From positions 62,001 through 126,000 of the forward strand of contig NZ_FOBW01000013.1 of NCBI RefSeq assembly GCF_900109925.1: a stretch of DNA of 64,000 nt, written 5' to 3'. Positions within the stretch are counted from its first letter, which is position 1. Every line of letters starts with the position of its first letter. Shown in pieces: positions 1 through 64,000 of this stretch. The notes beneath the pieces are model-generated. The model was not told where the DNA came from. It ran no database searches and was given only the letters and a program-made list of their open reading frames with translations. Source of the DNA: Mesobacillus persicus. GTDB taxonomy: Bacteria; Bacillota; Bacilli; Bacillales; Cytobacillaceae. A program made the position numbers and the translations under genes.

Positions 1-32
1 AGAGTGTGTGCTCTAAAAGGCATATACTCTCT

Positions 33-56
33 TTTCTCCTTTTTAGGAGAGAAATA
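33..56 (+). other. Stem-loop upstream of oppB
   Basis: A short inverted repeat (TTTCTCC, a T-rich loop, then AGGAGAGAAA) lies about 70 bases before oppB. It is not followed by a T run, so it may be an intercistronic RNA hairpin downstream of a binding-protein gene lying outside the window, or a leader structure. This is inferred from sequence symmetry only. Confidence 0.35.
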
Positions 57-123
57 TCAGATAATAATAAAAATTGCTTTGGACATGATAAAAAAATATT
101 GAAGTAAATTAGGGGGTGCAGGA

Positions 124-1053
124 ATGACTCGCTATATTCTGCGTCGTTTATGGTATATGTTCATCACGTTATTCATCATTGCCTCGGTATCCTTTTTCCT
201 TATGAAATTGCTGCCAGGTAGCCCGTTGAACGCTGAGGATAAGTTGAGCGAACAACAAAAGACAATTATCTTAGAGAAGTATGGATTGAATGATCCCGTT
301 CCAGTTCAGTATGTAAAATATCTTGGTGGTTTAGTTCAAGGTGACTTAGGTATTTCTTTTGCCTTTGATAATACACCAGTAACAGATATCTTGGCGGATC
401 GGATTGGGCCATCTGCAATCATAGGCTTCCAGGCACTCATAGTAGGGACACTACTCGGAATCCTCTTAGGTTTAACTGCCTCAATCTTCCGTAACGGTCC
501 TCTAGATTATTCATCGACAATCATTGCTGTATTAGGAACTTCCATTCCGTCCTTTGTCTTTGCAGGATTATTACAATATCTTTTAGCTGTTAAATGGGGT
601 TTATTGCCAGTAGCATTATGGGGTGAGTTCAAGCATACCATTCTACCAACAATTGCTTTAGCAATCCATCCAATGGCTACAGCTGCTCGTTTTACAAGAA
701 CGGAAATGGTAGAAGTCCTTCATTCGAATTATATTACGACAGCCCGTGCTAAGGGTGTCAATGAATCCGGAATTATCTGGAAACACGGACTGCGTAACGC
801 TTTAATCCCATTAGTAACGGTAACGGGTCCGATGGCTGTAAGTTTAATGACTGGTTCATTGGTTATCGAACAAATCTTTGCTATTCCTGGAATCGGGGAG
901 CAATTTGTCAAGTCTGTTATGGTTAATGATTATCCAACGATTATGGGAACAACTTTGATGTTTGCGTTTCTATTTGTTGGAATTATCTTGGTAATCGACC
1001 TCCTTTATGGATTAATTGATCCTAGAATTAGACTAGCAGGAGGAAATAAATAA
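124..1053 (+). CDS. oppB: Oligopeptide ABC transporter permease OppB
   Basis: Encodes a 309-residue inner-membrane permease of the peptide/nickel (DppB/OppB) family. It opens with a charged tail and a first membrane helix at about residues 9-28, followed by an external segment and five more helices. The cytoplasmic EAA loop that docks on the ATPases is visible around residues 206-229 (ARAKGVNESG...HGLRNALIP). The ATG is preceded by AGGGGGTG at 111-118. It is the first gene of oppBCDF, and oppC starts one base after its stop. No binding protein (OppA) is in the window; it would be expected upstream or elsewhere. The family is certain; the exact peptide specificity cannot be read from sequence. 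Confidence 0.93.
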   Translation: MTRYILRRLWYMFITLFIIASVSFFLMKLLPGSPLNAEDKLSEQQKTIILEKYGLNDPVPVQYVKYLGGLVQGDLGISFAFDNTPVTDILADRIGPSAIIGFQALIVGTLLGILLGLTASIFRNGPLDYSSTIIAVLGTSIPSFVFAGLLQYLLAVKWGLLPVALWGEFKHTILPTIALAIHPMATAARFTRTEMVEVLHSNYITTARAKGVNESGIIWKHGLRNALIPLVTVTGPMAVSLMTGSLVIEQIFAIPGIGEQFVKSVMVNDYPTIMGTTLMFAFLFVGIILVIDLLYGLIDPRIRLAGGNK

Positions 1054-1054
1054 C

Positions 1055-2209
1055 ATGGATAACAAAAATCAAAACAAAATTCCAAAAGACCTATTTAAGC
1101 CACTAGTCCGAGAAGAAGATACAAGTGAAAAAATTTCAAGTCCAAGTCGTACATTTGGACAGGATGCTAGAAGAACCCTCTTTGCGAACAAAATGGCTAT
1201 GGTTTGTATTTTCCTTCTCATAGCTATTATTTTAATGAGTATCTTTGGACCGATGTTCAATAAATACGAAACCGATGATCAGGACTTATCTCGAGCAAAA
1301 ATGCCTCCGCGTGTTCCTGTCTTAGAGAATATTTCTTGGTTAGGATTTGATGGAACGTTAAGCAGCACCTACAATGGTAAAGATGTTGAACAAGCAACTG
1401 CAAAAGCAATTGCGAGATATGACAATCAGGAAGACTTTATTGACATCAAAGTTCTTAATGAAGGTGACGGAAGTAGAAACTCTGCAGAAGTAAAAGCTAC
1501 CTATCATATCTATGAAGCAAAAGAACTACAAGATACCTACTTTTGGATCGGAACAGATACGCTAGGCCGTGACCAGTGGACTCGTCTATGGGAAGGGACA
1601 AGAGTTTCCCTAATCATTGCTTTTGTTGCAGCCGCTATTGACCTTGTGGTCGGGGTTGCCTATGGTGGAGTATCTGGATTCTATGGCGGAAGAGTCGATA
1701 ATATCCTACAACGTATTGTTGAGATTCTTGTTGGTATTCCGAACTTAGTTATCATTCTTTTAATGATGCTTGTCCTGCAGCCAGGTATAGTATCTATCGT
1801 AATAGCGTTAACGATAACCGGATGGACAGGGATGGCCCGAATTGTCCGGGGTGAAGTTTTAAAGGTAAAAAGCCAAGAGTTTGTTTTGGCAGCACGGACA
1901 CTAGGTACTCCTAACGGTACTATTATCCGAAAACACTTGGTTCCAAACATCAGTGGAATCATTATTATCAATACGATGTTCACAATCCCAGGAGCAATAT
2001 TCTTTGAAGCATTCTTGAGCTTTATTGGTTTAGGGATTGTTCCACCAGATGCTTCACTAGGTTCATTGATTGACATTGGGTTTGATAACATGACACTTTA
2101 CCCACATTTACTAATATTCCCTGCAATCCTCATTTCGGTTATCATGATTGCATTTAATATTGTTGGTGATGGTCTGCGTGATGCATTTGACCCTAAAATG
2201 CATAAATAA
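1055..2209 (+). CDS. oppC: Oligopeptide ABC transporter permease OppC, long form
   Basis: Second permease subunit of the peptide importer, 384 residues. After a cytoplasmic N-terminus and a first helix (about residues 48-68), a roughly 90-residue extracytoplasmic segment precedes the usual core that begins near the WIGTDTLGRDQW motif. OppC and AppC proteins of B. subtilis are near 300 residues, so this insert makes it a long form. The EAA loop (AARTLGTPNG...KHLVPN) is present in the C-terminal half. It follows oppB by one base and precedes oppD by 18 bases, consistent with one operon. The external insert could contact the binding protein or peptide; that is inference. Confidence 0.92.
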   Translation: MDNKNQNKIPKDLFKPLVREEDTSEKISSPSRTFGQDARRTLFANKMAMVCIFLLIAIILMSIFGPMFNKYETDDQDLSRAKMPPRVPVLENISWLGFDGTLSSTYNGKDVEQATAKAIARYDNQEDFIDIKVLNEGDGSRNSAEVKATYHIYEAKELQDTYFWIGTDTLGRDQWTRLWEGTRVSLIIAFVAAAIDLVVGVAYGGVSGFYGGRVDNILQRIVEILVGIPNLVIILLMMLVLQPGIVSIVIALTITGWTGMARIVRGEVLKVKSQEFVLAARTLGTPNGTIIRKHLVPNISGIIIINTMFTIPGAIFFEAFLSFIGLGIVPPDASLGSLIDIGFDNMTLYPHLLIFPAILISVIMIAFNIVGDGLRDAFDPKMHK

Positions 2210-2227
2210 AAGGTAGGTGTTTAAATA

Positions 2228-3277
2228 ATGAGTAAATTATTAGAAGTTAAAGATTTGAAAGTTTCATTTAACACCTACAATGGTGAAGTGCAAGCTGTTC
2301 GAGGTGTTAGCTTTGATCTGAATAAAGGGGAGACTCTTGCGATTGTTGGTGAATCAGGTTCAGGTAAATCTGTGACATCGATGGCATTAATGCAGCTCCT
2401 TGCTAGTGCTGGATTTATTAAAGATGGCCAAATCCTCTTAGAAGGCGAGGACTTGGTAAAAAAGTCAAATAAGGAAATGCAGAAGATTCGTGGAAAAGAC
2501 ATTTCAATGGTTTTCCAGGATCCGATGTCTTCTCTTAACCCAACGATGAAAATCGGCAATCAGATTATGGAAGGTCTGATTAAGCATCAAAATATGTCAC
2601 GTGATCAGGCGAAAAAACGAGCACTTGAGCTTTTGCATCAAGTAGGAATTCCACAGCCTGAAGTGCGAATCAATCAGTATCCACACCAATTCTCTGGTGG
2701 GATGAGACAGCGTGTTGTTATCGCAATTGCTCTTGCATGTAATCCAAAAGTGTTAATTGCCGATGAACCAACAACTGCCTTGGATGTAACGATTCAGGCA
2801 CAAATTCTCGAGCTCATGAAAGATATCCAAAAAGAAATCGATAGTGCGATTATCTTTATTACCCATGACCTCGGTGTTGTTGCCAATGTGGCCGATCGTG
2901 TGGCTGTAATGTATGCTGGAAAAATCGTCGAAATCGGTACAGTTGATGATATCTTCTATAATCCTAAGCATCCATATACTTGGGGATTACTAGGTTCCAT
3001 GCCAACCCTAGATAGCACGGATGAAGAGTTATATGCGATCCCAGGAAGCCCACCAGATATGCTTAAGCCACCTGTAGGAGATGCATTTGCACCTCGTAAT
3101 GAGTTCGCATTAGAAATTGATACTCAAATGGAGCCGCCGATGTTTAAAGTGTCTGATACACATTATGCTGCGACATGGTTACTGCATGAAGATGCTCCGA
3201 AAATCAATCCTCCTGAATCTGTTATGCAGAGGATGCAGGGGTTTGCTAACACGGGTCGCAAGGACGGTGACAAGTAA
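2228..3277 (+). CDS. oppD: Oligopeptide ABC transporter ATP-binding protein OppD
   Basis: Cytoplasmic ATPase subunit, 349 residues, that powers import through OppB and OppC. Walker A (GESGSGKS) is near residue 41, the ABC signature (FSGGMRQR) near 157, and Walker B ([12 protein letters not shown]) near 176. The C-terminal extension after about residue 235 carries the HPYTWGLL segment typical of oligopeptide/dipeptide transporter ATPases. An AGGTAGGTG-type ribosome binding site precedes the ATG. Its TAA stop shares its last base with the ATG of oppF, indicating translational coupling. Confidence 0.94.
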
Positions 3278-4212
3278 TGTCGAAAGAAAAAGTACTTGAA
3301 GTAAAAGACTTAAAAAAGCACTTTTCAGCAGGTAAGGATAAATTAATTAAGGCTGTTGATGGCATTAGCTTTGATATTTTCAAAGGGGAAACATTTGGAC
3401 TAGTTGGTGAATCTGGTAGTGGTAAATCTACTGCTGGAAGAACAATTATTCGTTTATACGATGCAACAAGTGGTCAGGTTACGTTTAATGGCGAAGATGT
3501 ACATGGCAAGAAGTCCAAAGACCAGCTTCGTAAATTCAATCGTAAAATGCAAATGATTTTCCAAGATCCATCTTCATCACTAAACCCTCGAATGACGGTA
3601 CTCGATATCATCGCTGAGGGTATTGATGTTCACAACCTTGCGAAAAATGATACCGAACGAAAGAAAAGAGTAGAAGAGTTACTAGAGGTCGTTGGTCTAA
3701 ATAAAGAGCATGCAACCCGATTCCCTCATGAATTCAGTGGTGGTCAACGACAAAGGATTGGAATTGCCCGTGCCCTTGCCGTTGAACCTGACTTCATTAT
3801 TGCGGATGAGCCAATCTCTGCCTTAGACGTGTCCATCCAGGCTCAAGTAGTTAACCTTCTAAAGAAATTACAAAAAGACCGTGGATTAACGTATTTATTC
3901 ATTGCCCATGATCTATCAATGGTTAAGTACATTAGTGATCGTATCGGTGTTATGTATATGGGAAATCTAGTTGAACTAGCAGACAGTGATGAACTTTACG
4001 ACAATCCTGTTCACCCATATACAAAGTCATTATTATCTGCAATTCCACTTCCAGATCCTCGCTATGAGCGCGAACGTCAACGGATTACCTATGACCCTAG
4101 TGCTCATGATATGAGTGAACAGGCTGAGTTCAGAGAAATTAAGCCTGGTCACTGGGTACGTGCGACGACGAAGGAATATGAGCAGTATAAAAAAGATTTA
4201 AATATAAAGTAA
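3277..4212 (+). CDS. oppF: Oligopeptide ABC transporter ATP-binding protein OppF
   Basis: Second ATPase subunit, 311 residues, partner of OppD in a heterodimeric nucleotide-binding pair. Walker A (GESGSGKST) is near residue 47, the signature (FSGGQRQR) near 157, Walker B (FIIADEPISALD) near 177, with an HPYTKSLL C-terminal element. The start overlaps the oppD stop by one base. A strong rho-independent terminator follows directly, so this is the last gene of the operon. Confidence 0.94.
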   Translation: MSKEKVLEVKDLKKHFSAGKDKLIKAVDGISFDIFKGETFGLVGESGSGKSTAGRTIIRLYDATSGQVTFNGEDVHGKKSKDQLRKFNRKMQMIFQDPSSSLNPRMTVLDIIAEGIDVHNLAKNDTERKKRVEELLEVVGLNKEHATRFPHEFSGGQRQRIGIARALAVEPDFIIADEPISALDVSIQAQVVNLLKKLQKDRGLTYLFIAHDLSMVKYISDRIGVMYMGNLVELADSDELYDNPVHPYTKSLLSAIPLPDPRYERERQRITYDPSAHDMSEQAEFREIKPGHWVRATTKEYEQYKKDLNIK

Positions 4213-4216
4213 GATG

Positions 4217-4254
4217 AAAAAATCCTTGTTGCTATTGCAGCGAGGATTTTTTTT
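4217..4254 (+). terminator. Terminator of the opp operon
   Basis: A stem of about 14 base pairs (AAAATCCTTGTTGC against GCAGCGAGGATTTT, with two G-T wobbles) is followed by a run of eight T. It lies four bases after the oppF stop. Confidence 0.9.
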
Positions 4255-4401
4255 AGCTAAATGCAGGTCGGAGTAACTAGTTAATGCACCAACGCTTTAA
4301 AGTATTGGTATACATATTAGCCTAATATTTTAATATTGTCAATAATCAATATATTTATTAAGCGCCAGATTCCAAAATCTTCGCCCGTAAAATAATTTTT
4401 C

Positions 4402-4433
4402 TTTTCAGGTATTTTAGATTATCATTGTATAAT
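4402..4433 (+). promoter_or_regulatory. Probable promoter of the TraB-family gene
   Basis: A consensus -10 box TATAAT at 4428-4433 lies about 70 bases upstream of the next gene, with a weaker TTCAGG/TTTTCA element about 18-20 bases before it. The rest of the 4255-4500 gap is AT-rich and shows no other structure to me. Confidence 0.5.
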
Positions 4434-4500
4434 GGAAGGTATCTATAAATTTTATAGAATCATGATAATAATCTGATGAATGATAAAAGGAAGGTAGATT

Positions 4501-5673
4501 ATGCCTGAGGAACATGGAAATATTACACGAATTCACCTAGATGGAAAAGAATATATTTTAATTGGCACCGCTCATATTTCAAAAAGAAGTGCAGAGCTAG
4601 TAAAGGAAGTCATTGATGCTGAGAAGCCAGACTCAGTTTGTGTAGAGCTAGATGAACAAAGATACAATTCGATTATGGAAGGCAATAAGTGGAAAGAGAT
4701 GGATATTTTCAAGGTGATTAAGGAAAGGAAAGCATCTTTGCTGTTAATGAACCTTGCAATTTCTTCTTTTCAAAAACGAATGGCAAAGGAGTTAGGCGTA
4801 AGCGCTGGTCAGGAAATGATTCAAGGAATTGAGTCTGCTAAAGAGAATGGTGCCAAGCTCATCCTTGCTGACCGTAATATTCAGGTGACCTTCTCCCGGA
4901 TCTGGGGCAATCTTGGTCTAAAGGGAAAAGCGATGCTGCTTAGCCAAATCATATATAGTATTTTTAATAAAGAAAGCATATCTGAAGAAGAGTTAGAGAA
5001 GATGAAATCACAAGATATGTTGGACTCCATGCTACAGGAATTTACGGAAAGCTTTCCTAGGCTAAAAACACCGTTAATTGATGAGCGTGATCAATATTTA
5101 GCGCATAAAATTAAGAAAGCGCCAGGGGAAAAGATTGTCGCTGTTCTAGGTGCAGCGCATGTTCCTGGTATCAAAGAGGAAATTAAAAAAGACCATGATT
5201 TAGCACAGTTAACAAAGCTTCCACCTAAATCTAAGGCTCCTAAAATTATTGGTTGGTCGATCCCGATTGCGATTCTTTTAATTATTGCCTATACCTTTAT
5301 TGCCAACCCATCAGCGGGAACTCAACAAGCAATTAGCTGGTTAATCTGGAATGGCTCTCTGTCAGCCATTGGCACTGCGCTAGCCTTTGGACATCCACTG
5401 GCGATTTTAACAGCCTTTATAGCGGCTCCAATTACGTCTCTGAACCCTCTGCTCGCAGCAGGCTGGTTTGCTGGATTTGTACAAGCCTATATGCGCCGAC
5501 CGAACGTAAGGGACTTTGAGACCCTTACAGACGACGTATTTAGCGTTAAGGGATTCTGGCATAACAAAGTCACGAGGGTGCTACTAGTGGTGGTTCTAGC
5601 AAACCTAGGAAGCTCACTAGGGACATTTATCGGTGGAGCGGACGTAATCCGCTTATTTATTCAAAACTTATAG
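4501..5673 (+). CDS. TraB/PrgY-family membrane protein
   Basis: A 390-residue protein whose first ~230 residues match the TraB/PrgY (GumN-related) fold: an early GTAHIS motif, the VCVELDEQRY segment, and a GAAHVPGI motif near residue 215. The last ~150 residues hold about four membrane helices (for example 250-270 and 365-388). Family members in Enterococcus were named for shutting down peptide pheromone activity; in other bacteria the role is unproven, and a membrane-bound hydrolase is one proposal. It stands alone between its own promoter and terminator, next to the peptide importer. Confidence 0.8.
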   Translation: MPEEHGNITRIHLDGKEYILIGTAHISKRSAELVKEVIDAEKPDSVCVELDEQRYNSIMEGNKWKEMDIFKVIKERKASLLLMNLAISSFQKRMAKELGVSAGQEMIQGIESAKENGAKLILADRNIQVTFSRIWGNLGLKGKAMLLSQIIYSIFNKESISEEELEKMKSQDMLDSMLQEFTESFPRLKTPLIDERDQYLAHKIKKAPGEKIVAVLGAAHVPGIKEEIKKDHDLAQLTKLPPKSKAPKIIGWSIPIAILLIIAYTFIANPSAGTQQAISWLIWNGSLSAIGTALAFGHPLAILTAFIAAPITSLNPLLAAGWFAGFVQAYMRRPNVRDFETLTDDVFSVKGFWHNKVTRVLLVVVLANLGSSLGTFIGGADVIRLFIQNL

Positions 5674-5709
5674 AAAAAAGCATATCCACAAGATGGATAT
5701 GCTTTTTTT
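5674..5709 (+). terminator. Terminator after the TraB-family gene
   Basis: AAAAAAGCATATCCA and TGGATATGCTTTTTTT form a near-perfect stem with a short loop and a T tail, immediately after the stop codon. The A tract on the other side means it could also act on the minus strand. Confidence 0.9.
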
Positions 5710-5731
5710 ACTGACTATGTTTAGGCCCACT

Positions 5732-5860
5732 GTTGATTGGAGCGGAAGGCGCTTGACTCCTGCGGGAGCAGCGGAACAGGTGAGACCCCACAGGCGCCAA
5801 AGCGCCGAGGAGGCTCAGCGCCCGCCCCGCGGAAAGCAAGCGCCTGGAGCGGAAATCAAC
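5732..5860. repeat. Long intergenic palindromic repeat, copy 1
   Basis: A GC-rich element of about 130 bp begins GTTGATTGGAGCGGAAGGCG and ends GCGCCTGGAGCGGAAATCAA followed by C. Inside it are CTCCTGCGGGAG and AGCGCCGAGGAGGCTC blocks that fold back on themselves. Four other long copies and one minimal copy occur in this window. It lies between two convergent genes. Confidence 0.88.
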
Positions 5861-5920
5861 AGACTGAGTTAAGCCGGAAAAACAGATAAGAGGTACATGG
5901 ACAGCTTTTTTTTATACTCA

Positions 5921-7285
5921 TTAATCTGTACTTTTTCTTGTCCGATAAAGCAACAAAAAAAGCAGTAACAAAAAGTAAACCAATAGGATTAGAAACGTAT
6001 AGATATACATAACCGGCTGATTCTGAATATAGCCAACAACGGGTATATTTAAAATCAGCAAAAGGACAAATCCAAACAGGATTGCGGAGGCGCTGCCCAT
6101 TACTAAATTTTCAGTGGTGTTCGATTGGAACTTTGGGTCAACCGCCTTCACAAGCGCTAGCCCTGTAGAGATGGTCCCTGTTAGCATTCCGTAGAAACCT
6201 AGTATGTTCGTCATCTGATCATCAGGGAAAACGCGCGGAACAATCCAGAGTAAAAAGGCGATGGTAACAATGCCACCAGCTGTAGTTAACGTCAATATAG
6301 GGATTAGGTATTCGCCCAACGCGTAAATTGAAATTGCAGAAATGGAAGCAGCAATCATATAGTCGAAAGAAAACCCAGAAATACGTTGTAATAAATAATT
6401 ATTTGGTGAGTGCTCTAATTTAAAGCCAGCATCTCGCCATTTATTTAAAAGTAGTCTAAACACCATTGCATACATACTTCCGATTAAGAAATGAAAGCCA
6501 ATTAAAAGCTGTGCCAAGGTCGCACCATATGTCCCTAGGGGGGTTAGCACCGTTTCTAGCCCGTAGAGGGTAATATAAGTAACCAGATAAATCGTCCCAA
6601 TTAGAGCGATTTGATAAGTAAGTTTATCAATTGCATCACTCAAAGGAATTTCATCAGGTTCCATTTTTTCTAACAAAGGTTGGTTCTCTTTTATATTAGC
6701 GGTTAATTGCTGATATCTTTTATTTTTAACTAAGAAATTCATTAAAATAATGCCAACAACCGTAGCCCAGATGAACCCGACTCCAGCGATGGTTAGCCCA
6801 AGATTTCCTCCGCCTTCAAGACCAAGCTTTTCCCACTGAGTACCAATCGAGTAAGCCTGTCCAGGGCCTTGGCCGAATCCTAGAGGAAGCAACAGGCCGA
6901 CACCAGGAAATATATTTAGAAAAAGCGTGGCCCCTAGTAGCAAAAGGAGACCAAATCCAACCAAACCCTGAATCAAGTAGGTCGAAACAATCAACATCCC
7001 GGAGTTAATAATTCCAGGGCTGGTATGAACGTCACGTTCCTTCAAAGATAAGGCGATAAAGCCAATTCCCATTAAGTGATAAACAAGGTTACCTAATAGG
7101 TCGGCATCAAAGAGAATCCAACCAAGTAATTCGGAACCCATGATTAACCCAAGGAACCCAGCTACCATTGAGGTGGGAATAATTAGCCTTCTTAAAAAAG
7201 GGATTCTAGCTTTTAAAATGGCTGCAATAACCATTAGCAAGGATAAAAGGGAAAAATCCAGAATAATAGCCCAAGATTCAGTCAC
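5921..7285 (-). CDS. Sodium:glutamate symporter-like (GltS-type) membrane protein
   Basis: A 454-residue polytopic membrane protein with about 11-12 hydrophobic segments. It has the glycine-rich LPLGFGQGPGQAYSIG and GGNLGLTIAGVGF stretches characteristic of the GltS/ESS fold, and a second repeat half (FYGMLTGTISTGLALVKAVDP) with the same theme. Function as a sodium-driven glutamate or related anion carrier is inferred from the family. It sits 15 bases downstream of the acyltransferase gene on the same strand, so the two may be co-transcribed. Substrate specificity cannot be fixed. Confidence 0.8.
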   Translation of the reverse strand: MTESWAIILDFSLLSLLMVIAAILKARIPFLRRLIIPTSMVAGFLGLIMGSELLGWILFDADLLGNLVYHLMGIGFIALSLKERDVHTSPGIINSGMLIVSTYLIQGLVGFGLLLLLGATLFLNIFPGVGLLLPLGFGQGPGQAYSIGTQWEKLGLEGGGNLGLTIAGVGFIWATVVGIILMNFLVKNKRYQQLTANIKENQPLLEKMEPDEIPLSDAIDKLTYQIALIGTIYLVTYITLYGLETVLTPLGTYGATLAQLLIGFHFLIGSMYAMVFRLLLNKWRDAGFKLEHSPNNYLLQRISGFSFDYMIAASISAISIYALGEYLIPILTLTTAGGIVTIAFLLWIVPRVFPDDQMTNILGFYGMLTGTISTGLALVKAVDPKFQSNTTENLVMGSASAILFGFVLLLILNIPVVGYIQNQPVMYIYTFLILLVYFLLLLFLLLYRTRKSTD

Positions 7286-7300
7286 TGTTCAAACACCTAC

Positions 7301-8479
7301 TTAATTGAGTTTCTCAAATAATTTAATAGCTTGCAGCCACTTATAGGCTGAAGTTCTCGGTTGGTAGAATTCGATTTGATATTGTTTTTCTTTTATATAA
7401 AATTCAAGATGATGGTGGAGGTGAATATTGATGCCTTCAAGTTCGTTAAATAAAAAAGGGTAAATCTGGCCATCATCCGATTCTAGGGCAATCCCATGAT
7501 TCCTCCAAACGAGATAACCTTGGGCAACAAGGGTAAAGGGTTGCTCAGCCTCAGCAGAAAATAGCTTTACATGGTCTTTTAAAGCTTTTCCCCAGTTAGG
7601 CTCCTTTACTATTCCTTCTAATACTCCAAGCTGCCAGAGATTCCACTCGTGCGTTGTCGTGATGCTTAATGGATGCATTACTTCCTCGAAGACCCCATAA
7701 GGTGTATAGCGGACCGTATAATCACAGTTTTTACAGCGAAACAGGTTATCATCTGATCGAAGTTGGCCTAACTCCTGACAATGAGGACAAATAAATAAAA
7801 ATCGTTCCAAATAATGAGCAAGATTTTTACCGTAATAGGGAACTTGAGCTTTCTTCTGCCAATTCATTTCATCGTGTGCTAATGCTTCTGTAAGCAGTTT
7901 ATGGATGGTTTCAGCTGATTCCTTGGATAATTCGCCTTTAGCCCATTTCTTTTGCAGAGAAATAGAGATTAAGCCTTTGCGAGGGTTTACAGCCCATCTA
8001 GGGTGGCTAAGGTGTCCGCCGGAAATCGTTGCAATTACAACGGGAATATCAAGCATTTTAATAAGCTTTGCTGTCCCGTAAGTGAGGGGTTCTGTATTTC
8101 CGTCCCAATTTCGATTCCCTTCAGGGAAAAGCCCGATGACCCGATGATGTTTTTTCGCCTTTAACACACTACGAATCGTTCGTGTATCACTTTTAAACTT
8201 TGTCTTTGGGATTGCCCCTGTGTAGTCTAATAACCTTTTTAACAAGGGGTTACGAAACAGAGAGTCACCGGCAACAAAGGAGATCGGTTCTTTGACAAAG
8301 AGATTGATGTAAAGCGGATCCCAGTTGGTGACGTGATTAGCAAGAATGATATATGGAGGTTTTAAATCTACCGTGTCGTTGTGTTCAATGATAATTTTAG
8401 AACGACGATTAAGATAGGTCCGAATCATCGTTATGAGAAATTTCATCATGGCTTTTCCAGGCTTTTGTTCGATGCTCAT
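7301..8479 (-). CDS. PlsC-type acyltransferase with C-terminal zinc ribbon
   Basis: A 392-residue protein. Residues about 30-210 form a lysophospholipid acyltransferase domain: the catalytic NH-X4-D motif (NHVTNWD, H49 and D54) and the FPEGNRNWDG block near residue 118. Residues about 230-256 hold a CPHC...CKNC zinc ribbon, followed by about 130 residues I do not recognise. Ordinary 1-acylglycerol-3-phosphate acyltransferases are near 200-250 residues, so this is an extended form. The start is an ATG preceded by AGGAGGG. It probably acts on membrane phospholipid or lysolipid; the substrate is unknown. Confidence 0.78.
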   Translation of the reverse strand: MSIEQKPGKAMMKFLITMIRTYLNRRSKIIIEHNDTVDLKPPYIILANHVTNWDPLYINLFVKEPISFVAGDSLFRNPLLKRLLDYTGAIPKTKFKSDTRTIRSVLKAKKHHRVIGLFPEGNRNWDGNTEPLTYGTAKLIKMLDIPVVIATISGGHLSHPRWAVNPRKGLISISLQKKWAKGELSKESAETIHKLLTEALAHDEMNWQKKAQVPYYGKNLAHYLERFLFICPHCQELGQLRSDDNLFRCKNCDYTVRYTPYGVFEEVMHPLSITTTHEWNLWQLGVLEGIVKEPNWGKALKDHVKLFSAEAEQPFTLVAQGYLVWRNHGIALESDDGQIYPFLFNELEGINIHLHHHLEFYIKEKQYQIEFYQPRTSAYKWLQAIKLFEKLN

Positions 8480-8696
8480 AATCGCCCTCCTATAGTTAAA
8501 AAGTACAAGATAGTTCCTTTATTTATAACATAAAAAGTTTCAAAGCTAAGTCATTCTGCTGATTTTTCCTTATAAAGTGTGGGTATAGGTAAAATTGGTA
8601 TTTTTACTAATAAGGAAAGAAATGGATTGTAAAGTATATCGTTTGGAATTACGATAAAAAGATAAAGGTTCGTTGGATACATGGGGGAGAATGGTC

Positions 8697-10028
8697 ATGA
8701 GGAGTTACCTTGTTTTAGGCATGTGTGCTGTATTTATTACTCAATACTTTGCTCAACTACATTGGCTTCAATATTTGGTGGTCATCATGGCATTGCTTGC
8801 ATTTGCTGGTAGTGCTGGGAGGGCGGATCGCTTCCCACGTCTGTTAGGTGCCATCATGATGACAACGGGAATGGTGATAGAATGGAATAAAGGCACCGGA
8901 ATTGAAGGAATCAATCAAGGAATATTCTTAATCCTTCCGCTCATCTGTTTGATTACACTGGCCCCATTACTATCAATCCCGCTTAAAATCAGCGGATACT
9001 TTGAGTCTGTTTCGATTTTACTACGTAAATTATTAAACCAACCTAAGAAATTATATGCAGGGATTACCGGGACATTATTTTTTTTAACACCGATTTTAAG
9101 CTTAGCTTCTGTACGAATCCTTAATGAGTTTATTGAGGATTTAAAGCTGCCTTCAGCAATCTCTGCAAAGGGTTACTTAGTCGGTTTTACGACGGCACTG
9201 ACGTGGTCGCCTTACTTTGCTTCTGTCTCATTGGTGCTTCATTACTTAAATGTTCCGTTCAGTGAATATATTTTATATGGTCTAGGTTTATCCTTGTTAT
9301 CCTTAATCGTTGGAAATGTTTTATTTGCCTTTTGGGAAAAGCGTCACCCTCTCAAGATCGAAGCCAATGCCGTCGTTAATTTGGAACGTAAGCACCGGGC
9401 GAACTTGATGAAATTAGGTTTCTTTGTTGTTCTGCTTATGAGTACTTGTCTTTTCATAGAGCAACTGACAAATTGGTCAATGATTGTCATTGTTTGTTTG
9501 CTTTCTTCTATTATTCCAATCTTTTTTGCCATTAAACCAGCCAATCGTGAAGCAATGCGGCCTCTATTGGTAGACTTCCGGGATCGAACCGTACCGATGA
9601 TGAACAATGAGATTATGCTATTTATGAGTGCAGGAATGCTGGCATTTGCCTTGCAGGGAACGAGTTTTGCCAATAAAGTGAGTTCCTATTTAGCCGTTCT
9701 GGCCAACCAGTCGTTTTTCTTATTTGCCATTGCCGTGATGCTGATTGTCCTGGCAATTACTTATATTGGAATTCACCAGATTGCTGCCATTGGAGCGTTA
9801 GCGATGCAGTTGAATGCAGCAGAGTTGGGGATGACCGATATTGGCTTGGCGATGCTCTTATTATTGACCTGGGTCGTTTCAACCGCATTAAGTCCCTTTT
9901 CCGGGTTAAATCTGATGATTAGCCGGTTTTCTGGGATATCCGGATTTCGCTTAGGACTAAGTACGAATGGGTTACATTTATCGATAGTAGCGATTATTGG
10001 AATTGCGATTATTTCTTTCATAGCATGA
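8697..10028 (+). CDS. Unrecognised polytopic membrane protein
   Basis: A 443-residue protein with about eleven hydrophobic helices and few extramembrane residues. The ATG at 8697 is chosen because GGGGGAG at 8683-8689 sits seven bases upstream; an in-frame TTG at 8673 has no such site. Motifs such as GTLFFLTPILSLASVRI and LTWSPYFASVSLVLHYL, together with internal symmetry, are consistent with a secondary transporter, but I cannot assign a family with confidence. It is monocistronic, convergent with the MFS exporter and separated from it by a shared terminator. Confidence 0.7.
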   Translation: MRSYLVLGMCAVFITQYFAQLHWLQYLVVIMALLAFAGSAGRADRFPRLLGAIMMTTGMVIEWNKGTGIEGINQGIFLILPLICLITLAPLLSIPLKISGYFESVSILLRKLLNQPKKLYAGITGTLFFLTPILSLASVRILNEFIEDLKLPSAISAKGYLVGFTTALTWSPYFASVSLVLHYLNVPFSEYILYGLGLSLLSLIVGNVLFAFWEKRHPLKIEANAVVNLERKHRANLMKLGFFVVLLMSTCLFIEQLTNWSMIVIVCLLSSIIPIFFAIKPANREAMRPLLVDFRDRTVPMMNNEIMLFMSAGMLAFALQGTSFANKVSSYLAVLANQSFFLFAIAVMLIVLAITYIGIHQIAAIGALAMQLNAAELGMTDIGLAMLLLLTWVVSTALSPFSGLNLMISRFSGISGFRLGLSTNGLHLSIVAIIGIAIISFIA

Positions 10029-10057
10029 AAAAGGGTAGCAGAAACTGCTACCCTTTC
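10029..10057. terminator. Shared terminator between convergent genes
   Basis: AAAGGGTAGCA and TGCTACCCTTT form a perfect 11-bp stem with a GAAAC loop, between the stops of two convergent genes. Flanking A and T tracts suit either direction. Confidence 0.85.
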
Positions 10058-10064
10058 ATTAATT

Positions 10065-11231
10065 CTAAAACTGTAGTTTTCTCATCCGCACCCTGTAAAT
10101 CTGATAGAACATTAACGCAATAATAGATAAAAACATTCCAGATAGATAAGGTAATCCGATTGTGATTGAGAAGAGCAATCCCCCAAGTGGTGGACCAATA
10201 ATTCTTCCAAGGGAATCGAAAGAAGATAAAAGCCCTGTTACACTCCCATGTCCCGCGGACGATGTTTTCGTTAATAACGAAGATACACCAGGGCGAATGA
10301 AGCCATTTCCAATCCCAAAAATCGTTAAAAATAGAGCAGCTGTAAAGAAGTTCTCTGTAAATAGAATCAGACTAAACCCAATGGCTGAAATCACAATCCC
10401 AAGCTGTATAACAAAGCCTTCTCCAAACCTCTTCGTTAGTTTTCCTACCAAGCCCCCTTGAACAAAGGCCTGAGCTAATCCCATAATCATGAAAATATAG
10501 CCAAGCTGCACGGCTTCTAGTCCCGCAGTTGCCGCTGCAAAATAGGCGTATGTAGCTTCTAATCCTGCAAGCGACAGGGACACAAACAGTTGCAGGATAA
10601 ATAGAATGGAGTTTGGCCCCTTTAATGCTTCGATTAAGGATGGCTTTTTTCCTGTTTCCTGAACTTTCCTTTGTTCTGGCGTTAAGGATTCTTTTAAAAC
10701 CACCATCACAAAGAAAAACGTTAGCAAAGAAGAGGCTGCAGCAAGATAAAAAGGAAGATTTAAACTCTGCTCTGAGAAAACCCCTCCAATAGCTGGTCCA
10801 AAGATAAAGCCAAGTCCTGTGGCTGCCCCAATGATTCCCATTCCTTTCCCCCGGTCCTCAGGGGAGGTAATGTCTGCTACATAGGCCATGACTGTCGGCA
10901 TATTTGCGGAGGAAAGAATTCCACCAACGATTCTAGCCGCAAAGAGCATCCATAATTCTGTAGACCAAGCCATCATTAAGAAAGATAAGGAAAGACCTAA
11001 AATTCCAATCATAATGACAGGTTTTCGACCAATTTTATCCGAAATCCTACCCCAAACAGGTGCAAAAAGAAGTTGCATGAACGAATAAACAGCCATTAAT
11101 AATCCCAATTGTGTCGGTGATGCACCAATTTCCTCAGCATAAAAGGGCAAGACCGGGATAATGATGCCAAACCCAACCATCACAAGGAACATAACCGCAA
11201 ATAGGATAGGTAATGCCTTATTTGTTTTCAT
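10065..11231 (-). CDS. MFS multidrug exporter (Bmr/NorA-like)
   Basis: A 388-residue major facilitator with twelve predicted helices. Motif A between helices 2 and 3 is seen as GRISDKIGRKPV. The antiporter motif C is seen as GAATGLGFIFGPAIGG in helix 5, which marks drug:proton antiporters. The ATG at 11231 is preferred over an in-frame GTG at 11243 because the GTG lies inside the GGAGTGA ribosome binding site. It probably exports lipophilic cations or antibiotics, as Bmr, Blt and NorA do; the substrate is not determinable. Confidence 0.85.
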   Translation of the reverse strand: MKTNKALPILFAVMFLVMVGFGIIIPVLPFYAEEIGASPTQLGLLMAVYSFMQLLFAPVWGRISDKIGRKPVIMIGILGLSLSFLMMAWSTELWMLFAARIVGGILSSANMPTVMAYVADITSPEDRGKGMGIIGAATGLGFIFGPAIGGVFSEQSLNLPFYLAAASSLLTFFFVMVVLKESLTPEQRKVQETGKKPSLIEALKGPNSILFILQLFVSLSLAGLEATYAYFAAATAGLEAVQLGYIFMIMGLAQAFVQGGLVGKLTKRFGEGFVIQLGIVISAIGFSLILFTENFFTAALFLTIFGIGNGFIRPGVSSLLTKTSSAGHGSVTGLLSSFDSLGRIIGPPLGGLLFSITIGLPYLSGMFLSIIALMFYQIYRVRMRKLQF

Positions 11232-11521
11232 ATGTAAGTTCACTCCAGTTTTTCTAAAACATGTCTATTAAATGATTAACTTTATGAGTTTCATTATACA
11301 CAACTAAGATGAGGAATACCGAGCAATATCTTGAAAAACTCATTCGGTTGTTTTGGTTTTTTTTTATCAGATGTTCTTATTTGCTAGATGTATGCTGTAG
11401 ATAGAACGCATTTTGAGGAAGTGATGGATAGTTATTATCTAGTATACCTTTTTTGGTGGACGAAAGAGGCAGGGGGGGGAGGTAATGTTGGGGTTGTCAC
11501 AGGATGGTCACGATTTTTTCC

Positions 11522-11605
11522 ATAACTCCTGAGAATCGATCGATAACTTTCAATAATCGATGCAAACCTGCTAAAAATTAATGCATAAACTCCGAGAATC
11601 GAACA
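11522..11605. repeat. 21-bp tandem array A
   Basis: Four contiguous units of exactly 21 bases start at 11522, 11543, 11564 and 11585. The approximate consensus is ATAACTYYNANAATCGATGC. The same unit occurs four times at 29248-29331. The units diverge by several bases each, so the array is old or weakly conserved. Confidence 0.75.
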
Positions 11606-11640
11606 ATATTCTACAAACCCCTGATTGTGTTACCTATTAA

Positions 11641-11683
11641 GGTGATATAGGTCACTCCAACGACCCTTGTAGCATGCTATATT
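11641..11683 (+). promoter_or_regulatory. FNR/CRP-type operator and promoter of the Crp/Fnr regulator
   Basis: GGTGA-N6-TCACT at 11641-11656 matches the TGTGA-N6-TCACA class of site. An extended -10 box (TGC followed by TATATT at 11678-11683) lies so that the site centre is about 41.5 bases before the expected transcription start, the classical class II activator position. This suggests autoregulation by the encoded protein or control by another family member. Confidence 0.6.
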
Positions 11684-11734
11684 TTGGTTAATGGTGACAT
11701 TTTTAAAAAATATATCTTTTATTAGGTGATAAAA

Positions 11735-12457
11735 ATGAAAGAGCATAGCTGTACACGGTGTGACCAATATAGTGATAGTGGACCATGTCCCCGGAAAGTA
11801 CCTATATTTATCTCTTTATCTGATAAAGAAATCTTAAAAATAACAAGAATGGTTAGCCAGAAGCAGTTTAAAAAAGGTCAAGCACTCATTCATGAAGGGG
11901 AAAAATCGGATAAACTCTTCATCATAAATAAGGGCCAAGTAAAACGCTCTAAATTTACTGTGAATGGGAAAGAGCAGATCCTTGATATCATGACTTGTGG
12001 GGACTTCTTTGGCGAAATGAACCTCTTTAATACTGAAGAGGTAAATAATTTTACAGCATATGCGATTGATGATACAGAGATTTGTGTTTTAACAAAGGAT
12101 GATATCGACGTTATTATGTCCGCACATCCGGATATTGCGATAAAGTTATTAAAGGAAGTAACTAGAAGATTAGCACATACAGAAAACTTAGCACAAAGCC
12201 TCGCAACAAAGGATCCAGAGGTTCGGATTGCACAAATGATTGTGGAGTATTGTGATAAATTCGGTACTGAGGTGAAAGAAGGGATCCTGATTTCACTACC
12301 GATTACTCGCGAGGAAATTGCTAGTTATGTAGGTGTTACGAGAGAAACGATTAGCCGCAAGCTAGGTAAATTCGAAGATTTAGGCCTAATCTCGTTAGTA
12401 GGGAATAAGAAAATATTAGTTAAAGATGAGCGTTCGTTAATTGAATATATAGAGTGA
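11735..12457 (+). CDS. Crp/Fnr-family regulator with FNR-like cysteines
   Basis: A 240-residue transcription factor: N-terminal cysteine segment, cyclic-nucleotide-binding-type beta barrel (about 25-140), long dimer helix, and C-terminal winged helix with recognition helix VTRETISRKL (about 201-210). Cysteines C6, C9 and C18 (C-X2-C-X8-C), plus C117 in the context EICVLT, align with E. coli FNR C20, C23, C29 and C122, which hold an oxygen-labile [4Fe-4S] cluster. C88 and C173 are extra. The ATG at 11735 has AGGTGAT upstream; a GTG at 11726 lies within that site. It probably activates anaerobic respiration genes, such as the nos operon in this window (inference from site similarity). The cluster-binding role is untested. 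Confidence 0.85.
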   Translation: MKEHSCTRCDQYSDSGPCPRKVPIFISLSDKEILKITRMVSQKQFKKGQALIHEGEKSDKLFIINKGQVKRSKFTVNGKEQILDIMTCGDFFGEMNLFNTEEVNNFTAYAIDDTEICVLTKDDIDVIMSAHPDIAIKLLKEVTRRLAHTENLAQSLATKDPEVRIAQMIVEYCDKFGTEVKEGILISLPITREEIASYVGVTRETISRKLGKFEDLGLISLVGNKKILVKDERSLIEYIE

Positions 12458-12462
12458 AAGGA

Positions 12463-12510
12463 AAAAGACAAGTGGTCCCCAGGTGAATCGGGTTCTACTT
12501 GTCTTTTTTT
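12463..12510 (+). terminator. Terminator of the Crp/Fnr gene
   Basis: AAAGACAAGT and ACTTGTCTTT form a stem around a longer partly paired loop and end in a run of T. Confidence 0.75.
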
Positions 12511-12520
12511 AGGGCTCTTT

Positions 12521-12556
12521 TCTACAACAATCTTTACGAAAACAGCCTTTTTAATT
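12521..12556. repeat. Solo outer arm of a repeat element
   Basis: The segment ending ACGAAAACAGCCTTTTT closely resembles the right flank of repeat copy 2 (21500-21535: CAACAATGTTTATGAAAACA then GCCTTT). It appears to be a remnant of the same larger inverted-repeat element without its GC-rich core. Confidence 0.45.
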
Positions 12557-12557
12557 T

Positions 12558-13289
12558 CTACTCAAACTCTATCTGAGAGCTATAACCTAGCTGCTCGAAA
12601 AAGGATTGGAGTACTTGAACCGCACTTTCCTCCGCCTTAGTTAATACTCCTAACTCAATTGCCTCTAGCTCTATTTGTTGTTTGGCTTTAGCTGCAAGGT
12701 CAAAGCCCTCATCCCACTGGACTTCACTTCTAAACAAGCCTTCTTCCGAATAGGTTTGAATCTTGTCCATCTGAATGGATGGCTCCTGTACTAACTGGGC
12801 ACGGGGAATCGTCAGTGAGATTTCCTTGGTCTCTTCATTCACAGTCATGTTCTCAACTGAAACTAGTTGTAAATCAACTCCAGCTAATACTGTAGCGGGA
12901 ACTATCAACAGCAAGGTGCGTTTTGTCCCTGGTAAATTAACAGAGATATCCTTGTTAAATAATTTATTATCTTCCTCTTTAAGAACTGTTGTGACATACG
13001 CCTCGGCAGTTGCGAGCGTGGCTAGATCCTGTACGCTTTCTACCATACTGAAAGTTTCAGATTTATAGCTGGTGCCTGCAAATAATTTTGTGTAAGTAAA
13101 TAAACCTAAGCTGCTTATAAGCAAAAGAATCGTGACAATGCTTAGGATACGAAGGGTCAATTTAAACTTTAAGAATGGGAAAAGGGTAGGGCGCCTTCTA
13201 GTATTCTCTAAAGCTATTGTTGCAGCTGTTTCATGAAGACCTGAGTGAACTTCATGTGTGGTTCTCTTAGACTCGTTTTTCTTTCTCAT
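12558..13289 (-). CDS. DUF4230-family membrane-anchored protein
   Basis: A 243-residue protein with a basic cytoplasmic tail, a single membrane helix at about residues 47-70, and an outer domain of alternating strands and helices (about 80-240). The outer domain fits the DUF4230 family. It contains a conserved-looking hydrophobic LLLIVPATVLAGVDL segment near residue 130. Family function is unknown. It is transcribed alone and converges on the Crp/Fnr gene. The start is an ATG preceded by GGGGGG-type bases in the leader. Confidence 0.7.
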   Translation of the reverse strand: MRKKNESKRTTHEVHSGLHETAATIALENTRRRPTLFPFLKFKLTLRILSIVTILLLISSLGLFTYTKLFAGTSYKSETFSMVESVQDLATLATAEAYVTTVLKEEDNKLFNKDISVNLPGTKRTLLLIVPATVLAGVDLQLVSVENMTVNEETKEISLTIPRAQLVQEPSIQMDKIQTYSEEGLFRSEVQWDEGFDLAAKAKQQIELEAIELGVLTKAEESAVQVLQSFFEQLGYSSQIEFE

Positions 13290-13463
13290 GTTGGTCCCCC
13301 CTATAAAACGACTAATATAGACATCATATCAAAAATTTCGATAAAAATACCCATCTAATTTAAAGAGGGCAGGGGGCTTTAAGTTATACGACTGTTCCTT
13401 AAAGGATCAATATAGCTTGATAAGGTAACCAATTAGCTTGTCTAGTTCTCTTTTATTCTGGTT

Positions 13464-13509
13464 TGCTCCAACTATATGGAGCAGAGGTGTGTCTACCTTT
13501 CGTAGGTAG
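13464..13509. other. Two adjacent small hairpins left of the partition array
   Basis: TGCTCCA-N6-TGGAGCA (13464-13483) and CTACCT-N5-AGGTAG (13493-13509) are perfect short inverted repeats in the 508-base gap before the actin-like gene. They could be protein sites, RNA hairpins or part of the centromere region. The remaining left part of the gap (13290-13460) shows nothing I can name. Confidence 0.45.
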
Positions 13510-13560
13510 GGGAGGGGACTTTAGAGAGATAAAATGGAAGTAAGTGGGTATAAAACCAAT

Positions 13561-13705
13561 GTGTACATATATGTATACATGTACACAAAATGTAATCTTT
13601 ATGTTTACAATAGTGTTTACAAGTATACAAACGTGTACACATGTTGATTTATAGGGATGTGTACACGTTTGTATACTTGTGTACGTTTTTGTTTGTTTTG
13701 TATAC
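13561..13705. repeat. Centromere-like repeat array (parC candidate)
   Basis: A dense array of GTNTAC hexamers lies just upstream of the actin-like gene. Three modules share the same internal register, hexamers at 0, +12 and +20: 13561/13573/13581, 13603/13615/13623 and 13659/13671/13679, with further copies at 13633 and 13700. The last hexamer of module 1 is read as GTACAC, the reverse complement of GTGTAC. Within the array, 13619-13642 and 13657-13680 form a perfect 24-bp inverted repeat around a 14-base spacer. Type II partition systems place an iterated adaptor-binding centromere exactly here, where it also serves as operator. Confidence 0.7.
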
Positions 13706-13730
13706 AAAAATGAATACAACTAAAGTAGGA

Positions 13731-13757
13731 TTGACCAATTGGGTATCTTACTATAAT
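13731..13757 (+). promoter_or_regulatory. Promoter of the actin-like partition operon
   Basis: TTGACC at 13731-13736 and TATAAT at 13752-13757, with a 15-base spacer, sit between the repeat array and the start codon. Binding of an adaptor to the array would be well placed to repress it. Confidence 0.55.
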
Positions 13758-13798
13758 CTGTAAATAATAGAATTATTTTTATTGAGAGGATTGATAGA

Positions 13799-14989
13799 AT
13801 GAGTATTAGTAGAATTTGTGCTGTTGACGTTGGAAATGATGCTGTGAAAGCAGTCTTTGGAAAATTAGACTATGAGCTTTACATACCGAATGTGATTGCA
13901 AGGGATACCGCAGATCGTCCTGTCATTGGAATTGAAGATTTAAATGAAAAGAATCCAATCGATGGAATTCATATTAGAGTACACTCCCCTGCCCTAATGG
14001 ATAATAATGCGATTTATCGTGTGGGTGACTTGGCTACGAAAAGTGATAATGCTAGTGAACTAGATCCAGGAAGCAGCAAGTCTGAAGAAGACCAAACACT
14101 TGTTATGCTCTTTGCTTCGTTAGCATTAGATGCTGTTAGAGAAGAAAATGCTTCTATTTTCAAAAGAAATAATAATGTGGTTGATGCGAACTATACATTA
14201 GGAACAGGTCTTCCATTACGTGAAGTAAAAGAAGGAAAAGACGTGGGATATCGCTCACAGCTTCTAGGATCTGTCCACCAAGTAGAGTTCTTAGTTACAC
14301 CTAAATATCAAGGATTAAAAGTAAATATTAAGTTTGATCAAGTGAAAGTTTACCCGGAGGGCTTTGCTGCGTATATCAATCTAGTAATGGACAATGATTT
14401 AAACATCATTAACCGTGATTTAATTGATAAAAATATTTTAATCCAAGATATTGGTGGATTATCTACAGATATCGCTGTGATTAAAAACCGTAATGTAGAT
14501 GATGATAAAGCACAGGGTTTTAACCTTGGTGTAGCTGAGGCTTTAGAGGCAATCAGAGAAGAAATTAGATCTAAGCATGGAATTGAACTCGACAGCCGTC
14601 GTGATGTTGTCGACATCATCACAAGAAAAAATGACCGCAACCATATTATGGTTAGGGGTAGCCGGACAAGTGTACATGATATTACAGATCGTATTTTAGT
14701 AGATTTGGCGAAGAAGCAATATCGTCATTTGCGTAATGTTTGGCAGAAAAACTCCCAAACTGAGATCTGCTACTTTGTTGGTGGTGGTTCTATGGTTTTG
14801 AAAGAGTACCTTAAGACGCTTAACAATAATCTAGATGGCTACAACATCGAGTTCTTTGAAGATGAGAAGGAAAGCATCTGGATGATGGCTAATGCTTATT
14901 ATAAATTGATCTCTGACTTTGTACGTAAAACAGAGAAAGCAGCAAGCAAAGTAGCCAAAGAACCTGTAAAACAATCTGCAAATAAGTAA
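13799..14989 (+). CDS. Actin-like ParM/Alp-type filament protein
   Basis: A 396-residue member of the prokaryotic actin superfamily (ParM/StbA-like). The phosphate-1 motif is at the N-terminus (AVDVGNDAVKAV, about 8-19), phosphate-2 near residue 218 (IQDIGGLSTDIAV), and the adenosine motif near 325 (YFVGGGSMVLKEY). A lysine-rich flexible tail ends the protein. GAGAGGAT precedes the ATG. Relatives such as ParM, AlfA and Alp7A polymerise with ATP to push or pull plasmid copies apart. The gene is followed after 15 bases by a putative adaptor and preceded by a repeat array, the standard order of a type II partition cassette. No plasmid replication gene is seen nearby, so its cargo is unclear. Confidence 0.85.
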   Translation: MSISRICAVDVGNDAVKAVFGKLDYELYIPNVIARDTADRPVIGIEDLNEKNPIDGIHIRVHSPALMDNNAIYRVGDLATKSDNASELDPGSSKSEEDQTLVMLFASLALDAVREENASIFKRNNNVVDANYTLGTGLPLREVKEGKDVGYRSQLLGSVHQVEFLVTPKYQGLKVNIKFDQVKVYPEGFAAYINLVMDNDLNIINRDLIDKNILIQDIGGLSTDIAVIKNRNVDDDKAQGFNLGVAEALEAIREEIRSKHGIELDSRRDVVDIITRKNDRNHIMVRGSRTSVHDITDRILVDLAKKQYRHLRNVWQKNSQTEICYFVGGGSMVLKEYLKTLNNNLDGYNIEFFEDEKESIWMMANAYYKLISDFVRKTEKAASKVAKEPVKQSANK

Positions 14990-15004
14990 GATTAAGGTGA
15001 TTTC

Positions 15005-15595
15005 ATGGATAACAAGGGAATAACTGGCATCCAGAGGGGGCAGGCGATTACCTTCCGCCTCCCTTCCGATACCCCTGACCATATCTTAAAGCAGTTTCAG
15101 CGGCTTAAGGAAACGGAGAAACGTAACTTTTCTAGTAAAATCGCCGAGTTTGCTATTGAAGGCGTCGGAAATAGCTTTGCTAAAGAAAAAGAGTCCGTTA
15201 CGATTCCACTTCCGAAGCAATTAACGAAGGAACAACGAAACTGGCTGAAACATTCTCATTCTGAAGCGATGTTGGGAACGATTGTTTATCAGTTGCTCGC
15301 CGACCCAGTAAGGGCAGCCGCAATCCTTGCTACCTTGAATAGCAAATCCCTCGACATCAATGAGGCCTTATACCTTCAAGAGGAATTTCAGGAGAATTCA
15401 GCTCCTTTTAAACCAGAAGAAGAGCTTGAACAGGTTGTAGCTGAATCTGATACCTTTGAAGACGACCTTATGGACTTTGATTGGGAAACAGCGCTACAAG
15501 AGCAAGCGTCATCAAAGGATGAACCCGATGAGAATGAAAATGAAGAAGACGCAGATGACCTCCTCGGCGGGTTTTTGGCGAATATGAATAAGTAG
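15005..15595 (+). CDS. Putative partition adaptor, ParR-like DNA-binding protein
   Basis: A 196-residue protein encoded directly after the actin-like gene. Residues about 12-55 read as a beta strand (QAITFRLP) plus two helices, the pattern of a ribbon-helix-helix fold. Residues about 64-102 repeat the pattern (SVTIPLP then helices), so two such units may sit in one chain. The C-terminal third is acidic and probably disordered, ending in the hydrophobic DDLLGGFLANMNK, a plausible filament-binding peptide. The start has AAGGTGAT upstream. The role as centromere-binding adaptor is inferred from position and fold pattern; I cannot confirm homology to ParR or AlfB. Confidence 0.65.
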   Translation: MDNKGITGIQRGQAITFRLPSDTPDHILKQFQRLKETEKRNFSSKIAEFAIEGVGNSFAKEKESVTIPLPKQLTKEQRNWLKHSHSEAMLGTIVYQLLADPVRAAAILATLNSKSLDINEALYLQEEFQENSAPFKPEEELEQVVAESDTFEDDLMDFDWETALQEQASSKDEPDENENEEDADDLLGGFLANMNK

Positions 15596-15666
15596 GATTT
15601 TTGATTTTTCGTATAGTAAATCGCACCAAAATTGAAAAGCAATCTGGCTAGAAAATTAGGAAAGGG

Positions 15667-15697
15667 AAAAGCTTGGAGACATTCTCCAAGCTTTTTT
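15667..15697 (+). terminator. Terminator of the partition operon
   Basis: AAAAGCTTGGAGA and TCTCCAAGCTTTTTT form a 13-bp stem with a three-base loop and a T tail. Confidence 0.92.
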
Positions 15698-15765
15698 CAT
15701 CCCAAGAAAACACCGGTTAGCGGTTTACAAACCTTCAAGAATTGTCAGCAAATAAACTACAAAAA

Positions 15766-15951
15766 TAAGGGGAGAAATTCCTCTTATTTATGAAATAGCA
15801 CGAAAAATAGAGTAAATAGAGGGAAGAATTCCCCCTATTTACTTGAAAAACATCAAAATGGACCACTTTCCTTTGCCTTAGCGGGAAAAACTCCCCTTAT
15901 TTCCCCCGAACCTAGCCCTATTCTGCAGGATAACGGGAAAAGCTCCCCTTA
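15766..15951. repeat. Four phased 21-bp palindromes, locus 1
   Basis: Imperfect palindromes of 21 bases at 15766-15786, 15817-15837, 15879-15899 and 15931-15951 share the pattern TARSGGGA...TCCCCTTA. Starts are 51, 62 and 52 bases apart. The same family with 51/61/51 spacing recurs at 41996-42179. The rest of the 15596-16162 gap holds a terminator and a promoter. Confidence 0.8.
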
Positions 15952-16100
15952 TTTATACAATTAATCCCCATAATATATATCATCAATAAAAGGTAGCAGT
16001 CTAATTCCGTTGCTAATGGGACTCGTAATTTAGTTTTTGTATTCGAAATCCGAGCCCGTTAATTTTAAAATAGGTGGTCTTTATTGAACAAATGTGGAAG

Positions 16101-16129
16101 TTGGAGATATCCTTATAAAACGGTATAAT
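16101..16129 (+). promoter_or_regulatory. Promoter of the rRNA methyltransferase gene
   Basis: TTGGAG at 16101-16106 and TATAAT at 16124-16129 are separated by 17 bases, 34 bases before the start codon. Confidence 0.7.
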
Positions 16130-16162
16130 GGCAAGTAAAATCTATAAGATTGGACGGAACAA

Positions 16163-17353
16163 ATGGAATATCGTTTAACAGTGAAGTCAAAGTATGCAAA
16201 TAAGTACAAAAGTGGCTATCCGCTTATTTTTAAGGAAGCAATCGTCAATTTGAAAGATGTGAATGAAGAAGGTTCAATCGTCAAGCTTGTTGATGAACGG
16301 ATGCAGTTTCTTGCTAAAGGCTATTATGGAAAACAAAATAAAGGCTATGGTTGGGTATTGACTAGAAATGAACAAGAGCAGTTTAATCAGGACTTCTTTA
16401 AGCAAAAGCTCCAGGAAGCGATTAAACGGAGACAGCATTTTTACGATCAGCTAGATACAACTGCTTTTCGTGTTTTTAACGGAGAAGGCGATGGCATTGG
16501 CGGTGTAACCATTGAATACTTTGCTGGCTATTACTTATTTAATTGGTACAGCGAAGGGATTTATACTTTTAAGGAGTTAATTATTGGTGCTTTAAAAGAA
16601 TTAGTAGAGTTTAAAGCAATTTATCAGAAAAAGCGTTTTGATACGAAGGGCCAGTACATTGAAGAAGATGACTTTGTTACGGGTGAGCGAGGCGAATTCC
16701 CGGTAATTGTTAAGGAAAATGGGGTCAATTATGCTGTTTACCTTAATGAAAGTGCGATGGTGGGTGTCTTCCTGGACCAGAGGGACGTTAGAAGGACGAT
16801 ACGCGACCGATATGCCAACGGGAAGACGGTTCTTAATACCTTCTCTTATACAGGCGCCTTTTCTGTCGCAGCGGCCTTAGGAGGGGCTTCAAAAACGACC
16901 AGTGTGGATCTAGCTAACCGTAGCCTTCCGAAGACACAAGAACAGTTTAGCATCAACGGCATTGATGCCGAGGAGCAAGATATTCTTGTCATGGATGTTT
17001 TCAAGTACTTCAAATACGCAGTAAAGAAAAACCTAAAGTTTGATATGGTTATTCTTGATCCACCAAGCTTTGCACGATCGAAGAAATTTGTCTTTAGTGC
17101 GGAGAAGGATTATAAGGACTTGTTAAAAGAAGCGATTGCGATTACGGAGAAAAACGGTGTCATTGTCGCTTCAACCAACGCTAGCAATTTTGACATGAAT
17201 AAATTTAAAGGATTTATCAAAACAGCCTTTAAGGAAAGCAATGAACAATATAGCCTCATGGAGGAGTTTTCTTTGCCAGAAGACTTTAGAACCATTAAAG
17301 CCTTTCCAGAAGGGGATTATTTGAAGGTTTGTTTTATTCGAAAGCAATCATAA
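16163..17353 (+). CDS. Class I SAM-dependent rRNA (cytosine-5) methyltransferase, RlmI/YwbD-like
   Basis: A 396-residue protein: N-terminal PUA-like domain (about 1-75), a middle RRM-like part, and a C-terminal Rossmann methyltransferase domain. The SAM-binding motif is seen as VLNTFSYTGAFSVAA near residue 224, the acidic TSVDLANRS strand follows, and the catalytic-region motif is VILDPPSFARSKK near 304. The family modifies a cytosine in 23S rRNA in E. coli (RlmI), and B. subtilis has a like-sized homologue (YwbD). The target base here is inferred. It is monocistronic with its own promoter and convergent with gdhA. Confidence 0.85.
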   Translation: MEYRLTVKSKYANKYKSGYPLIFKEAIVNLKDVNEEGSIVKLVDERMQFLAKGYYGKQNKGYGWVLTRNEQEQFNQDFFKQKLQEAIKRRQHFYDQLDTTAFRVFNGEGDGIGGVTIEYFAGYYLFNWYSEGIYTFKELIIGALKELVEFKAIYQKKRFDTKGQYIEEDDFVTGERGEFPVIVKENGVNYAVYLNESAMVGVFLDQRDVRRTIRDRYANGKTVLNTFSYTGAFSVAAALGGASKTTSVDLANRSLPKTQEQFSINGIDAEEQDILVMDVFKYFKYAVKKNLKFDMVILDPPSFARSKKFVFSAEKDYKDLLKEAIAITEKNGVIVASTNASNFDMNKFKGFIKTAFKESNEQYSLMEEFSLPEDFRTIKAFPEGDYLKVCFIRKQS

Positions 17354-17360
17354 TGCATAT

Positions 17361-17397
17361 AAAAAGGGTGGAATCCGAATTGGATATCCACCCTTTT
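17361..17397. terminator. Bidirectional terminator between rRNA methyltransferase and gdhA
   Basis: AAAAAGGGTGGA and TATCCACCCTTTT form the stem. A and T tracts on both sides suit the two convergent genes. Confidence 0.88.
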
Positions 17398-17407
17398 GAA
17401 TTTGAAT

Positions 17408-18850
<1,443 letters not shown>

Positions 18851-18883
18851 TTAGTTTTTAATATGCAGAATTATAAAACTATT

Positions 18884-18900
18884 TATTGATCTAATCAATA
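18884..18900. promoter_or_regulatory. LysR-type operator between gdhA and gltC-like gene
   Basis: TATTGAT-CTA-ATCAATA is a perfect 7-3-7 inverted repeat containing the T-N11-A pattern of LysR-family boxes. It lies midway between the divergent starts of gdhA and the LysR-type gene, 57 bases before the regulator start. Confidence 0.6.
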
Positions 18901-18956
18901 TAAATAGTAGATGAAAATGATGCCGATGTGAGATGATTAATAGAGAGGTGAGTAAA

Positions 18957-19871
18957 TTGGAGCTAAGACAAATTGAGTATTTTATTGAAGTAGCAAAGCG
19001 GGAGCATGTGACGGAGGCGGCTTTAAATTTACATGTTGCACAGTCAGCAGTGAGTAGACAAATCTTTAACCTTGAATCAGAACTAGGGGTTGAGCTATTC
19101 ATTAGGGAAGGAAGAAATGTGCGGTTAACTCCAATCGGGAGGAACTTTTTAGAGCATATGGAACAGGTAAAAAAAGTCATTGAAAATGCCAAAGGAGAAA
19201 TTAGTGACTATCTTGACCCTGAACGCGGGACCATCCGGATAGGGTTTCCAAGTAGTTTGGCTGCATATACACTACCAACAACCATATCTGCCTTTAGGGA
19301 ACGATATCCGAATGTAAAATTTCAGCTAAATCAAGGTTCCTATCATGAGTTAACTGAAGGTGTGATAAAGGGAGATTTTGACTTGGCCTTAATAGGTCCA
19401 GTTCCAAAACACGGAAAAAAAATCACTGGGAAGACCTTATTTACAGAAAAAATTGTAGCCTTGCTGCCAGTAAATCATCCTTTAGCAGAACTCCCCTATA
19501 TTGAATTAGACCAGCTTCGAAATGATTCATTTATTTTGTTTCCAAAGGGGTTCATTTTGCATGACATGATTGTTGATGCTTGTGAGCAACAGGGTTTTCA
19601 ACCGACAGTAAGCTTTGTGGGCAAGGACATCGACGCGATTAAGGGTTTGGTTTCTGCAGGCCTTGGAATCGCGCTTATCCCTGAAATCACATTAGTAGAT
19701 AGCCTTCCACGGCTAACGGTAAAGAAGCGATTGGTTAAGCCTGAAATTAGCCGTACAGTGGGCATTATTATACCAAGTGAGCGAAAGCTTCTTCCAACAG
19801 AAGTGGTATTTTATGAATTTATCCAAGAACTGTTTTCGAAGTTAAACCAGTTTCAAAATGACCTTTTTTGA
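18957..19871 (+). CDS. gltC: LysR-family regulator, GltC-like
   Basis: A 304-residue LysR-type regulator: winged helix-turn-helix at residues 1-60 (LHVAQSAVSRQIFNLE) and a two-lobe effector-binding domain. The sequence closely follows the pattern of B. subtilis GltC, for example MELRQ at the start, REHVTEAA, EYLDP-RGT-like text around residue 90, and DIDAIKGLVSAGLGIALIPE. The TTG at 18957 is chosen because it reproduces the GltC start and has AGAGGTGAG upstream; the ATG at 18933 would add eight residues. GltC senses 2-oxoglutarate and glutamate. Here the divergent gene is gdhA, the likely target. Confidence 0.82.
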   Translation: MELRQIEYFIEVAKREHVTEAALNLHVAQSAVSRQIFNLESELGVELFIREGRNVRLTPIGRNFLEHMEQVKKVIENAKGEISDYLDPERGTIRIGFPSSLAAYTLPTTISAFRERYPNVKFQLNQGSYHELTEGVIKGDFDLALIGPVPKHGKKITGKTLFTEKIVALLPVNHPLAELPYIELDQLRNDSFILFPKGFILHDMIVDACEQQGFQPTVSFVGKDIDAIKGLVSAGLGIALIPEITLVDSLPRLTVKKRLVKPEISRTVGIIIPSERKLLPTEVVFYEFIQELFSKLNQFQNDLF

Positions 19872-19921
19872 TTAGTAATATCAGCTTCAGGATTTTAACA
19901 AGAATCCCAAAGAATACAGGG

Positions 19922-20932
19922 TTAATATAAAATAAATAATATGAGAAAATAGATGGCCATTGTATTTAATCCAAGTGGTACAGCAAACTGGGCCCATTCC
20001 TTACTTGTAATATTCAATTTACCGGCTGCAATGATATTTGGGATGTTTCCAGGAATGAGCATTCCACCGCTAATAAGCAGCCCGAGTAAAATTGCTTGAA
20101 TCGTGTCAGAATCCATTGCTGGGCTAATTTCAGCTGCAGCGAGCGTTGCATTGTCTAAAACGGCTGAAAGCATATTCACCCAATAGAGAATAGTTGGATG
20201 TAAATCAAGGATATAGGTTGTGATTAATGGTTCGAAGCCGTTGCCGAGAAAGGTTAGGCCCATGACAAATAAGTAGATTTTAAGGGACCGTAATAGGATT
20301 TGGGCGTAGCCCTCCGGCTGTTGATCTAGGTCCAACCCTTTTGCATTTTTACGTGGATTCACAAGAATCATTGTTAAAAATCCAAATACTACAATTGCAA
20401 GGACAACCTCTGGACCGATTAGTTTAAATAAGTAAAAGAAATCTTGATTTAATTTTCCAACGGTGATGGTGGATAATGGTTCGCCAATGGGTGTTAACGC
20501 TGCCCCGAGACCGATGGAAAAACAAGCAATGATTGTAAGACGTACGCGTGATTGACGATTAAGTGGCAGGACATTCACAATAATCACCAGAATAATTGCC
20601 GCAATAATGGCCGTGATCAAACTTGAAACAAGCCCTAAGACCATGACTGTTAACCCAGCAAATATGCGCGGTGACAATGTTCTACTTAATGCTTGAATCG
20701 ATTTTTCAAGCTGGACATGTAACCATTTTGTGAGCAGACCAGCTACTAAAACGGCAATGGTAATCCTAATGGGATCAATCAGAGCCTTCTTCATTAAATC
20801 TTCGCTCATAATTCCACTTACTGTTGCAGCAGCAATCCCCATAACAAATAAAAAAACCTCTAAATTGCGCTCAACCTTTTGCACAGTAAACGGCAAAAAT
20901 AACACCATGACTAAAATAATTAATAACCCCAT
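19922..20932 (-). CDS. DUF1646-family predicted cation transporter
   Basis: A 336-residue membrane protein with about nine or ten helices, including GLGAALTPIGEPLSTIT (about 150-166) and a near-symmetrical GMLIPGNIPNIIAAGKLN element near 290. The pattern resembles ion transporter (NhaD-like) folds and the DUF1646 family. Role and ion are unknown. It stands alone, convergent with the gltC-like gene with only 50 bases between them and no clear terminator. Confidence 0.72.
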   Translation of the reverse strand: MGLLIILVMVLFLPFTVQKVERNLEVFLFVMGIAAATVSGIMSEDLMKKALIDPIRITIAVLVAGLLTKWLHVQLEKSIQALSRTLSPRIFAGLTVMVLGLVSSLITAIIAAIILVIIVNVLPLNRQSRVRLTIIACFSIGLGAALTPIGEPLSTITVGKLNQDFFYLFKLIGPEVVLAIVVFGFLTMILVNPRKNAKGLDLDQQPEGYAQILLRSLKIYLFVMGLTFLGNGFEPLITTYILDLHPTILYWVNMLSAVLDNATLAAAEISPAMDSDTIQAILLGLLISGGMLIPGNIPNIIAAGKLNITSKEWAQFAVPLGLNTMAIYFLILFILY

Positions 20933-21081
20933 TACGCTCCAAATCCTTTACATTAGAATGTATAACCTATCCTATTAAAGACTTGTACAAAAAATCACTC
21001 CACGAGGTGAATTTTAATATGAAATAAATGGTTAGTGATTGAGAATACCTTTTGAGATTTGCTTTTTACATATAGCCGCGG

Positions 21082-21335
21082 TTGGTGCCCTAAGTCGGTT
21101 GAAGAAGGGGGAGAAAGGTCACCAACGAGGTGTCTTGGTGCCCTAAGTGGGTTGAAGAAGAGGGAGAAAGGTCACCAATGAGGTGTCTTGTTGCCCTAAG
21201 TCGGTTGAAGAAGAGGGAGAAAGGTCACCAATGAGTCGTGTTGATGCCCTAAGTCGGTTGAAGAAGAGGGAGAAAGGTCACCAATGGGTGGTCTTGTTGC
21301 CCAAAGTCGGTTGGAAAATAGGTGCAAAGCTCAAC
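21082..21335. repeat. 53-bp tandem repeat, four units plus a decayed fifth
   Basis: Units start at 21082, 21135, 21188, 21241 and 21294, each exactly 53 bases apart. Each reads TTGGTG/TTGTTG, then CCCTAAGTCGGTTGAAGAAG, a purine stretch, AAGGTCACCAA and a 9-base linker. The unit ends are complementary (TTGGTG and CACCAA). The fifth unit loses similarity after about 30 bases. Confidence 0.92.
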
Positions 21336-21433
21336 ATGTACGAACTAAAAGTCAACTGACTCTTAAGAAAGCTGTTTTCTAAAAGATTGTTGTTTTACAT
21401 AGTCTTTGTGAATGAGAACTTTGGATGAAACCG

Positions 21434-21493
21434 GTTGATTGGAGCGGAAGGCGCCCGCCCCGCGGAAAGCAAGCGCCTGAAGCGGAAATCAAC
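21434..21493. repeat. Long intergenic palindromic repeat, copy 2 (internally deleted)
   Basis: A 60-bp form keeps both ends of the ~130-bp element (GTTGATTGGAGCGGAAGGCG and GAAGCGGAAATCAAC) but lacks the central CTCCTGCGGGAG and AGGAGGCTC blocks. It is flanked by imperfect inverted arms: GCTGTTTTCTAAAAGATTG near 21370 and its counterpart near 21500-21525. Confidence 0.85.
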
Positions 21494-21547
21494 CTTTCCT
21501 TGTTCAATAGCAACAATGTTTATGAAAACAGCCTTTAGCCTCCCCAA

Positions 21548-21568
21548 TCTTAAGAAACTCTTAAGAAA
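21548..21568 (+). promoter_or_regulatory. Direct-repeat operator of the two-component system
   Basis: TCTTAAGAAA occurs at 21548-21557 and again at 21559-21568, an 11-base period typical of OmpR-family response regulator sites. It is about 70 bases before the response regulator start. Another TCTTAAGAAA lies at 21361-21370. Autoregulation is a reasonable inference. Confidence 0.5.
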
Positions 21569-21635
21569 AATGGTCGCCTTTCATTAAGATTTACTGTTTA
21601 AAATAAAGACAAGGTTGAGGACAGGAGAGTGGAAC

Positions 21636-22328
21636 ATGTCTACATATAAGGTTTTGGTTGTTGATGATGATAAGGAAATTCGAGATGCCATTGAGATTTA
21701 TCTTAAGAATGAGGGGATCACAGTGATTAAGGCGCAAGATGGTATCGAGGCAATCGAAGTTTTAAATGAACAAACGATTCATTTAATCGTGCTTGACATA
21801 ATGATGCCTCGGCAAGATGGCATATCGACGGCTTTTAAAATTCGTGAGGAAAAGAATATCCCCATCATCATGCTCAGCGCCAAAAGTGAAGATACCGATA
21901 AAATCCTCGGCCTCCAAGTTGGTGCGGATGATTATGTGACCAAGCCCTTTAATCCACTTGAATTAATCGCTCGAGTAAAGTCACAACTAAGGCGGTATGT
22001 AACGCTAGGGACGTTTGAAGGGGCCAACAAGCTCATTGATTTAAACGGACTAACCATTGACCCTATTGCCAAGGAAGTCACCGTTAATGGGGACATCGTG
22101 AAGCTAACGCCAATTGAGTATCGCATCGTTGAACTATTAATGAAAAACGCCGGCCGTGTGTTTTCTATTGACGAAATCTATGAACGAGTCTGGAAAGAAC
22201 CTGGCATTAATGCTGAAAACACGGTTGCCGTCCACATTCGTAAAATTCGCGAAAAGATTGAAATCAACCCGAAAAATCCAAGGTATTTAAAGGTGGTATG
22301 GGGAATTGGATACAAAATCGAGAAATAA
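21636..22328 (+). CDS. OmpR-family response regulator
   Basis: A 230-residue response regulator. The receiver domain has acidic residues VVDDDKE at the start, the phosphoacceptor D54 in VLDIMMPRQDG, and K in VTKPFNP near residue 105. The C-terminal winged helix ends VVWGIGYKIEK. The ATG at 21636 has AGGAGAG upstream; an in-frame TTG at 21615 has none. It overlaps the following histidine kinase gene by 23 bases. It is similar in layout to VanR-type regulators. Likely targets are itself and uppP downstream. Confidence 0.9.
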   Translation: MSTYKVLVVDDDKEIRDAIEIYLKNEGITVIKAQDGIEAIEVLNEQTIHLIVLDIMMPRQDGISTAFKIREEKNIPIIMLSAKSEDTDKILGLQVGADDYVTKPFNPLELIARVKSQLRRYVTLGTFEGANKLIDLNGLTIDPIAKEVTVNGDIVKLTPIEYRIVELLMKNAGRVFSIDEIYERVWKEPGINAENTVAVHIRKIREKIEINPKNPRYLKVVWGIGYKIEK

Positions 22329-24522
22329 ACTTTTAAAACTAGTTGCAGTGGTCTGTCTATTTACAATTGGAATCAGTGGGGTTTTTACAACCGTTAAATC
22401 CGGTGGAAAGTATTTTAAAAATTACTATCATACCGATGAGTTTCGTCAGGAATATTATCAGTTTGTCGATCTATTATCCCTTTTTGAATTAAAGAGATTG
22501 ACAAAGGAAGAAGTAAAAAAGGCGATAACGGTAAGTGCGGAAGAGGTTGAGGAGCACCGGATACGATATGGTGATTTAGCTAGTCAAATAGCCAATATAG
22601 AAGAACAGTATCGTTTTAAGATTGAAGACGCAGAAGGTGCAAATGAAGAATTAGCCGATATCTACAGAGCAGAACGCGATGCAAAAATTGCCGACATTAC
22701 AGAAAACTTCAAGAATGACGACCACGTACGTAAAAAGATTGTGAAAGAGAAGGAAGAACAAGTAGATGAATATTTTCACAATATTAAAGACTATCGTAGT
22801 CTGTACAATCAATACAAAGGTTCTTTTAGTTATTATTTGAAAAATACAGAGACAGGAAAAGTGGTTACCAATTTAGCCGGTATAGAGGATAAGCCTGTTG
22901 AAGCACTCATTACTAAGCAAAACTCTAATTTTATTCAATATTACCCTAGTAAAGACACTGGTTATCTAACTGGGGAAGAGCACCATGTGTATGGTTACTA
23001 TAATGATGTCATTTTAGAGGTCTATGGAGGACAGACCTTTGAAGGCGTGATTGCGGTACCAAAGTCAAAGGCAGCAAACAGCGTGGTAAAAGGCTGGTCC
23101 AGTGACTATGAAAAAAGGCAAGCTGGGATGATTATCTTTGCTATTGCTAGCCTAGCTGCACTTATACTGAGTTTCTTTTTAAGAAGATGGGCAAGCATGC
23201 CAGTACAACTAGAAAGGAAATTGACCCATTATTATGGACGAATTCCAATTGACGTCAGAGCGGTTTTAGCAGGATTAACAGCAATTTTTGTGGTGATTAG
23301 TTTCTTTTTAATCAGTGACACGATCCTATACTTTGAAATAGGGGAAACGTTTGTTGTCATAGTATTGGCTACGTTCCTGATGCTTGCCTTACTCTTCCAA
23401 GGGAAATGGCTACTAAGAGATTGGGAGAAGGGTGCAGAACCGGATTGGAAAAGGGTAGCTCAACTCCAACAAGAATGGAAGAATAGCTTAATTAGTAGAC
23501 TGTTTGAACTGTTGAGAGCGTTCTTTTTAAACCGTAGCATTGGTGTGCAAATGCTCATTCTATTAAGTGGCGTCTTTTTATTAGGGGCCTGTACGGTTGT
23601 CGTTATGATTCAACCAGCCTTTGTATTGGTCCTTTTCATCCTTGTGATAGTAGGAATATTATCGCTAGTTGTTTTGCTGAAATTTACGGGTTATTTTAAT
23701 AAAATTGTTGAGAATACTGATGAGTTAGCGGCAGGGAGAATGGGAGCAGACCTACCTATAAAGGGGAAGTCGGTGCTTGGAAGACTTGCGGGAAACATCA
23801 ATGTCCTCAAGCATGGAGTGAAAAATTCCCAAAATGAACAGGCTAAAAGTGAGCGAATGAAGACAGAACTGATTACAAATGTCAGCCACGACTTGCGTAC
23901 ACCGTTAACGTCGATCATTACCTACAGCGAGCTTTTAAAAACGCCAGATTTAAGTGAGGCTGACCGTGCGGCCTATATTGAAGTGATTGATCGTAAGTCG
24001 AAACGGTTGAAGGTATTAATCGATGACTTATTTGAAGCCTCCAAAATGGCCAGTGGTAGCGTCGAGCTCATAAAGGAACGAGTGGATCTAGTTCAGCTTC
24101 TTCAACAGGCGTTAGCGGAGCATAATGAAGATATAGATCAGACTACGCTAAAATTTCGCGTGACAAACCCGGAAACACCAGTATACTCAATTGTAGATGG
24201 TCAAAAGTTATGGCGTGTCTTTGATAATTTGATTAACAATATTCTAAAGTATTCTTTGGAAAATACGAGAGTTTTTATCGCCTTGCAAAAAGTGGATGAT
24301 AAAGCGATGATTACGTTTAAAAATATTACGAAGTATGAATTGGCCGAAAGCGTAGATGAGCTGTTCGAGCGGTTTAAGCGGGGGGATGAGTCGAGGCATA
24401 CAGAGGGCTCTGGATTGGGATTAGCTATTGCTAAATCGATTGTTGACCTTCATGAAGGGAAATTAGATATTGAGGTCGATGGAGATTTATTTAAAGTGAC
24501 GATTACACTAGATACGGTTTAA
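22306..24522 (+). CDS. Membrane sensor histidine kinase with large extracytoplasmic domain
   Basis: A 738-residue kinase, starting at TTG inside the regulator gene. A first helix (about 9-29) is followed by a ~230-residue, charged, partly coiled extracytoplasmic domain. Several more helices follow (about 265-285, 315-335, 340-360, 410-460), then a HAMP-like linker, the H-box NVSHDLRTPLTSI with phosphorylated H528, the N-box DNLINNILKYS and the G-box GSGLGLAIAKS. The multi-helix input module is larger than in ordinary VanS-type kinases. It probably senses cell-envelope or lipid-carrier stress, since uppP follows 46 bases downstream; that is inference. Confidence 0.88.
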   Translation: MDTKSRNKLLKLVAVVCLFTIGISGVFTTVKSGGKYFKNYYHTDEFRQEYYQFVDLLSLFELKRLTKEEVKKAITVSAEEVEEHRIRYGDLASQIANIEEQYRFKIEDAEGANEELADIYRAERDAKIADITENFKNDDHVRKKIVKEKEEQVDEYFHNIKDYRSLYNQYKGSFSYYLKNTETGKVVTNLAGIEDKPVEALITKQNSNFIQYYPSKDTGYLTGEEHHVYGYYNDVILEVYGGQTFEGVIAVPKSKAANSVVKGWSSDYEKRQAGMIIFAIASLAALILSFFLRRWASMPVQLERKLTHYYGRIPIDVRAVLAGLTAIFVVISFFLISDTILYFEIGETFVVIVLATFLMLALLFQGKWLLRDWEKGAEPDWKRVAQLQQEWKNSLISRLFELLRAFFLNRSIGVQMLILLSGVFLLGACTVVVMIQPAFVLVLFILVIVGILSLVVLLKFTGYFNKIVENTDELAAGRMGADLPIKGKSVLGRLAGNINVLKHGVKNSQNEQAKSERMKTELITNVSHDLRTPLTSIITYSELLKTPDLSEADRAAYIEVIDRKSKRLKVLIDDLFEASKMASGSVELIKERVDLVQLLQQALAEHNEDIDQTTLKFRVTNPETPVYSIVDGQKLWRVFDNLINNILKYSLENTRVFIALQKVDDKAMITFKNITKYELAESVDELFERFKRGDESRHTEGSGLGLAIAKSIVDLHEGKLDIEVDGDLFKVTITLDTV

Positions 24523-24568
24523 TAACTTTTGCAGCCAAGAATAATTTTGATCATAAAGAGGTAGAACG

Positions 24569-25399
24569 ATGACAATTGAGATCTTTGATTTAATAAAAGC
24601 GATTATTCTTGGTATTGTTGAGGGGCTGACAGAGTTCGCCCCAGTTTCTTCAACTGGGCACATGATTATCGTCGATGATATGTGGCTCCAATCAAAAGAA
24701 TTCCTTGGGAAATATGCTGCCAACACGTTTAAGGTTGTTATCCAGCTCGGCTCAATTTTGGCCGTTGTCATTATTTTTAGAAATAGATTTATTGAAATGC
24801 TAGGCCTAGGGGCGCGAGGAGAAGAAAACTCTAAAGGCCGCTTAAAGCTATCTCAAGTAATTGTCGGGCTCCTACCAGCTGGGATTCTAGGTTTGTTATT
24901 TGAGGATTATATCGATGAGCACTTATTTTCTCTTAATACCGTTTTGGTCGGCTTAGTAGTTGGGGCTATTTTTATGATAATCGCAGACCTTTCTCGTAAA
25001 AAGGGTCCATCGGTTGAAAGTGTGGATCAAATTAGCTATAAACAAGCGTTTACGGTTGGCCTCATTCAGTGTTTTTCCCTGTGGCCAGGGTTTTCACGGT
25101 CAGGTGCAACGATTTCCGGAGGAGTTTTGCTAGGGATGAGCCACCGGGCAGCCGCTGATTTTACCTTTATCATGGCTGTACCAATTATGGCCGGGGCAAG
25201 CTTCATCTCATTGGTTAAGAATTGGCAGTATTTTACGATTGATGCCTTGCCGTTCTTTATCACTGGGTTTATTACCGCATTTGTTTTTGCAATGATTTCG
25301 ATTCGGTTCTTTTTGAAACTAATCAATAGAATAAAACTTATACCGTTTGCGATTTATCGAATTGTACTGGCGCTAGTTATTTATCTTTTATATTTCTAA
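24569..25399 (+). CDS. uppP: Undecaprenyl-diphosphate phosphatase (BacA type)
   Basis: A 276-residue membrane enzyme that dephosphorylates undecaprenyl diphosphate, recycling the lipid carrier for peptidoglycan synthesis and giving bacitracin resistance. Both family signatures are intact: EGLTEFAPVSSTGH near residue 17 and PGFSRSGATISGG near residue 171. AAAGAGGTAGAACG precedes the ATG. It follows the histidine kinase closely and ends at a strong terminator, so the three genes probably form one unit. Confidence 0.94.
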   Translation: MTIEIFDLIKAIILGIVEGLTEFAPVSSTGHMIIVDDMWLQSKEFLGKYAANTFKVVIQLGSILAVVIIFRNRFIEMLGLGARGEENSKGRLKLSQVIVGLLPAGILGLLFEDYIDEHLFSLNTVLVGLVVGAIFMIIADLSRKKGPSVESVDQISYKQAFTVGLIQCFSLWPGFSRSGATISGGVLLGMSHRAAADFTFIMAVPIMAGASFISLVKNWQYFTIDALPFFITGFITAFVFAMISIRFFLKLINRIKLIPFAIYRIVLALVIYLLYF

Positions 25400-25402
25400 A
25401 AA

Positions 25403-25452
25403 TAAAAAGGCTGACTCGAATGGTTCTGTTCCATTTGAGTCAGCCTTTTTCT
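25403..25452. terminator. Bidirectional terminator between uppP and pepT
   Basis: AAAAAGGCTGACTC and GAGTCAGCCTTTTTC form the stem, with an inner paired part around AATGG and CCATTT. It serves both convergent genes. Confidence 0.92.
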
Positions 25453-26684
25453 TATGCTTTTTCTTCGAATAATTTGGCGATTTCTATGATGACGTTCACG
25501 GCTTTTTCCATATTATCAACGGAAATATATTCATAACGTCCGTGGTAGTTCTCTCCACCGGTAAAAACGTTCGGGGTTGGCAATCCCATATAGCTGAGCT
25601 GTGAGCCGTCGGTGCCACCGCGAATTGGTTTAACGATAGGTTGGATGCCAAGGTTGACCATGGCTTGATGAGCAAGGTCGACAATATGCTTCACAGGTTC
25701 AATTTTATCCTTCATATTATAATACTGGTCGTTCATTTCAAGGGTGATTCGGTCTTGTCCATATTTCTTTTGGAGGTCATCCACGATGGATGTTATCGTT
25801 GCTTTCCTATCTTCAAACTTTTCACGGTCATGGTCACGAATGATATAAGCGAGCTTCGTTTCTTCAACGTCTCCGTGGAAAGAGATAAGATGATAGAAAC
25901 CTTCATAGCCTTCCGTGTGTTCTGGTGCTTCCTCTACAGGTAGGCGGCTGTTTAATTCCATCGCAATCTTGGCGGAGTTGACCATTTTGCCTTTTGCGGT
26001 ACCAGGATGAACATTCTTTCCTTTGATTGTAATTTTAGCGGCAGCCGCATTAAAGCTCTCATATTCAAGCTCGCCCAGTGGGCCGCCATCCATTGTATAA
26101 GCGTATGTAGCGTCAAAAGCTTTGACATCAAAACGGTGGGGTCCTCTACCAATTTCCTCATCAGGGGTAAAAGCCACCCGAATTCGTCCATGCTTGATTT
26201 CAGGATGCTTGATCAGGTGGTCCATTGCCGTCATGATTTCCGCAATCCCAGCTTTATTGTCAGCACCAAGAAGCGTGGTTCCGTCTGTCGTGATTAGGGT
26301 GTGACCTTTGTATTGAGAGAGCTCAGGAAACTCCTTGGTTGATAGAAAGATCTGCTGGCTTTCGTTTAAAGTAATGTCATTTCCATCGTAGTTTTCGATA
26401 ATCTGAGGATTGACGTTCTTTCCTGTAAAATCAGTCGCGGTATCGACATGGGCTAAGAAGCCAATCGTTGGAACATCTTTGGTTGTGTTTGCCGGCAGAG
26501 TCGCCATGACATACCCATTTTCATCGATTGTCACGTCTTCCATGCCGATTGCTATTAATTCTTCGACTAGTTGATTAGCGAGTGTTATTTGACCTGGTGT
26601 TGATGGACACGTTTCGCTACTTTCATTTGATTGCGTATCGACTTTTACATAGGAAGTAAATCGTTTAATGATTTGATCTTTCAC
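25452..26684 (-). CDS. pepT: Peptidase T (tripeptide aminopeptidase)
   Basis: A 410-residue zinc aminopeptidase of the M20 family that removes the N-terminal residue of tripeptides. The metal-binding HVDTATDF motif is near residue 78, [12 protein letters not shown] near 140, the catalytic [14 protein letters not shown] near 172, and [17 protein letters not shown] with a later metal-binding histidine near the C-terminus. It is full length for the family. The stop lies inside the shared terminator. Confidence 0.94.
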
Positions 26685-27037
26685 TTTTTATCCAACTCCC
26701 AAATATTTGATAGCAATAGTTTATCACAAAGGCTGTGTTGGTATTAAAAGCATATTCTTGGTTAAGATTACATGCGCATTGAAAAAATATTTCGATTTCC
26801 TAATGATTTTTTTGTCGAGCGCCTAGTTTCTTCGGCCTATTTTATTAGTGTGATATAACAGACTATTGGTAAATTATTGATAATGGATAGGTATATTATC
26901 CTGCTATCTATGAGGGAATGAGGCTAATTTTGCTGAATTTTATGATATTGGTATAGTCATATTTACACTGTTTTCTGAATATTGTATATGTTACGATTTA
27001 TCCACTAATTAATTCGTAACCCGAAAGGAGAACACCG
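26685..27037. other. Intergenic region with protease promoter
   Basis: A gap of 353 bases, AT-rich. A promoter is suggested by TTTACA (26962-26967), a 17-base spacer and TATATG (26985-26990). Apart from that I see no repeat or gene. Confidence 0.55.
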
Positions 27038-29164
27038 ATGAAGAAAAACAAGCTATTATCGATACTTTCTACTGGAGCATTGGCATTATCATTACTCGCT
27101 CCGACAATGGTACCAGGACAAAAAGCAGAGGCCGCCACAACAGCCAAATGGGATGTTGAGCGTTATGGCGATCGGGTTGATATTGATGGGCAGTTAAACA
27201 GACTTGCTCAGGATGAGGAATTTTTGAAGAAGGCTGAGGCTGAGCTGAAAAAGCAGGCTAGAGGAATTAATTTTGATGAAAGTGAAAGTGCTGAATCTTC
27301 ATCAGCTGATAGTACTTTTACATATGATGGTGGGACGAAATTATTCTTAGATCGTGATTTGGCCTTTAAAGAGTTTACATTACGCAGTGTTGGTGAAAAC
27401 GTTGAAATTTGGGTAGCTAATGACCTTAGTTTCCCAGAAGGTGATACACGTCCTGCACAGGTTGTTACACAAGAACAAGTGGACAAGCTTCGTGCTGAGT
27501 TTGATAGTAATATGTATCCAGTAGCGACTGAATTTTTTGGAACACCAGATGTACTAGACGGTTCTAATTCACCCCTTCCAGGAATGGTAGGATTACCAGA
27601 AGGTTATTACGAAGGTAGCGATAAAGTAATCATGCTCGTAGATAATGTTAAAGACGAGGGTTATTATGATCCAAGTTATCCATTCTTTGTTGCAGGTTTC
27701 TTCTGGCAAACATTAGAAAATTATATGGACCGTAACATCATTACAATTGATACAAATAATTGGGAAGATAGATTAGAGGATACTTTCTTTGCAACAACCA
27801 TCCATGAGCTTCAGCATTTAATTCATGCTGATAATGACGGTGCAGAAGAAACATGGTTGAATGAAGGAATGTCCACTTTCTCTGAATACCTAGGAGGTTA
27901 TGGTCATGGAGAAGGTTCTATTAACTTTTACCTTGATCACCCGGAAAACTCTATAACTAATTGGGATGAGCACCAAGGAGCTACTACTGGTCCTGAAACG
28001 ATTGCTGACTATGGACAAGTATATTTATTTACGCTTTACATGAATGATAAATTTGGACAAGAGTTCATACGTGATCTAGCTACAAGTACAACGACCGGTA
28101 TCGATAGTGTGAATGACATACTTGAAGCTCATGGCGAAAGCTTAGATTTTACTCAGCTCTATCAGAACTTTATTACGGCACTAGCTTTAGACAGCGACAA
28201 GCCTGGCAATGGGGTATACAATTTTGATAGCATTGACTTGCGGGAGTTAATTGTTGACGGCGAGGGTACTAAACGTGGAAAAACGGTTGACTATGAAAAA
28301 GCAGTAACCTTTGAAAAGGAAGGCGTTCCAGCATGGGGCGGTGACTTTAAAGAGTTAGATTTTGAAGAAAAGATTACTGGAATTGAATTTGATGGAGTCG
28401 ATTTCTTAGCTCTTCCGTGGACTTCAGTTTCCGATCCATTAGATGAAGGAAATAAAGTTCTGTGGGGTGGAGAAGGTCATGAAGCGGACCATGCCCTTAT
28501 TTTTGAAGCAGATTTATCAGGATTGAGTGAAGCGACGCTTACATTCGATAACTTCATTGATATTGAAGAACATTGGGATTTCGGTGTTGTTCAAGTGTCA
28601 ACAGATAATGGGCAAACTTGGACTAGTTTAGAAAATGAAAACACTACTTCTGAAGTTGTAGAAGAAGGCTATCCAAAAATTAAAGATAATGTACCAGGTT
28701 TCACAGGTCACTATGAAGATTGGCAGACAGAAACCTTTGATTTAAGTGAATATGCTGGCCAAAAGGTTTTAGTTTCTTTCCGCTATTTAACGGATTGGGG
28801 CTATAATGATAGTGGTTGGTTCATTGATAATATCGAGATTCCTGAAATTGGTTATACCAATGATGGTAGTTCAACTGAGGATTTTATATCAATGAGTGAG
28901 TTGCTAGGCGAATATGTTGAGTATACAGTTACCTTCATTAACGAAAAAGAAGTAGGTAAAAAGAAAGGTGCAAAAACAAATTACAAAGTAATCACAGTTG
29001 ATCCGTTTAATGTCACTGATGAAGATGCATTGCAATTGCGTCAGCTCTTCAAAGACGGGAAGAATTATATGATTACATCTTATGCTGCACCAGCTGACCA
29101 ATTAAAACCGGTCGACTTCACTTATGAGGTAGAATTAAAAACTAATAACGGTAAGAAAAAATAA
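27038..29164 (+). CDS. Secreted zinc metalloprotease with InhA-like C-terminal domain
   Basis: A 708-residue exported protein with a Sec signal peptide (MKKNKLLSILST through about residue 32, AEA-type cleavage). The catalytic zincin motif is H256-E-L-Q-H260, followed by a possible third ligand in the WLNEGMS segment. Around residues 430-600 lies a MAM-like jelly-roll (VQVSTDNGQTWTSL, SGWFIDNIEIP) resembling the C-terminal part of immune inhibitor A (M6) proteases. The catalytic part differs from InhA, whose motif is HEYGHD, so this may be a separate M6-like or M30-like group. The RBS is AAAGGAG. The substrate is unknown. Confidence 0.78.
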   Translation: MKKNKLLSILSTGALALSLLAPTMVPGQKAEAATTAKWDVERYGDRVDIDGQLNRLAQDEEFLKKAEAELKKQARGINFDESESAESSSADSTFTYDGGTKLFLDRDLAFKEFTLRSVGENVEIWVANDLSFPEGDTRPAQVVTQEQVDKLRAEFDSNMYPVATEFFGTPDVLDGSNSPLPGMVGLPEGYYEGSDKVIMLVDNVKDEGYYDPSYPFFVAGFFWQTLENYMDRNIITIDTNNWEDRLEDTFFATTIHELQHLIHADNDGAEETWLNEGMSTFSEYLGGYGHGEGSINFYLDHPENSITNWDEHQGATTGPETIADYGQVYLFTLYMNDKFGQEFIRDLATSTTTGIDSVNDILEAHGESLDFTQLYQNFITALALDSDKPGNGVYNFDSIDLRELIVDGEGTKRGKTVDYEKAVTFEKEGVPAWGGDFKELDFEEKITGIEFDGVDFLALPWTSVSDPLDEGNKVLWGGEGHEADHALIFEADLSGLSEATLTFDNFIDIEEHWDFGVVQVSTDNGQTWTSLENENTTSEVVEEGYPKIKDNVPGFTGHYEDWQTETFDLSEYAGQKVLVSFRYLTDWGYNDSGWFIDNIEIPEIGYTNDGSSTEDFISMSELLGEYVEYTVTFINEKEVGKKKGAKTNYKVITVDPFNVTDEDALQLRQLFKDGKNYMITSYAAPADQLKPVDFTYEVELKTNNGKKK

Positions 29165-29169
29165 TCAAC

Positions 29170-29204
29170 ATGCTGCGTCCCATTCCGTGGGGCGCAGTTT
29201 TTTT
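29170..29204 (+). terminator. Terminator of the metalloprotease gene
   Basis: CTGCGTCCC and GGGGCGCAG pair across a short loop, followed by TTTTTTT. Confidence 0.9.
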
Positions 29205-29247
29205 ATGATAAATAGTTCTTTGTCACAAGTTGTTCACCATTTTTTCA

Positions 29248-29331
29248 ATAACTTCGGATAATGAATGCATAACTTTCAATAATCAATGCATAACTCCAAA
29301 TAATCAATCCATTTCTCACGAAAATCGATGC
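29248..29331. repeat. 21-bp tandem array B
   Basis: Four contiguous 21-base units start at 29248, 29269, 29290 and 29311. The consensus is ATAACTYYNAATAATCAATGC, the same family as the array at 11522-11605. It lies in the ~300-base gap between the protease and a flavoprotein gene. The remainder of that gap (29332-29450) shows nothing I can name. Confidence 0.82.
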
Positions 29332-29468
29332 ATAACCCTCCACGCGTCTCACTGCGACCCCAAAACAACAGCAAAATCCCTGTATAAATCCCTCCCAAAA
29401 GCGTAAGATAACCGAAATACATCACTTGAAACGAAAAACTAAGCAATTTTAATAGGAAGGTGACGGTT

Positions 29469-30368
29469 TTGCTATATGATTGCGTCATTATTGGCGGTGG
29501 AATTGCTGGTTTGCAGGGGGCGATCCAATTAGGTCGGTACAAACATCAGGTTTTGGTGATTGATGCGAATGATGGGCGGTCGACTCTTTGTCAGAGCTAT
29601 CATAATGTTTTAGGATATCCGGATGGAGTCAGCGGACCGGAGCTGCGGAGTATTGGACAGAAGCATGCGAAAAGTCTGGGAGTAGGGTTTGCGGTTGACC
29701 GTGCGGTGGCAGCAGAAACGACGGCTGAGGGACTTTTTACTATAACTACTGAATCTAATAAGACCTATCAAGCGAAGCGATTGCTCCTTTCAACAGGAAT
29801 TGTTGATCGAATTCCACCATTCAAGGAGCTTAGCCCATGCCTTGGAATTAGCGTCTATGTTTGCCCAGACTGTGACGGATATGAGGTCACAAACCGTCAG
29901 ACAATCGTGATGGGGTCAGGGAACCCAGGCGCAAATATGGCATTAACGCTTCATTATTGGACCCCACACATTATCTACATCAATCATGAGCAGACAGAAG
30001 TGGACGAGAAACTTCTAACGAAATTACATGATAAAAACATCAAGTATATAAATACGCCAATCGAAAGGGTAATCGCCAATGGACCCGATTTCAATGGAGT
30101 CGAGCTTAAAACCGGCGAACAAGTCAAGGGAGAGCGAGGCTTTGTGGCCTTTGGTGGCAATGAAGTGAAGTCACAACTTGCTAAACAGCTAGGGGTTGAA
30201 CTTCATGAAAACAAACATATTTTAGTTGACCCAAGAACGAAAAAGACGAATGTTGAGCATGTATGGGCCGCTGGGGATGTTGTTGCCCATTCGGAACAAG
30301 TGACGATTGCGATGGGGGACGGCTCACAGGCTGCGATTTGGATTCATAAGACGTTGCTAGAAGAATAG
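29469..30368 (+). CDS. Thioredoxin reductase-like flavoprotein
   Basis: A 299-residue FAD/NAD(P)H oxidoreductase. The FAD-binding GGGIAGLQGAIQLGR motif is at the N-terminus, a CPDC redox pair is in the middle (YVCPDCDGYEV, near residue 133), followed by a second dinucleotide site (MGSGNPGANMAL). The C-terminal FAD motif is VWAAGDVVAHSEQ. The TTG at 29469 is favoured because AGGAAGGTGA lies five bases upstream; a GTG at 29460 lies inside that site. It resembles bacterial thioredoxin reductases but its partner is unknown. It is monocistronic. Confidence 0.82.
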   Translation: MLYDCVIIGGGIAGLQGAIQLGRYKHQVLVIDANDGRSTLCQSYHNVLGYPDGVSGPELRSIGQKHAKSLGVGFAVDRAVAAETTAEGLFTITTESNKTYQAKRLLLSTGIVDRIPPFKELSPCLGISVYVCPDCDGYEVTNRQTIVMGSGNPGANMALTLHYWTPHIIYINHEQTEVDEKLLTKLHDKNIKYINTPIERVIANGPDFNGVELKTGEQVKGERGFVAFGGNEVKSQLAKQLGVELHENKHILVDPRTKKTNVEHVWAAGDVVAHSEQVTIAMGDGSQAAIWIHKTLLEE

Positions 30369-30371
30369 AAA

Positions 30372-30416
30372 AAGAAGCCCGCTGTAACTAATAAAGTCAG
30401 CGGGCTTTCTCTTTTA
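30372..30416. terminator. Terminator shared by two convergent flavoprotein genes
   Basis: AGCCCGCTG and CAGCGGGCT form a 9-bp stem with flanking A-rich and T-rich tracts, between convergent genes. Confidence 0.88.
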
Positions 30417-31946
30417 TCCATTCTCTGAAAGTCTTTTTAACGGAGTTTCAGCTGGCCCCTCCATAACTTCCCCTGTATAAGAAAAGCGTGAGGCATGACA
30501 AGGGCAATCCCAAGAACGTTCGCCATCATTCCACTCGAGCTCACAGCCCATATGCGTGCAGGTTGTATCGACAAGGTGAAGTTTACCGTCTTCATCACGG
30601 TAAGCTCCTGCACGCTCGCCGTTGACCATGACGGCAGCTCCTTCGTTGTTGGCTAAGTCTTCAGGCTTCGTTGTTGGTTGGTCTAGCTTCCCTTTAATAA
30701 GCTCTTTTGCTACCGATGCATTCACAGATAAAAATTTCTTCACGTCCGGATCTGCTTTAAATCGACTTGGATCAAACAATTCCTTATAAGGGTTCTCTTT
30801 TTCTAGAATCAAGTCTGTCATTAACCGTGCCGCATTCGTGCTATTAGTCATTCCCCATTTACGGTAACCGGTGGCCACATAGATGTTTGATAGCGTGGCG
30901 GAATAGTTGCCAACGTACGGAACCTTGTCCAAGGTTGCAGGGTCTTGGGCTGACCAGCGATAAGGGATTTCTTTTATCCCAAAGGTTTCAGCGGCAAATG
31001 CTTCAAGTGCTTCATAATGCTGATGTGTGTTTTTATCGTGACCGGTTTTATGACGATCTCCTCCGAAAAGAACAAGCTTGTCACCGTTCATTTCGGTATA
31101 ACGTAAAGAACGGGTAGGTTGCTCGGCGGTGATATACATGCCACCAGGAAAATCCTTCTCTGTTTTCACTGCCAGGATGTACGACCTTGAAATTGATAAT
31201 CTTGAAAAGTAAAATCCTTTTACGTCATAAAAAGGGTAGTGAGAGCTAACAATCATGTGCTGACAGCTGACCTTATGACCATCCCTCGTTGTCACTTTTG
31301 GCTCAGTTCCTTCTTCAATATCAACAGCGGTCGTATTCTCATAGAGTTGGCCACCCATTTTCGTAAATTCCTCGACAAGATGTTTTAAGTATTTTAACGG
31401 ATGGAATTGGGCTTGGTTTTTCATCACGATGGCTGCCTTATGTTCGACAGGAAGTGGAATCGAAGTGAGATATTCACGTCCTTTAATGTCCAACTTTTCA
31501 TAGGCATCATATTCTTTAATGAGCTTCTGCATTTCTTGTTGAGAATTGGTATAAATATAAGCATCTTGATCTGAAAAGTCACAATCAATTTGCTGCTCAT
31601 TCACTAGGTTTCTTATAAATTGGAGCGCCTCATCATTTGCTTGATAATAAAGCTGTGTCTGTTCTCTCCCAAAATGATTAAGTAGCTCATCGTAGATCAT
31701 CCCGTGCTGTGCGGTCACCTTTGCGGTCGTATGACCAGTGGTACCATTTAGGATGCGGCCAGCCTCAATCAAGGCAACCTTTTTTCCTTCTTTCGCAAGT
31801 AGGTACGCGGCAGTGATACCAGTCATACCACCGCCGATGATTGCCACTTCCGTTTGGATGTCTTCCTGTAGCTTTGGAAAAGTTGGAAGGTCGGCACTCT
31901 GTGTCCAATAAGCTTCTGGAAATTGCGGCATTGAATTACTTGTCAT
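30414..31946 (-). CDS. FAD-dependent oxidoreductase with C-terminal Rieske domain (YhfW-like)
   Basis: A 510-residue fusion. Residues about 30-390 form a DAO/glycine-oxidase-type flavin domain (dinucleotide motif VAIIGGGMTGITAAYLL). The last ~90 residues form a Rieske [2Fe-2S] domain with both ligand pairs intact (CTHMGC near residue 466 and CPCHAS near 485). The same architecture is known in B. subtilis YhfW. The electron-transfer role between flavin and iron-sulfur centre is inferred; the substrate is unknown. Confidence 0.88.
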   Translation of the reverse strand: MTSNSMPQFPEAYWTQSADLPTFPKLQEDIQTEVAIIGGGMTGITAAYLLAKEGKKVALIEAGRILNGTTGHTTAKVTAQHGMIYDELLNHFGREQTQLYYQANDEALQFIRNLVNEQQIDCDFSDQDAYIYTNSQQEMQKLIKEYDAYEKLDIKGREYLTSIPLPVEHKAAIVMKNQAQFHPLKYLKHLVEEFTKMGGQLYENTTAVDIEEGTEPKVTTRDGHKVSCQHMIVSSHYPFYDVKGFYFSRLSISRSYILAVKTEKDFPGGMYITAEQPTRSLRYTEMNGDKLVLFGGDRHKTGHDKNTHQHYEALEAFAAETFGIKEIPYRWSAQDPATLDKVPYVGNYSATLSNIYVATGYRKWGMTNSTNAARLMTDLILEKENPYKELFDPSRFKADPDVKKFLSVNASVAKELIKGKLDQPTTKPEDLANNEGAAVMVNGERAGAYRDEDGKLHLVDTTCTHMGCELEWNDGERSWDCPCHASRFSYTGEVMEGPAETPLKRLSENG

Positions 31947-32090
31947 ATGTAAATCCTCCTAAAAGTACATGAATAGCCGTATTTTTCCCTTAAAATTAAA
32001 AATAATCCTGACTTTTATAACTAGTCATTTGTTGCTCAAGGGGAAGTCTTGTCGGTAAAATGAAGGAAATATCAATTGGAGGAACCAAAT

Positions 32091-32567
32091 ATGGCTGGAA
32101 TCAAAACGAATGCAATGCGGCTTTTGGATCAAAAAGAGATAGCTTATACCATACATACTTATGACAATAAAGATGGCAAAATAGACGGCGTTTCCGTAGC
32201 AGCCAAAATCAATAAAGAGCCGAAGGAAGTCTACAAAACACTAGTGGCACAGGGACCAAGGGAATTGTATGTTTTTATTATTGAAGTAGAGGCTGAGTTG
32301 GATTTGAAGAAAGCCGCTAAAGCGGCAGGGGAAAAGAAGGTCGAAATGCTCCCTGTTAAGGATATTCAGAATTATACAGGCTATATCCGCGGCGGTTGTT
32401 CACCTCTAGGAATGAAAAAGATTTATCCCACCTTTATTGATCAAAAAGCGGAAGGTCTCGAGGCAATCGTCGTCAGTGCCGGGAAAATAGGTTTACAAGT
32501 AGAGTTGGCGCCACAAGACTTACAACAGGCTGTCAATGCACAGTTTGTTGATCTTTTAAAAGCATGA
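32091..32567 (+). CDS. ybaK: Aminoacyl-tRNA deacylase YbaK/EbsC family
   Basis: A 158-residue single-domain protein of the YbaK/ProX editing family that hydrolyses mischarged Cys-tRNA(Pro). Family features include KTLVAQG near residue 47, the IRGGCSPLGMKK loop near residue 100, and the VSAGKIGLQVEL C-terminal strand pair. The ATG at 32091 is preceded by GGAGG; an in-frame TTG at 32076 lies upstream of that ribosome binding site. It is a free-standing trans-editing protein, transcribed alone. Confidence 0.9.
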   Translation: MAGIKTNAMRLLDQKEIAYTIHTYDNKDGKIDGVSVAAKINKEPKEVYKTLVAQGPRELYVFIIEVEAELDLKKAAKAAGEKKVEMLPVKDIQNYTGYIRGGCSPLGMKKIYPTFIDQKAEGLEAIVVSAGKIGLQVELAPQDLQQAVNAQFVDLLKA

Positions 32568-32659
32568 AATCCTTTTGGTAATAGGCATTCACCCATAGCT
32601 CCTTATCTGCATAGGCTACAGCAGAAGCAAAAATAAACGCAGCCGAAAGGAGCATTTGC

Positions 32660-33751
32660 ATGGGAAAAGTACTTAATTATTATGCCGGAGGGAATACAGC
32701 CCGCGGTTTTTATAGCTTATATGAATCAAATTTAGAAGGACTATCTCGATTGTTTATTTTAAAAGGTGGGCCTGGAACGGGAAAGTCTTCCTTGATGAAA
32801 AAGCTTGGCAAGGAATGGAATGAGAAAGGCTATGATATCGAATATTTACACTGTTCGTCGGATAATGATTCGATTGATGGCTTAATCATTCGATCCTTAG
32901 GGTTTGGGATTGTGGATGGTACCGCACCGCATGTCATTGAGCCTTCCTTACCAGGAGCGGTGGAGGAGTATATCAATCTAGGTGTAGCATGGGATTCGGC
33001 AAAGCTGCAAGCAAAAAAAGCTGAAATTGAAAAAATATCAACTGAAATGAAGGCTGCTTTCTCAGGAGCATACGCTCTTTTCGGTGAAGCACTCCATGTT
33101 CATGATGAGTGGGAAAAAATTTATATTGAGAATATGGACTTTGATAAAGCCAATGAGTTAACAGAGAAGTTGCTTGGAGATCTCTTTGGCGATAAAAGGG
33201 TGAATAAAGAGGCAGATGTTCGCCATCGCTATCTTGGCGCAGCTACGCCTAAAGGCGCTGTTGATTTTGTTCCTAATTTAACCCAAGGCTTAGCAGTTCG
33301 GTATTTAATTAAGGGGCGCCCAGGTTCAGGGAAATCTACTATGCTTAAAAAAATTGCAGCTGAAGCAGAAAGAAGAGGCTTCGACACGGAAGTATATCAT
33401 TGTGGTTTTGATCCACATAGTCTTGATATGATCATTGTCAGGGAGTTAGGGTTCGCTATTTTTGATAGCACAGCCCCACATGAATACTTTCCAGAGAGAG
33501 TCAATGATCGAGTGGTTGACTTGTATGGGACGATTATTGCACCTGATACAGATGACAGATATGCAACGGAAATTAAAGACGTTTCGGCAAGATATAAGGA
33601 CTATATGAATCACGCCATCGCGTCGTTAGCCACAGCCAAAAGCCTCCATGATGACCTGGAGCAAATTTATATAGATGCAATGGATTATAAAAAAATTGAT
33701 GAGATCACTGCGGAGTTGAATGAAGAAATTCATAAACTTGCAGAAAAATAA
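32660..33751 (+). CDS. Double P-loop ATPase of unknown function
   Basis: A 363-residue protein made of two similar halves, each starting with a P-loop: KGGPGTGKSS near residue 38 and KGRPGSGKST near residue 220. Parallel downstream blocks are EYLHCSSDNDSIDGLIIRSL against EVYHCGFDPHSLDMIIVREL, and FGIVDGTAPH against FAIFDSTAPH. Both halves end with an IYI(E/D)-M-(D)-type helix. It therefore arose by internal duplication. Similar proteins exist across Firmicutes as uncharacterised ATPases. The start has AAAGGAG upstream. Function is unknown. Confidence 0.8.
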   Translation: MGKVLNYYAGGNTARGFYSLYESNLEGLSRLFILKGGPGTGKSSLMKKLGKEWNEKGYDIEYLHCSSDNDSIDGLIIRSLGFGIVDGTAPHVIEPSLPGAVEEYINLGVAWDSAKLQAKKAEIEKISTEMKAAFSGAYALFGEALHVHDEWEKIYIENMDFDKANELTEKLLGDLFGDKRVNKEADVRHRYLGAATPKGAVDFVPNLTQGLAVRYLIKGRPGSGKSTMLKKIAAEAERRGFDTEVYHCGFDPHSLDMIIVRELGFAIFDSTAPHEYFPERVNDRVVDLYGTIIAPDTDDRYATEIKDVSARYKDYMNHAIASLATAKSLHDDLEQIYIDAMDYKKIDEITAELNEEIHKLAEK

Positions 33752-33753
33752 GC

Positions 33754-33793
33754 AAACAAACAGAGCACTCGTTTTGAGTGCTCTGTTTGTTTT
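33754..33793 (+). terminator. Terminator of the double P-loop ATPase gene
   Basis: ACAAACAGAGCACTC and GAGTGCTCTGTTTGT form a 15-bp stem followed by a T-rich tail. Confidence 0.93.
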
Positions 33794-33829
33794 GGGTTTG
33801 TAAAAGGACATTGTTGGTTTTACTAAATA

Positions 33830-33958
33830 GTTGATTGTAGAGGAAGGCACTCGACTCCTGCGGGAGTACGGGGCAGGGGAGACCCCACAGGCGCTGAAAG
33901 CGCCGAGGAGGCTCCCCGGCACGCCCGCGGAAAGCAAGCGCCTGGAGCGCAAATCAAC
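33830..33958. repeat. Long intergenic palindromic repeat, copy 3
   Basis: A full-length copy (about 129 bp) with slightly decayed ends (GTTGATTGTAGAGGAAGGCA ... GGAGCGCAAATCAAC). It lies between convergent genes, like copy 1. Confidence 0.88.
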
Positions 33959-33983
33959 ATATTTGGTTGACACAGCCTTGTTT

Positions 33984-35345
33984 TTAAAAAATCATATGCG
34001 CAGCTAAAACCACAATTGGCAATGTAACCAGTGTCCGTTGCAGGAAAATAATGAACAACTCCAAAAAGGAAACTGGAATTTTCGAACCTAATAGCAAGCC
34101 ACCCACTTCGGACATATAAATCAACTGTGTGACAGATACAGAGGCAACGATAAATCTCGTCATTTCGCTTTCAATTCCGGCCCCGATGACAGAGGGAAGG
34201 AACATATCCGCAAAGCCGACCACAAGTGTTTCAGAAGCAGCTCTTGCTTCAGGAACCTGCATGAGCTCGAGAAGCGGGATGAACGGCATTCCAAGCCACT
34301 GAAACAGCGGGGTATATTCAGCGACAATGAGTGCGAGCGTACCAAGCGCCATAACGATTGGGGCAACGCCCATCCACATATCGAGAATGTTTTTAACACC
34401 AGAAGTGAAGAAATCACGAAGGCCACGACTCTTTCCTGCTTTTTCGAGCGCTTGGGTCATTCCCCAAGAAAAAGAAGAATACCCTGGTGGAAGTTTATCT
34501 TCTGTATACTGATCAGACTTTTCAATATAATACGTATCTGGCTTGCGCGACAGTGGTGGAATCCTTGGAATGACGATAGCGGCAAGGAACCCAGCTACCG
34601 TAACCGTTAGATAAAACGGGACAAACATATGGCCAAGTCCCACCTGTGAAATTACCACTAAGCTGAAAGTGATTGAGACAACGGAAAAGGAGGTACCAAT
34701 CACTGCTGCTTCGCGTTTTGTATAAAAGCCTTCTTCATATTGTTTGCTCGTTAACAATACTCCGATTGTTCCATCGCCAAGCCAAGATGCGATGCAGTCA
34801 ATCGATGAACGCCCCGGGAGCTTGAATACCGGGCGCATCACTTTCGTAAGCAAGGTACCGAATAGTTCTAGAAGTCCGAAGTTCAATAAAAGCGGTAAAA
34901 ATAAGCCGGCAAATAAAAAAACGGCAAATAAAACAGGGAGTAGGTCATTTAAAAGCAAGCCACCTGTATATTCAGACCAAATGGCTTCTGGTCCCCATTG
35001 AAATAAAACCAATATCGCAAAAATGGCACCCAGAATGCGCGCGATAAACCAGATAAGTGGTACATCGAACAGTGTCTTTAAAAATTGGTTTCGGTTCATA
35101 ATATCAGGGCGAATCGTTTTTGCTAGGACCGTCCCCAACAAGGTTACGACGATAATCACGGTCATTATTTGTGGCAAATAGCTGCCAAGTAAATCTTGTA
35201 CCCAACCAGCTAAGACAGCGATAGGAATGGTAATTTGGTCATTATAAGAAATCGGAACCATAAATAAAAAGATCCCGAGAAGAGATGGCAGGAAAAAGAT
35301 TAAAAAGTTCTTTTTCGATCGTTTATTTTGTAGGGCTTGTTCCAA
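33984..35345 (-). CDS. yjiH: YjiH family membrane protein with Gate domains
   Basis: A 453-residue polytopic membrane protein with roughly eleven helices. It contains nucleoside-recognition (Gate-like) segments, for example PGRSSIDCIASWLGDGTIGVLL near residue 178 and the C-terminal half VVGFADMFLPSVIGAGIES. Overall it matches YjiH, a family of unknown transport function. It is transcribed alone. Confidence 0.78.
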   Translation of the reverse strand: MEQALQNKRSKKNFLIFFLPSLLGIFLFMVPISYNDQITIPIAVLAGWVQDLLGSYLPQIMTVIIVVTLLGTVLAKTIRPDIMNRNQFLKTLFDVPLIWFIARILGAIFAILVLFQWGPEAIWSEYTGGLLLNDLLPVLFAVFLFAGLFLPLLLNFGLLELFGTLLTKVMRPVFKLPGRSSIDCIASWLGDGTIGVLLTSKQYEEGFYTKREAAVIGTSFSVVSITFSLVVISQVGLGHMFVPFYLTVTVAGFLAAIVIPRIPPLSRKPDTYYIEKSDQYTEDKLPPGYSSFSWGMTQALEKAGKSRGLRDFFTSGVKNILDMWMGVAPIVMALGTLALIVAEYTPLFQWLGMPFIPLLELMQVPEARAASETLVVGFADMFLPSVIGAGIESEMTRFIVASVSVTQLIYMSEVGGLLLGSKIPVSFLELFIIFLQRTLVTLPIVVLAAHMIF

Positions 35346-35604
35346 ATCTAACTCATCCTTTAATACATATTTATAAAACCTTGTTTATTTTAATTCACAA
35401 TAATGATTTTGCCAACATGTTTTCCCAAACTGATAATTCCGTATATTATTTCCTTTGGATTTTAAATTAACCAGCTGATTGGAGGAATTATGCTAGTAAA
35501 ACAACTGGTTTTTAACTTGTCAAAATATTAAAAAAATAATCTTGTTTTATAGGTAAATTGTCTTATAATAGGTATGGGAGAAATTTACCAAGGGGGAATT
35601 TGGT

Positions 35605-36960
35605 TTGGATCAAAGCTTAAAGATGGAATCCATCATTTTACCGGGAAATGAGTTATATGATAAGAAACGAAAAGTCTGGAATGCAACGATTGATAAGCAT
35701 CCAGGAGTCATAGTCGTATGTGAGTCTGAAGAGGATGTAGTTAAGGCCGTACGGTATGCGAAAGAAAAGGGTTTGTCGGTTACTCCACGAGGCGGCGGCC
35801 ATCATGTAGGCGGATTTGGTACTTGTGATGAGGGAATGGTGATTGATCTTTCTGGCATGCGCAAGGTAACGGTTAATGAAGAGCAGCTAGTCGCTGTTGT
35901 TGAAGGTGGGGCAACATTAGGGGATATTGATGAAGAAACACAGAAGTTTGGGCTCGCAACGCCAACAGGTACCGTATCGAAAACGGGAGTAGCTGGTTTA
36001 GCATTAAGCGGAGGTCTAGGCTATTTACGAGGGAAATATGGGTTAACCTGCGACAACCTTGTTGGGGCAAACCTTGTGACGGCTGATGGGCAACTTTTAT
36101 ATGTAAATGAAGAACAGCATCCAGACCTTTACTGGGCCATTCGTGGGGGCGGCGGAAACTTCGGGATCGTCACGAATTTTGAATTCAAGCTTTATCCTAT
36201 TGGCCCAGAGGTTTTGGCTGTTGATGTCATGTATGATTATCAAGATGCAAAGCAAATCATTTTAAAGGCACAAGAGTATGTTAACCAGGCTCCTGATGAG
36301 GTCTCGTTTAATGTTACCGTTACAGCGCTTCCGCCTGCTCCATTTTTACCAGAATTCCTTCACAATCGGAAAGTCGTCATGGTTGGAGGAATGTATGCAG
36401 GTGATCCCCAAATGGGAGTTAACGTGGTAAAGCCTTTGCAAGAACTGGCGACGCCAATTGTGGACAAAACGGGGGTCCTACCGTATGTCGCTTTACAGAA
36501 AAATCTCGATGCAATGGTTCCTGATCATGTCGCTGTGCATGGCACTTCTTTGTATTTTACCGAAGTTACTGAAGAGGCCGTTGATGTGTTGTTGGCGAAG
36601 CTAGACAATGCACCGATGCCGACCTATCTAGCTCAACTATGGGCTCTAAGTGGGCAAATGAATCGTATTTCGCCAGAAGCAACAGCCTTTTCGAACCGGG
36701 ACTCATCCTTTGTGCTTTTACTAGATTTTATGTATATGGGCGCTGGTCCAGAAGTTTGTCAGCAATGGGTTGATTCTGTTTATGATGGTTTGTTGCCTTT
36801 ATCTAATAAAGGTACGTCCTATTTAAACGGTATTGGGGCGAATGAGGTTGCGGCAATGAATACATTAGGCAAGAATTATGGAAAGCTTGCTAAAATTAAG
36901 GCTAAATATGACCCGGAGAATATGTTTAGACATAACCATAATGTTAGACCTCAAGATTAG
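35605..36960 (+). CDS. FAD-binding oxidoreductase, berberine-bridge type
   Basis: A 451-residue flavoprotein of the PCMH/BBE group. The FAD pyrophosphate loop is PRGGGHHVGGFGT near residue 61, whose histidine is the usual covalent flavin anchor. Next come GGLGYLRGKYGLTCDN near residue 138, RGGGGNFGIVTNFEF near 175, and the C-terminal BBE motif YDPENMFRHNHNV. The start is TTG with AGGGGGAA upstream; the next ATG is six codons later. B. subtilis has similar proteins (YvdP/CotQ, YgaK). It probably oxidises a sugar or alcohol; the substrate is unknown. Confidence 0.82.
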   Translation: MDQSLKMESIILPGNELYDKKRKVWNATIDKHPGVIVVCESEEDVVKAVRYAKEKGLSVTPRGGGHHVGGFGTCDEGMVIDLSGMRKVTVNEEQLVAVVEGGATLGDIDEETQKFGLATPTGTVSKTGVAGLALSGGLGYLRGKYGLTCDNLVGANLVTADGQLLYVNEEQHPDLYWAIRGGGGNFGIVTNFEFKLYPIGPEVLAVDVMYDYQDAKQIILKAQEYVNQAPDEVSFNVTVTALPPAPFLPEFLHNRKVVMVGGMYAGDPQMGVNVVKPLQELATPIVDKTGVLPYVALQKNLDAMVPDHVAVHGTSLYFTEVTEEAVDVLLAKLDNAPMPTYLAQLWALSGQMNRISPEATAFSNRDSSFVLLLDFMYMGAGPEVCQQWVDSVYDGLLPLSNKGTSYLNGIGANEVAAMNTLGKNYGKLAKIKAKYDPENMFRHNHNVRPQD

Positions 36961-37003
36961 GGTGTTTTAGAAACTGTAAAACAAGTATTTTTCCATACTG
37001 GTT

Positions 37004-37129
37004 GGGGTATTTATTCCTGGACAGGGAATATATATTCCCCAAACCGGAATAAAACGTCTCTGAGAGGGAATAAAACGTCTCTGAGCGGGAATATATCGTT
37101 CCCAAAGGGGTATATAATGCCTCAAAGCA
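37004..37129. repeat. 21-bp tandem array C
   Basis: Six contiguous 21-base units start at 37004, 37025, 37046, 37067, 37088 and 37109. Their pattern begins GGAATAWA and ends CTSAGAG or CCAAAG. Units 3 and 4 differ by a single base. The sequence differs from arrays A and B but the period is the same. Confidence 0.88.
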
Positions 37130-37184
37130 GAAAAAAAGTCCCCCAGTTGGTCTTCTAAGATAAAAATACCCCGCTGGTTGGAGC

Positions 37185-37220
37185 AAAAGAGCCTCATTTC
37201 CTGTGAAATGGGGCTTTTTT
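37185..37220. terminator. Terminator between two convergent genes
   Basis: AGCCTCATTTC and GAAATGGGGCT pair (one wobble) around CTGT, followed by TTTTTT and preceded by an A-rich stretch. Confidence 0.85.
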
Positions 37221-37239
37221 GACTGTGTTTTTTATTAAT

Positions 37240-38985
37240 TCACTCCATTTGGTCACTTCGCAATTGCTGTTCAGCAAGTTTCCGATACAAGCTGTGGGTC
37301 GTGAACAATTCGCGGTGGCGGCCAATCCCTGTGACTTCCCCTTTTTCTAGCACAACAATCTGGTCCGCATCGACGACGGTTGAGAGTCGGTGGGCAATCA
37401 CGAGCGTTGTTCGCCCCTCCATTAATCGATTTAGTGCTTTTTGGACGAGAACCTCTGAGGCACTGTCTAGGTTAGAGGTGGCCTCATCTAGTAAAAGTAT
37501 CTTTGGGTTGCGAATTAAGGCACGGGCGATGGCAATTCGCTGGCGTTGCCCTCCGGAAAGCTTAATGCCACGTTCACCAACCTCTGTTTTATATCCTTCT
37601 GATAAACGCTCAATGAACTCGGCCGCATTGGCTAGTTCAGCAGCATTTTGAATCTCTTCAGCGGTAACATGCCTTTCCAGTCCGTAAGCAATATTATCAC
37701 GAATCGTCCCAGACATGATTGGGCTTTCCTGTGATACGTAACCGATTTGGCTTCGCCAGGATTGAAGGTTAAAATCACGAATGTCCGTGGCACCAAGTTT
37801 GATTGCCCCGCCAGTAGGTTGATAAAATCGTTCTAGTAAAGCGAACATCGTCGTTTTTCCGCTTCCACTAGGGCCGACAAACGCCGTTGTTTTACCAGTT
37901 GGGATCAGAAAATGGAGGTTTCTTAGGACATTGGTTTGATTTTGGTATTCAAATGATAAGCCATCAAAAAACAAGTCTTGAGAAGGGTTCTGCACAGCCA
38001 GGTTTCGGCCATTCTCCTCTCGGTTGATTAAAAGAATTTCCTGAATGCGCTCGGTCGCACCGGCGGCCTTTTGAAAGGCCGTGAAAAACGAAGCCATCCG
38101 GCTAAATGGAACGACAATTTGAAACATGTAAATTATAATCGCAACTAGCGACCCTGCGGTCAAGGTACCTGAAGCAACGCGGACCCCACCATACCCAATT
38201 AGAATGACCAACACTAGCATCATAATAAAGGTCATAAACGGGGAAATCACCGCTTGGATGCGTGCCTCTTTTAATCCAAATTGAAAAAGATGGGTGATTC
38301 CTTTGTCGCCTTTTTCTTCTTCCGCCTTCTCAGCATGGTACGCCTTGACTAAACGAATATCAGATAGCACGCGACCAAGATTGCCAGAAAACCCAGCCAT
38401 TTCATCCTGGGCTGCCTTTGAAATTTTATACATTTTCCGACCTAATGGCATGATGATTAAAAGGGCGAGCGGGACGGAAGTGATCATAATCAACGTCATT
38501 TTCCAATCAATGACGAGGAGAATAATCACCGAACCAATGATTGAAATGATTCCAGTAATAAACGCAATCAAATGTTGGGTAATTAAATTTTTAACAATAT
38601 TCGTATCTTGGGTGATTCGACTCATCGTTTCGCCCGATTCATGCTGGTCGAAATAGGGAATAGGTAGATTCAATACTTGGTTCCATAGCTTGCGGCGGAT
38701 CGATGCAACCACCGCTTCGCCCATATAGGCCAAGAAGTAATAAGAAAAGGCACCAGCCGCTGTTTGTAAAATAAATGTAACAGCCAAAAATGCAATCACC
38801 GAAGGCTCGAGGGAGGCAACCGAAAGTTGATCAACCAGTGACTTCGTAAACCACGGAACAATGAGTCCAGCGGCTGTTTCAATTACACTTAAGGTAATGC
38901 CAATAATCAGTAGCCATTTAGGTACTTTTGCGTCTTTTATCATTCCAATGAGGGATTTCCAATCAAAACCTTTTTCTTTTTTCAT
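37240..38985 (-). CDS. ABC-type multidrug exporter half-transporter (BmrA/LmrA-like)
   Basis: A 581-residue protein with an N-terminal six-helix exporter domain (about 20-310) fused to an ATPase. Walker A is GPSGSGKTT near residue 369, the signature LSGGQRQR near 474, Walker B ILLLDEATS near 494, and the H-loop VIAHRLS near 528. The layout fits homodimeric exporters such as BmrA of B. subtilis. Substrates are likely drugs or lipids; it is not assigned further. Confidence 0.88.
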   Translation of the reverse strand: MKKEKGFDWKSLIGMIKDAKVPKWLLIIGITLSVIETAAGLIVPWFTKSLVDQLSVASLEPSVIAFLAVTFILQTAAGAFSYYFLAYMGEAVVASIRRKLWNQVLNLPIPYFDQHESGETMSRITQDTNIVKNLITQHLIAFITGIISIIGSVIILLVIDWKMTLIMITSVPLALLIIMPLGRKMYKISKAAQDEMAGFSGNLGRVLSDIRLVKAYHAEKAEEEKGDKGITHLFQFGLKEARIQAVISPFMTFIMMLVLVILIGYGGVRVASGTLTAGSLVAIIIYMFQIVVPFSRMASFFTAFQKAAGATERIQEILLINREENGRNLAVQNPSQDLFFDGLSFEYQNQTNVLRNLHFLIPTGKTTAFVGPSGSGKTTMFALLERFYQPTGGAIKLGATDIRDFNLQSWRSQIGYVSQESPIMSGTIRDNIAYGLERHVTAEEIQNAAELANAAEFIERLSEGYKTEVGERGIKLSGGQRQRIAIARALIRNPKILLLDEATSNLDSASEVLVQKALNRLMEGRTTLVIAHRLSTVVDADQIVVLEKGEVTGIGRHRELFTTHSLYRKLAEQQLRSDQME

Positions 38986-39086
38986 AAAACGTACTCCTGT
39001 CTAAAATCATCTAATTCTAGTTTAATCTTAATGGGGTGAATTATAAAGCGGGGAGCAATGCTAAAATAGCAACAGGGAGGTTAGCG

Positions 39087-39761
39087 ATGAAAGAACTTGT
39101 TGGTGAAATACGAGAAAGATTTGCTGAAAAGGCAAATAAAGAAAATGCAGAGCAAATGAGCAAATATTTGAAAAATCATTTCACGTTCTTTGGGATAAAA
39201 ACACCATTAAGACGGGAAATAGTTAAGGGTTATTTTCATGAGACGGAGCTATTAAAGAAGCCTTTTAGCGAAGAGTTTGTGCTCTCATTATGGGCGGAAC
39301 CTGAAAGAGAATTTCAAATGGTTGCTGCCGATTATATCGTACATAACTTGAAGAACCTCAAGAAGCAGCACATAGATTTAATGGAACAACTAATCACAAC
39401 AAAGACATGGTGGGATTCAGTCGATACGTTAGCATCGAAACCGGTTGGTAAGATTGTTGCCGACCACCCTGAGCTGATCACTGAGCGACTTGATAGGTGG
39501 GCCGTATCAGAAAATATGTGGCTCCGCAGAACCTCAATTATTTTTCAGCTAAAATATAAGGCAGAAACAGATGAGAATTTGCTTTATCGCTACATAAAAA
39601 TAAATGCTGATAGCAAGGAATTTTTTATCCAAAAAGCAATTGGTTGGGCACTGCGGGAATACTCAAAAACAAATCCTGAATCTGTTAGGAATTTTATCGA
39701 AACGAATAAACTAGCCCCCTTAAGCGTGCGTGAGGGTGGAAAGCATTTACCAAAAAAATAG
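39087..39761 (+). CDS. DNA alkylation repair glycosylase, AlkD-like
   Basis: A 224-residue all-helical HEAT-like repeat protein. The TWWDSVD segment (about residue 112) carries the tryptophan and catalytic aspartate of AlkD, and the WLRRTSI segment carries the arginine that binds the lesion backbone. AlkD removes N3- and N7-alkylated purines without base flipping. The ATG at 39087 is preceded by GGGAGG; the in-frame ATG at 39036 would add 17 residues and has no good site. No terminator is visible before the next gene. Confidence 0.85.
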   Translation: MKELVGEIRERFAEKANKENAEQMSKYLKNHFTFFGIKTPLRREIVKGYFHETELLKKPFSEEFVLSLWAEPEREFQMVAADYIVHNLKNLKKQHIDLMEQLITTKTWWDSVDTLASKPVGKIVADHPELITERLDRWAVSENMWLRRTSIIFQLKYKAETDENLLYRYIKINADSKEFFIQKAIGWALREYSKTNPESVRNFIETNKLAPLSVREGGKHLPKK

Positions 39762-39842
39762 CTAATTCTAGGATGAAACTTCCAATCCATGATAGAATGG
39801 CAAATATTAAGTATTAAATATGATAGTGAAGGTGAAAAAACT

Positions 39843-40697
39843 ATGATTAAATGCATCGCGTCGGATATGGATGGAACATTATTAAACGCTTATCAGAAGA
39901 TTACCGAAGAGAATAAAGCAGCTATTTTAAAAGCACAGGCACAAGGAGTCGAGTTTGTCGTAGCGACAGGGCGTTCTTATCAAGAGGCTATGTTTGTATT
40001 GGAGGAAGCTGGGTTAAAATGCCCAGTGATTTCTGTAAACGGCGCAGAGGTGCGTAATGTGGACGGAGAGGTTGTTGTCGCCAATCCGATAGCAAAGGCA
40101 TTAGCGAAAGAAGCTGCTACTCTTTTAAGAGAGCAAGGAATCTATTTTGAGGTTTACACCAACAAGGGTACGTTCACAGATAATGAGGATAAGGGAATTA
40201 CAGCGATCATTGATATCTTTTCAAGTGCAAACCCTGAGGCTCCGATGGAGATGATAGTCGAAGGAGCCAAGGAGCGCTTCAAGCAAGGGCTTGTTCATGT
40301 TGTAGACAATTATGAATCACTTTTCGATGATGACGAGCACCAAATCTATAAGTTTCTAGCTTTCTCCATGGATGCAGAAAAGCAAACGGCAGGACGCCGA
40401 GCGCTTGAAGGGATTGCTGGCCTAGCCATTAGTTCGTCTGGTTTTCTTAATATTGAGGTTACTAGTGAAGACGCCCAGAAAGGTGTTGCTCTTGAACGAT
40501 TTGTTAGGGAACGAGGCATTGAAATGTCTGAAACAATGGCGATTGGCGACAATGAAAATGACTTATCCATGCTGAATCGTGCTGGAAGAGCGGTTGCGAT
40601 GGGGAATGCTTCATTTGAAATCCAAATGGAGTGTGACGTTGTGACTGCGACAAATGACGAGAGTGGCGTGGCTCAGGCAATCTTGGAGGTATTATAG
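39843..40697 (+). CDS. Cof-type HAD phosphatase
   Basis: A 284-residue haloacid dehalogenase-superfamily phosphatase with a C2B cap. The catalytic motif I is DMDGTLL near residue 8, motif II VATGRS near 42, and motif IV GDNENDLSML near 236. The ATG at 39843 has GAAGGTGA upstream; the frame is open from 39789 but those residues do not fit the family start. Members dephosphorylate sugar phosphates, FMN or pyridoxal phosphate; the substrate here is unknown. Confidence 0.88.
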   Translation: MIKCIASDMDGTLLNAYQKITEENKAAILKAQAQGVEFVVATGRSYQEAMFVLEEAGLKCPVISVNGAEVRNVDGEVVVANPIAKALAKEAATLLREQGIYFEVYTNKGTFTDNEDKGITAIIDIFSSANPEAPMEMIVEGAKERFKQGLVHVVDNYESLFDDDEHQIYKFLAFSMDAEKQTAGRRALEGIAGLAISSSGFLNIEVTSEDAQKGVALERFVRERGIEMSETMAIGDNENDLSMLNRAGRAVAMGNASFEIQMECDVVTATNDESGVAQAILEVL

Positions 40698-40757
40698 GGA
40701 CTAAAAGTAAACCCCCTTCCATTTTGCCTCACTTTTAGAGCAGAGAGGAAGGTTACG

Positions 40758-41834
40758 ATGAAGAAACTTTGGACGATTATTCCCATTGTCGGCGTGCTTT
40801 TATTCGGGTGTTCCAATAACGGCGGGCAGACGGGTGAGGATACGGTCGATGAACAGGAAGCTGCTGCCCGCCCAATTGAGGTAGAGGTTCTTGCAAATAA
40901 ACTTGAAGTACCATGGTCCATCAATAAGCTTGGGGACATCTTTTATATGAGCGAGCGGAGAGGTAGCATTACCAAGGTGGATAATGGCGAGCAGACGAGA
41001 CAAAAGGTTGTGCTTGAAAAGCCGCTTTCGCTAGCTTCTGAGGCTGGGTTACTTGGGCTTGTGTTGGCGCTTGATTTCGAGGAAACTGGCCGGGCTTTTG
41101 GCTATTACACTTATGAAGATAGTGGACAATATAACAGGATTATTGAGCTAAAGCTTGCTGATGATGAATGGCGAGAAACGAAAGTCTTGCTTGATCACAT
41201 TCCAAGCGGGAATTTTCACCATGGTGGTCGATTGGCGATTGGACTTGACGGCAAACTGTATGCAACAGCAGGAGACGCGTCCGAACCAGAACTCGCCCAA
41301 GATCTTGAATCACTTGGTGGAAAGATTTTAAGATTAAACTTGGATGGGTCTGTACCAGAGGACAACCCGTTTGACGGTTCTTATGTGTATAGCTATGGAC
41401 ATCGGAATCCTCAAGGCTTGACTTGGGCTGAGGACGGGACGATGTATGCAAGTGAGCATGGACCAAATGCCCATGATGAGATCAATATAATCGAAGCCGG
41501 CCGCAATTACGGCTGGCCGAAGATCATTGGTGAAGACTCACAAGAAGGGTTGGTGACGCCGCTTTTTCAGTCTGGTGACGAAACATGGGCACCATCAGGA
41601 GTGGCTGTTTACGATGGCAAACTCTATGTGGCGACATTAAGAGGGAATGCTGTTCGCGAGTTTAACCTGGAAACGAAAGAGACCAAGGAAGTTGTTAGTG
41701 GGTTAGGCCGCATCCGGGATGTCCGGGTGGAAGGTGACCAGCTTTATTTTATAAGCAATAATACGGACGGGCGGGGTACGCCGCAGGAGAATGATGATCA
41801 GCTTTATAGGCTTTCATTATCGGCTTTGGATTGA
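40758..41834 (+). CDS. PQQ-type glucose/sorbosone dehydrogenase-like lipoprotein
   Basis: A 358-residue lipoprotein with signal peptide and lipobox LFGC, lipidated at C18. The mature part is a six-bladed beta propeller of the soluble aldose sugar dehydrogenase family (GNFHHGGRLAIG, YGHRNPQGLTWAEDG, SEHGPNAHDEIN, NYGWP). Family members bind PQQ and calcium and oxidise sugars outside the membrane; most Bacillus species do not make PQQ, so cofactor supply is uncertain. GAGAGGAAGG precedes the ATG. The gene is 60 bases after the HAD phosphatase gene. Confidence 0.82.
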   Translation: MKKLWTIIPIVGVLLFGCSNNGGQTGEDTVDEQEAAARPIEVEVLANKLEVPWSINKLGDIFYMSERRGSITKVDNGEQTRQKVVLEKPLSLASEAGLLGLVLALDFEETGRAFGYYTYEDSGQYNRIIELKLADDEWRETKVLLDHIPSGNFHHGGRLAIGLDGKLYATAGDASEPELAQDLESLGGKILRLNLDGSVPEDNPFDGSYVYSYGHRNPQGLTWAEDGTMYASEHGPNAHDEINIIEAGRNYGWPKIIGEDSQEGLVTPLFQSGDETWAPSGVAVYDGKLYVATLRGNAVREFNLETKETKEVVSGLGRIRDVRVEGDQLYFISNNTDGRGTPQENDDQLYRLSLSALD

Positions 41835-41925
41835 AGGCAGGAAGATTAGCTGTTTTTGTAACGGGTCACAAACATAGACACGTAAAGCGATATTTGTAGA
41901 AAAAAGTATAAGGACATGCACCCTA

Positions 41926-41963
41926 AATTGTAGGGGTACAATGGCTGTTGTATCCCCACAATT
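41926..41963. other. Long imperfect hairpin
   Basis: AATTGTAGGGGTACAA and TTGTATCCCCACAATT pair over 16 positions with one mismatch and one wobble, around a GGCTG-type loop. No T run follows, so it is not a standard terminator on the plus strand. Confidence 0.6.
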
Positions 41964-41995
41964 CTACCTCCAATTTGATATTCAATTTATAATAC

Positions 41996-42179
41996 TAAGC
42001 GGAGATTTTCCGGTTAATTGCGGAATGGAGCTCGTTTTGGGGGAAATAAGGGGAGATTTTCCGCTTATACAATAAAAAACCCTCCATTTTCACGTTTTTC
42101 GAATGAATAGCCGGAATTTCTCCGGTTATATAAGCTATTTTCAATGCTATTTACAAATTAAGCGGAATTTCTCCGCTTA
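41996..42179. repeat. Four phased 21-bp palindromes, locus 2
   Basis: Palindromes of 21 bases at 41996-42016, 42047-42067, 42108-42128 and 42159-42179 share the pattern TAAGCGGARATTTYCCGCTTA. Starts are 51, 61 and 51 bases apart, nearly the same register as locus 1 at 15766-15951. Confidence 0.85.
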
Positions 42180-42293
42180 TTTATCAATCCATGCTGATTC
42201 GCTCATCAGGGTCCGTTCTTTTAAGGTTGCATAGGGAGCAGAATGTTGATTGTGTGTGGTCACCTTATAAAAGGGCTACGTGCCTACAAAAGC

Positions 42294-42337
42294 AAAAAGA
42301 TGGCCCTCGCTCACGTATAAAGCGATGGCCATCTTTT
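42294..42337 (-). terminator. Terminator of the nos operon
   Basis: AAAAAGATGGCC and GGCCATCTTTT, with CGCT/AGCG inner pairing, form a strong hairpin a few bases beyond the stop of the last nos gene. On the minus strand it is followed by TTTTTG. Confidence 0.85.
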
Positions 42338-42342
42338 AATAG

Positions 42343-43245
42343 TTATAGCAGCTCAATCTCCAGTGAATCCACCTGTGAAACAAGTAGCTCTTCATACTTC
42401 TTTTCGGCTGTGAATTGAACTTCCTGGTCACTGGCTTTTGGATTATCCTTTTTCACTAATTCAACCACGTCAGCCTGTACTTTCTGTGTTAAGACAATTT
42501 TTTCATATTGTGATTGTTGAAAACTCCAGAATTTCTCTTCGCCATATTCAGAGATTAGTTGCTGCGCAACTTCAGATTCATTGTACTGACTGCGGACTTT
42601 TTCAACTTCCACATTCACCTCTGATTCACTAACTTGATGCCCCTTCTCTTCACCCAACATCGCCATTGCCCGCAGGCGAATAATTTGAGCGACAAGCATG
42701 TTTTGGTTATCATTCAGCTGCTCCTGTGTATCCCAGTAGTTCATCGCTTCTTCTAAATCAGCGCCCGTATATTTTTGTTGATCTGTTTCACGAGCCATTT
42801 CGATGTGGAGGGTATTGATAAAACGGTAAAACTCAACGTCTTCCTGCGTGACCCATTCCCCATTAATGGAGGCGACGCCGCCGGCTTCATCGACAGTGAT
42901 TTCAACAACTTTTTCTAGCTCTTCGCCATCTTTTTCAAGGGAGAAGACAACTTCCCACTTGCCGGCCATAGTCATCACCGCTGGCCCTGTATATATGCCA
43001 TCTGCTACTTCTTCCAATGTGACTTCGACTGTACCGTGGTCCATTTCGACCATAGCTAACTCGGCTGTTACCGATAAATCAGACACTGGTTCAGTGCCAT
43101 CTTTTATTTCTATTTCTATTGTCGACTCTTTCCCTTTAATAAAAGTAGGTTCTTTTGTTACGTCAAGATTCCAATTTGGTGTCCCGCTGCAAGCGGAAAG
43201 AAGTGCTACTAGTAAAAGAAGTGTCCCGATTGACCATTTTTTCAT
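42343..43245 (-). CDS. Lipoprotein with FixH/YtkA-like and SurA-like domains, nos-associated
   Basis: A 300-residue lipoprotein (lipobox LSAC, C19). Residues about 25-120 form an Ig-like domain with the phrases SDLSVTAELAMVEMDHGT and AGKWEVVFSLEKDG, the pattern of FixH/YtkA-type domains. A short linker (ASINGEWVTQEDVEFYRFIN) starts a helical domain like the SurA/PrsA N-terminal chaperone region. It starts two bases after the nosF stop, as the last gene of the nos operon. NosL, the usual copper lipoprotein at this place, is absent, so this protein could supply copper delivery or NosZ folding (inference). Confidence 0.75.
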   Translation of the reverse strand: MKKWSIGTLLLLVALLSACSGTPNWNLDVTKEPTFIKGKESTIEIEIKDGTEPVSDLSVTAELAMVEMDHGTVEVTLEEVADGIYTGPAVMTMAGKWEVVFSLEKDGEELEKVVEITVDEAGGVASINGEWVTQEDVEFYRFINTLHIEMARETDQQKYTGADLEEAMNYWDTQEQLNDNQNMLVAQIIRLRAMAMLGEEKGHQVSESEVNVEVEKVRSQYNESEVAQQLISEYGEEKFWSFQQSQYEKIVLTQKVQADVVELVKKDNPKASDQEVQFTAEKKYEELLVSQVDSLEIELL

Positions 43246-43247
43246 AA

Positions 43248-43916
43248 TTAAATTCCTCCCAAATGTTGAAGCTCAACAAATTCATCAACAGGATATTTTG
43301 TTATTTTCCCGTCCTCCAAATAGGCGACATGCGTACAAAGCTGCCTAATTTCATCAAGGTGATGGGAGGATAACAGGATGGTCTTGCCTTTTAAATCTCG
43401 CAGGATCTCTAAAATTTCCCTACGGCCAATCGGGTCAATGCCACTCGTCGGTTCGTCGAGAATGATGATGTCGGAGTCCTGATACAATGTAACCGCTAGA
43501 CCAAGCCGTTGCAGCATTCCTTTGGAATACCCTTTTACATGTGAGTCTTTATCCTCCCAGAGCCTGACGGAAGTTAAGATTTCCTTTACCCTCTGCTCGT
43601 CTACAATCCCTTTACTAGCTTTAGCGAAAAACAACATGTTTTCATAGCCAGTTAATGACGGATAGAGCATGAACTTTTCAGGTAGATAAGCAATCTCATT
43701 TTTCCAAGTTGTTTTTTTACTACGTTCCTTGCCGTTTATTTTAATACTTCCAGTTTTGCTTGGTAAAAGACCAAGGAGGCAACTGATGAAAGTTGATTTC
43801 CCGGCTCCGTTTCTTCCAACCAATGCACAGACTTCATTTTTTTCAAGTTTCAAAGAGATATTATCGAGCACGGTTTTTTTACCAAAGGATTGGGTTAATG
43901 TTGTTACTTCAATCAT
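43248..43916 (-). CDS. nosF: NosF, ABC ATPase for NosZ maturation
   Basis: A 222-residue ABC ATPase: Walker A GRNGAGKST near residue 34, the signature YSKGMLQR near 129, Walker B IIILDEPTSGID near 149. With NosD and NosY it forms the complex needed to assemble the CuZ sulfide-copper centre of NosZ. It is shorter than typical NosF proteins (about 300), lacking a C-terminal extension. Its start overlaps the nosY stop by four bases (ATGA). Confidence 0.85.
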   Translation of the reverse strand: MIEVTTLTQSFGKKTVLDNISLKLEKNEVCALVGRNGAGKSTFISCLLGLLPSKTGSIKINGKERSKKTTWKNEIAYLPEKFMLYPSLTGYENMLFFAKASKGIVDEQRVKEILTSVRLWEDKDSHVKGYSKGMLQRLGLAVTLYQDSDIIILDEPTSGIDPIGRREILEILRDLKGKTILLSSHHLDEIRQLCTHVAYLEDGKITKYPVDEFVELQHLGGI

Positions 43917-44710
43917 TCAAAGCCCTCCTTACGATGCAACATGACGGCCCCGGCAAAAGAGAGCCCTAACCAGAATATGAGATTCAAGGTAAAAAACATT
44001 GTTGGTGAGAGCCACATAAAGGACTCTAGCAATCTCGACATGTTTCCAAAGGAGTAAAGTCCGAGACTTGATTCTAAAAACATCCTGATCGCCTGAATCG
44101 GATTTAAGAAATAGGCAATCGAAAATAGCTGGACATTGTCATGGGTTACATTTGAAAGCACCGACAATAAGGCAAAGTCATGTAAGAAAAAGAAGTAAAA
44201 CCAAATCACAATCGCGATGCCAGTAATCTGCATTCTTGAACGACTAATGCTGCCGATGAACACGCCAAGTTGGGTGAATACAAGCATGAATCCTATAAGG
44301 GCCGCCAGGAAAAGAAAGTAGTGGCTAAATGGAATCGCAAAGAAAAACTTCAGCGGAATCAAGTAAATGAAAAACCAGATGAAGACTGGTGCGATTAGTA
44401 CAGATTGAATGGCAAGGCTTTTTTTAAATAAAAAGCTTAACGTGCTCTCCTGCCGGGTTAATAGCATAACAAGTGTTTTCTGCTCCTTCTCCTGGAAGAT
44501 TGAAAAGGCACCGAGGAAAAGGCAGAGGATTGGAATAAAGTAAATTAGACTCTCAAATAAATTGACAACGAGAATATAAAAGCCTTGATCAACACCAAGT
44601 CCTGAAGACCTGGAGAGCATCAGTAAGGATACAATGATGATGATTCCTAATGAAAGCCAGAGCCCCTTGCTTCTTAAACTCTCCTTCCATTCCTTCCAAA
44701 TGTAGTTCAT
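43913..44710 (-). CDS. nosY: NosY, ABC permease for NosZ maturation
   Basis: A 265-residue membrane protein with six predicted helices, ABC-2 permease type, and a cytoplasmic IFQEKEQKTLVMLLTRQ segment near residue 68 that would contact the ATPase. It lies between nosD and nosF as in other nos clusters. The ATP-driven NosDFY complex is thought to act in sulfur or copper delivery to NosZ. Confidence 0.85.
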   Translation of the reverse strand: MNYIWKEWKESLRSKGLWLSLGIIIIVSLLMLSRSSGLGVDQGFYILVVNLFESLIYFIPILCLFLGAFSIFQEKEQKTLVMLLTRQESTLSFLFKKSLAIQSVLIAPVFIWFFIYLIPLKFFFAIPFSHYFLFLAALIGFMLVFTQLGVFIGSISRSRMQITGIAIVIWFYFFFLHDFALLSVLSNVTHDNVQLFSIAYFLNPIQAIRMFLESSLGLYSFGNMSRLLESFMWLSPTMFFTLNLIFWLGLSFAGAVMLHRKEGFE

Positions 44711-44746
44711 AGTCCATTTCCCCTTGTTTTCAATTCTAGGATCAAT

Positions 44747-46048
44747 TTATTTCCTGAGGGATTTAATTTTATAAAAGAATAATAGTCCTCCTGCCAGGAG
44801 AAGCGCTGGCCATAGAAGGCTTTGTTTTCCTGTGTTGCTTGTTAAAGGATGCTCATCCTCAAACATGATTTTGCTATTGTTCAAGAGTTCGTTCATTTTT
44901 TCATAAACAGTAATGGCGGGACTTTTTAAAAATAAATAGGTTAATTCTTGGTCCTCAATCAACTCGTAAAGGGAGGATTGGTAGGTTGCAGGAGTGTCGC
45001 CTATTCCGTTTTGGTCGAGATCAAGTAAGGCGAAGTCATTGCCCCAGTTGTTTCCTTTTCCGTCTTTACTCCAAAAATGATTTCCTGTTCCCCCGAGCGT
45101 AACTGCAGGCAATGTGTTTTCATCTATTAGATTCTCAGTGAAAACCTGGTCGTTCGAGCTAGCCCAAAGTTCTACACCGATTTGATTTTGGAAAATATGA
45201 TTTCCACGAATAAGGTTTCTCGTGGATTGATCTATATAGATACCTCGCTGATTCATGCGGAAAGTATTATTTTCAATAGAATTATCATTTGCCGATAACA
45301 GCAAAATCCCAAATGAACGGTGACCATAATTAAAAATAAATTCATTCTCTTCAAGCTTTAATCCATTGGAATGCATGATTGCAGCTCCGCCTGTATTAAA
45401 CGTGAATATGTTGTTTTTAAACTCATTTTCATTCGAATACATGAAATGGAGACCATACCTAGTTTTTGAAATTTGGTTATTTAAGACAACATTTCCATCT
45501 GCATAATCGAAGAACATGCCATCACGGGTGCCTTCAATTTCGTTATTACTTAAAGTGTTTTTATTCGAATAATAAATGTGTAGTCCATTTCCTTGTCCGG
45601 CAATTTCACCATCGCCACTACCAATGACCTGAACATGGTCAATCGTGTTTTCATGCGCCTGGCTTAAATAGATTCCGTGAAACGAGTTTTGAATCAATAA
45701 ATGCTCCAATGTGTTTCCATTTGTATAAACCTTAATGGCTGCATACTCCTCAGAGCTGTTGCGATTCATACTTCCATTTTCAACTTCAAAGTTCGAAAGA
45801 GTCACACCTTCTGCCCGGACCGAGATGACATTCCCAGTCGCATCTCCTCTGATAACTGTTTTATCTGCTCCAATTAGCTTTAGGGGCTTGTCAATGACAA
45901 TGTTTCCTTCGTACGTCTTATTTTCTAACTCGATGGTTGCGCCTTCTTCTGCCTCATCGATAATCGATTGGAGATTTTCAGTTGCTCCTGGCCTGCAGGG
46001 GCCGAGGATTAAGGCGAACAGAACGAGCAGGCTCAGGATTTTTTTCAT
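44747..46048 (-). CDS. nosD: NosD, exported beta-helix protein for NosZ maturation
   Basis: A 433-residue exported protein. The signal peptide (MKKILSLLVLFALILG) is followed by a right-handed parallel beta-helix with repeated N/G-rich turns (NTLSNNEIEG, NVVLNNQISKTRYG, NSIENNTFRMNQRG). A C-terminal membrane helix (LWPALLLAGGLLFFYKI) probably anchors it. The ATG at 46048 is chosen since AAGGACC precedes it and it overlaps the upstream stop as ATGA; an earlier ATG at 46066 lies within the preceding gene. NosD is required for CuZ assembly. Confidence 0.9.
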   Translation of the reverse strand: MKKILSLLVLFALILGPCRPGATENLQSIIDEAEEGATIELENKTYEGNIVIDKPLKLIGADKTVIRGDATGNVISVRAEGVTLSNFEVENGSMNRNSSEEYAAIKVYTNGNTLEHLLIQNSFHGIYLSQAHENTIDHVQVIGSGDGEIAGQGNGLHIYYSNKNTLSNNEIEGTRDGMFFDYADGNVVLNNQISKTRYGLHFMYSNENEFKNNIFTFNTGGAAIMHSNGLKLEENEFIFNYGHRSFGILLLSANDNSIENNTFRMNQRGIYIDQSTRNLIRGNHIFQNQIGVELWASSNDQVFTENLIDENTLPAVTLGGTGNHFWSKDGKGNNWGNDFALLDLDQNGIGDTPATYQSSLYELIEDQELTYLFLKSPAITVYEKMNELLNNSKIMFEDEHPLTSNTGKQSLLWPALLLAGGLLFFYKIKSLRK

Positions 46049-46611
46049 CTTTTTCGGTCCTTCCATAGTGGAATTAAGAGTAATAAAAATGCGGCCATGA
46101 CAAGATAGGAGCCTGTTCCCAAAATGCTATAAGTGGTGAAATTTGCAACGATATTCTCACCGATGATCGGGGGGATAAAGGGTTCCATCTCGATTGGTGC
46201 CATGGGATCTAGGTTTGTTCCGAAATCTTTAAGCCAGCGTCTTAAGTCCCATACGCCCAGGGTCCCACCAGCTGCAAAGAGGGCGATAACCGTATATAAA
46301 TACGCTTTTCTCCTGATTAGCGCTACTGATAAAACAATTACGGCTAAACCAATAATTAAATATTTTAGATACTGCAGTTCTGGGAAGTTTTCTTCGCTAA
46401 AGTTTTTCATCCCAATATAATGATTCAGTGCATTGATATTATCGATATCACCTTCGAGTTTGTCAGGGTAGACGATGATATTTAGGCCTTCTGGGTATTG
46501 GGGAGCAAAAAACTCCATTCGCCACCAAGGAAAGAACAAGGAGGCAAAAATCAGAAGAGCCGAAGCGACAATTAAAACCGATGAAACAAGAGAAAGTCGT
46601 TTTCCATTCAT
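46045..46611 (-). CDS. nosB: NosB-like membrane protein of the nos operon
   Basis: A 188-residue membrane protein with four helices (about 8-30, 90-108, 112-130, 160-180) and an external loop between the first two (PWWRMEFFAPQYPEGLN). Its place between nosZ and nosD matches nosB of clade II nos clusters, a gene of unknown function. The ATG at 46611 is preceded by AAGGCG. The frame stays open further upstream, but that part lies in a repeat element and is not protein-like. The stop overlaps nosD by four bases. Confidence 0.75.
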   Translation of the reverse strand: MNGKRLSLVSSVLIVASALLIFASLFFPWWRMEFFAPQYPEGLNIIVYPDKLEGDIDNINALNHYIGMKNFSEENFPELQYLKYLIIGLAVIVLSVALIRRKAYLYTVIALFAAGGTLGVWDLRRWLKDFGTNLDPMAPIEMEPFIPPIIGENIVANFTTYSILGTGSYLVMAAFLLLLIPLWKDRKR

Positions 46612-46655
46612 AATTGCTACACGCCTTTCTGTTTTAGGGCTATGTTTAAAAATAT

Positions 46656-46845
46656 GTTGATTTCCGCTCCAGGCGCTTGCTTTCCGCGGGGCGTGCGGTG
46701 AGCCTCCTCGTCGCTTTCGCTCCTGCGGGGTCTCACCTGTCCCGCTGCTCCCGCAGGACTCTGAAACACATCCTCGAATATGCCCACGCACGAGAAAATG
46801 TGCAGTTCATTTTCGAGGAGTCAAGCGCCTGGAGCTCCAATCAAC
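46656..46845. repeat. Long intergenic palindromic repeat, copy 4, with inserted foldback
   Basis: An inverted copy of the element (GTTGATTTCCGCTCCAGGCG ... GGAGCTCCAATCAAC), interrupted after CCCGCAGGACTC by about 55 foreign bases (roughly 46762-46816). The insert itself is framed by CCTCGAATATG and CATTTTCGAGG, complementary but for one base. The copy lies inside the nos operon. Confidence 0.85.
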
Positions 46846-46897
46846 GGTTAGCACAAAATCAACAACGTCCTTTAACAAAGCTTTTTTAAAAGGAAGA

Positions 46898-46923
46898 GGG
46901 CATCAAACTAGTTGTTGATACCC
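46898..46923 (-). terminator. Hairpin after nosZ, possible attenuator
   Basis: On the minus strand GGGTATCAA and TTTGATGCCC pair around CAACTAG, followed by TCTTCCTTTT. It resembles a weak terminator 23 bases beyond the nosZ stop and could lower transcription of the downstream maturation genes relative to nosZ. Confidence 0.55.
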
Positions 46924-46946
46924 AATCCCATTTTTTAAAATTCGAC

Positions 46947-48824
46947 TTATGGCTTAACTAAGAAATAACCTGACATTTCTTGGTGCAACGCCGAGCAGAA
47001 GTTTGTGCAATAAAGTGGGAAGGTTCCAGCTTTATCGGCTGTAAATTCAATTGTATTCGTTTGGCCTGGCTGGACTTCCATGTTTAAGTCATACTGGTTA
47101 ATCGCGAAGCCGTGAGTGATATCCTGGTCAAAGTCTGTGTTTGTTAAGTGGATATAGACTTTGTCACCTTTGTTGACTTCAATGACGTCTGGACGCTCTG
47201 CTTTCGCGTCAAAGATGAACTTAGAACGCATCGCAATCCCGTACACATGGACCTCATTGCCTTTTCGCTCAATTCTTGCATCTTCTTGCTTATAAACGGC
47301 ATATTTGTTGCTTTCATCTTTGTCATAAACAGAGATGGTCTTAATTTTATCCGCTTTAATCAACTGGGCGTAGTGCGGCTCAGGGTTCACCGGCGCTGAT
47401 TGAATCACTTCCATCTTGTCCCCACGTAAATCGATTAATTGCATTGACTCTGGGTGAGATGGCCCAACAGATAGATAGCTATCTTTTGCAATTTTGTTCA
47501 AAGCGATGATGTACTTTCCATCAGGTGCAACGGTATCTCCCTCAGCTGCAACAGCATGACCTGGAGAGTATTGAACAGGGACACGGTCTAATGTTTCACC
47601 AGTAGTAGGGTCCCATTTTACGATTTCTGAAGAGATGAACATGGTAGTGTAAGCCATGCCTTTGTCATCAAATTGAGTGTGTAGTGGTCCTAAAGCATTT
47701 TCTGGGTTAACTTCTCTTTCCATGATTGATTCGTAGTTGATGATTGGAATTCCGTTGCGCTCGCCAGCAAAATCTTGATTTTCAATTGCTGCAAATGCTT
47801 TTTCGAATGAGAATACAGTCATCGCAGGTGCCAATTTACCTGAAGCGATAAAGTGCTCGCCATCTGGAGTAACGTCTACACCGTGTGGAGACTTGGCAAC
47901 AGGGACGAGATAGATTCCGCCTTTATGCTTTTCAGGGAAGATCATTTTTTGACCAGTTACTTCATCATAATCACCTTCAGCAACCTTTTGCTCAAGCTCT
48001 TTCCAGTTGATTAGAACGATGTAGTCACGGTCTGCCTGTGATGCATTGATTTCTAAATTGGTTGTTGCTTCTTCCGTATTGTAAGTAGTGATAACGGCCC
48101 AGTCGCTCGACATTCCTTTACCTGCATCGGATAAGTCGTAAGACCACGGTGGCAGGGCGACCTGGTAGGCAACGTTTAATTCTTCTTTTTCTTCATTAAA
48201 AGTAACGGCGGACATGACCCCGCGGTACTGTTCACTATAATCGTCAAGGGATGCATACTCACTACCAATTGGTACGGCAAAACGAGTAGGGAGGAACATG
48301 TACTCCGTATTCTCAGTGACAAAGGCTGCACAGTGTGGGCCACTTGTATTAGGGACGTTAATGATGTCTCTAGTTGTAAACGTCTCAAGATTCATAACCG
48401 CCGCACGGCTGTTTGCGACATCGGTAGCAAATAAATATTTGCCATCATAATCACCATTTGTTTCTGATAGGGCCGGGTGATGGAGGTCACCCCAAGTAAA
48501 ATCACCCATTAACTCTTTTGTATGGTTGTCAAAACCATATCCGGTTGCAGAGTCAGGTGAGAAGACAGGAACCGTTCGAATATGACGCATCGAAGGAACT
48601 CCGTAAATAAACATTTGGCCTGAATGTCCACCTGAGGCCATTAAGTAGTACTCATCTTTTTCCCCAAATGGCACATACACCTTTTCTGCATTTGTTTTGG
48701 TTGCACTGTTACTATTGTCCGCGGTTACCTGTGTTTGTTTCTCAGGCGAGAAGTCTGCAAAAAAGACGGTCGCCGCGAGTAAACCAGTTGCGATCCCGGC
48801 TACGGGAGGTATCCATTTTTTCAT
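46947..48824 (-). CDS. nosZ: Nitrous oxide reductase, clade II (Sec-exported)
   Basis: A 625-residue enzyme that reduces N2O to N2 outside the membrane. The N-terminal beta-propeller carries the CuZ histidine motifs: DLHHPALSET, GPHCAAF, SPHGVDVTPDG, GPLHTQF, SPGHAVA and PEPHYAQL. The C-terminal cupredoxin domain holds the CuA site CTNFCSALHQEM (C606, C610, H614, M617). The signal region (residues 1-25) lacks twin arginines, the hallmark of clade II enzymes exported by Sec instead of Tat. It follows nosC by 75 bases. All catalytic residues that I can check are present. Confidence 0.95.
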   Translation of the reverse strand: MKKWIPPVAGIATGLLAATVFFADFSPEKQTQVTADNSNSATKTNAEKVYVPFGEKDEYYLMASGGHSGQMFIYGVPSMRHIRTVPVFSPDSATGYGFDNHTKELMGDFTWGDLHHPALSETNGDYDGKYLFATDVANSRAAVMNLETFTTRDIINVPNTSGPHCAAFVTENTEYMFLPTRFAVPIGSEYASLDDYSEQYRGVMSAVTFNEEKEELNVAYQVALPPWSYDLSDAGKGMSSDWAVITTYNTEEATTNLEINASQADRDYIVLINWKELEQKVAEGDYDEVTGQKMIFPEKHKGGIYLVPVAKSPHGVDVTPDGEHFIASGKLAPAMTVFSFEKAFAAIENQDFAGERNGIPIINYESIMEREVNPENALGPLHTQFDDKGMAYTTMFISSEIVKWDPTTGETLDRVPVQYSPGHAVAAEGDTVAPDGKYIIALNKIAKDSYLSVGPSHPESMQLIDLRGDKMEVIQSAPVNPEPHYAQLIKADKIKTISVYDKDESNKYAVYKQEDARIERKGNEVHVYGIAMRSKFIFDAKAERPDVIEVNKGDKVYIHLTNTDFDQDITHGFAINQYDLNMEVQPGQTNTIEFTADKAGTFPLYCTNFCSALHQEMSGYFLVKP

Positions 48825-48899
48825 TTACCTTGCACCACCTTAATTTTAAATTGTAAGAGAAAGATATCTATCGGATGATGTGTGCCCCTGAATTAAATG

Positions 48900-49352
48900 T
48901 TATTTTTCAGAAGCTTCTTGAAGTGCATCGACAATTTGCTGGACTTCGTCGTCAGAAAGTGGGCTTCCACTGATGACACTCGACATAACAGCAGATGTTG
49001 GTTCCTTTAAAAATTCATCAAGTGGTTTACCGTGCTTATCTTCAACACCGGTAAAGGCTTGTGATAAATCTGGTCCTGTTGCCCCTCCGTCTAAATCTAG
49101 TGAAGAAACAGCATGGCAGGAAAGACAGCCTTTTGCATTTAAAATCTCACTACTTGCGGACACTGTTTCGGGAGCTGGTTGTTCCGTTTCTTCCGGTTCA
49201 TGGTCGTCGGTAGGCGTGTTCGTATTGGTAGCGGTTTCAGTTGGTGTTTCAGTGGAAGCTTCATCATTTTTATTAGCCAACTCAAAACCGGCAAAACCAA
49301 TTCCAAAGCCAAGGATGGTACAGATAATGAAGCTTGCTACAGAATTTGGCAT
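48900..49352 (-). CDS. nosC: Membrane-anchored cytochrome c, NosC-like
   Basis: A 150-residue single-haem cytochrome c. An N-terminal uncleaved helix (about 5-24) anchors it, a low-complexity T/E/P linker spans about 29-66, and the haem motif is C76-L-S-C79-H80 with likely axial ligand M123 in SAVMSSV. As the first gene of the nos operon, it probably passes electrons from the menaquinol/cytochrome bc chain to NosZ. GGGGG precedes the ATG, and an FNR-type promoter lies 64 bases upstream. Confidence 0.87.
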   Translation of the reverse strand: MPNSVASFIICTILGFGIGFAGFELANKNDEASTETPTETATNTNTPTDDHEPEETEQPAPETVSASSEILNAKGCLSCHAVSSLDLDGGATGPDLSQAFTGVEDKHGKPLDEFLKEPTSAVMSSVISGSPLSDDEVQQIVDALQEASEK

Positions 49353-49387
49353 TACCGTTTTCCCCCTTTTTGTTATTTTACAATTTC

Positions 49388-49431
49388 ATCGTACGCTTTC
49401 AGGAGGTGGAAAAAGTGTGACGAGGCTCACA
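49388..49431 (-). promoter_or_regulatory. FNR/CRP-type promoter of the nos operon
   Basis: TGTGA-CGAGGC-TCACA at 49416-49431 is a perfect match to the TGTGA-N6-TCACA consensus. On the minus strand a TACGAT -10 box (49393-49388) is placed so that the site centre falls about 41.5 bases before the expected start. The symmetry extends further (AAAAGTGTGA/TCACACTTTT), so a hairpin is also possible; see rejected items. Confidence 0.75.
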
Positions 49432-49483
49432 CTTTTTTGGGGGTTTTGTGAAAGGTTTGTGAAGAAGAAAATTTTGGGAAAAC

Positions 49484-49525
49484 AAAAAAACCTGACCCTT
49501 TAGTCGCTAAGGGTCAGGTTTTTTT
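49484..49525. terminator. Terminator of the bshB2 operon
   Basis: AAAAAAACCTGACCCTT and AAGGGTCAGGTTTTTTT form a perfect stem around TAGTCGCT. It overlaps the last bases of the bshB2 stop and serves the minus strand. Confidence 0.93.
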
Positions 49526-50189
49526 AATATTTATACGTCCAAAATCGCTCGTAATTTAACCTTGCCATTACTTCAGGATCTTGTTGCTTAAGGCCTTCTG
49601 CCATGCCAGCCATCATCAGTTGAGTTTGGGACTGATGAGCTTTAATTGCATCGAATTTCTTGTCAGCAACCGCGCTGACATCATGGACAACATCGGCTTC
49701 ACCAAGTTCATCGACACAATTATTCGAGAAGGCAACGCAATGAAGTTTCGGCCGCTTTGCTGCTGGAAGTTTTCCAATAGCACTGACTACGGCAGCACCG
49801 GTAGCGTCATGGTCAGGATGTACGGAATAGCCCGGGTAGAAAGTAATAACTAAGGAAGGGTTGAGTTCATCAATCATCGCCGTTATTTCTGCGATGAGCT
49901 TATTTGGATCCTCAAACTCTACTGTCTTATCACGATAACCTAACATTCTTAAATCAGAAATTCCGAGAACACGGGCTGCCTCTTTTAATTCCTTCTTGCG
50001 AATGTTTGGAAGGGTCTCTCTATTTGCAAAAGGTGGATTTCCCATATTCCGTCCCATTTCTCCTAAGGTTAGGCAGGCATAGGTAACAGGAGTCCCCATA
50101 TTGACGTGTGAGGCAATTGTGCCTGAAACGCCGAAGGCTTCATCATCTGGATGGGGAAACACAACTAAAACTTGTCGTTCTTTTTCCAA
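49524..50189 (-). CDS. bshB2: Bacillithiol biosynthesis deacetylase BshB2
   Basis: A 221-residue zinc-dependent LmbE-type deacetylase. The metal-binding PHPDDE motif is at residues 12-17 and HPDHDATG near 123. It removes acetate from N-acetylglucosaminyl-malate in bacillithiol synthesis and may also cleave bacillithiol conjugates. The gene follows yojF by 26 bases, the same pair as yojG-yojF in B. subtilis. Confidence 0.9.
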   Translation of the reverse strand: MEKERQVLVVFPHPDDEAFGVSGTIASHVNMGTPVTYACLTLGEMGRNMGNPPFANRETLPNIRKKELKEAARVLGISDLRMLGYRDKTVEFEDPNKLIAEITAMIDELNPSLVITFYPGYSVHPDHDATGAAVVSAIGKLPAAKRPKLHCVAFSNNCVDELGEADVVHDVSAVADKKFDAIKAHQSQTQLMMAGMAEGLKQQDPEVMARLNYERFWTYKY

Positions 50190-50215
50190 TTGCTTTCAAC
50201 GCTCCTTTCTGGGCC

Positions 50216-50563
50216 TTACTCAAATGGAGTTTCGCTTATTTGAAGGGCAACGGCTAGTTTGCCGTCAAAATCATGGCCGGCTAACAAAATTCTTCCCTTA
50301 GAATCAATTTCATAGTGAGTAATCCCTTCAGCATATACCCAGCCGTACGGGATTTTCAATCCAACCCGGTAGGGCCCGGCACCAGTCATTTTCGCGCGCT
50401 CATATGTAATCTTGGCATTACGAAAATATGCACCTGCTGAGAAAAACCGTTCATTATGATGGGAGGCGTAGGCTCCATTTGTTGTTTCGAGATGAATATA
50501 GACTTCTTTATCTGTAAAAGCATCAAGGGCTTCTTGTACATAATTCACGTTAACTGGATCCAT
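50216..50563 (-). CDS. yojF: YojF family (DUF1806) protein
   Basis: A 115-residue soluble protein of the YojF/DUF1806 family, recognised from its text (YIHLETTNGAYASHH, GLKIPYGWVYAEGITHYE) and its placement directly before bshB2. Function is unknown but the conserved pairing suggests a role with bacillithiol metabolism. The ATG is preceded by AAGGAGGAG. Confidence 0.88.
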   Translation of the reverse strand: MDPVNVNYVQEALDAFTDKEVYIHLETTNGAYASHHNERFFSAGAYFRNAKITYERAKMTGAGPYRVGLKIPYGWVYAEGITHYEIDSKGRILLAGHDFDGKLAVALQISETPFE

Positions 50564-50598
50564 CGTTTTCTCCTCCTTCCAGTCAAATTCTTTAGGAT

Positions 50599-51417
50599 TT
50601 ACGCTTTGCGGCCGGCCCCATAGCGTGTGTAGGCACCATGCATGACTGGACCAACATACTCATTTAGTTTAAAGCCATGATGAATTGCTTCTGTGACAAA
50701 ATCCTTTGCAATTGCAAGAGCTTCGTCAACATTCTTTCCTTTGCCAAGTTCGGCCGCAATGGCAGCCGCAAATGTGCAGCCTGCACCGTGTGTGTAGGTT
50801 GTTCCGAATTTCTCCGATTCAAATATCCTGAATTCTTTCCCATCATAAGCAAGGTCAATTGCTTTTTCATGATTGAACTTGCTGCCGCCCTTGATAATGA
50901 CATTTTTGGCGCCAAGATCATGGATTTTAGCTGCTGCTTCCTTCATATCATCAATCGTTTTAATTGGACCCGTTTGAGCGAGTTGCCATGCTTCGAATAA
51001 ATTCGGTGTGACAACCGTAGCACGTGGTAACAGAAGTTCTCTCATTGCATCCGTGTTTTCTGGTTGAAGCACCTCGTCTTCGCCTTTACAAACCATGACT
51101 GGGTCAATGACGACACGATTGAGACCATGTTCATCTATTTTAAGTGCTGTCAGTTCGATGATGTCAACTGAACCAAGCATCCCAGTTTTCATCGAGTCGA
51201 TCCCGACAGAAAGGATTGTTTCTAGTTGCTTTTCGACTAACTCAACGGATTGAGGGAATACGCCATGATGCCAACCATTAGGCTCCATTGTAACAACCGT
51301 AGTTAGAGCGGTCATTCCATAGACACCAAGCTCCTGGAAGGTCTTTAAGTCAGCCTGAATACCAGCGCCACCACTGGAGTCTGAACCTGCTATGGTTAAA
51401 ACTTTTTTCAATGTCAT
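50599..51417 (-). CDS. pdxK: Pyridoxal/HMP kinase PdxK (ThiD family)
   Basis: A 272-residue ribokinase-fold kinase. The substrate motif is AGSDSSGGAGIQADLKTF (about residues 10-27), and the catalytic loop THGAGCTFAAAI near residue 210 has the cysteine seen in the CC/PdxK-like subgroup of Bacillus. It closely follows the pattern of B. subtilis PdxK, which phosphorylates pyridoxal and pyridoxine; activity on hydroxymethylpyrimidine is possible. It probably heads the pdxK-yojF-bshB2 operon. Confidence 0.88.
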   Translation of the reverse strand: MTLKKVLTIAGSDSSGGAGIQADLKTFQELGVYGMTALTTVVTMEPNGWHHGVFPQSVELVEKQLETILSVGIDSMKTGMLGSVDIIELTALKIDEHGLNRVVIDPVMVCKGEDEVLQPENTDAMRELLLPRATVVTPNLFEAWQLAQTGPIKTIDDMKEAAAKIHDLGAKNVIIKGGSKFNHEKAIDLAYDGKEFRIFESEKFGTTYTHGAGCTFAAAIAAELGKGKNVDEALAIAKDFVTEAIHHGFKLNEYVGPVMHGAYTRYGAGRKA

Positions 51418-51957
51418 TCTTTGTTCCTCCTTGGAGTTCTTCCATATATATAAGCCCTTTTGGTCTTTTTACGATTATACCATTCGCACATTAGGATATA
51501 AAGAAATCGGGGCTAGAGGTTAGAAGCTCATTTATAAGGTGAGTGGAGTCCAAAATGAAACACAATTTTAAATTGTGTAGAAATCTATCGAATGATGGTG
51601 ATAAATGTAACTGATAACTCATAGAAATTCCTTTAGGATAATTTATGTATTTTGCATTTTACCCCCGGTTTTCAAGCGTTTGCTATTTAATTACATTATT
51701 TACCTACACATAATAGACATAGTTTCGAAAAGGGATTGTAACAATTCGGACAACGATATAGGCTGACTTTCCTGTAAATTGGAATTATAGATTGATGCTG
51801 ACCATTATTGCTTGTTGTTTTGTTGAGGAATGAAAATATTGTTAACTGTGATGATTTTAACAGCAAATAATCTATAAAGTTTCTAAAATCATAGGGGAAT
51901 GTAGTCAAAACAGTTTGCTGGTTTTGGTAGGGCGGCAACTGATAAGGGGTGAAGAGA
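51418..51957. other. Divergent intergenic region before fdhD
   Basis: A gap of 540 bases between pdxK (minus) and fdhD (plus). The only clear structure is the perfect palindrome at 51560-51578. No TGTGA-N6-TCACA site of the nos type is visible. The fdh promoter was not identified. Confidence 0.6.
51560..51578. promoter_or_regulatory. Perfect palindrome upstream of the formate dehydrogenase genes
   Basis: ACACAATTT-T-AAATTGTGT, a perfect 9-1-9 inverted repeat, lies 140 bases from pdxK and 380 from fdhD. It is a plausible operator; the binding protein is unknown. Confidence 0.45.
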
Positions 51958-52752
51958 ATGCTTAAGAAAGGTTGTCCAGATGAATATCCAATCAATCTAG
52001 TTGTCAATGGTTTTGAAATTGCCGTTTTTCAATTAACAAATCAGGACTTAGTCGATTGGGCATATGGTTATCTTTATTCAGAGGGGCTAATTGACAGTGC
52101 TAATGATGTTGAGGCTGTCGAGTTCAATGAAGGTACGGGAACTATACAAGTTTCTTTAAATAATAGTTTTGACCCTGAACAAATGTTTTCTAAAAAGAAG
52201 CACTACACGGCTGGTTGTGGTCGCGGTGTGACATTCTTTTCGATGACAGATGTAAAGAATTTCAAGAAGGTAAGCTCGCGTGAGAAATATTCGCTAAGCT
52301 ATCTGCTTAAAAAGAGAAGTGAGTTTGCACAAAATACACCTCTTTATTTGGAAACGGGTGGGATGCATGGTGCCTGTATCATTCATGAGGATGGAATAAT
52401 CACCGTTCGTGAAGACATAGGGAGGCATAATGCTGTTGATAAAATTATCGGCTACGCCCTTAGAAAGCGCTTGCAACCCGAACGGCTCGTGTTACTAACG
52501 ACCGGTAGGGTTTCATATGAAATGCTCTCTAAAGCAGCTAAGTTTGGGTTTGCTGTGATAGGATCCCGAACGGCAGCTACTAAACAAGCTGTTCAATTAG
52601 CTAGATTTTTAAATATTGAAGTTGTGGGTTATTTAAGAGGGAAAATGGCAACAGTCTATACCTCATCAGGAAGAGTCTATGATGACGTCACAGGAACGAC
52701 TGTTACAAGCAAATCAATTGAAAGGGGTGAGGTACTCACTATTTTCAATTAG
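51958..52752 (+). CDS. fdhD: Formate dehydrogenase sulfur-transfer protein FdhD
   Basis: A 264-residue FdhD-family protein, needed to activate formate dehydrogenase by passing sulfur to the molybdenum cofactor. Family text includes EGLIDS near residue 43, GCGRGV near residue 86, ETGGMHGACI near residue 134, REDIGRHNAVDKIIG near residue 152 and TTGRVSYEM near residue 178. E. coli FdhD uses a C-X2-C pair; here only the first cysteine is present. The ATG at 51958 follows AAGGGGTGA; a GTG at 51949 overlaps that site. It lies 52 bases before the dehydrogenase gene. Confidence 0.9.
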   Translation: MLKKGCPDEYPINLVVNGFEIAVFQLTNQDLVDWAYGYLYSEGLIDSANDVEAVEFNEGTGTIQVSLNNSFDPEQMFSKKKHYTAGCGRGVTFFSMTDVKNFKKVSSREKYSLSYLLKKRSEFAQNTPLYLETGGMHGACIIHEDGIITVREDIGRHNAVDKIIGYALRKRLQPERLVLLTTGRVSYEMLSKAAKFGFAVIGSRTAATKQAVQLARFLNIEVVGYLRGKMATVYTSSGRVYDDVTGTTVTSKSIERGEVLTIFN

Positions 52753-52804
52753 TAAAAAGGGATAAGGGCTGTTTATTTTTTAAATTTGGGAAGGAGAGAG
52801 AGAG

Positions 52805-55789
52805 ATGGTTGAAATTAACCTCAATCGCCGGCAATTTTTAAAATTGACTGGGGCAACTGCAGCGACACTAGCCGTTGTAGAACTAGGCTTCAACGAAAAG
52901 GAAGTTCATGCCTCTACAAAAGAATTCAAAATTGCTAAAACAACTGTAACACCAACCATTTGTTGCTACTGCGGTGTAGGGTGCGGCATCTTGGTACACA
53001 CAAACGATGAAACCGTAGTTTATACGGAAGGGGATCCAGATAACCCGATAAATGAAGGAAAGCTTTGTAGTAAAGGTACTACATTAAGGCAATTATACAC
53101 GTCTGAAAAGCGCTTAACTAAGCCACTATACCGTGCCCCGGGTAGTGAAAAGTGGGAAGAAAAGTCTTGGGATTGGATGTACGATACAATCGCTAAGCGA
53201 GTTAAGGAAACCCGTGATAAAACATTTGTCCATAAAGAAAATGGGATTACTGTTAATAAAACAGAGACAATTGCTAGCCTAGGTGGGGCAGCATTAGATA
53301 ATGAAGAGACTTATCTTCTTGCAAAGTTAATGAGAGGGCTTGGCGTTACCTATATAGAACACCAGGCACGAATATGACACAGTTCAACGGTTGCCGGTCT
53401 GGCACCATCGTTTGGACGTGGAGCAATGACAAACCACTGGAATGATTTACAACATACCGATGTAGCAATGATCATTGGTGCAAACCCTGCAGAAAATCAT
53501 CCAATTAGCTTTAGATGGTTGTTAAAAGCAAGGGAAAGAGGCGGGAAAATTATTTCCGTTGACCCACGCTTTACAAGGTCATCAGCACAAGCAGATTTAT
53601 ATTCACCACTACGATCTGGAACAGATATTGCCTTTATCGGTGGGATGATTAATTACACGCTTCAAAACAACTTGTTCCACAAGGAATATGTTGCAAAATA
53701 TACTAATGCCTCGTTTATTGTGAAAAAGAGTTTCAAATTCGATGATGGTTTATTTTCCGGATTCGATGAAGCAACTAGCTCTTACGATAAAACACAATGG
53801 GCTTTCGAAACAGATAAGGATGGAAAACCCCTAAGGGATGAAAAACTAGAAAACCCTCGTTCAGTTTTCCAACTTATGAAAAAGCACTATTCCCGCTATG
53901 ATGCGGAAACAGTATCGACCGTAACAGGGTCACCAAAAGAGGACTTCTTAAAAGTTTGTGAATTATTCTGTTCAACAGGGAAAGCTGGCAAAGCTGGTAC
54001 AATCATGTATGCAATGGGAACAACACAACACACAGTTGGTACCCAAAACGTACGCAGTTATGCAATGCTTCAATTATTGCTCGGAAACATTGGACTACCT
54101 GGGGGCGGGGTGAACGCACTTCGTGGAGAATCTAATGTACAGGGTTCAACGGATTTCGCACTATTATGGGGAGATCTGCCTGGATATATTGGAGCTCCAA
54201 AAGCAATTCCTGAACATGCAACCCTAGAAGCCTTTCTAGAAAAGGAAACTCCTAAGGCGGGTTATTGGAGTAATAAACCTAAATTTGTGGTTAGCCTCTT
54301 GAAGGCATGGTATGGACCAAATGCAACAAAGGATAATGAGTTTGCATATCAAATGCTTCCAAAAGGAAACAAAAATTATTCACACATCTCTTTATTCAAT
54401 GCTATGTACAAAGGCGAACTAGAGGGCACATTCTTATTTGGCCAGAATCCTGTAGTCGGGGGACCAAATGCTGGAAAGGAAAAAGAATCTCTTTCCAACC
54501 TCAAATGGATGGTTGCCGTTGACCTTTGGGAGACAGAAACTTCCTCCTTCTGGCAAAAAGAAGCAGGTAGTGATCCATCGACTATTGCGACAGAAGTGTT
54601 CCTATTACCTGCATCCTCTTCTTTTGAAAAAGAGGGAAGTGTTACAAATAGTTCACGTTGGATGCAGTACCGCTGGAAGGCAATTGATTCTAGAGGAGAA
54701 GCAAAAGCAGACCTAGAAATTATTCATATCCTTGCTACCAAAATTAAAGAACTATATAAAAACGAAAGTACTCCTGCGGCTCAGCCAATAAAAGCATTGC
54801 ATTGGGAGTATGGTCATGGAGACCATCCGGATATCGACATCGTCTGTAAGGAAATCAATGGATATGATTACAAAACAGGCAAGCAAGTTCCAGGGTTTGG
54901 CGCTCTGATGGATGACGGAAGTACTTGCAGTGGAAACTGGATTTACTCTGGGTTCTATCCAGAAGAAGGAAATAACAGGTCGAAGTCACGTGACAGTAAG
55001 AACACAGATGGTGGAACCAACTTCTTGAATTGGTCATATGCATGGCCGGCAAACCGACGAATTCTATACAACCGTGCTTCTGCTGACCCAAGTGGTAAAC
55101 CGTGGAGCGAAGAGAGAGCAGTAATAAATTGGGATGCATCACAAAAGAAATGGGTAGGAAATGATATCCCTGATTTTGTTCCAACAAAGGCGCCAACCGA
55201 TGAGGGTGGAACAAACCCATTCATCATGTTAGGAGATGGAGTTGCTGGTATGTTTGTACCAACTTTAAACGATGGTCCATTCCCAGAGCATTATGAGCCA
55301 TTTGAAAGCCCTGTCCCGAACGTTTTCTCTAGTGTCGAGATGAATCCAACAGTAAAGGTATGGGATGGAGACTTTAACAAAAAAGGAAATTATAAGGATT
55401 TCCCTATAGTGGCTACAACCTACCGTGTCAGTGAGCATTGGCAATCAGGATCGATGACCCGTAACCAGGAATGGTTATCTGAGCTAGTTGCTCATATGTA
55501 CGTTGAAATTAGTGAAGAACTTGCTAAAGAAAAAGGTATTAAAAATAAAGATAAAATTGTTGTCAGCTCCGCACGTGGGGATGTCACTGCCTATGCGATG
55601 GTTACAAAGCGCTTTAAGCCATATAAGCTAAACGGTGGCACTATTCACCACATTGGCATGCCATGGCACTTTGGATATAAGGGGTATGCAACAGGAGATA
55701 CGGCCAATCGCTTAACACCTCACATTGGTGATGCGAACACAATGATTCCTGAATATAAAGCATTCCTCTGTAATGTAAGGAGGGCTTAA
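52805..55789 (+). CDS. fdnG: Selenocysteine-containing formate dehydrogenase alpha subunit (FDH-N type)
   Basis: A single 994-residue reading frame if the in-frame TGA at 53375-53377 (codon 191) is read as selenocysteine. A twin-arginine signal (NLNRRQFLK) leads, then a [4Fe-4S] site (C53, C56, C60, C88) and the molybdopterin domains. The context QARI-U-HSSTVAGLAPSFGRGAM matches the active-site selenocysteine region of E. coli FdnG (Sec196). A SECIS hairpin follows. Mature protein acts on the outer face of the membrane, oxidising formate to CO2. It is followed by beta and gamma subunits. Automatic gene callers would split it into 52805-53377 and 53426-55789. Selenocysteine genes (selA, selB, selC, selD) are not in the window. 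Confidence 0.93.
53375..53406 (+). promoter_or_regulatory. Bacterial SECIS element for selenocysteine insertion
   Basis: Directly after the TGA, GG-T-TGCC, loop GGTCT, and GGCA-CC fold into a stem with a bulged T and a GGTCT apical loop. Exactly 18 bases separate the TGA from the loop. The loop, bulge and distance are the same as in the E. coli fdhF SECIS that binds SelB. Confidence 0.92.
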
Positions 55790-55791
55790 CG

Positions 55792-56622
55792 ATGGCTACT
55801 AAATATGTAAAATATGTTGATGTAACAAAGTGTGATGGTTGCCGTGCGTGTATGGTTGCATGTAAGAACTGGAACGATCTACCTGCAGAGCCTCAAGACT
55901 TTTTAGGAAGCATGCAGTCTCACGCAAACGTCACAGCGGATACTTGGAATGTTCTTACTTTTGTCGAACATGAAAATTCAAAAGGGAATTTAGACTATCT
56001 TTTCCGCCATTCATCTTGTTTCCATTGTACGGATGCTGCTTGTGAAAAGGTTTGTCCAGAAAATGCTATTAGTTACACTGATAAAGGGATGGTTGTTGTT
56101 GACCAGGAAGTATGTGTTGGTTGCGGATACTGTGAACAAAACTGCCCGTTTGATGTAATTCACCTTAAAACATACAAGGATGAAAATGGCAAAGAGTACC
56201 GGAAGGCGCATAAATGTACAATGTGTACTGATCGCTTAGATGAAGGTTTACAACCTGCTTGTGTAACAACATGCCATACCGGTGCAATGGAATTCGGTGA
56301 AAAGGATGAAATAATCAGCAAAGCCGAGAAACGAGTTAAAGAAATTAAAGAGCGTTATCCAAATGCGCAAGTGTATAACCCTCAAGGAGTCGGTGGGACA
56401 CACACAATATATGTGCTTGCTGAAAAGCCATCGGTATATGGCTTACCTGAGAATCCGAAGGTTCCTACATCTGCTGTCCTATGGAAAGACTATGCTCAGC
56501 CAATAGGTAAGGCAATGGTCGGCGGCGTTGCAATGGCACTAGCTGGTGCTTTTGTTGCCAATAAGTTCTTTGATAAGAAGAACGGAGGACAAGAAGAGGA
56601 TGGGGGTGGCAACCATGAGTAA
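55792..56622 (+). CDS. fdnH: Formate dehydrogenase beta subunit, four-cluster ferredoxin (FdnH-like)
   Basis: A 276-residue iron-sulfur protein with four [4Fe-4S] cysteine sets: CDGCRACMVAC near residue 14, CFHCTDAACEKVC near 78, CVGCGYCEQNC near 110, and CTMCTDRLDEGLQPACVTTC near 140. A C-terminal membrane helix (about 240-260, VGGVAMALAGAFVANKFF) anchors it. It carries electrons from the alpha subunit to the cytochrome b subunit. It begins two bases after the alpha stop and overlaps the gamma gene by eight bases. Confidence 0.93.
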   Translation: MATKYVKYVDVTKCDGCRACMVACKNWNDLPAEPQDFLGSMQSHANVTADTWNVLTFVEHENSKGNLDYLFRHSSCFHCTDAACEKVCPENAISYTDKGMVVVDQEVCVGCGYCEQNCPFDVIHLKTYKDENGKEYRKAHKCTMCTDRLDEGLQPACVTTCHTGAMEFGEKDEIISKAEKRVKEIKERYPNAQVYNPQGVGGTHTIYVLAEKPSVYGLPENPKVPTSAVLWKDYAQPIGKAMVGGVAMALAGAFVANKFFDKKNGGQEEDGGGNHE

Positions 56623-57325
56623 AACACACAACTCTCAATTGCAAGTAAAGCGTTTTTCAAAGGCATTTGTTTGGGCACATGCTATAAATGGTATTGCATT
56701 TATCGGACTATATATAACAGCATTACCAATGTATACAGAGTTTTTCGATTGGTTATATCCATTGATGGGTGGACCAGAGGGAGCTCGTCTCGCCCATAGA
56801 GTCCTTGCTGTTGCGTTTATACTACCAACATTTATATTCTTAATTTTTGATCCTAAAGGGTTTATGAACTGGATGAAAGAACTAGTAACCTGGAAGAAAA
56901 GAGATCTACAGTTTTTCTCAGAATTTGTTAAGGAATTATTTGGCTTTAAATCTAAGCATGTTAAACAAACATTCTTTAATGCTGGCGAGAAGATTAACTC
57001 TCTTCTACAGATTGTCTGTGCAATCCTATTAATTGCTTCAGGCTTCACGATGTGGTTTCCAGATGCATTCCCAACAGCTTTAGTTCAGTGGGGATATTTC
57101 CTTCATAATGTTGGATTTGGCCTTGGTTTTGCAGTAGTCCTTGGACATATTTATCTGAGTGTTATTCATAAAAATTCACGACCAGGATTTACCGGCGTTA
57201 TTACAGGGAAAGTTCCTGCAGAGTGGGCAAAAGACCACTATACTGAATGGTATGAAGAAGAAGTGAAAAAAGGCAACTTCCCTGATTTAGATGATCCAAA
57301 GAATAACAAGAAAAAAGGCGCGTAA
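56615..57325 (+). CDS. fdnI: Formate dehydrogenase cytochrome b gamma subunit (FdnI-like)
   Basis: A 236-residue membrane cytochrome b with four helices. Histidines in AHAINGIAFI, ARLAHRVLAV, FLHNVGFGLG and VLGHIYLSVIHK can bind two haems. It passes electrons to menaquinone. The ATG at 56615 sits inside the beta gene with GGGGGTGG upstream; the long frame open from 56546 is not used. A terminator-like hairpin follows. Confidence 0.92.
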   Translation: MSKTHNSQLQVKRFSKAFVWAHAINGIAFIGLYITALPMYTEFFDWLYPLMGGPEGARLAHRVLAVAFILPTFIFLIFDPKGFMNWMKELVTWKKRDLQFFSEFVKELFGFKSKHVKQTFFNAGEKINSLLQIVCAILLIASGFTMWFPDAFPTALVQWGYFLHNVGFGLGFAVVLGHIYLSVIHKNSRPGFTGVITGKVPAEWAKDHYTEWYEEEVKKGNFPDLDDPKNNKKKGA

Positions 57326-57342
57326 ACTGCAACCTTTATAAC

Positions 57343-57380
57343 CAAAATGGCTGTCTGTCAAAGGACAGCCATTCTTTTCA
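57343..57380 (+). terminator. Terminator after fdnI
   Basis: AATGGCTGTCT and AGGACAGCCATT pair around GTCAA and are followed by CTTTTC. The fdhE gene starts 130 bases later, so it may be partial readthrough or a separate unit. Confidence 0.75.
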
Positions 57381-57401
57381 TACTAACTAAAGATGCTACT
57401 A

Positions 57402-57414
57402 TGTTATCGTAACA
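57402..57414. promoter_or_regulatory. Small palindrome upstream of fdhE
   Basis: TGTTA-TCG-TAACA is a perfect 5-3-5 inverted repeat about 100 bases before fdhE. It is a possible operator, with no known match. Confidence 0.3.
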
Positions 57415-57512
57415 AAAAAGTCATTCTTTCTTAATATATTGAACTAGAAAGCAGTTAAACTTAGAGGAAAGCACTATAAAGAGATTGTAAATTCGAAAGA
57501 GGTGTAGCAGGA

Positions 57513-58322
57513 ATGAAAAAATCCGTTGTTTCAAAAGAATACACAAACTTACAGAAAGAAATTATTAAGCTACAAGAGCAGTGGAAACAAAGCCTTACTC
57601 CTGAGATTGTGAAACCAAGTCTTGATAAGGCAGCGATAGAGGCAGGAGTGCCAGCTGCAGCTCTAACGGCTATTGACTTTGACATTCCCCTATTCCTACA
57701 GTGGATAGATGAAATAAATGATTTAATTTCGAAACAAAATCCAGAACAAGGACCAAGGGTAAAAAAGCTTGGTGAATTATTAGACTCAGAGACAGCCATT
57801 CGATGGATTGACGAGGCTTTCTCTTTGAACCAATTTTATTTTGTAAGTTTTGCACAGGAAAACGAAATCGAAGAATGGATCCCACAGTTTTTTGCTGAGA
57901 CAGCATTAAGACCTTATCTACAACTTGTAGCGGAAGTGCTTAAGGATGAAATCACACAGGCTATTCCAGGATTAGGCTGCCCTGTATGTGGAGAACCTGT
58001 ACGATTGGCACAATTAGAGGGTGAAGGGAAAAAGGTGGTAAACTGTCCACGTTGTCTAGCACATTGGTCTGAAAAAAGAGTTTGCTGTTCACATTGTGGA
58101 AACGATGATCATAAGACCATTCAAAATATAACCATTGAGGGGGACCCCACCTCACAAATCCAAGTTTGTGAAAAATGCCATGGATATGTGAAGGTTATTG
58201 ATACAAGACAATTCATTTCTAAGCCATCTTCTGCTATTCTTGATTTAAACACTATTCATTTAGATTTTGTTGCTCAAGAAAATGGTTACACAGTTTCAGC
58301 GAGGGAAAGTGAGTCTAACTAA
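57513..58322 (+). CDS. fdhE: Formate dehydrogenase accessory protein FdhE
   Basis: A 269-residue protein of the FdhE family, required for formate dehydrogenase maturation. Its C-terminal half has four Cys-X2-Cys knuckles (CPVC, CPRC, CSHC, CEKC) that form rubredoxin-like metal sites. The N-terminal half is helical. The ATG is preceded by AAAGAGGTG. It follows the dehydrogenase operon and precedes cofactor genes. Confidence 0.9.
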   Translation: MKKSVVSKEYTNLQKEIIKLQEQWKQSLTPEIVKPSLDKAAIEAGVPAAALTAIDFDIPLFLQWIDEINDLISKQNPEQGPRVKKLGELLDSETAIRWIDEAFSLNQFYFVSFAQENEIEEWIPQFFAETALRPYLQLVAEVLKDEITQAIPGLGCPVCGEPVRLAQLEGEGKKVVNCPRCLAHWSEKRVCCSHCGNDDHKTIQNITIEGDPTSQIQVCEKCHGYVKVIDTRQFISKPSSAILDLNTIHLDFVAQENGYTVSARESESN

Positions 58323-58377
58323 GACCAGTTTTTTATTAAAAAGCTCTGCTACAGGAGATTTGTTAATTTTTCTAACC

Positions 58378-58397
58378 GTTGGTTGGAGCGGAAATCA
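58378..58397. repeat. Minimal remnant of the long palindromic repeat
   Basis: GTTGGTTGGAGCGGAAATCA joins the left end of the element directly to its right end with all the interior missing. It lies between fdhE and mobA. Confidence 0.5.
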
Positions 58398-58440
58398 TCT
58401 TTTAAGTTAACAGAGCTATTGAAAAAAGAAGGTGCGATTA

Positions 58441-59040
58441 ATGAAAGCTGGAGCGATTATCTTATCCGGTGGCAAATCAAGCAGAATGGGAACCAACAAA
58501 GCACTACTACCATTCAATGAAAAAACAAATATTGAAAGAATCAGGGACGAACTTCGCTCCCTGTTTGATGATATTATTCTAGTAACAAATGATCCTAATG
58601 CCTATGAATTTTTAAACATAAAAACGGTCAGCGATAAATATCCAGGCAAGGGACCTCTTGCGGGTGTTCATGCTGGATTGATGGCCTCTGATTATGAAGA
58701 GAACATCGTGGTTGCCTGTGACATGCCTTTTGTATCAGCAGACCTTGCAGGCACACTTGTTCAGAATTTAAAACATTTTGATGCGATTATTCCAGTGATT
58801 AGTGGAAAAAAACATCCGTTATTTGCTGCCTATCAAAAACGGATTGCCTCAGAGATTGAAGGTTGTTTAAAAGAAGATCGCCTACGTATGATTCATTTAT
58901 TGGACAAGCTCAATGTCCGTTATCTGGAGGAAGTTGATTTACATGCATACGGGGACGGTCGTTTAGAAGAAATCTTTTTCAATATGAATTTTCCAGAGGA
59001 ATACGAAGACGCAAAAAAGCGGGTAGAATTAGGGGAATAA
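58441..59040 (+). CDS. mobA: Molybdenum cofactor guanylyltransferase MobA
   Basis: A 199-residue nucleotidyltransferase. The GTP-binding signature LSGGKSSRMGTNKALLPF is near residues 8-25, GPLAGVHAGL near residue 75, and the metal-binding CDMPF near residue 98. It links GMP to molybdopterin to give the bis-MGD form used by formate dehydrogenase. The ATG at 58441 follows GAAGGTG. Confidence 0.92.
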   Translation: MKAGAIILSGGKSSRMGTNKALLPFNEKTNIERIRDELRSLFDDIILVTNDPNAYEFLNIKTVSDKYPGKGPLAGVHAGLMASDYEENIVVACDMPFVSADLAGTLVQNLKHFDAIIPVISGKKHPLFAAYQKRIASEIEGCLKEDRLRMIHLLDKLNVRYLEEVDLHAYGDGRLEEIFFNMNFPEEYEDAKKRVELGE

Positions 59041-59073
59041 AGACGTTTGGTCAGAAGAAAGGGTGGAGTGGAG

Positions 59074-60306
59074 ATGCAATTCTTTAAAGTGAAAACCGTG
59101 GAGGAAACCTTTGCCTTAATTGAGGAGAAAATCCCGAAAATTAGGGAGGTGCTCGTCTGCAACCTTGAAGAGGCTCTCCATTGCATTCTTGCGGAACCGG
59201 TTGTAGCAGCTGAGGATGTGCCAGGATTTGACCGATCAACCGTGGATGGATATGCCGTTTTTTCTAAAGATACCTATGGTTCATCCGAATCGATGCCTGG
59301 CTTTTTAAACGTCGCTGGTGAAGTGAAAATGGGGGAAGAGGCATCCATTCCGCTTTCTAGAGGGAATGCGATTTATGTTCCGACCGGAGGCATGCTCCCT
59401 CCTGGCAGCGACAGTGTATTAATGATTGAACATTGTGAGGAAATCGGCGGGTTACTAAATACGTATAAACAAATTGCCCCTGGTGAAAATGTGATACGGG
59501 CTGGCGAAGATATTCAGGCTGGAGAGGTTCTGCTTGAAGTTGGTACAAAGCTTCGTCCCCAAGAAATTGGAGCTCTAGCATCGCTTGGCATCTCGAAAGT
59601 AAGCGTTTTTCGCCCAATAAAAGCGGCGTATTTATCCACTGGAGATGAAATTGTTCCTTACGACACAGAAACCCTTGAAATCGGACAAATTCGCGATATC
59701 AATTATTTAACCGTGTCCGGACTTGCGCGTGAATGGGGCGTTGAGGTCATTTACGGCGGGATTACAACCGATGATTATGAGATCTTTTCGGCGAAGGCTC
59801 GGGAGCTATATGAACAAGCAGATATTTTAATTTTATCAGGGGGAAGTTCGGTAGGTGCCAAGGACTATACGACGGAAGTCATACAATCGCTTGGAGACCC
59901 TGGGGTATTTGTTCATGGGATAAGCATCAAGCCGGGAAAACCAACGATTTTAGCCGTAGCAGAAGGCAAGCCAGTGATTGGTCTACCGGGACATCCCGCG
60001 TCTGCAATGATTATTTTTAGATTGTTCGGTGAAAAGGTCATTAAACAGCTTCAAGGAGAACGGTTGGAGAGAAAGCCCGAACGAATTCTTGCACGAATCA
60101 CAAAGAATATCGCTTCCGCACCGGGACGCTCTGATTATATTCGTGTTCGATTAGTTGAAAAGGATGGCGAATGGTGGGCAGATCCGATTATTGGGAAGTC
60201 CGGTTTGATTACAACACTTGTAAAAAGTGATGGGATTGTTGAGATTGTCTCAGAAAAAGAAGGAATCTCACAGGGAGAATACGTACCTGTTTTAGCATCG
60301 AAATGA
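59074..60306 (+). CDS. moeA: Molybdopterin molybdenumtransferase MoeA
   Basis: A 410-residue MoeA that inserts molybdate into adenylylated molybdopterin. Motifs: FDRSTVDGYAV near residue 52, VPTGGMLPPGSD near residue 98, STGDEIV near 190, ILSGGSSVGAKDYT near 252, and GLPGHPAS near 302. GGGTGGAG precedes the ATG at 59074. The next gene starts 14 bases past its stop and encodes a second MoeA domain. Confidence 0.93.
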   Translation: MQFFKVKTVEETFALIEEKIPKIREVLVCNLEEALHCILAEPVVAAEDVPGFDRSTVDGYAVFSKDTYGSSESMPGFLNVAGEVKMGEEASIPLSRGNAIYVPTGGMLPPGSDSVLMIEHCEEIGGLLNTYKQIAPGENVIRAGEDIQAGEVLLEVGTKLRPQEIGALASLGISKVSVFRPIKAAYLSTGDEIVPYDTETLEIGQIRDINYLTVSGLAREWGVEVIYGGITTDDYEIFSAKARELYEQADILILSGGSSVGAKDYTTEVIQSLGDPGVFVHGISIKPGKPTILAVAEGKPVIGLPGHPASAMIIFRLFGEKVIKQLQGERLERKPERILARITKNIASAPGRSDYIRVRLVEKDGEWWADPIIGKSGLITTLVKSDGIVEIVSEKEGISQGEYVPVLASK

Positions 60307-60320
60307 GGGGGAGCTTAAAA

Positions 60321-62240
60321 ATGGATGAAAAGAGATACCAGCGGAAAATTTATTTGGAAGATAAGCCTAGAGGCGAAGCGGTCAATGAAATTCTTGAAGC
60401 CGCCAGCTTGTCGCCGAAAACCGAATTCATCCCAACGAGTGAAGCCCTTGGTCGAATTACCTCGGAGCCGGTATTCGCCAAAGTTTCGATGCCGCATTTC
60501 CATGCCTCCGCGATGGATGGCGTTGCAGTGAATGCGGAGGATACGTATGAGGCTCATGAACAGCGTCCTTTACATTTAAGTAAGGGAGAGCAGTTTGTAT
60601 ACGTTGATACAGGAAATGCTATCCCGCAGCAGTTTAATGCGGTCATTATGATTGAGAACGTTCAAATTTTAGACGATGAAACAATTGAAATCATTGAGCC
60701 AGCTACCCCATGGCAGCATATTCGGCCGATTGGTGAGGATATCGTTCAAGAGGAAATGTTGTTTCCACAGGGGCACAGGTTAAGGCCGGCCGATCTTGGT
60801 GCTTTACTGGCTGCGCAAATTACCGAGGTACCGGTCGCAAAAAAGCCTTTAGTCACTATTATCCCGACTGGAAGCGAGCTGATCCAAGCAGAATCATCAT
60901 TGACTTCTGGTAAAATAATTGAATTTAATGGAACGGTATTTGCCAACTATATAAAAGAGTGGGGCGGGGAGCCTGATTTAAAGGCGATCGTCAGAGATGA
61001 GCCAGAAAATATTAAAAAAGCGCTGTTAGATGCGGTCGAAGTTTCCGATATTGTCGTCATAAATGCTGGGTCATCAGCAGGTTCAAAGGATTATACCGTT
61101 CATATTATTGCAGAACTCGGCACCGTTTTTACCCATGGAGTGGCCACTAGACCAGGAAAGCCAGTGATTCTCGGCCAAATCAACGGGAAAATTGTTGTTG
61201 GTGTGCCTGGGTATCCAGTGTCGGCCTATTTAGCGCTCGAATGGTTTGTGAGACCGCTCGTTTGTCAGTATCTACAGATTCCAGTCCCAAAAAGGCAAAC
61301 ATTAGAAGTGAAACTAGGTCGTCGCATTGTTTCGACAATGGGAGCAGAGGACTTTGTTCGAATGAATATCGGCTATGTGAATGGACAATTTATTGCCAAT
61401 CCGCTTACGAGAGCAGCAGGAGTAACGATGTCGCTAGTAAGGGCAGATGGCCTTCTCGTTGTATCTCCTGATCTTTTAGGTTATGAGCAAGGGGACACGG
61501 TTGAGATTGAATTACTTCGCCCTCTTGAAGAGATTAGAAATAGCATCGTCTTTTCAGGTAGCCATGATTTAACGATTGACTTGCTTTCTTCTCAACTTAA
61601 AAGACAGCGGAATGACATGAGAATTGTTTCTTCCCACGTAGGCAGCATGGCTGGTGTCATGGCAATTAGAAAAGGGGAAGCCCATGTAGCGGGCATTCAT
61701 TTGCTTGACCCGGAGACGAAGGAATATAATGTTTCCTATGTAAAAAAACTTCTTGCCGGTCAAGAGGTCGTCCTTTATCCATTTTTGAAGAGAACCCAAG
61801 GATGGATTGTTCCAAAAGGAAATCCTTTAAAAGTCAACGATGTAGCTGGTTTAGCAGAGGCTCAAGCTGAGTATGCGAACCGGCAGAAGGGGGCAGGAAC
61901 AAGAATTCTCTTTGATTTACTTTTAAAAGAACAGAGAATATCCCCAGAACAAATTAATGGGTATGACCGTGAAATGTTCTCGCATTTAAGTGTAGCAGCG
62001 GAAGTAAAGGGGAATGAAAAGGCCGCCGGTCTAGGAATTTACCCAGCCGCAAAAGCGATGAATCTAGACTTTATCCCAGTCGCGGACGAATCGTATGATC
62101 TATTAATGACAAAAGCCTTCTTTGAAAGTGAACAAGGTCGTTGGCTTGTATCAATTATCCAATCAGAAGCTTTTAAAATAGAAGTAGATAAAATTGGAGG
62201 CTACGCAGTCGCTAGTGATGCAGAGCCGATTTATATTTAG
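60321..62240 (+). CDS. Second MoeA fused to a periplasmic-binding-type domain
   Basis: A 639-residue fusion. Residues about 1-405 form a MoeA domain (FHASAMDGVAV, IPTGSELIQ, INAGSSAGSKDYT, GVPGYPVS). Residues about 415-639 form a substrate-binding-protein-like (LysR-effector/PBP) domain, beginning IVFSGSHDLTIDLLSSQL and including RKGEAHVAGIHLLDPE and GAGTRILFDLLL. The fold pair is known as MoeA-PBP. It may bind molybdate or tungstate near the insertion site (inference). The ATG at 60321 has GGGGGAG upstream, better than the ATG at 60303, which overlaps the moeA stop. Confidence 0.87.
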   Translation: MDEKRYQRKIYLEDKPRGEAVNEILEAASLSPKTEFIPTSEALGRITSEPVFAKVSMPHFHASAMDGVAVNAEDTYEAHEQRPLHLSKGEQFVYVDTGNAIPQQFNAVIMIENVQILDDETIEIIEPATPWQHIRPIGEDIVQEEMLFPQGHRLRPADLGALLAAQITEVPVAKKPLVTIIPTGSELIQAESSLTSGKIIEFNGTVFANYIKEWGGEPDLKAIVRDEPENIKKALLDAVEVSDIVVINAGSSAGSKDYTVHIIAELGTVFTHGVATRPGKPVILGQINGKIVVGVPGYPVSAYLALEWFVRPLVCQYLQIPVPKRQTLEVKLGRRIVSTMGAEDFVRMNIGYVNGQFIANPLTRAAGVTMSLVRADGLLVVSPDLLGYEQGDTVEIELLRPLEEIRNSIVFSGSHDLTIDLLSSQLKRQRNDMRIVSSHVGSMAGVMAIRKGEAHVAGIHLLDPETKEYNVSYVKKLLAGQEVVLYPFLKRTQGWIVPKGNPLKVNDVAGLAEAQAEYANRQKGAGTRILFDLLLKEQRISPEQINGYDREMFSHLSVAAEVKGNEKAAGLGIYPAAKAMNLDFIPVADESYDLLMTKAFFESEQGRWLVSIIQSEAFKIEVDKIGGYAVASDAEPIYI

Positions 62241-62271
62241 ATTAACCAGAACCTTGAGGTGAATAGAATTG

Positions 62272-62733
62272 ATGTATGAAATAGCAAAAGAAAATATCGA
62301 CATCCAATCGGTGATAGATAAAGTCGTACAACGCGAAGCAGGCGCCATCACAACATTCATTGGAACAGTAAGAGAATTGACAAAGGGAAAGAAAACCCTA
62401 TTTCTCGTATATGAAGCCTATGAATCGATGGCCGTTAAAAAGTTAGAGCAAATTGGCACTGAGATTAAGGAACGCTGGGAAGGCGCGGAAGTTGCGATCA
62501 CTCACCGTGTGGGTAGACTTGATATTACCGATATTGCCGTGGTGATTGCTGTATCAACGCCGCATCGTGCTGATGCTTATGAAGCGAACCGCTATGCGAT
62601 TGAAAGAATCAAAGAAATCGTCCCAATCTGGAAAAAAGAGCATTGGGAAGATGGCCAAGAGTGGATTGGAAACCAATTAGAAACCGTATCATACCCAACC
62701 GGAAAACCAGAGGAGGGTGACTTAAATGAATAA
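62272..62733 (+). CDS. moaE: Molybdopterin synthase catalytic subunit MoaE
   Basis: A 153-residue large subunit of molybdopterin synthase. Motifs: GAITTFIGTVRE near residue 25, YEAYESMAVKKL near 48, THRVGRLDITDIAVVIAVS near 77, and the catalytic lysine region PIWKKE near 118. The GAGGTGA site precedes both TTG 62269 and ATG 62272; the ATG is chosen. It overlaps moaD by eight bases. Confidence 0.92.
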   Translation: MYEIAKENIDIQSVIDKVVQREAGAITTFIGTVRELTKGKKTLFLVYEAYESMAVKKLEQIGTEIKERWEGAEVAITHRVGRLDITDIAVVIAVSTPHRADAYEANRYAIERIKEIVPIWKKEHWEDGQEWIGNQLETVSYPTGKPEEGDLNE

Positions 62734-62959
62734 GATCTTGTTTTTTGCCCACTTGCGTGATGAAGTCGGGGAAGAATCCGTTCAATTAGAAGTAGCCGGG
62801 AAGACAGTTGCCGAAGTGAAAGCAATCGTGGCTGAACAGTATAAGGTTGCTAAGCTTGACACCGCGATGACGGCAATCAATGAAGAGTTTGCCCCAAACG
62901 AAGAAGTCATTCAAGATGGAGACGTTATTGCTTTAATACCGCCAGTAAGCGGAGGCTGA
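62726..62959 (+). CDS. moaD: Molybdopterin synthase small subunit MoaD
   Basis: A 77-residue ubiquitin-fold sulfur carrier. It ends in the required C-terminal di-glycine (PPVSGG), which is adenylylated by MoeB and thiocarboxylated. It overlaps moaE. A weak hairpin with T-rich tail (about 62950-62980) may end the operon. Confidence 0.92.
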   Translation: MNKILFFAHLRDEVGEESVQLEVAGKTVAEVKAIVAEQYKVAKLDTAMTAINEEFAPNEEVIQDGDVIALIPPVSGG

Positions 62960-63040
62960 TGTCTCCGTGTTTTTCTTTTTGGGTGTTTTCTAAAAGGTCT
63001 TTTTTGGCTGGGTCAAAGGGCAATGTTTAATTTTAAGCAG

Positions 63041-63170
63041 GTTGATTGGAGCGGAAGGCACGAAGACTCCTGCGGGAGTGCAAGGCCAAGGGAGACCCCA
63101 CAGGAGCGTGAGCGACGAGGAGGCTCCCGGACTGCCCGCGGAAAGCGAAGTGCCTGGAGCGGAAATCAAC
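63041..63170. repeat. Long intergenic palindromic repeat, copy 5
   Basis: A full-length ~130-bp copy (GTTGATTGGAGCGGAAGGCA ... CTGGAGCGGAAATCAAC) between moaD and moeB. Unlike copies 1 and 3 it separates two genes of the same strand. Confidence 0.88.
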
Positions 63171-63241
63171 AACCCTGTTTATCCTCTCCTTAAGTCCTTA
63201 AGGAGAGCGAAAAAATACCTTTATAATGGGAGGAATTCTCC

Positions 63242-64000
63242 ATGTCAAATAGATATTCACGCCAGACACTATTTCCTCCAATTGGCAAGATGGGGCAGGA
63301 AAAAATCAGGACAAAGCATGTGTTAATCATAGGGGCAGGTGCCCTTGGCTCTGGAAACGCGGAAGTGATGACTAGGGCAGGGGTAGGCAAGCTGACCATT
63401 GTAGACCGTGACTATGTGGAAGCGAGTAATCTTCAACGTCAACAGCTTTATACAGAGGAAGATGTCGCAGAGAAGCTTCCAAAAGCTGCTGCTGCGGAAA
63501 AACGCTTAAAGGCAATCAACTCAGAGGTCGAGATTCAGTCAATCATCGGGGATGCAACTCCTGAGATGTTAGCCGAGCTTGCTGGAGATGTCGATTTAAT
63601 CATTGATTCGACCGATAACTTTGAGACAAGAATGGCGATTAATGATATTGCTCAGAAATATCAAATTCCATGGATTTATGGGGCATGTGTGGCAAGCTTC
63701 GGGATGAGCTTTACGATTATCCCTGGAAAGACGCCATGTTTAAACTGCTTGTTAAAAACAGTGCCAATCCAAGGGTTAACATGCGATACGGGTGGCATAA
63801 TCGGACCGGCTGTACAAATGGTAATAGCTCACCAAACAGCGGAAGCCCTAAAGATTCTAGTTGAGGATTGGGAGGCAGTGAGAACTTCCTTCGTTAATTT
63901 TGATATGTGGCGGAACCAATACACAAGTATGAAGATGTCACGTGCGAAGGATCCAGGTTGCTTATCATGCGGAGAGCATCCAGAGTATCCTTATCTAGAG
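63242..64000 (+). CDS. moeB: MoeB-type sulfur-carrier adenylyltransferase, truncated by window end
   Basis: The first 253 codons are present and open to the window end. The nucleotide-binding GAGALGSGNAE motif is near residue 31, with VDRDYVEASNLQRQ near 52. The DSTDNFETR segment is near residue 121, and zinc cysteine pairs are CLNC near 165 and CLSC near the right edge. It adenylylates the MoaD C-terminus. ThiF is a close relative, but the neighbours favour MoeB. GGGAGGAA precedes the ATG at 63242. Confidence 0.88.
   Translation, partial: MSNRYSRQTLFPPIGKMGQEKIRTKHVLIIGAGALGSGNAEVMTRAGVGKLTIVDRDYVEASNLQRQQLYTEEDVAEKLPKAAAAEKRLKAINSEVEIQSIIGDATPEMLAELAGDVDLIIDSTDNFETRMAINDIAQKYQIPWIYGACVASFGMSFTIIPGKTPCLNCLLKTVPIQGLTCDTGGIIGPAVQMVIAHQTAEALKILVEDWEAVRTSFVNFDMWRNQYTSMKMSRAKDPGCLSCGEHPEYPYLE

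Follow-up and report, generated by a model that had tools for sequence, protein, structure and literature searches.

A probable selenocysteine-containing formate dehydrogenase-N of Mesobacillus persicus, and the selenocysteine trait in its family

The alpha subunit of formate dehydrogenase tops the table of bacterial selenoprotein families (PMC5029168, Table 3: 822 organisms), so that the biochemistry considered here is not new. Selenoproteins in Bacillales have likewise already been on record since the tabulation by Zhang and others (2006, PMC1794560), Table 2 of which gives three selenoprotein families and three selenoproteins for Firmicutes/Bacillales; according to a passage of the same paper, every selenoproteome had FdhA or SelD. 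Bacillales, Bacillus, Bacilli, Bacillota and Firmicutes are absent from the main text of a 2026 review (PMC13188914), and no passage on Bacillales, Bacillus, Bacilli or Firmicutes was found in the available text of PMC12013277, PMC5330540 and PMC4561486. Our search also returned no paper on this particular gene, which is weak evidence, most subscription-journal papers lying outside its reach. The bSECIS model, in the passage of PMC13188914 that sets it out, has a loop of 3-9 nt with a G in the first two positions, an upper stem of 4-16 bp, a distance of 16-37 nt from the UGA and a minimum free energy of -7.5 kcal/mol or lower, for a folded length that the passage leaves unspecified.

Against this background, we analysed a 64,000-nt stretch of the M. 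persicus genome (hereafter the window), which carries a gene with an in-frame TGA and a nearby hairpin:

52805..55789, + strand: fdnG-like formate dehydrogenase-N alpha subunit with predicted selenocysteine at residue 191 (TIGR01553, Pfam, translation with TGA as U)
53375..53377, + strand: in-frame TGA, predicted selenocysteine codon 191 (alignment to fdnG; codon conservation in named loci)
53389..53406, + strand: apical hairpin of the putative SECIS, GGTTGCC-GGTCT-GGCACC, with a bulged T at 53391 and the loop at 53396-53400 (conservation, covariation, offset as in fdhF)

Translation of 52805-55789 with TGA as selenocysteine yielded a single 994-residue protein with one recoded codon, U191. 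Under table 11, the same stretch breaks up into one ORF of 190 aa and another of 787 aa; a plain ORF caller would accordingly divide the gene, as the sequence-only reading of this DNA had warned of standard tools. The alpha subunit scored 1306.4 bits against TIGR01553 (cut-off 814.2) over residues 6-992 of 994, that is, at full length and on both sides of the TGA, and contained the Pfam domains Molybdop_Fe4S4, Molybdopterin and Molydop_binding. Its N-terminus carries NRRQFLKLTG, read from the sequence, which we take to be a twin-arginine (Tat) motif. At the active-site position, residue 191 aligned with residue 196 of E. coli fdnG, TGA being the codon in both, which bears out the earlier claim that the TGA lies at the active-site selenocysteine of FDH-N enzymes.

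The genes around the alpha subunit were the following:

51949..52752, + strand: fdhD (TIGR00129, 167.9 bits, cut-off 140.9; PF02634)
55792..56622, + strand: iron-sulfur beta subunit (TIGR01582, 231 bits, below the cut-off of 334.7; 4Fe-4S domains)
56615..57325, + strand: cytochrome b gamma subunit (TIGR01583, 87 bits, below the cut-off of 115.85; PF01292, 63.2, cut-off 30.1)
57513..58322, + strand: FdhE-like accessory protein (TIGR01562, 47.5 bits, below the cut-off of 187.65; PF24860, 29.7, cut-off 27)
58432..62733, + strand: molybdenum cofactor gene block (Pfam over cut-offs), comprising the next four genes
58432-59040, + strand: MobA-like (Pfam over, NCBIfam below cut-off)
59047-60306, + strand: MoeA-like (Pfam over, NCBIfam below cut-off)
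60303-62240, + strand: MoeA with a PBP-like domain (Pfam over cut-off; NF011068, 720.9 bits, cut-off 534)
62269-62733, + strand: MoaE (Pfam over cut-off)

Thus, fdhD lies directly upstream of the alpha gene, and the beta and gamma genes directly downstream, followed by the FdhE-like and molybdenum cofactor genes. The fdhD product, presumably a sulfurtransferase required for formate dehydrogenase activity, stayed below the cut-off of NF001943 (176.7 vs 269 bits). For the gamma subunit, the ATG that precedes SKTHNSQ was inferred as the start; its longest ORF starts at 56546. Although beta and gamma adjoin alpha in the order of FdnGHI, both score below the curated NCBIfam cut-offs, and we therefore term the complex FdnGHI-like only. 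The window scan at Rfam gathering thresholds matched no family, and the tRNA scan of the window returned no tRNA, tRNA-Sec sitting on another contig. A plasmid origin was also considered and set aside, as a megablast search of 72,556 plasmid records with positions 52600-57400 of the window gave zero matches. Separately, nosZ (nitrous oxide reductase, TIGR04246) and nosD are found on the minus strand at 44747-48824, about 4 kb and more upstream of the fdh genes; the "Sec" in the name of TIGR04246 presumably denotes the export pathway and not selenocysteine. Given these neighbours, formate oxidation may feed denitrification.

The two ORFs of the table 11 reading are what one would expect of a pseudogene, broken or in decay, whose TGA is either a genuine stop or an error of sequencing. 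However, among the 80 best named homologous loci, TGA stands at this codon in 78 and a Cys codon in two (L113 and L141), and the frame is otherwise open across 994 codons. The site was located by pattern in 79 of these loci, spurious matches in L067, L075, L087 and L108 being discarded, and separately in L138. As the top 80 of a set of at least 583 relatives, the loci lean to close kin; the nearest named copy among them, that of Mesobacillus maritimus PL-B2, is 94% identical. Checking of 40 loci (L022-L061, own copy included) in sequence gave 38 TGA and two Cys codons (L052 and L053), the Cys homologues having TGC or TGT where the window has TGA. In the family survey, 121 of 193 genomes matched the dehydrogenase at E 1e-100 or better, each with TGA in at least one piece; stops were counted in this survey, not placed, and the five listed stop-free pieces came from genomes with another TGA piece. 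The sequence-only reading had itself named a sequencing error, with TGC in homologues, as the finding that would speak against it; with TGA in 78 of the 80 named loci, such an error is very unlikely. As a side observation, L053 and L113 agree in their bases at the site and are apparently one copy from two collections. In two genomes, the Sec copy is accompanied by a Cys paralogue: G184 (Cys copy L052, with L055) and G006 (Cys copy L053, with L054), both Cys copies being without the hairpin core.

We then turned to the hairpin, the GGTCT loop of which starts 18 bases past the TGA, as had been claimed. In 77 of the 80 named loci, one and the same core, ACGGTTGCCGGTCTGGC, comes after the TGA at unchanged spacing; the exceptions are the two loci with Cys, L113 and L141, which have no core, and L134, where the core after the TGA is a variant. 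In the Cys copies (L052, L053, L113 and L141), the surrounding protein sequence is kept, whereas the GCCGGTCTGGC core is absent. Synonymous sites were scored in 78 TGA sequences (77 named loci and the window) at 204 four- or six-fold sites where the amino acid is nearly invariant, from an alignment that took in 79 of the 80 named loci, L139 being left out. Codons 195-200, which encode stem and loop, showed a mean synonymous entropy of 0.09 bits vs 1.65 at other sites, no other six-site run in the gene being as low (permutation p ~5e-5, the floor of the test). A run with 36 sequences agreed with this picture; its extraction pattern included the hairpin, yet 35/35 input loci matched, so none was lost. 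Synonymous sites frozen 3' of the TGA are a further argument against gene decay, and together with the shared TGA and the open frame they render the pseudogene very improbable.

Covariation was assessed in 14 sequences hand-picked for diversity from the fetched loci, with the structure taken from the window, so that this test leans towards the structure. Within that set, 92.9% of cells pair, a value reached by 0/500 shuffles, and shifting the partner by 1 to 3 columns lowered pairing to 31-52%. Stem pair 18-30 was seen as UA, UG, CG and GC, and pair 20-28 as CG and GU. Pairs changed on both sides numbered two, which 79/500 shuffles also reach, and so do not go beyond shuffles. In two diverged FDH-N alpha genes with TGA (48-49% identical; L060:1577-1627 and L061:1571-1621), AGTTT replaces the GGTCT loop and the stem bases are altered but still pair.

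The folding check suggested by the sequence-only reading came out mixed. The bare 18-base hairpin folds with one bulged T at -6.3 kcal/mol, two neighbouring Ts being interchangeable, which agrees with the stem proposed earlier. With flanks (51 bases), in contrast, a CC on the 3' side forms the bulge in the minimum-energy fold of -17.0 kcal/mol, and the bulged-T hairpin within these 51 nt, with no lower stem, reaches -7.8 kcal/mol; the bulged-T stem is thus best for the bare hairpin but not for the flanked one. A 28-nt fold gives -8.1 kcal/mol, but this is a different fold from the bulged-T form. The window satisfies the bSECIS geometry, with a 5-nt loop GGUCU, six stem pairs with one bulge and 18-nt spacing. 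Its standing against the -7.5 kcal/mol limit depends on the length folded (-8.1 at 28 nt, -7.8 at 51 nt, -6.3 at 18 nt). Relative to shuffles, the folding energy is unexceptional (z -0.93, 37/200 shuffles at least as good; z -1.11 in a second run). Because the energy alone was not significant, it was replaced by the synonymous-site and covariation tests, and it is this comparative evidence, not energy, that makes the putative SECIS hairpin stand out beyond chance.

An unexceptional energy would also suit a hairpin that has become inactive, in a gene that is present but undecoded as a relic of selenium use. Strong purifying constraint on the hairpin codons across many genera contradicts this, and so does the intact machinery, which leaves a relic with hardly any probability. 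Indeed, the search for selA, selB, selC and selD proposed by the sequence-only reading located all four in the same genome over curated cut-offs: selB at 367 bits (cut-off 242) on contig C15, tRNA-Sec at 63.5 bits (cut-off 47) on C23, with anticodon tca according to ARAGORN, selA at 576 bits (cut-off 268) on C28 and selD at 395 bits (cut-off 125) near selA on the same contig. The absence of selB and selC, which that reading had singled out as fatal, is therefore not what the genome presents. With the fdh genes on C33, the sel genes lie on three contigs and share no operon with fdh.

The genome holds four candidate selenoproteins, namely the alpha subunit and three others:

L062:5733-6794 (G000:C28): SelD; an in-frame TGA, within KAGUGCK, takes the place of the Cys of TGA-free SelD proteins
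L062:5371-5607 (G000:C28), minus strand: Rdx/SelW-like protein of 78 residues (PF10262, 72 bits, cut-off 22.6)
L171:4179-6317 (G000:C24), minus strand: second Sec-type formate dehydrogenase (TIGR01591, 789 bits, cut-off 666)

SelD, the selenium supplier, would thus itself be a selenoprotein. Its TGA sits in GUGCK in 6/6 TGA loci read, own included, and the seven SelD rows without TGA among the matches listed, in which the codon is TGC or TGT, all belong to genomes with no selB match. This pattern bears on whether the TGA could be read otherwise, by general read-through or through a reassignment as Trp or Cys that needs neither SECIS nor SelB. Such a route would likewise yield a full-length protein, but no support for it was found. 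Against it stand the SelD rows just described (although G145 and G189 have a TGA-type SelD and tRNA-Sec with no selB match at threshold), the Cys homologues devoid of the hairpin core, the 77 of 78 TGA loci that keep that core unchanged and the complete Sec machinery of the genome; taken together, they make this route a very poor candidate.

The gene of the Rdx/SelW-like protein, which has a CMMU (CxxU) motif, adjoins selD. Rdx matches were obtained in 160 of 193 family genomes, with one row without TGA (G032) among the matches listed. The second dehydrogenase was located via its predicted SECIS with a covariance model of the window hairpin (R1). This model was built from the 14 sequences including the window, so the window's own element was found by construction; the genome search returned that element and one other (27 bits, E 0.013, a rough value). 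The TGA of the second dehydrogenase lies in GCNRT-U-HASS, with the stem GUCGCC-GGUCU-GGCGAC, and relatives occur in 130/193 genomes; several of these rows have extra stops, some of which must stem from the query extending upstream of the likely start, with others in G015 and G021.

Together, the machinery, the TGA in 78/80 named loci, the near-frozen hairpin codons and the loss of the core in Cys copies argue for selenocysteine insertion by the standard SelB/SECIS route as the best explanation. We put the probability at roughly 0.97 that this route decodes the TGA and that the product of the alpha gene is the catalytic subunit of an FdnGHI-type respiratory formate dehydrogenase bound to the membrane. 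By analogy with the established biology of such systems, SelA would convert seryl-tRNA-Sec to selenocysteyl-tRNA-Sec with selenophosphate from SelD, and SelB would bind both selenocysteyl-tRNA-Sec and the hairpin just past the UGA, so that selenocysteine is placed at codon 191 rather than translation stopping. In the finished enzyme, selenium would be a ligand of molybdenum, and electrons from formate would reach the quinone pool by way of the iron-sulfur and cytochrome b subunits.

We also surveyed the selenocysteine trait across the family. selB exceeded its cut-off in 170 of 193 family genomes, tRNA-Sec was present in 171 and selD in 180. In an order-wide even sample, selB was over cut-off in 179/397 genomes and 67/136 genera. 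The dehydrogenase gene and selB tended to occur together, which favours the SelB route: both were found in 119 of the 193 family genomes, the gene only in two, selB only in 51 and neither in 21 (Fisher p 1.6e-8, uncorrected for relatedness). The two genomes with the gene and no selB match, G006 (88% complete) and G079 (66%), are incomplete assemblies. As for the 51 genomes with selB and no dehydrogenase match at E 1e-100, a Sec-type SelD, Rdx or second dehydrogenase may keep the trait there. The Bacillus subtilis control genome had no selB match at the survey threshold, which may explain how the notion arose that selenocysteine is missing from Bacillaceae.

These counts overturn the remark of the sequence-only reading that selenoproteins are uncommon in Bacillaceae, within which NCBI taxonomy places Mesobacillus: with selB, tRNA-Sec and, in 121/193 genomes, the dehydrogenase, the selenocysteine trait is the norm in the family. 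On balance, we favour the view that selenocysteine use is a core and largely vertically kept, if putative, family trait with scattered sel genes, which would serve up to four selenoproteins (two formate dehydrogenases, selenophosphate synthetase and the Rdx/SelW-like protein) and which the published surveys that we searched hardly mention for Bacilli. The present case corrects the idea of rare selenoproteins in Bacillaceae, at least for Mesobacillus- and Neobacillus-like genera, and the gene was correctly read although a plain ORF caller splits it. Apart from this correction on rarity, the finding, real and correctly read, is an ordinary one, and the SelB/SECIS mechanism that we infer here, with very good support, would be the standard one.

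Compared with its closest relatives, the Sec-type FDH alpha copies of Mesobacillus, Neobacillus, Cytobacillus, Schinkia, Evansella and other Bacillaceae, the gene is ~61-94% identical and has the same TGA; these copies also share the SECIS core, the Cys copy L113 excepted, and nothing of substance differs. With E. coli fdnGHI it shares the alpha-beta-gamma order, an aligned Sec codon and 47% identity in alpha (463/975 aligned residues), and differs in the beta and gamma scores, which fall short of the NCBIfam equivalog thresholds. The GGTCT of the window is missing from E. coli fdnG, where AAGTCT stands in its place. Of the first 42 bases counted from the TGA, the window has 30 in common with E. 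coli fdhF and 31 with fdnG. E. coli fdhF, whose enzyme is of a different type and, at 715 codons, shorter, resembles the window in its SECIS, with a GGTCT loop 18 bases after the TGA and a stem T able to bulge. The claim that the layout equals that of fdhF therefore holds for the loop offset but not for the pairs between bulge and loop, four in the window and three in E. coli fdhF.
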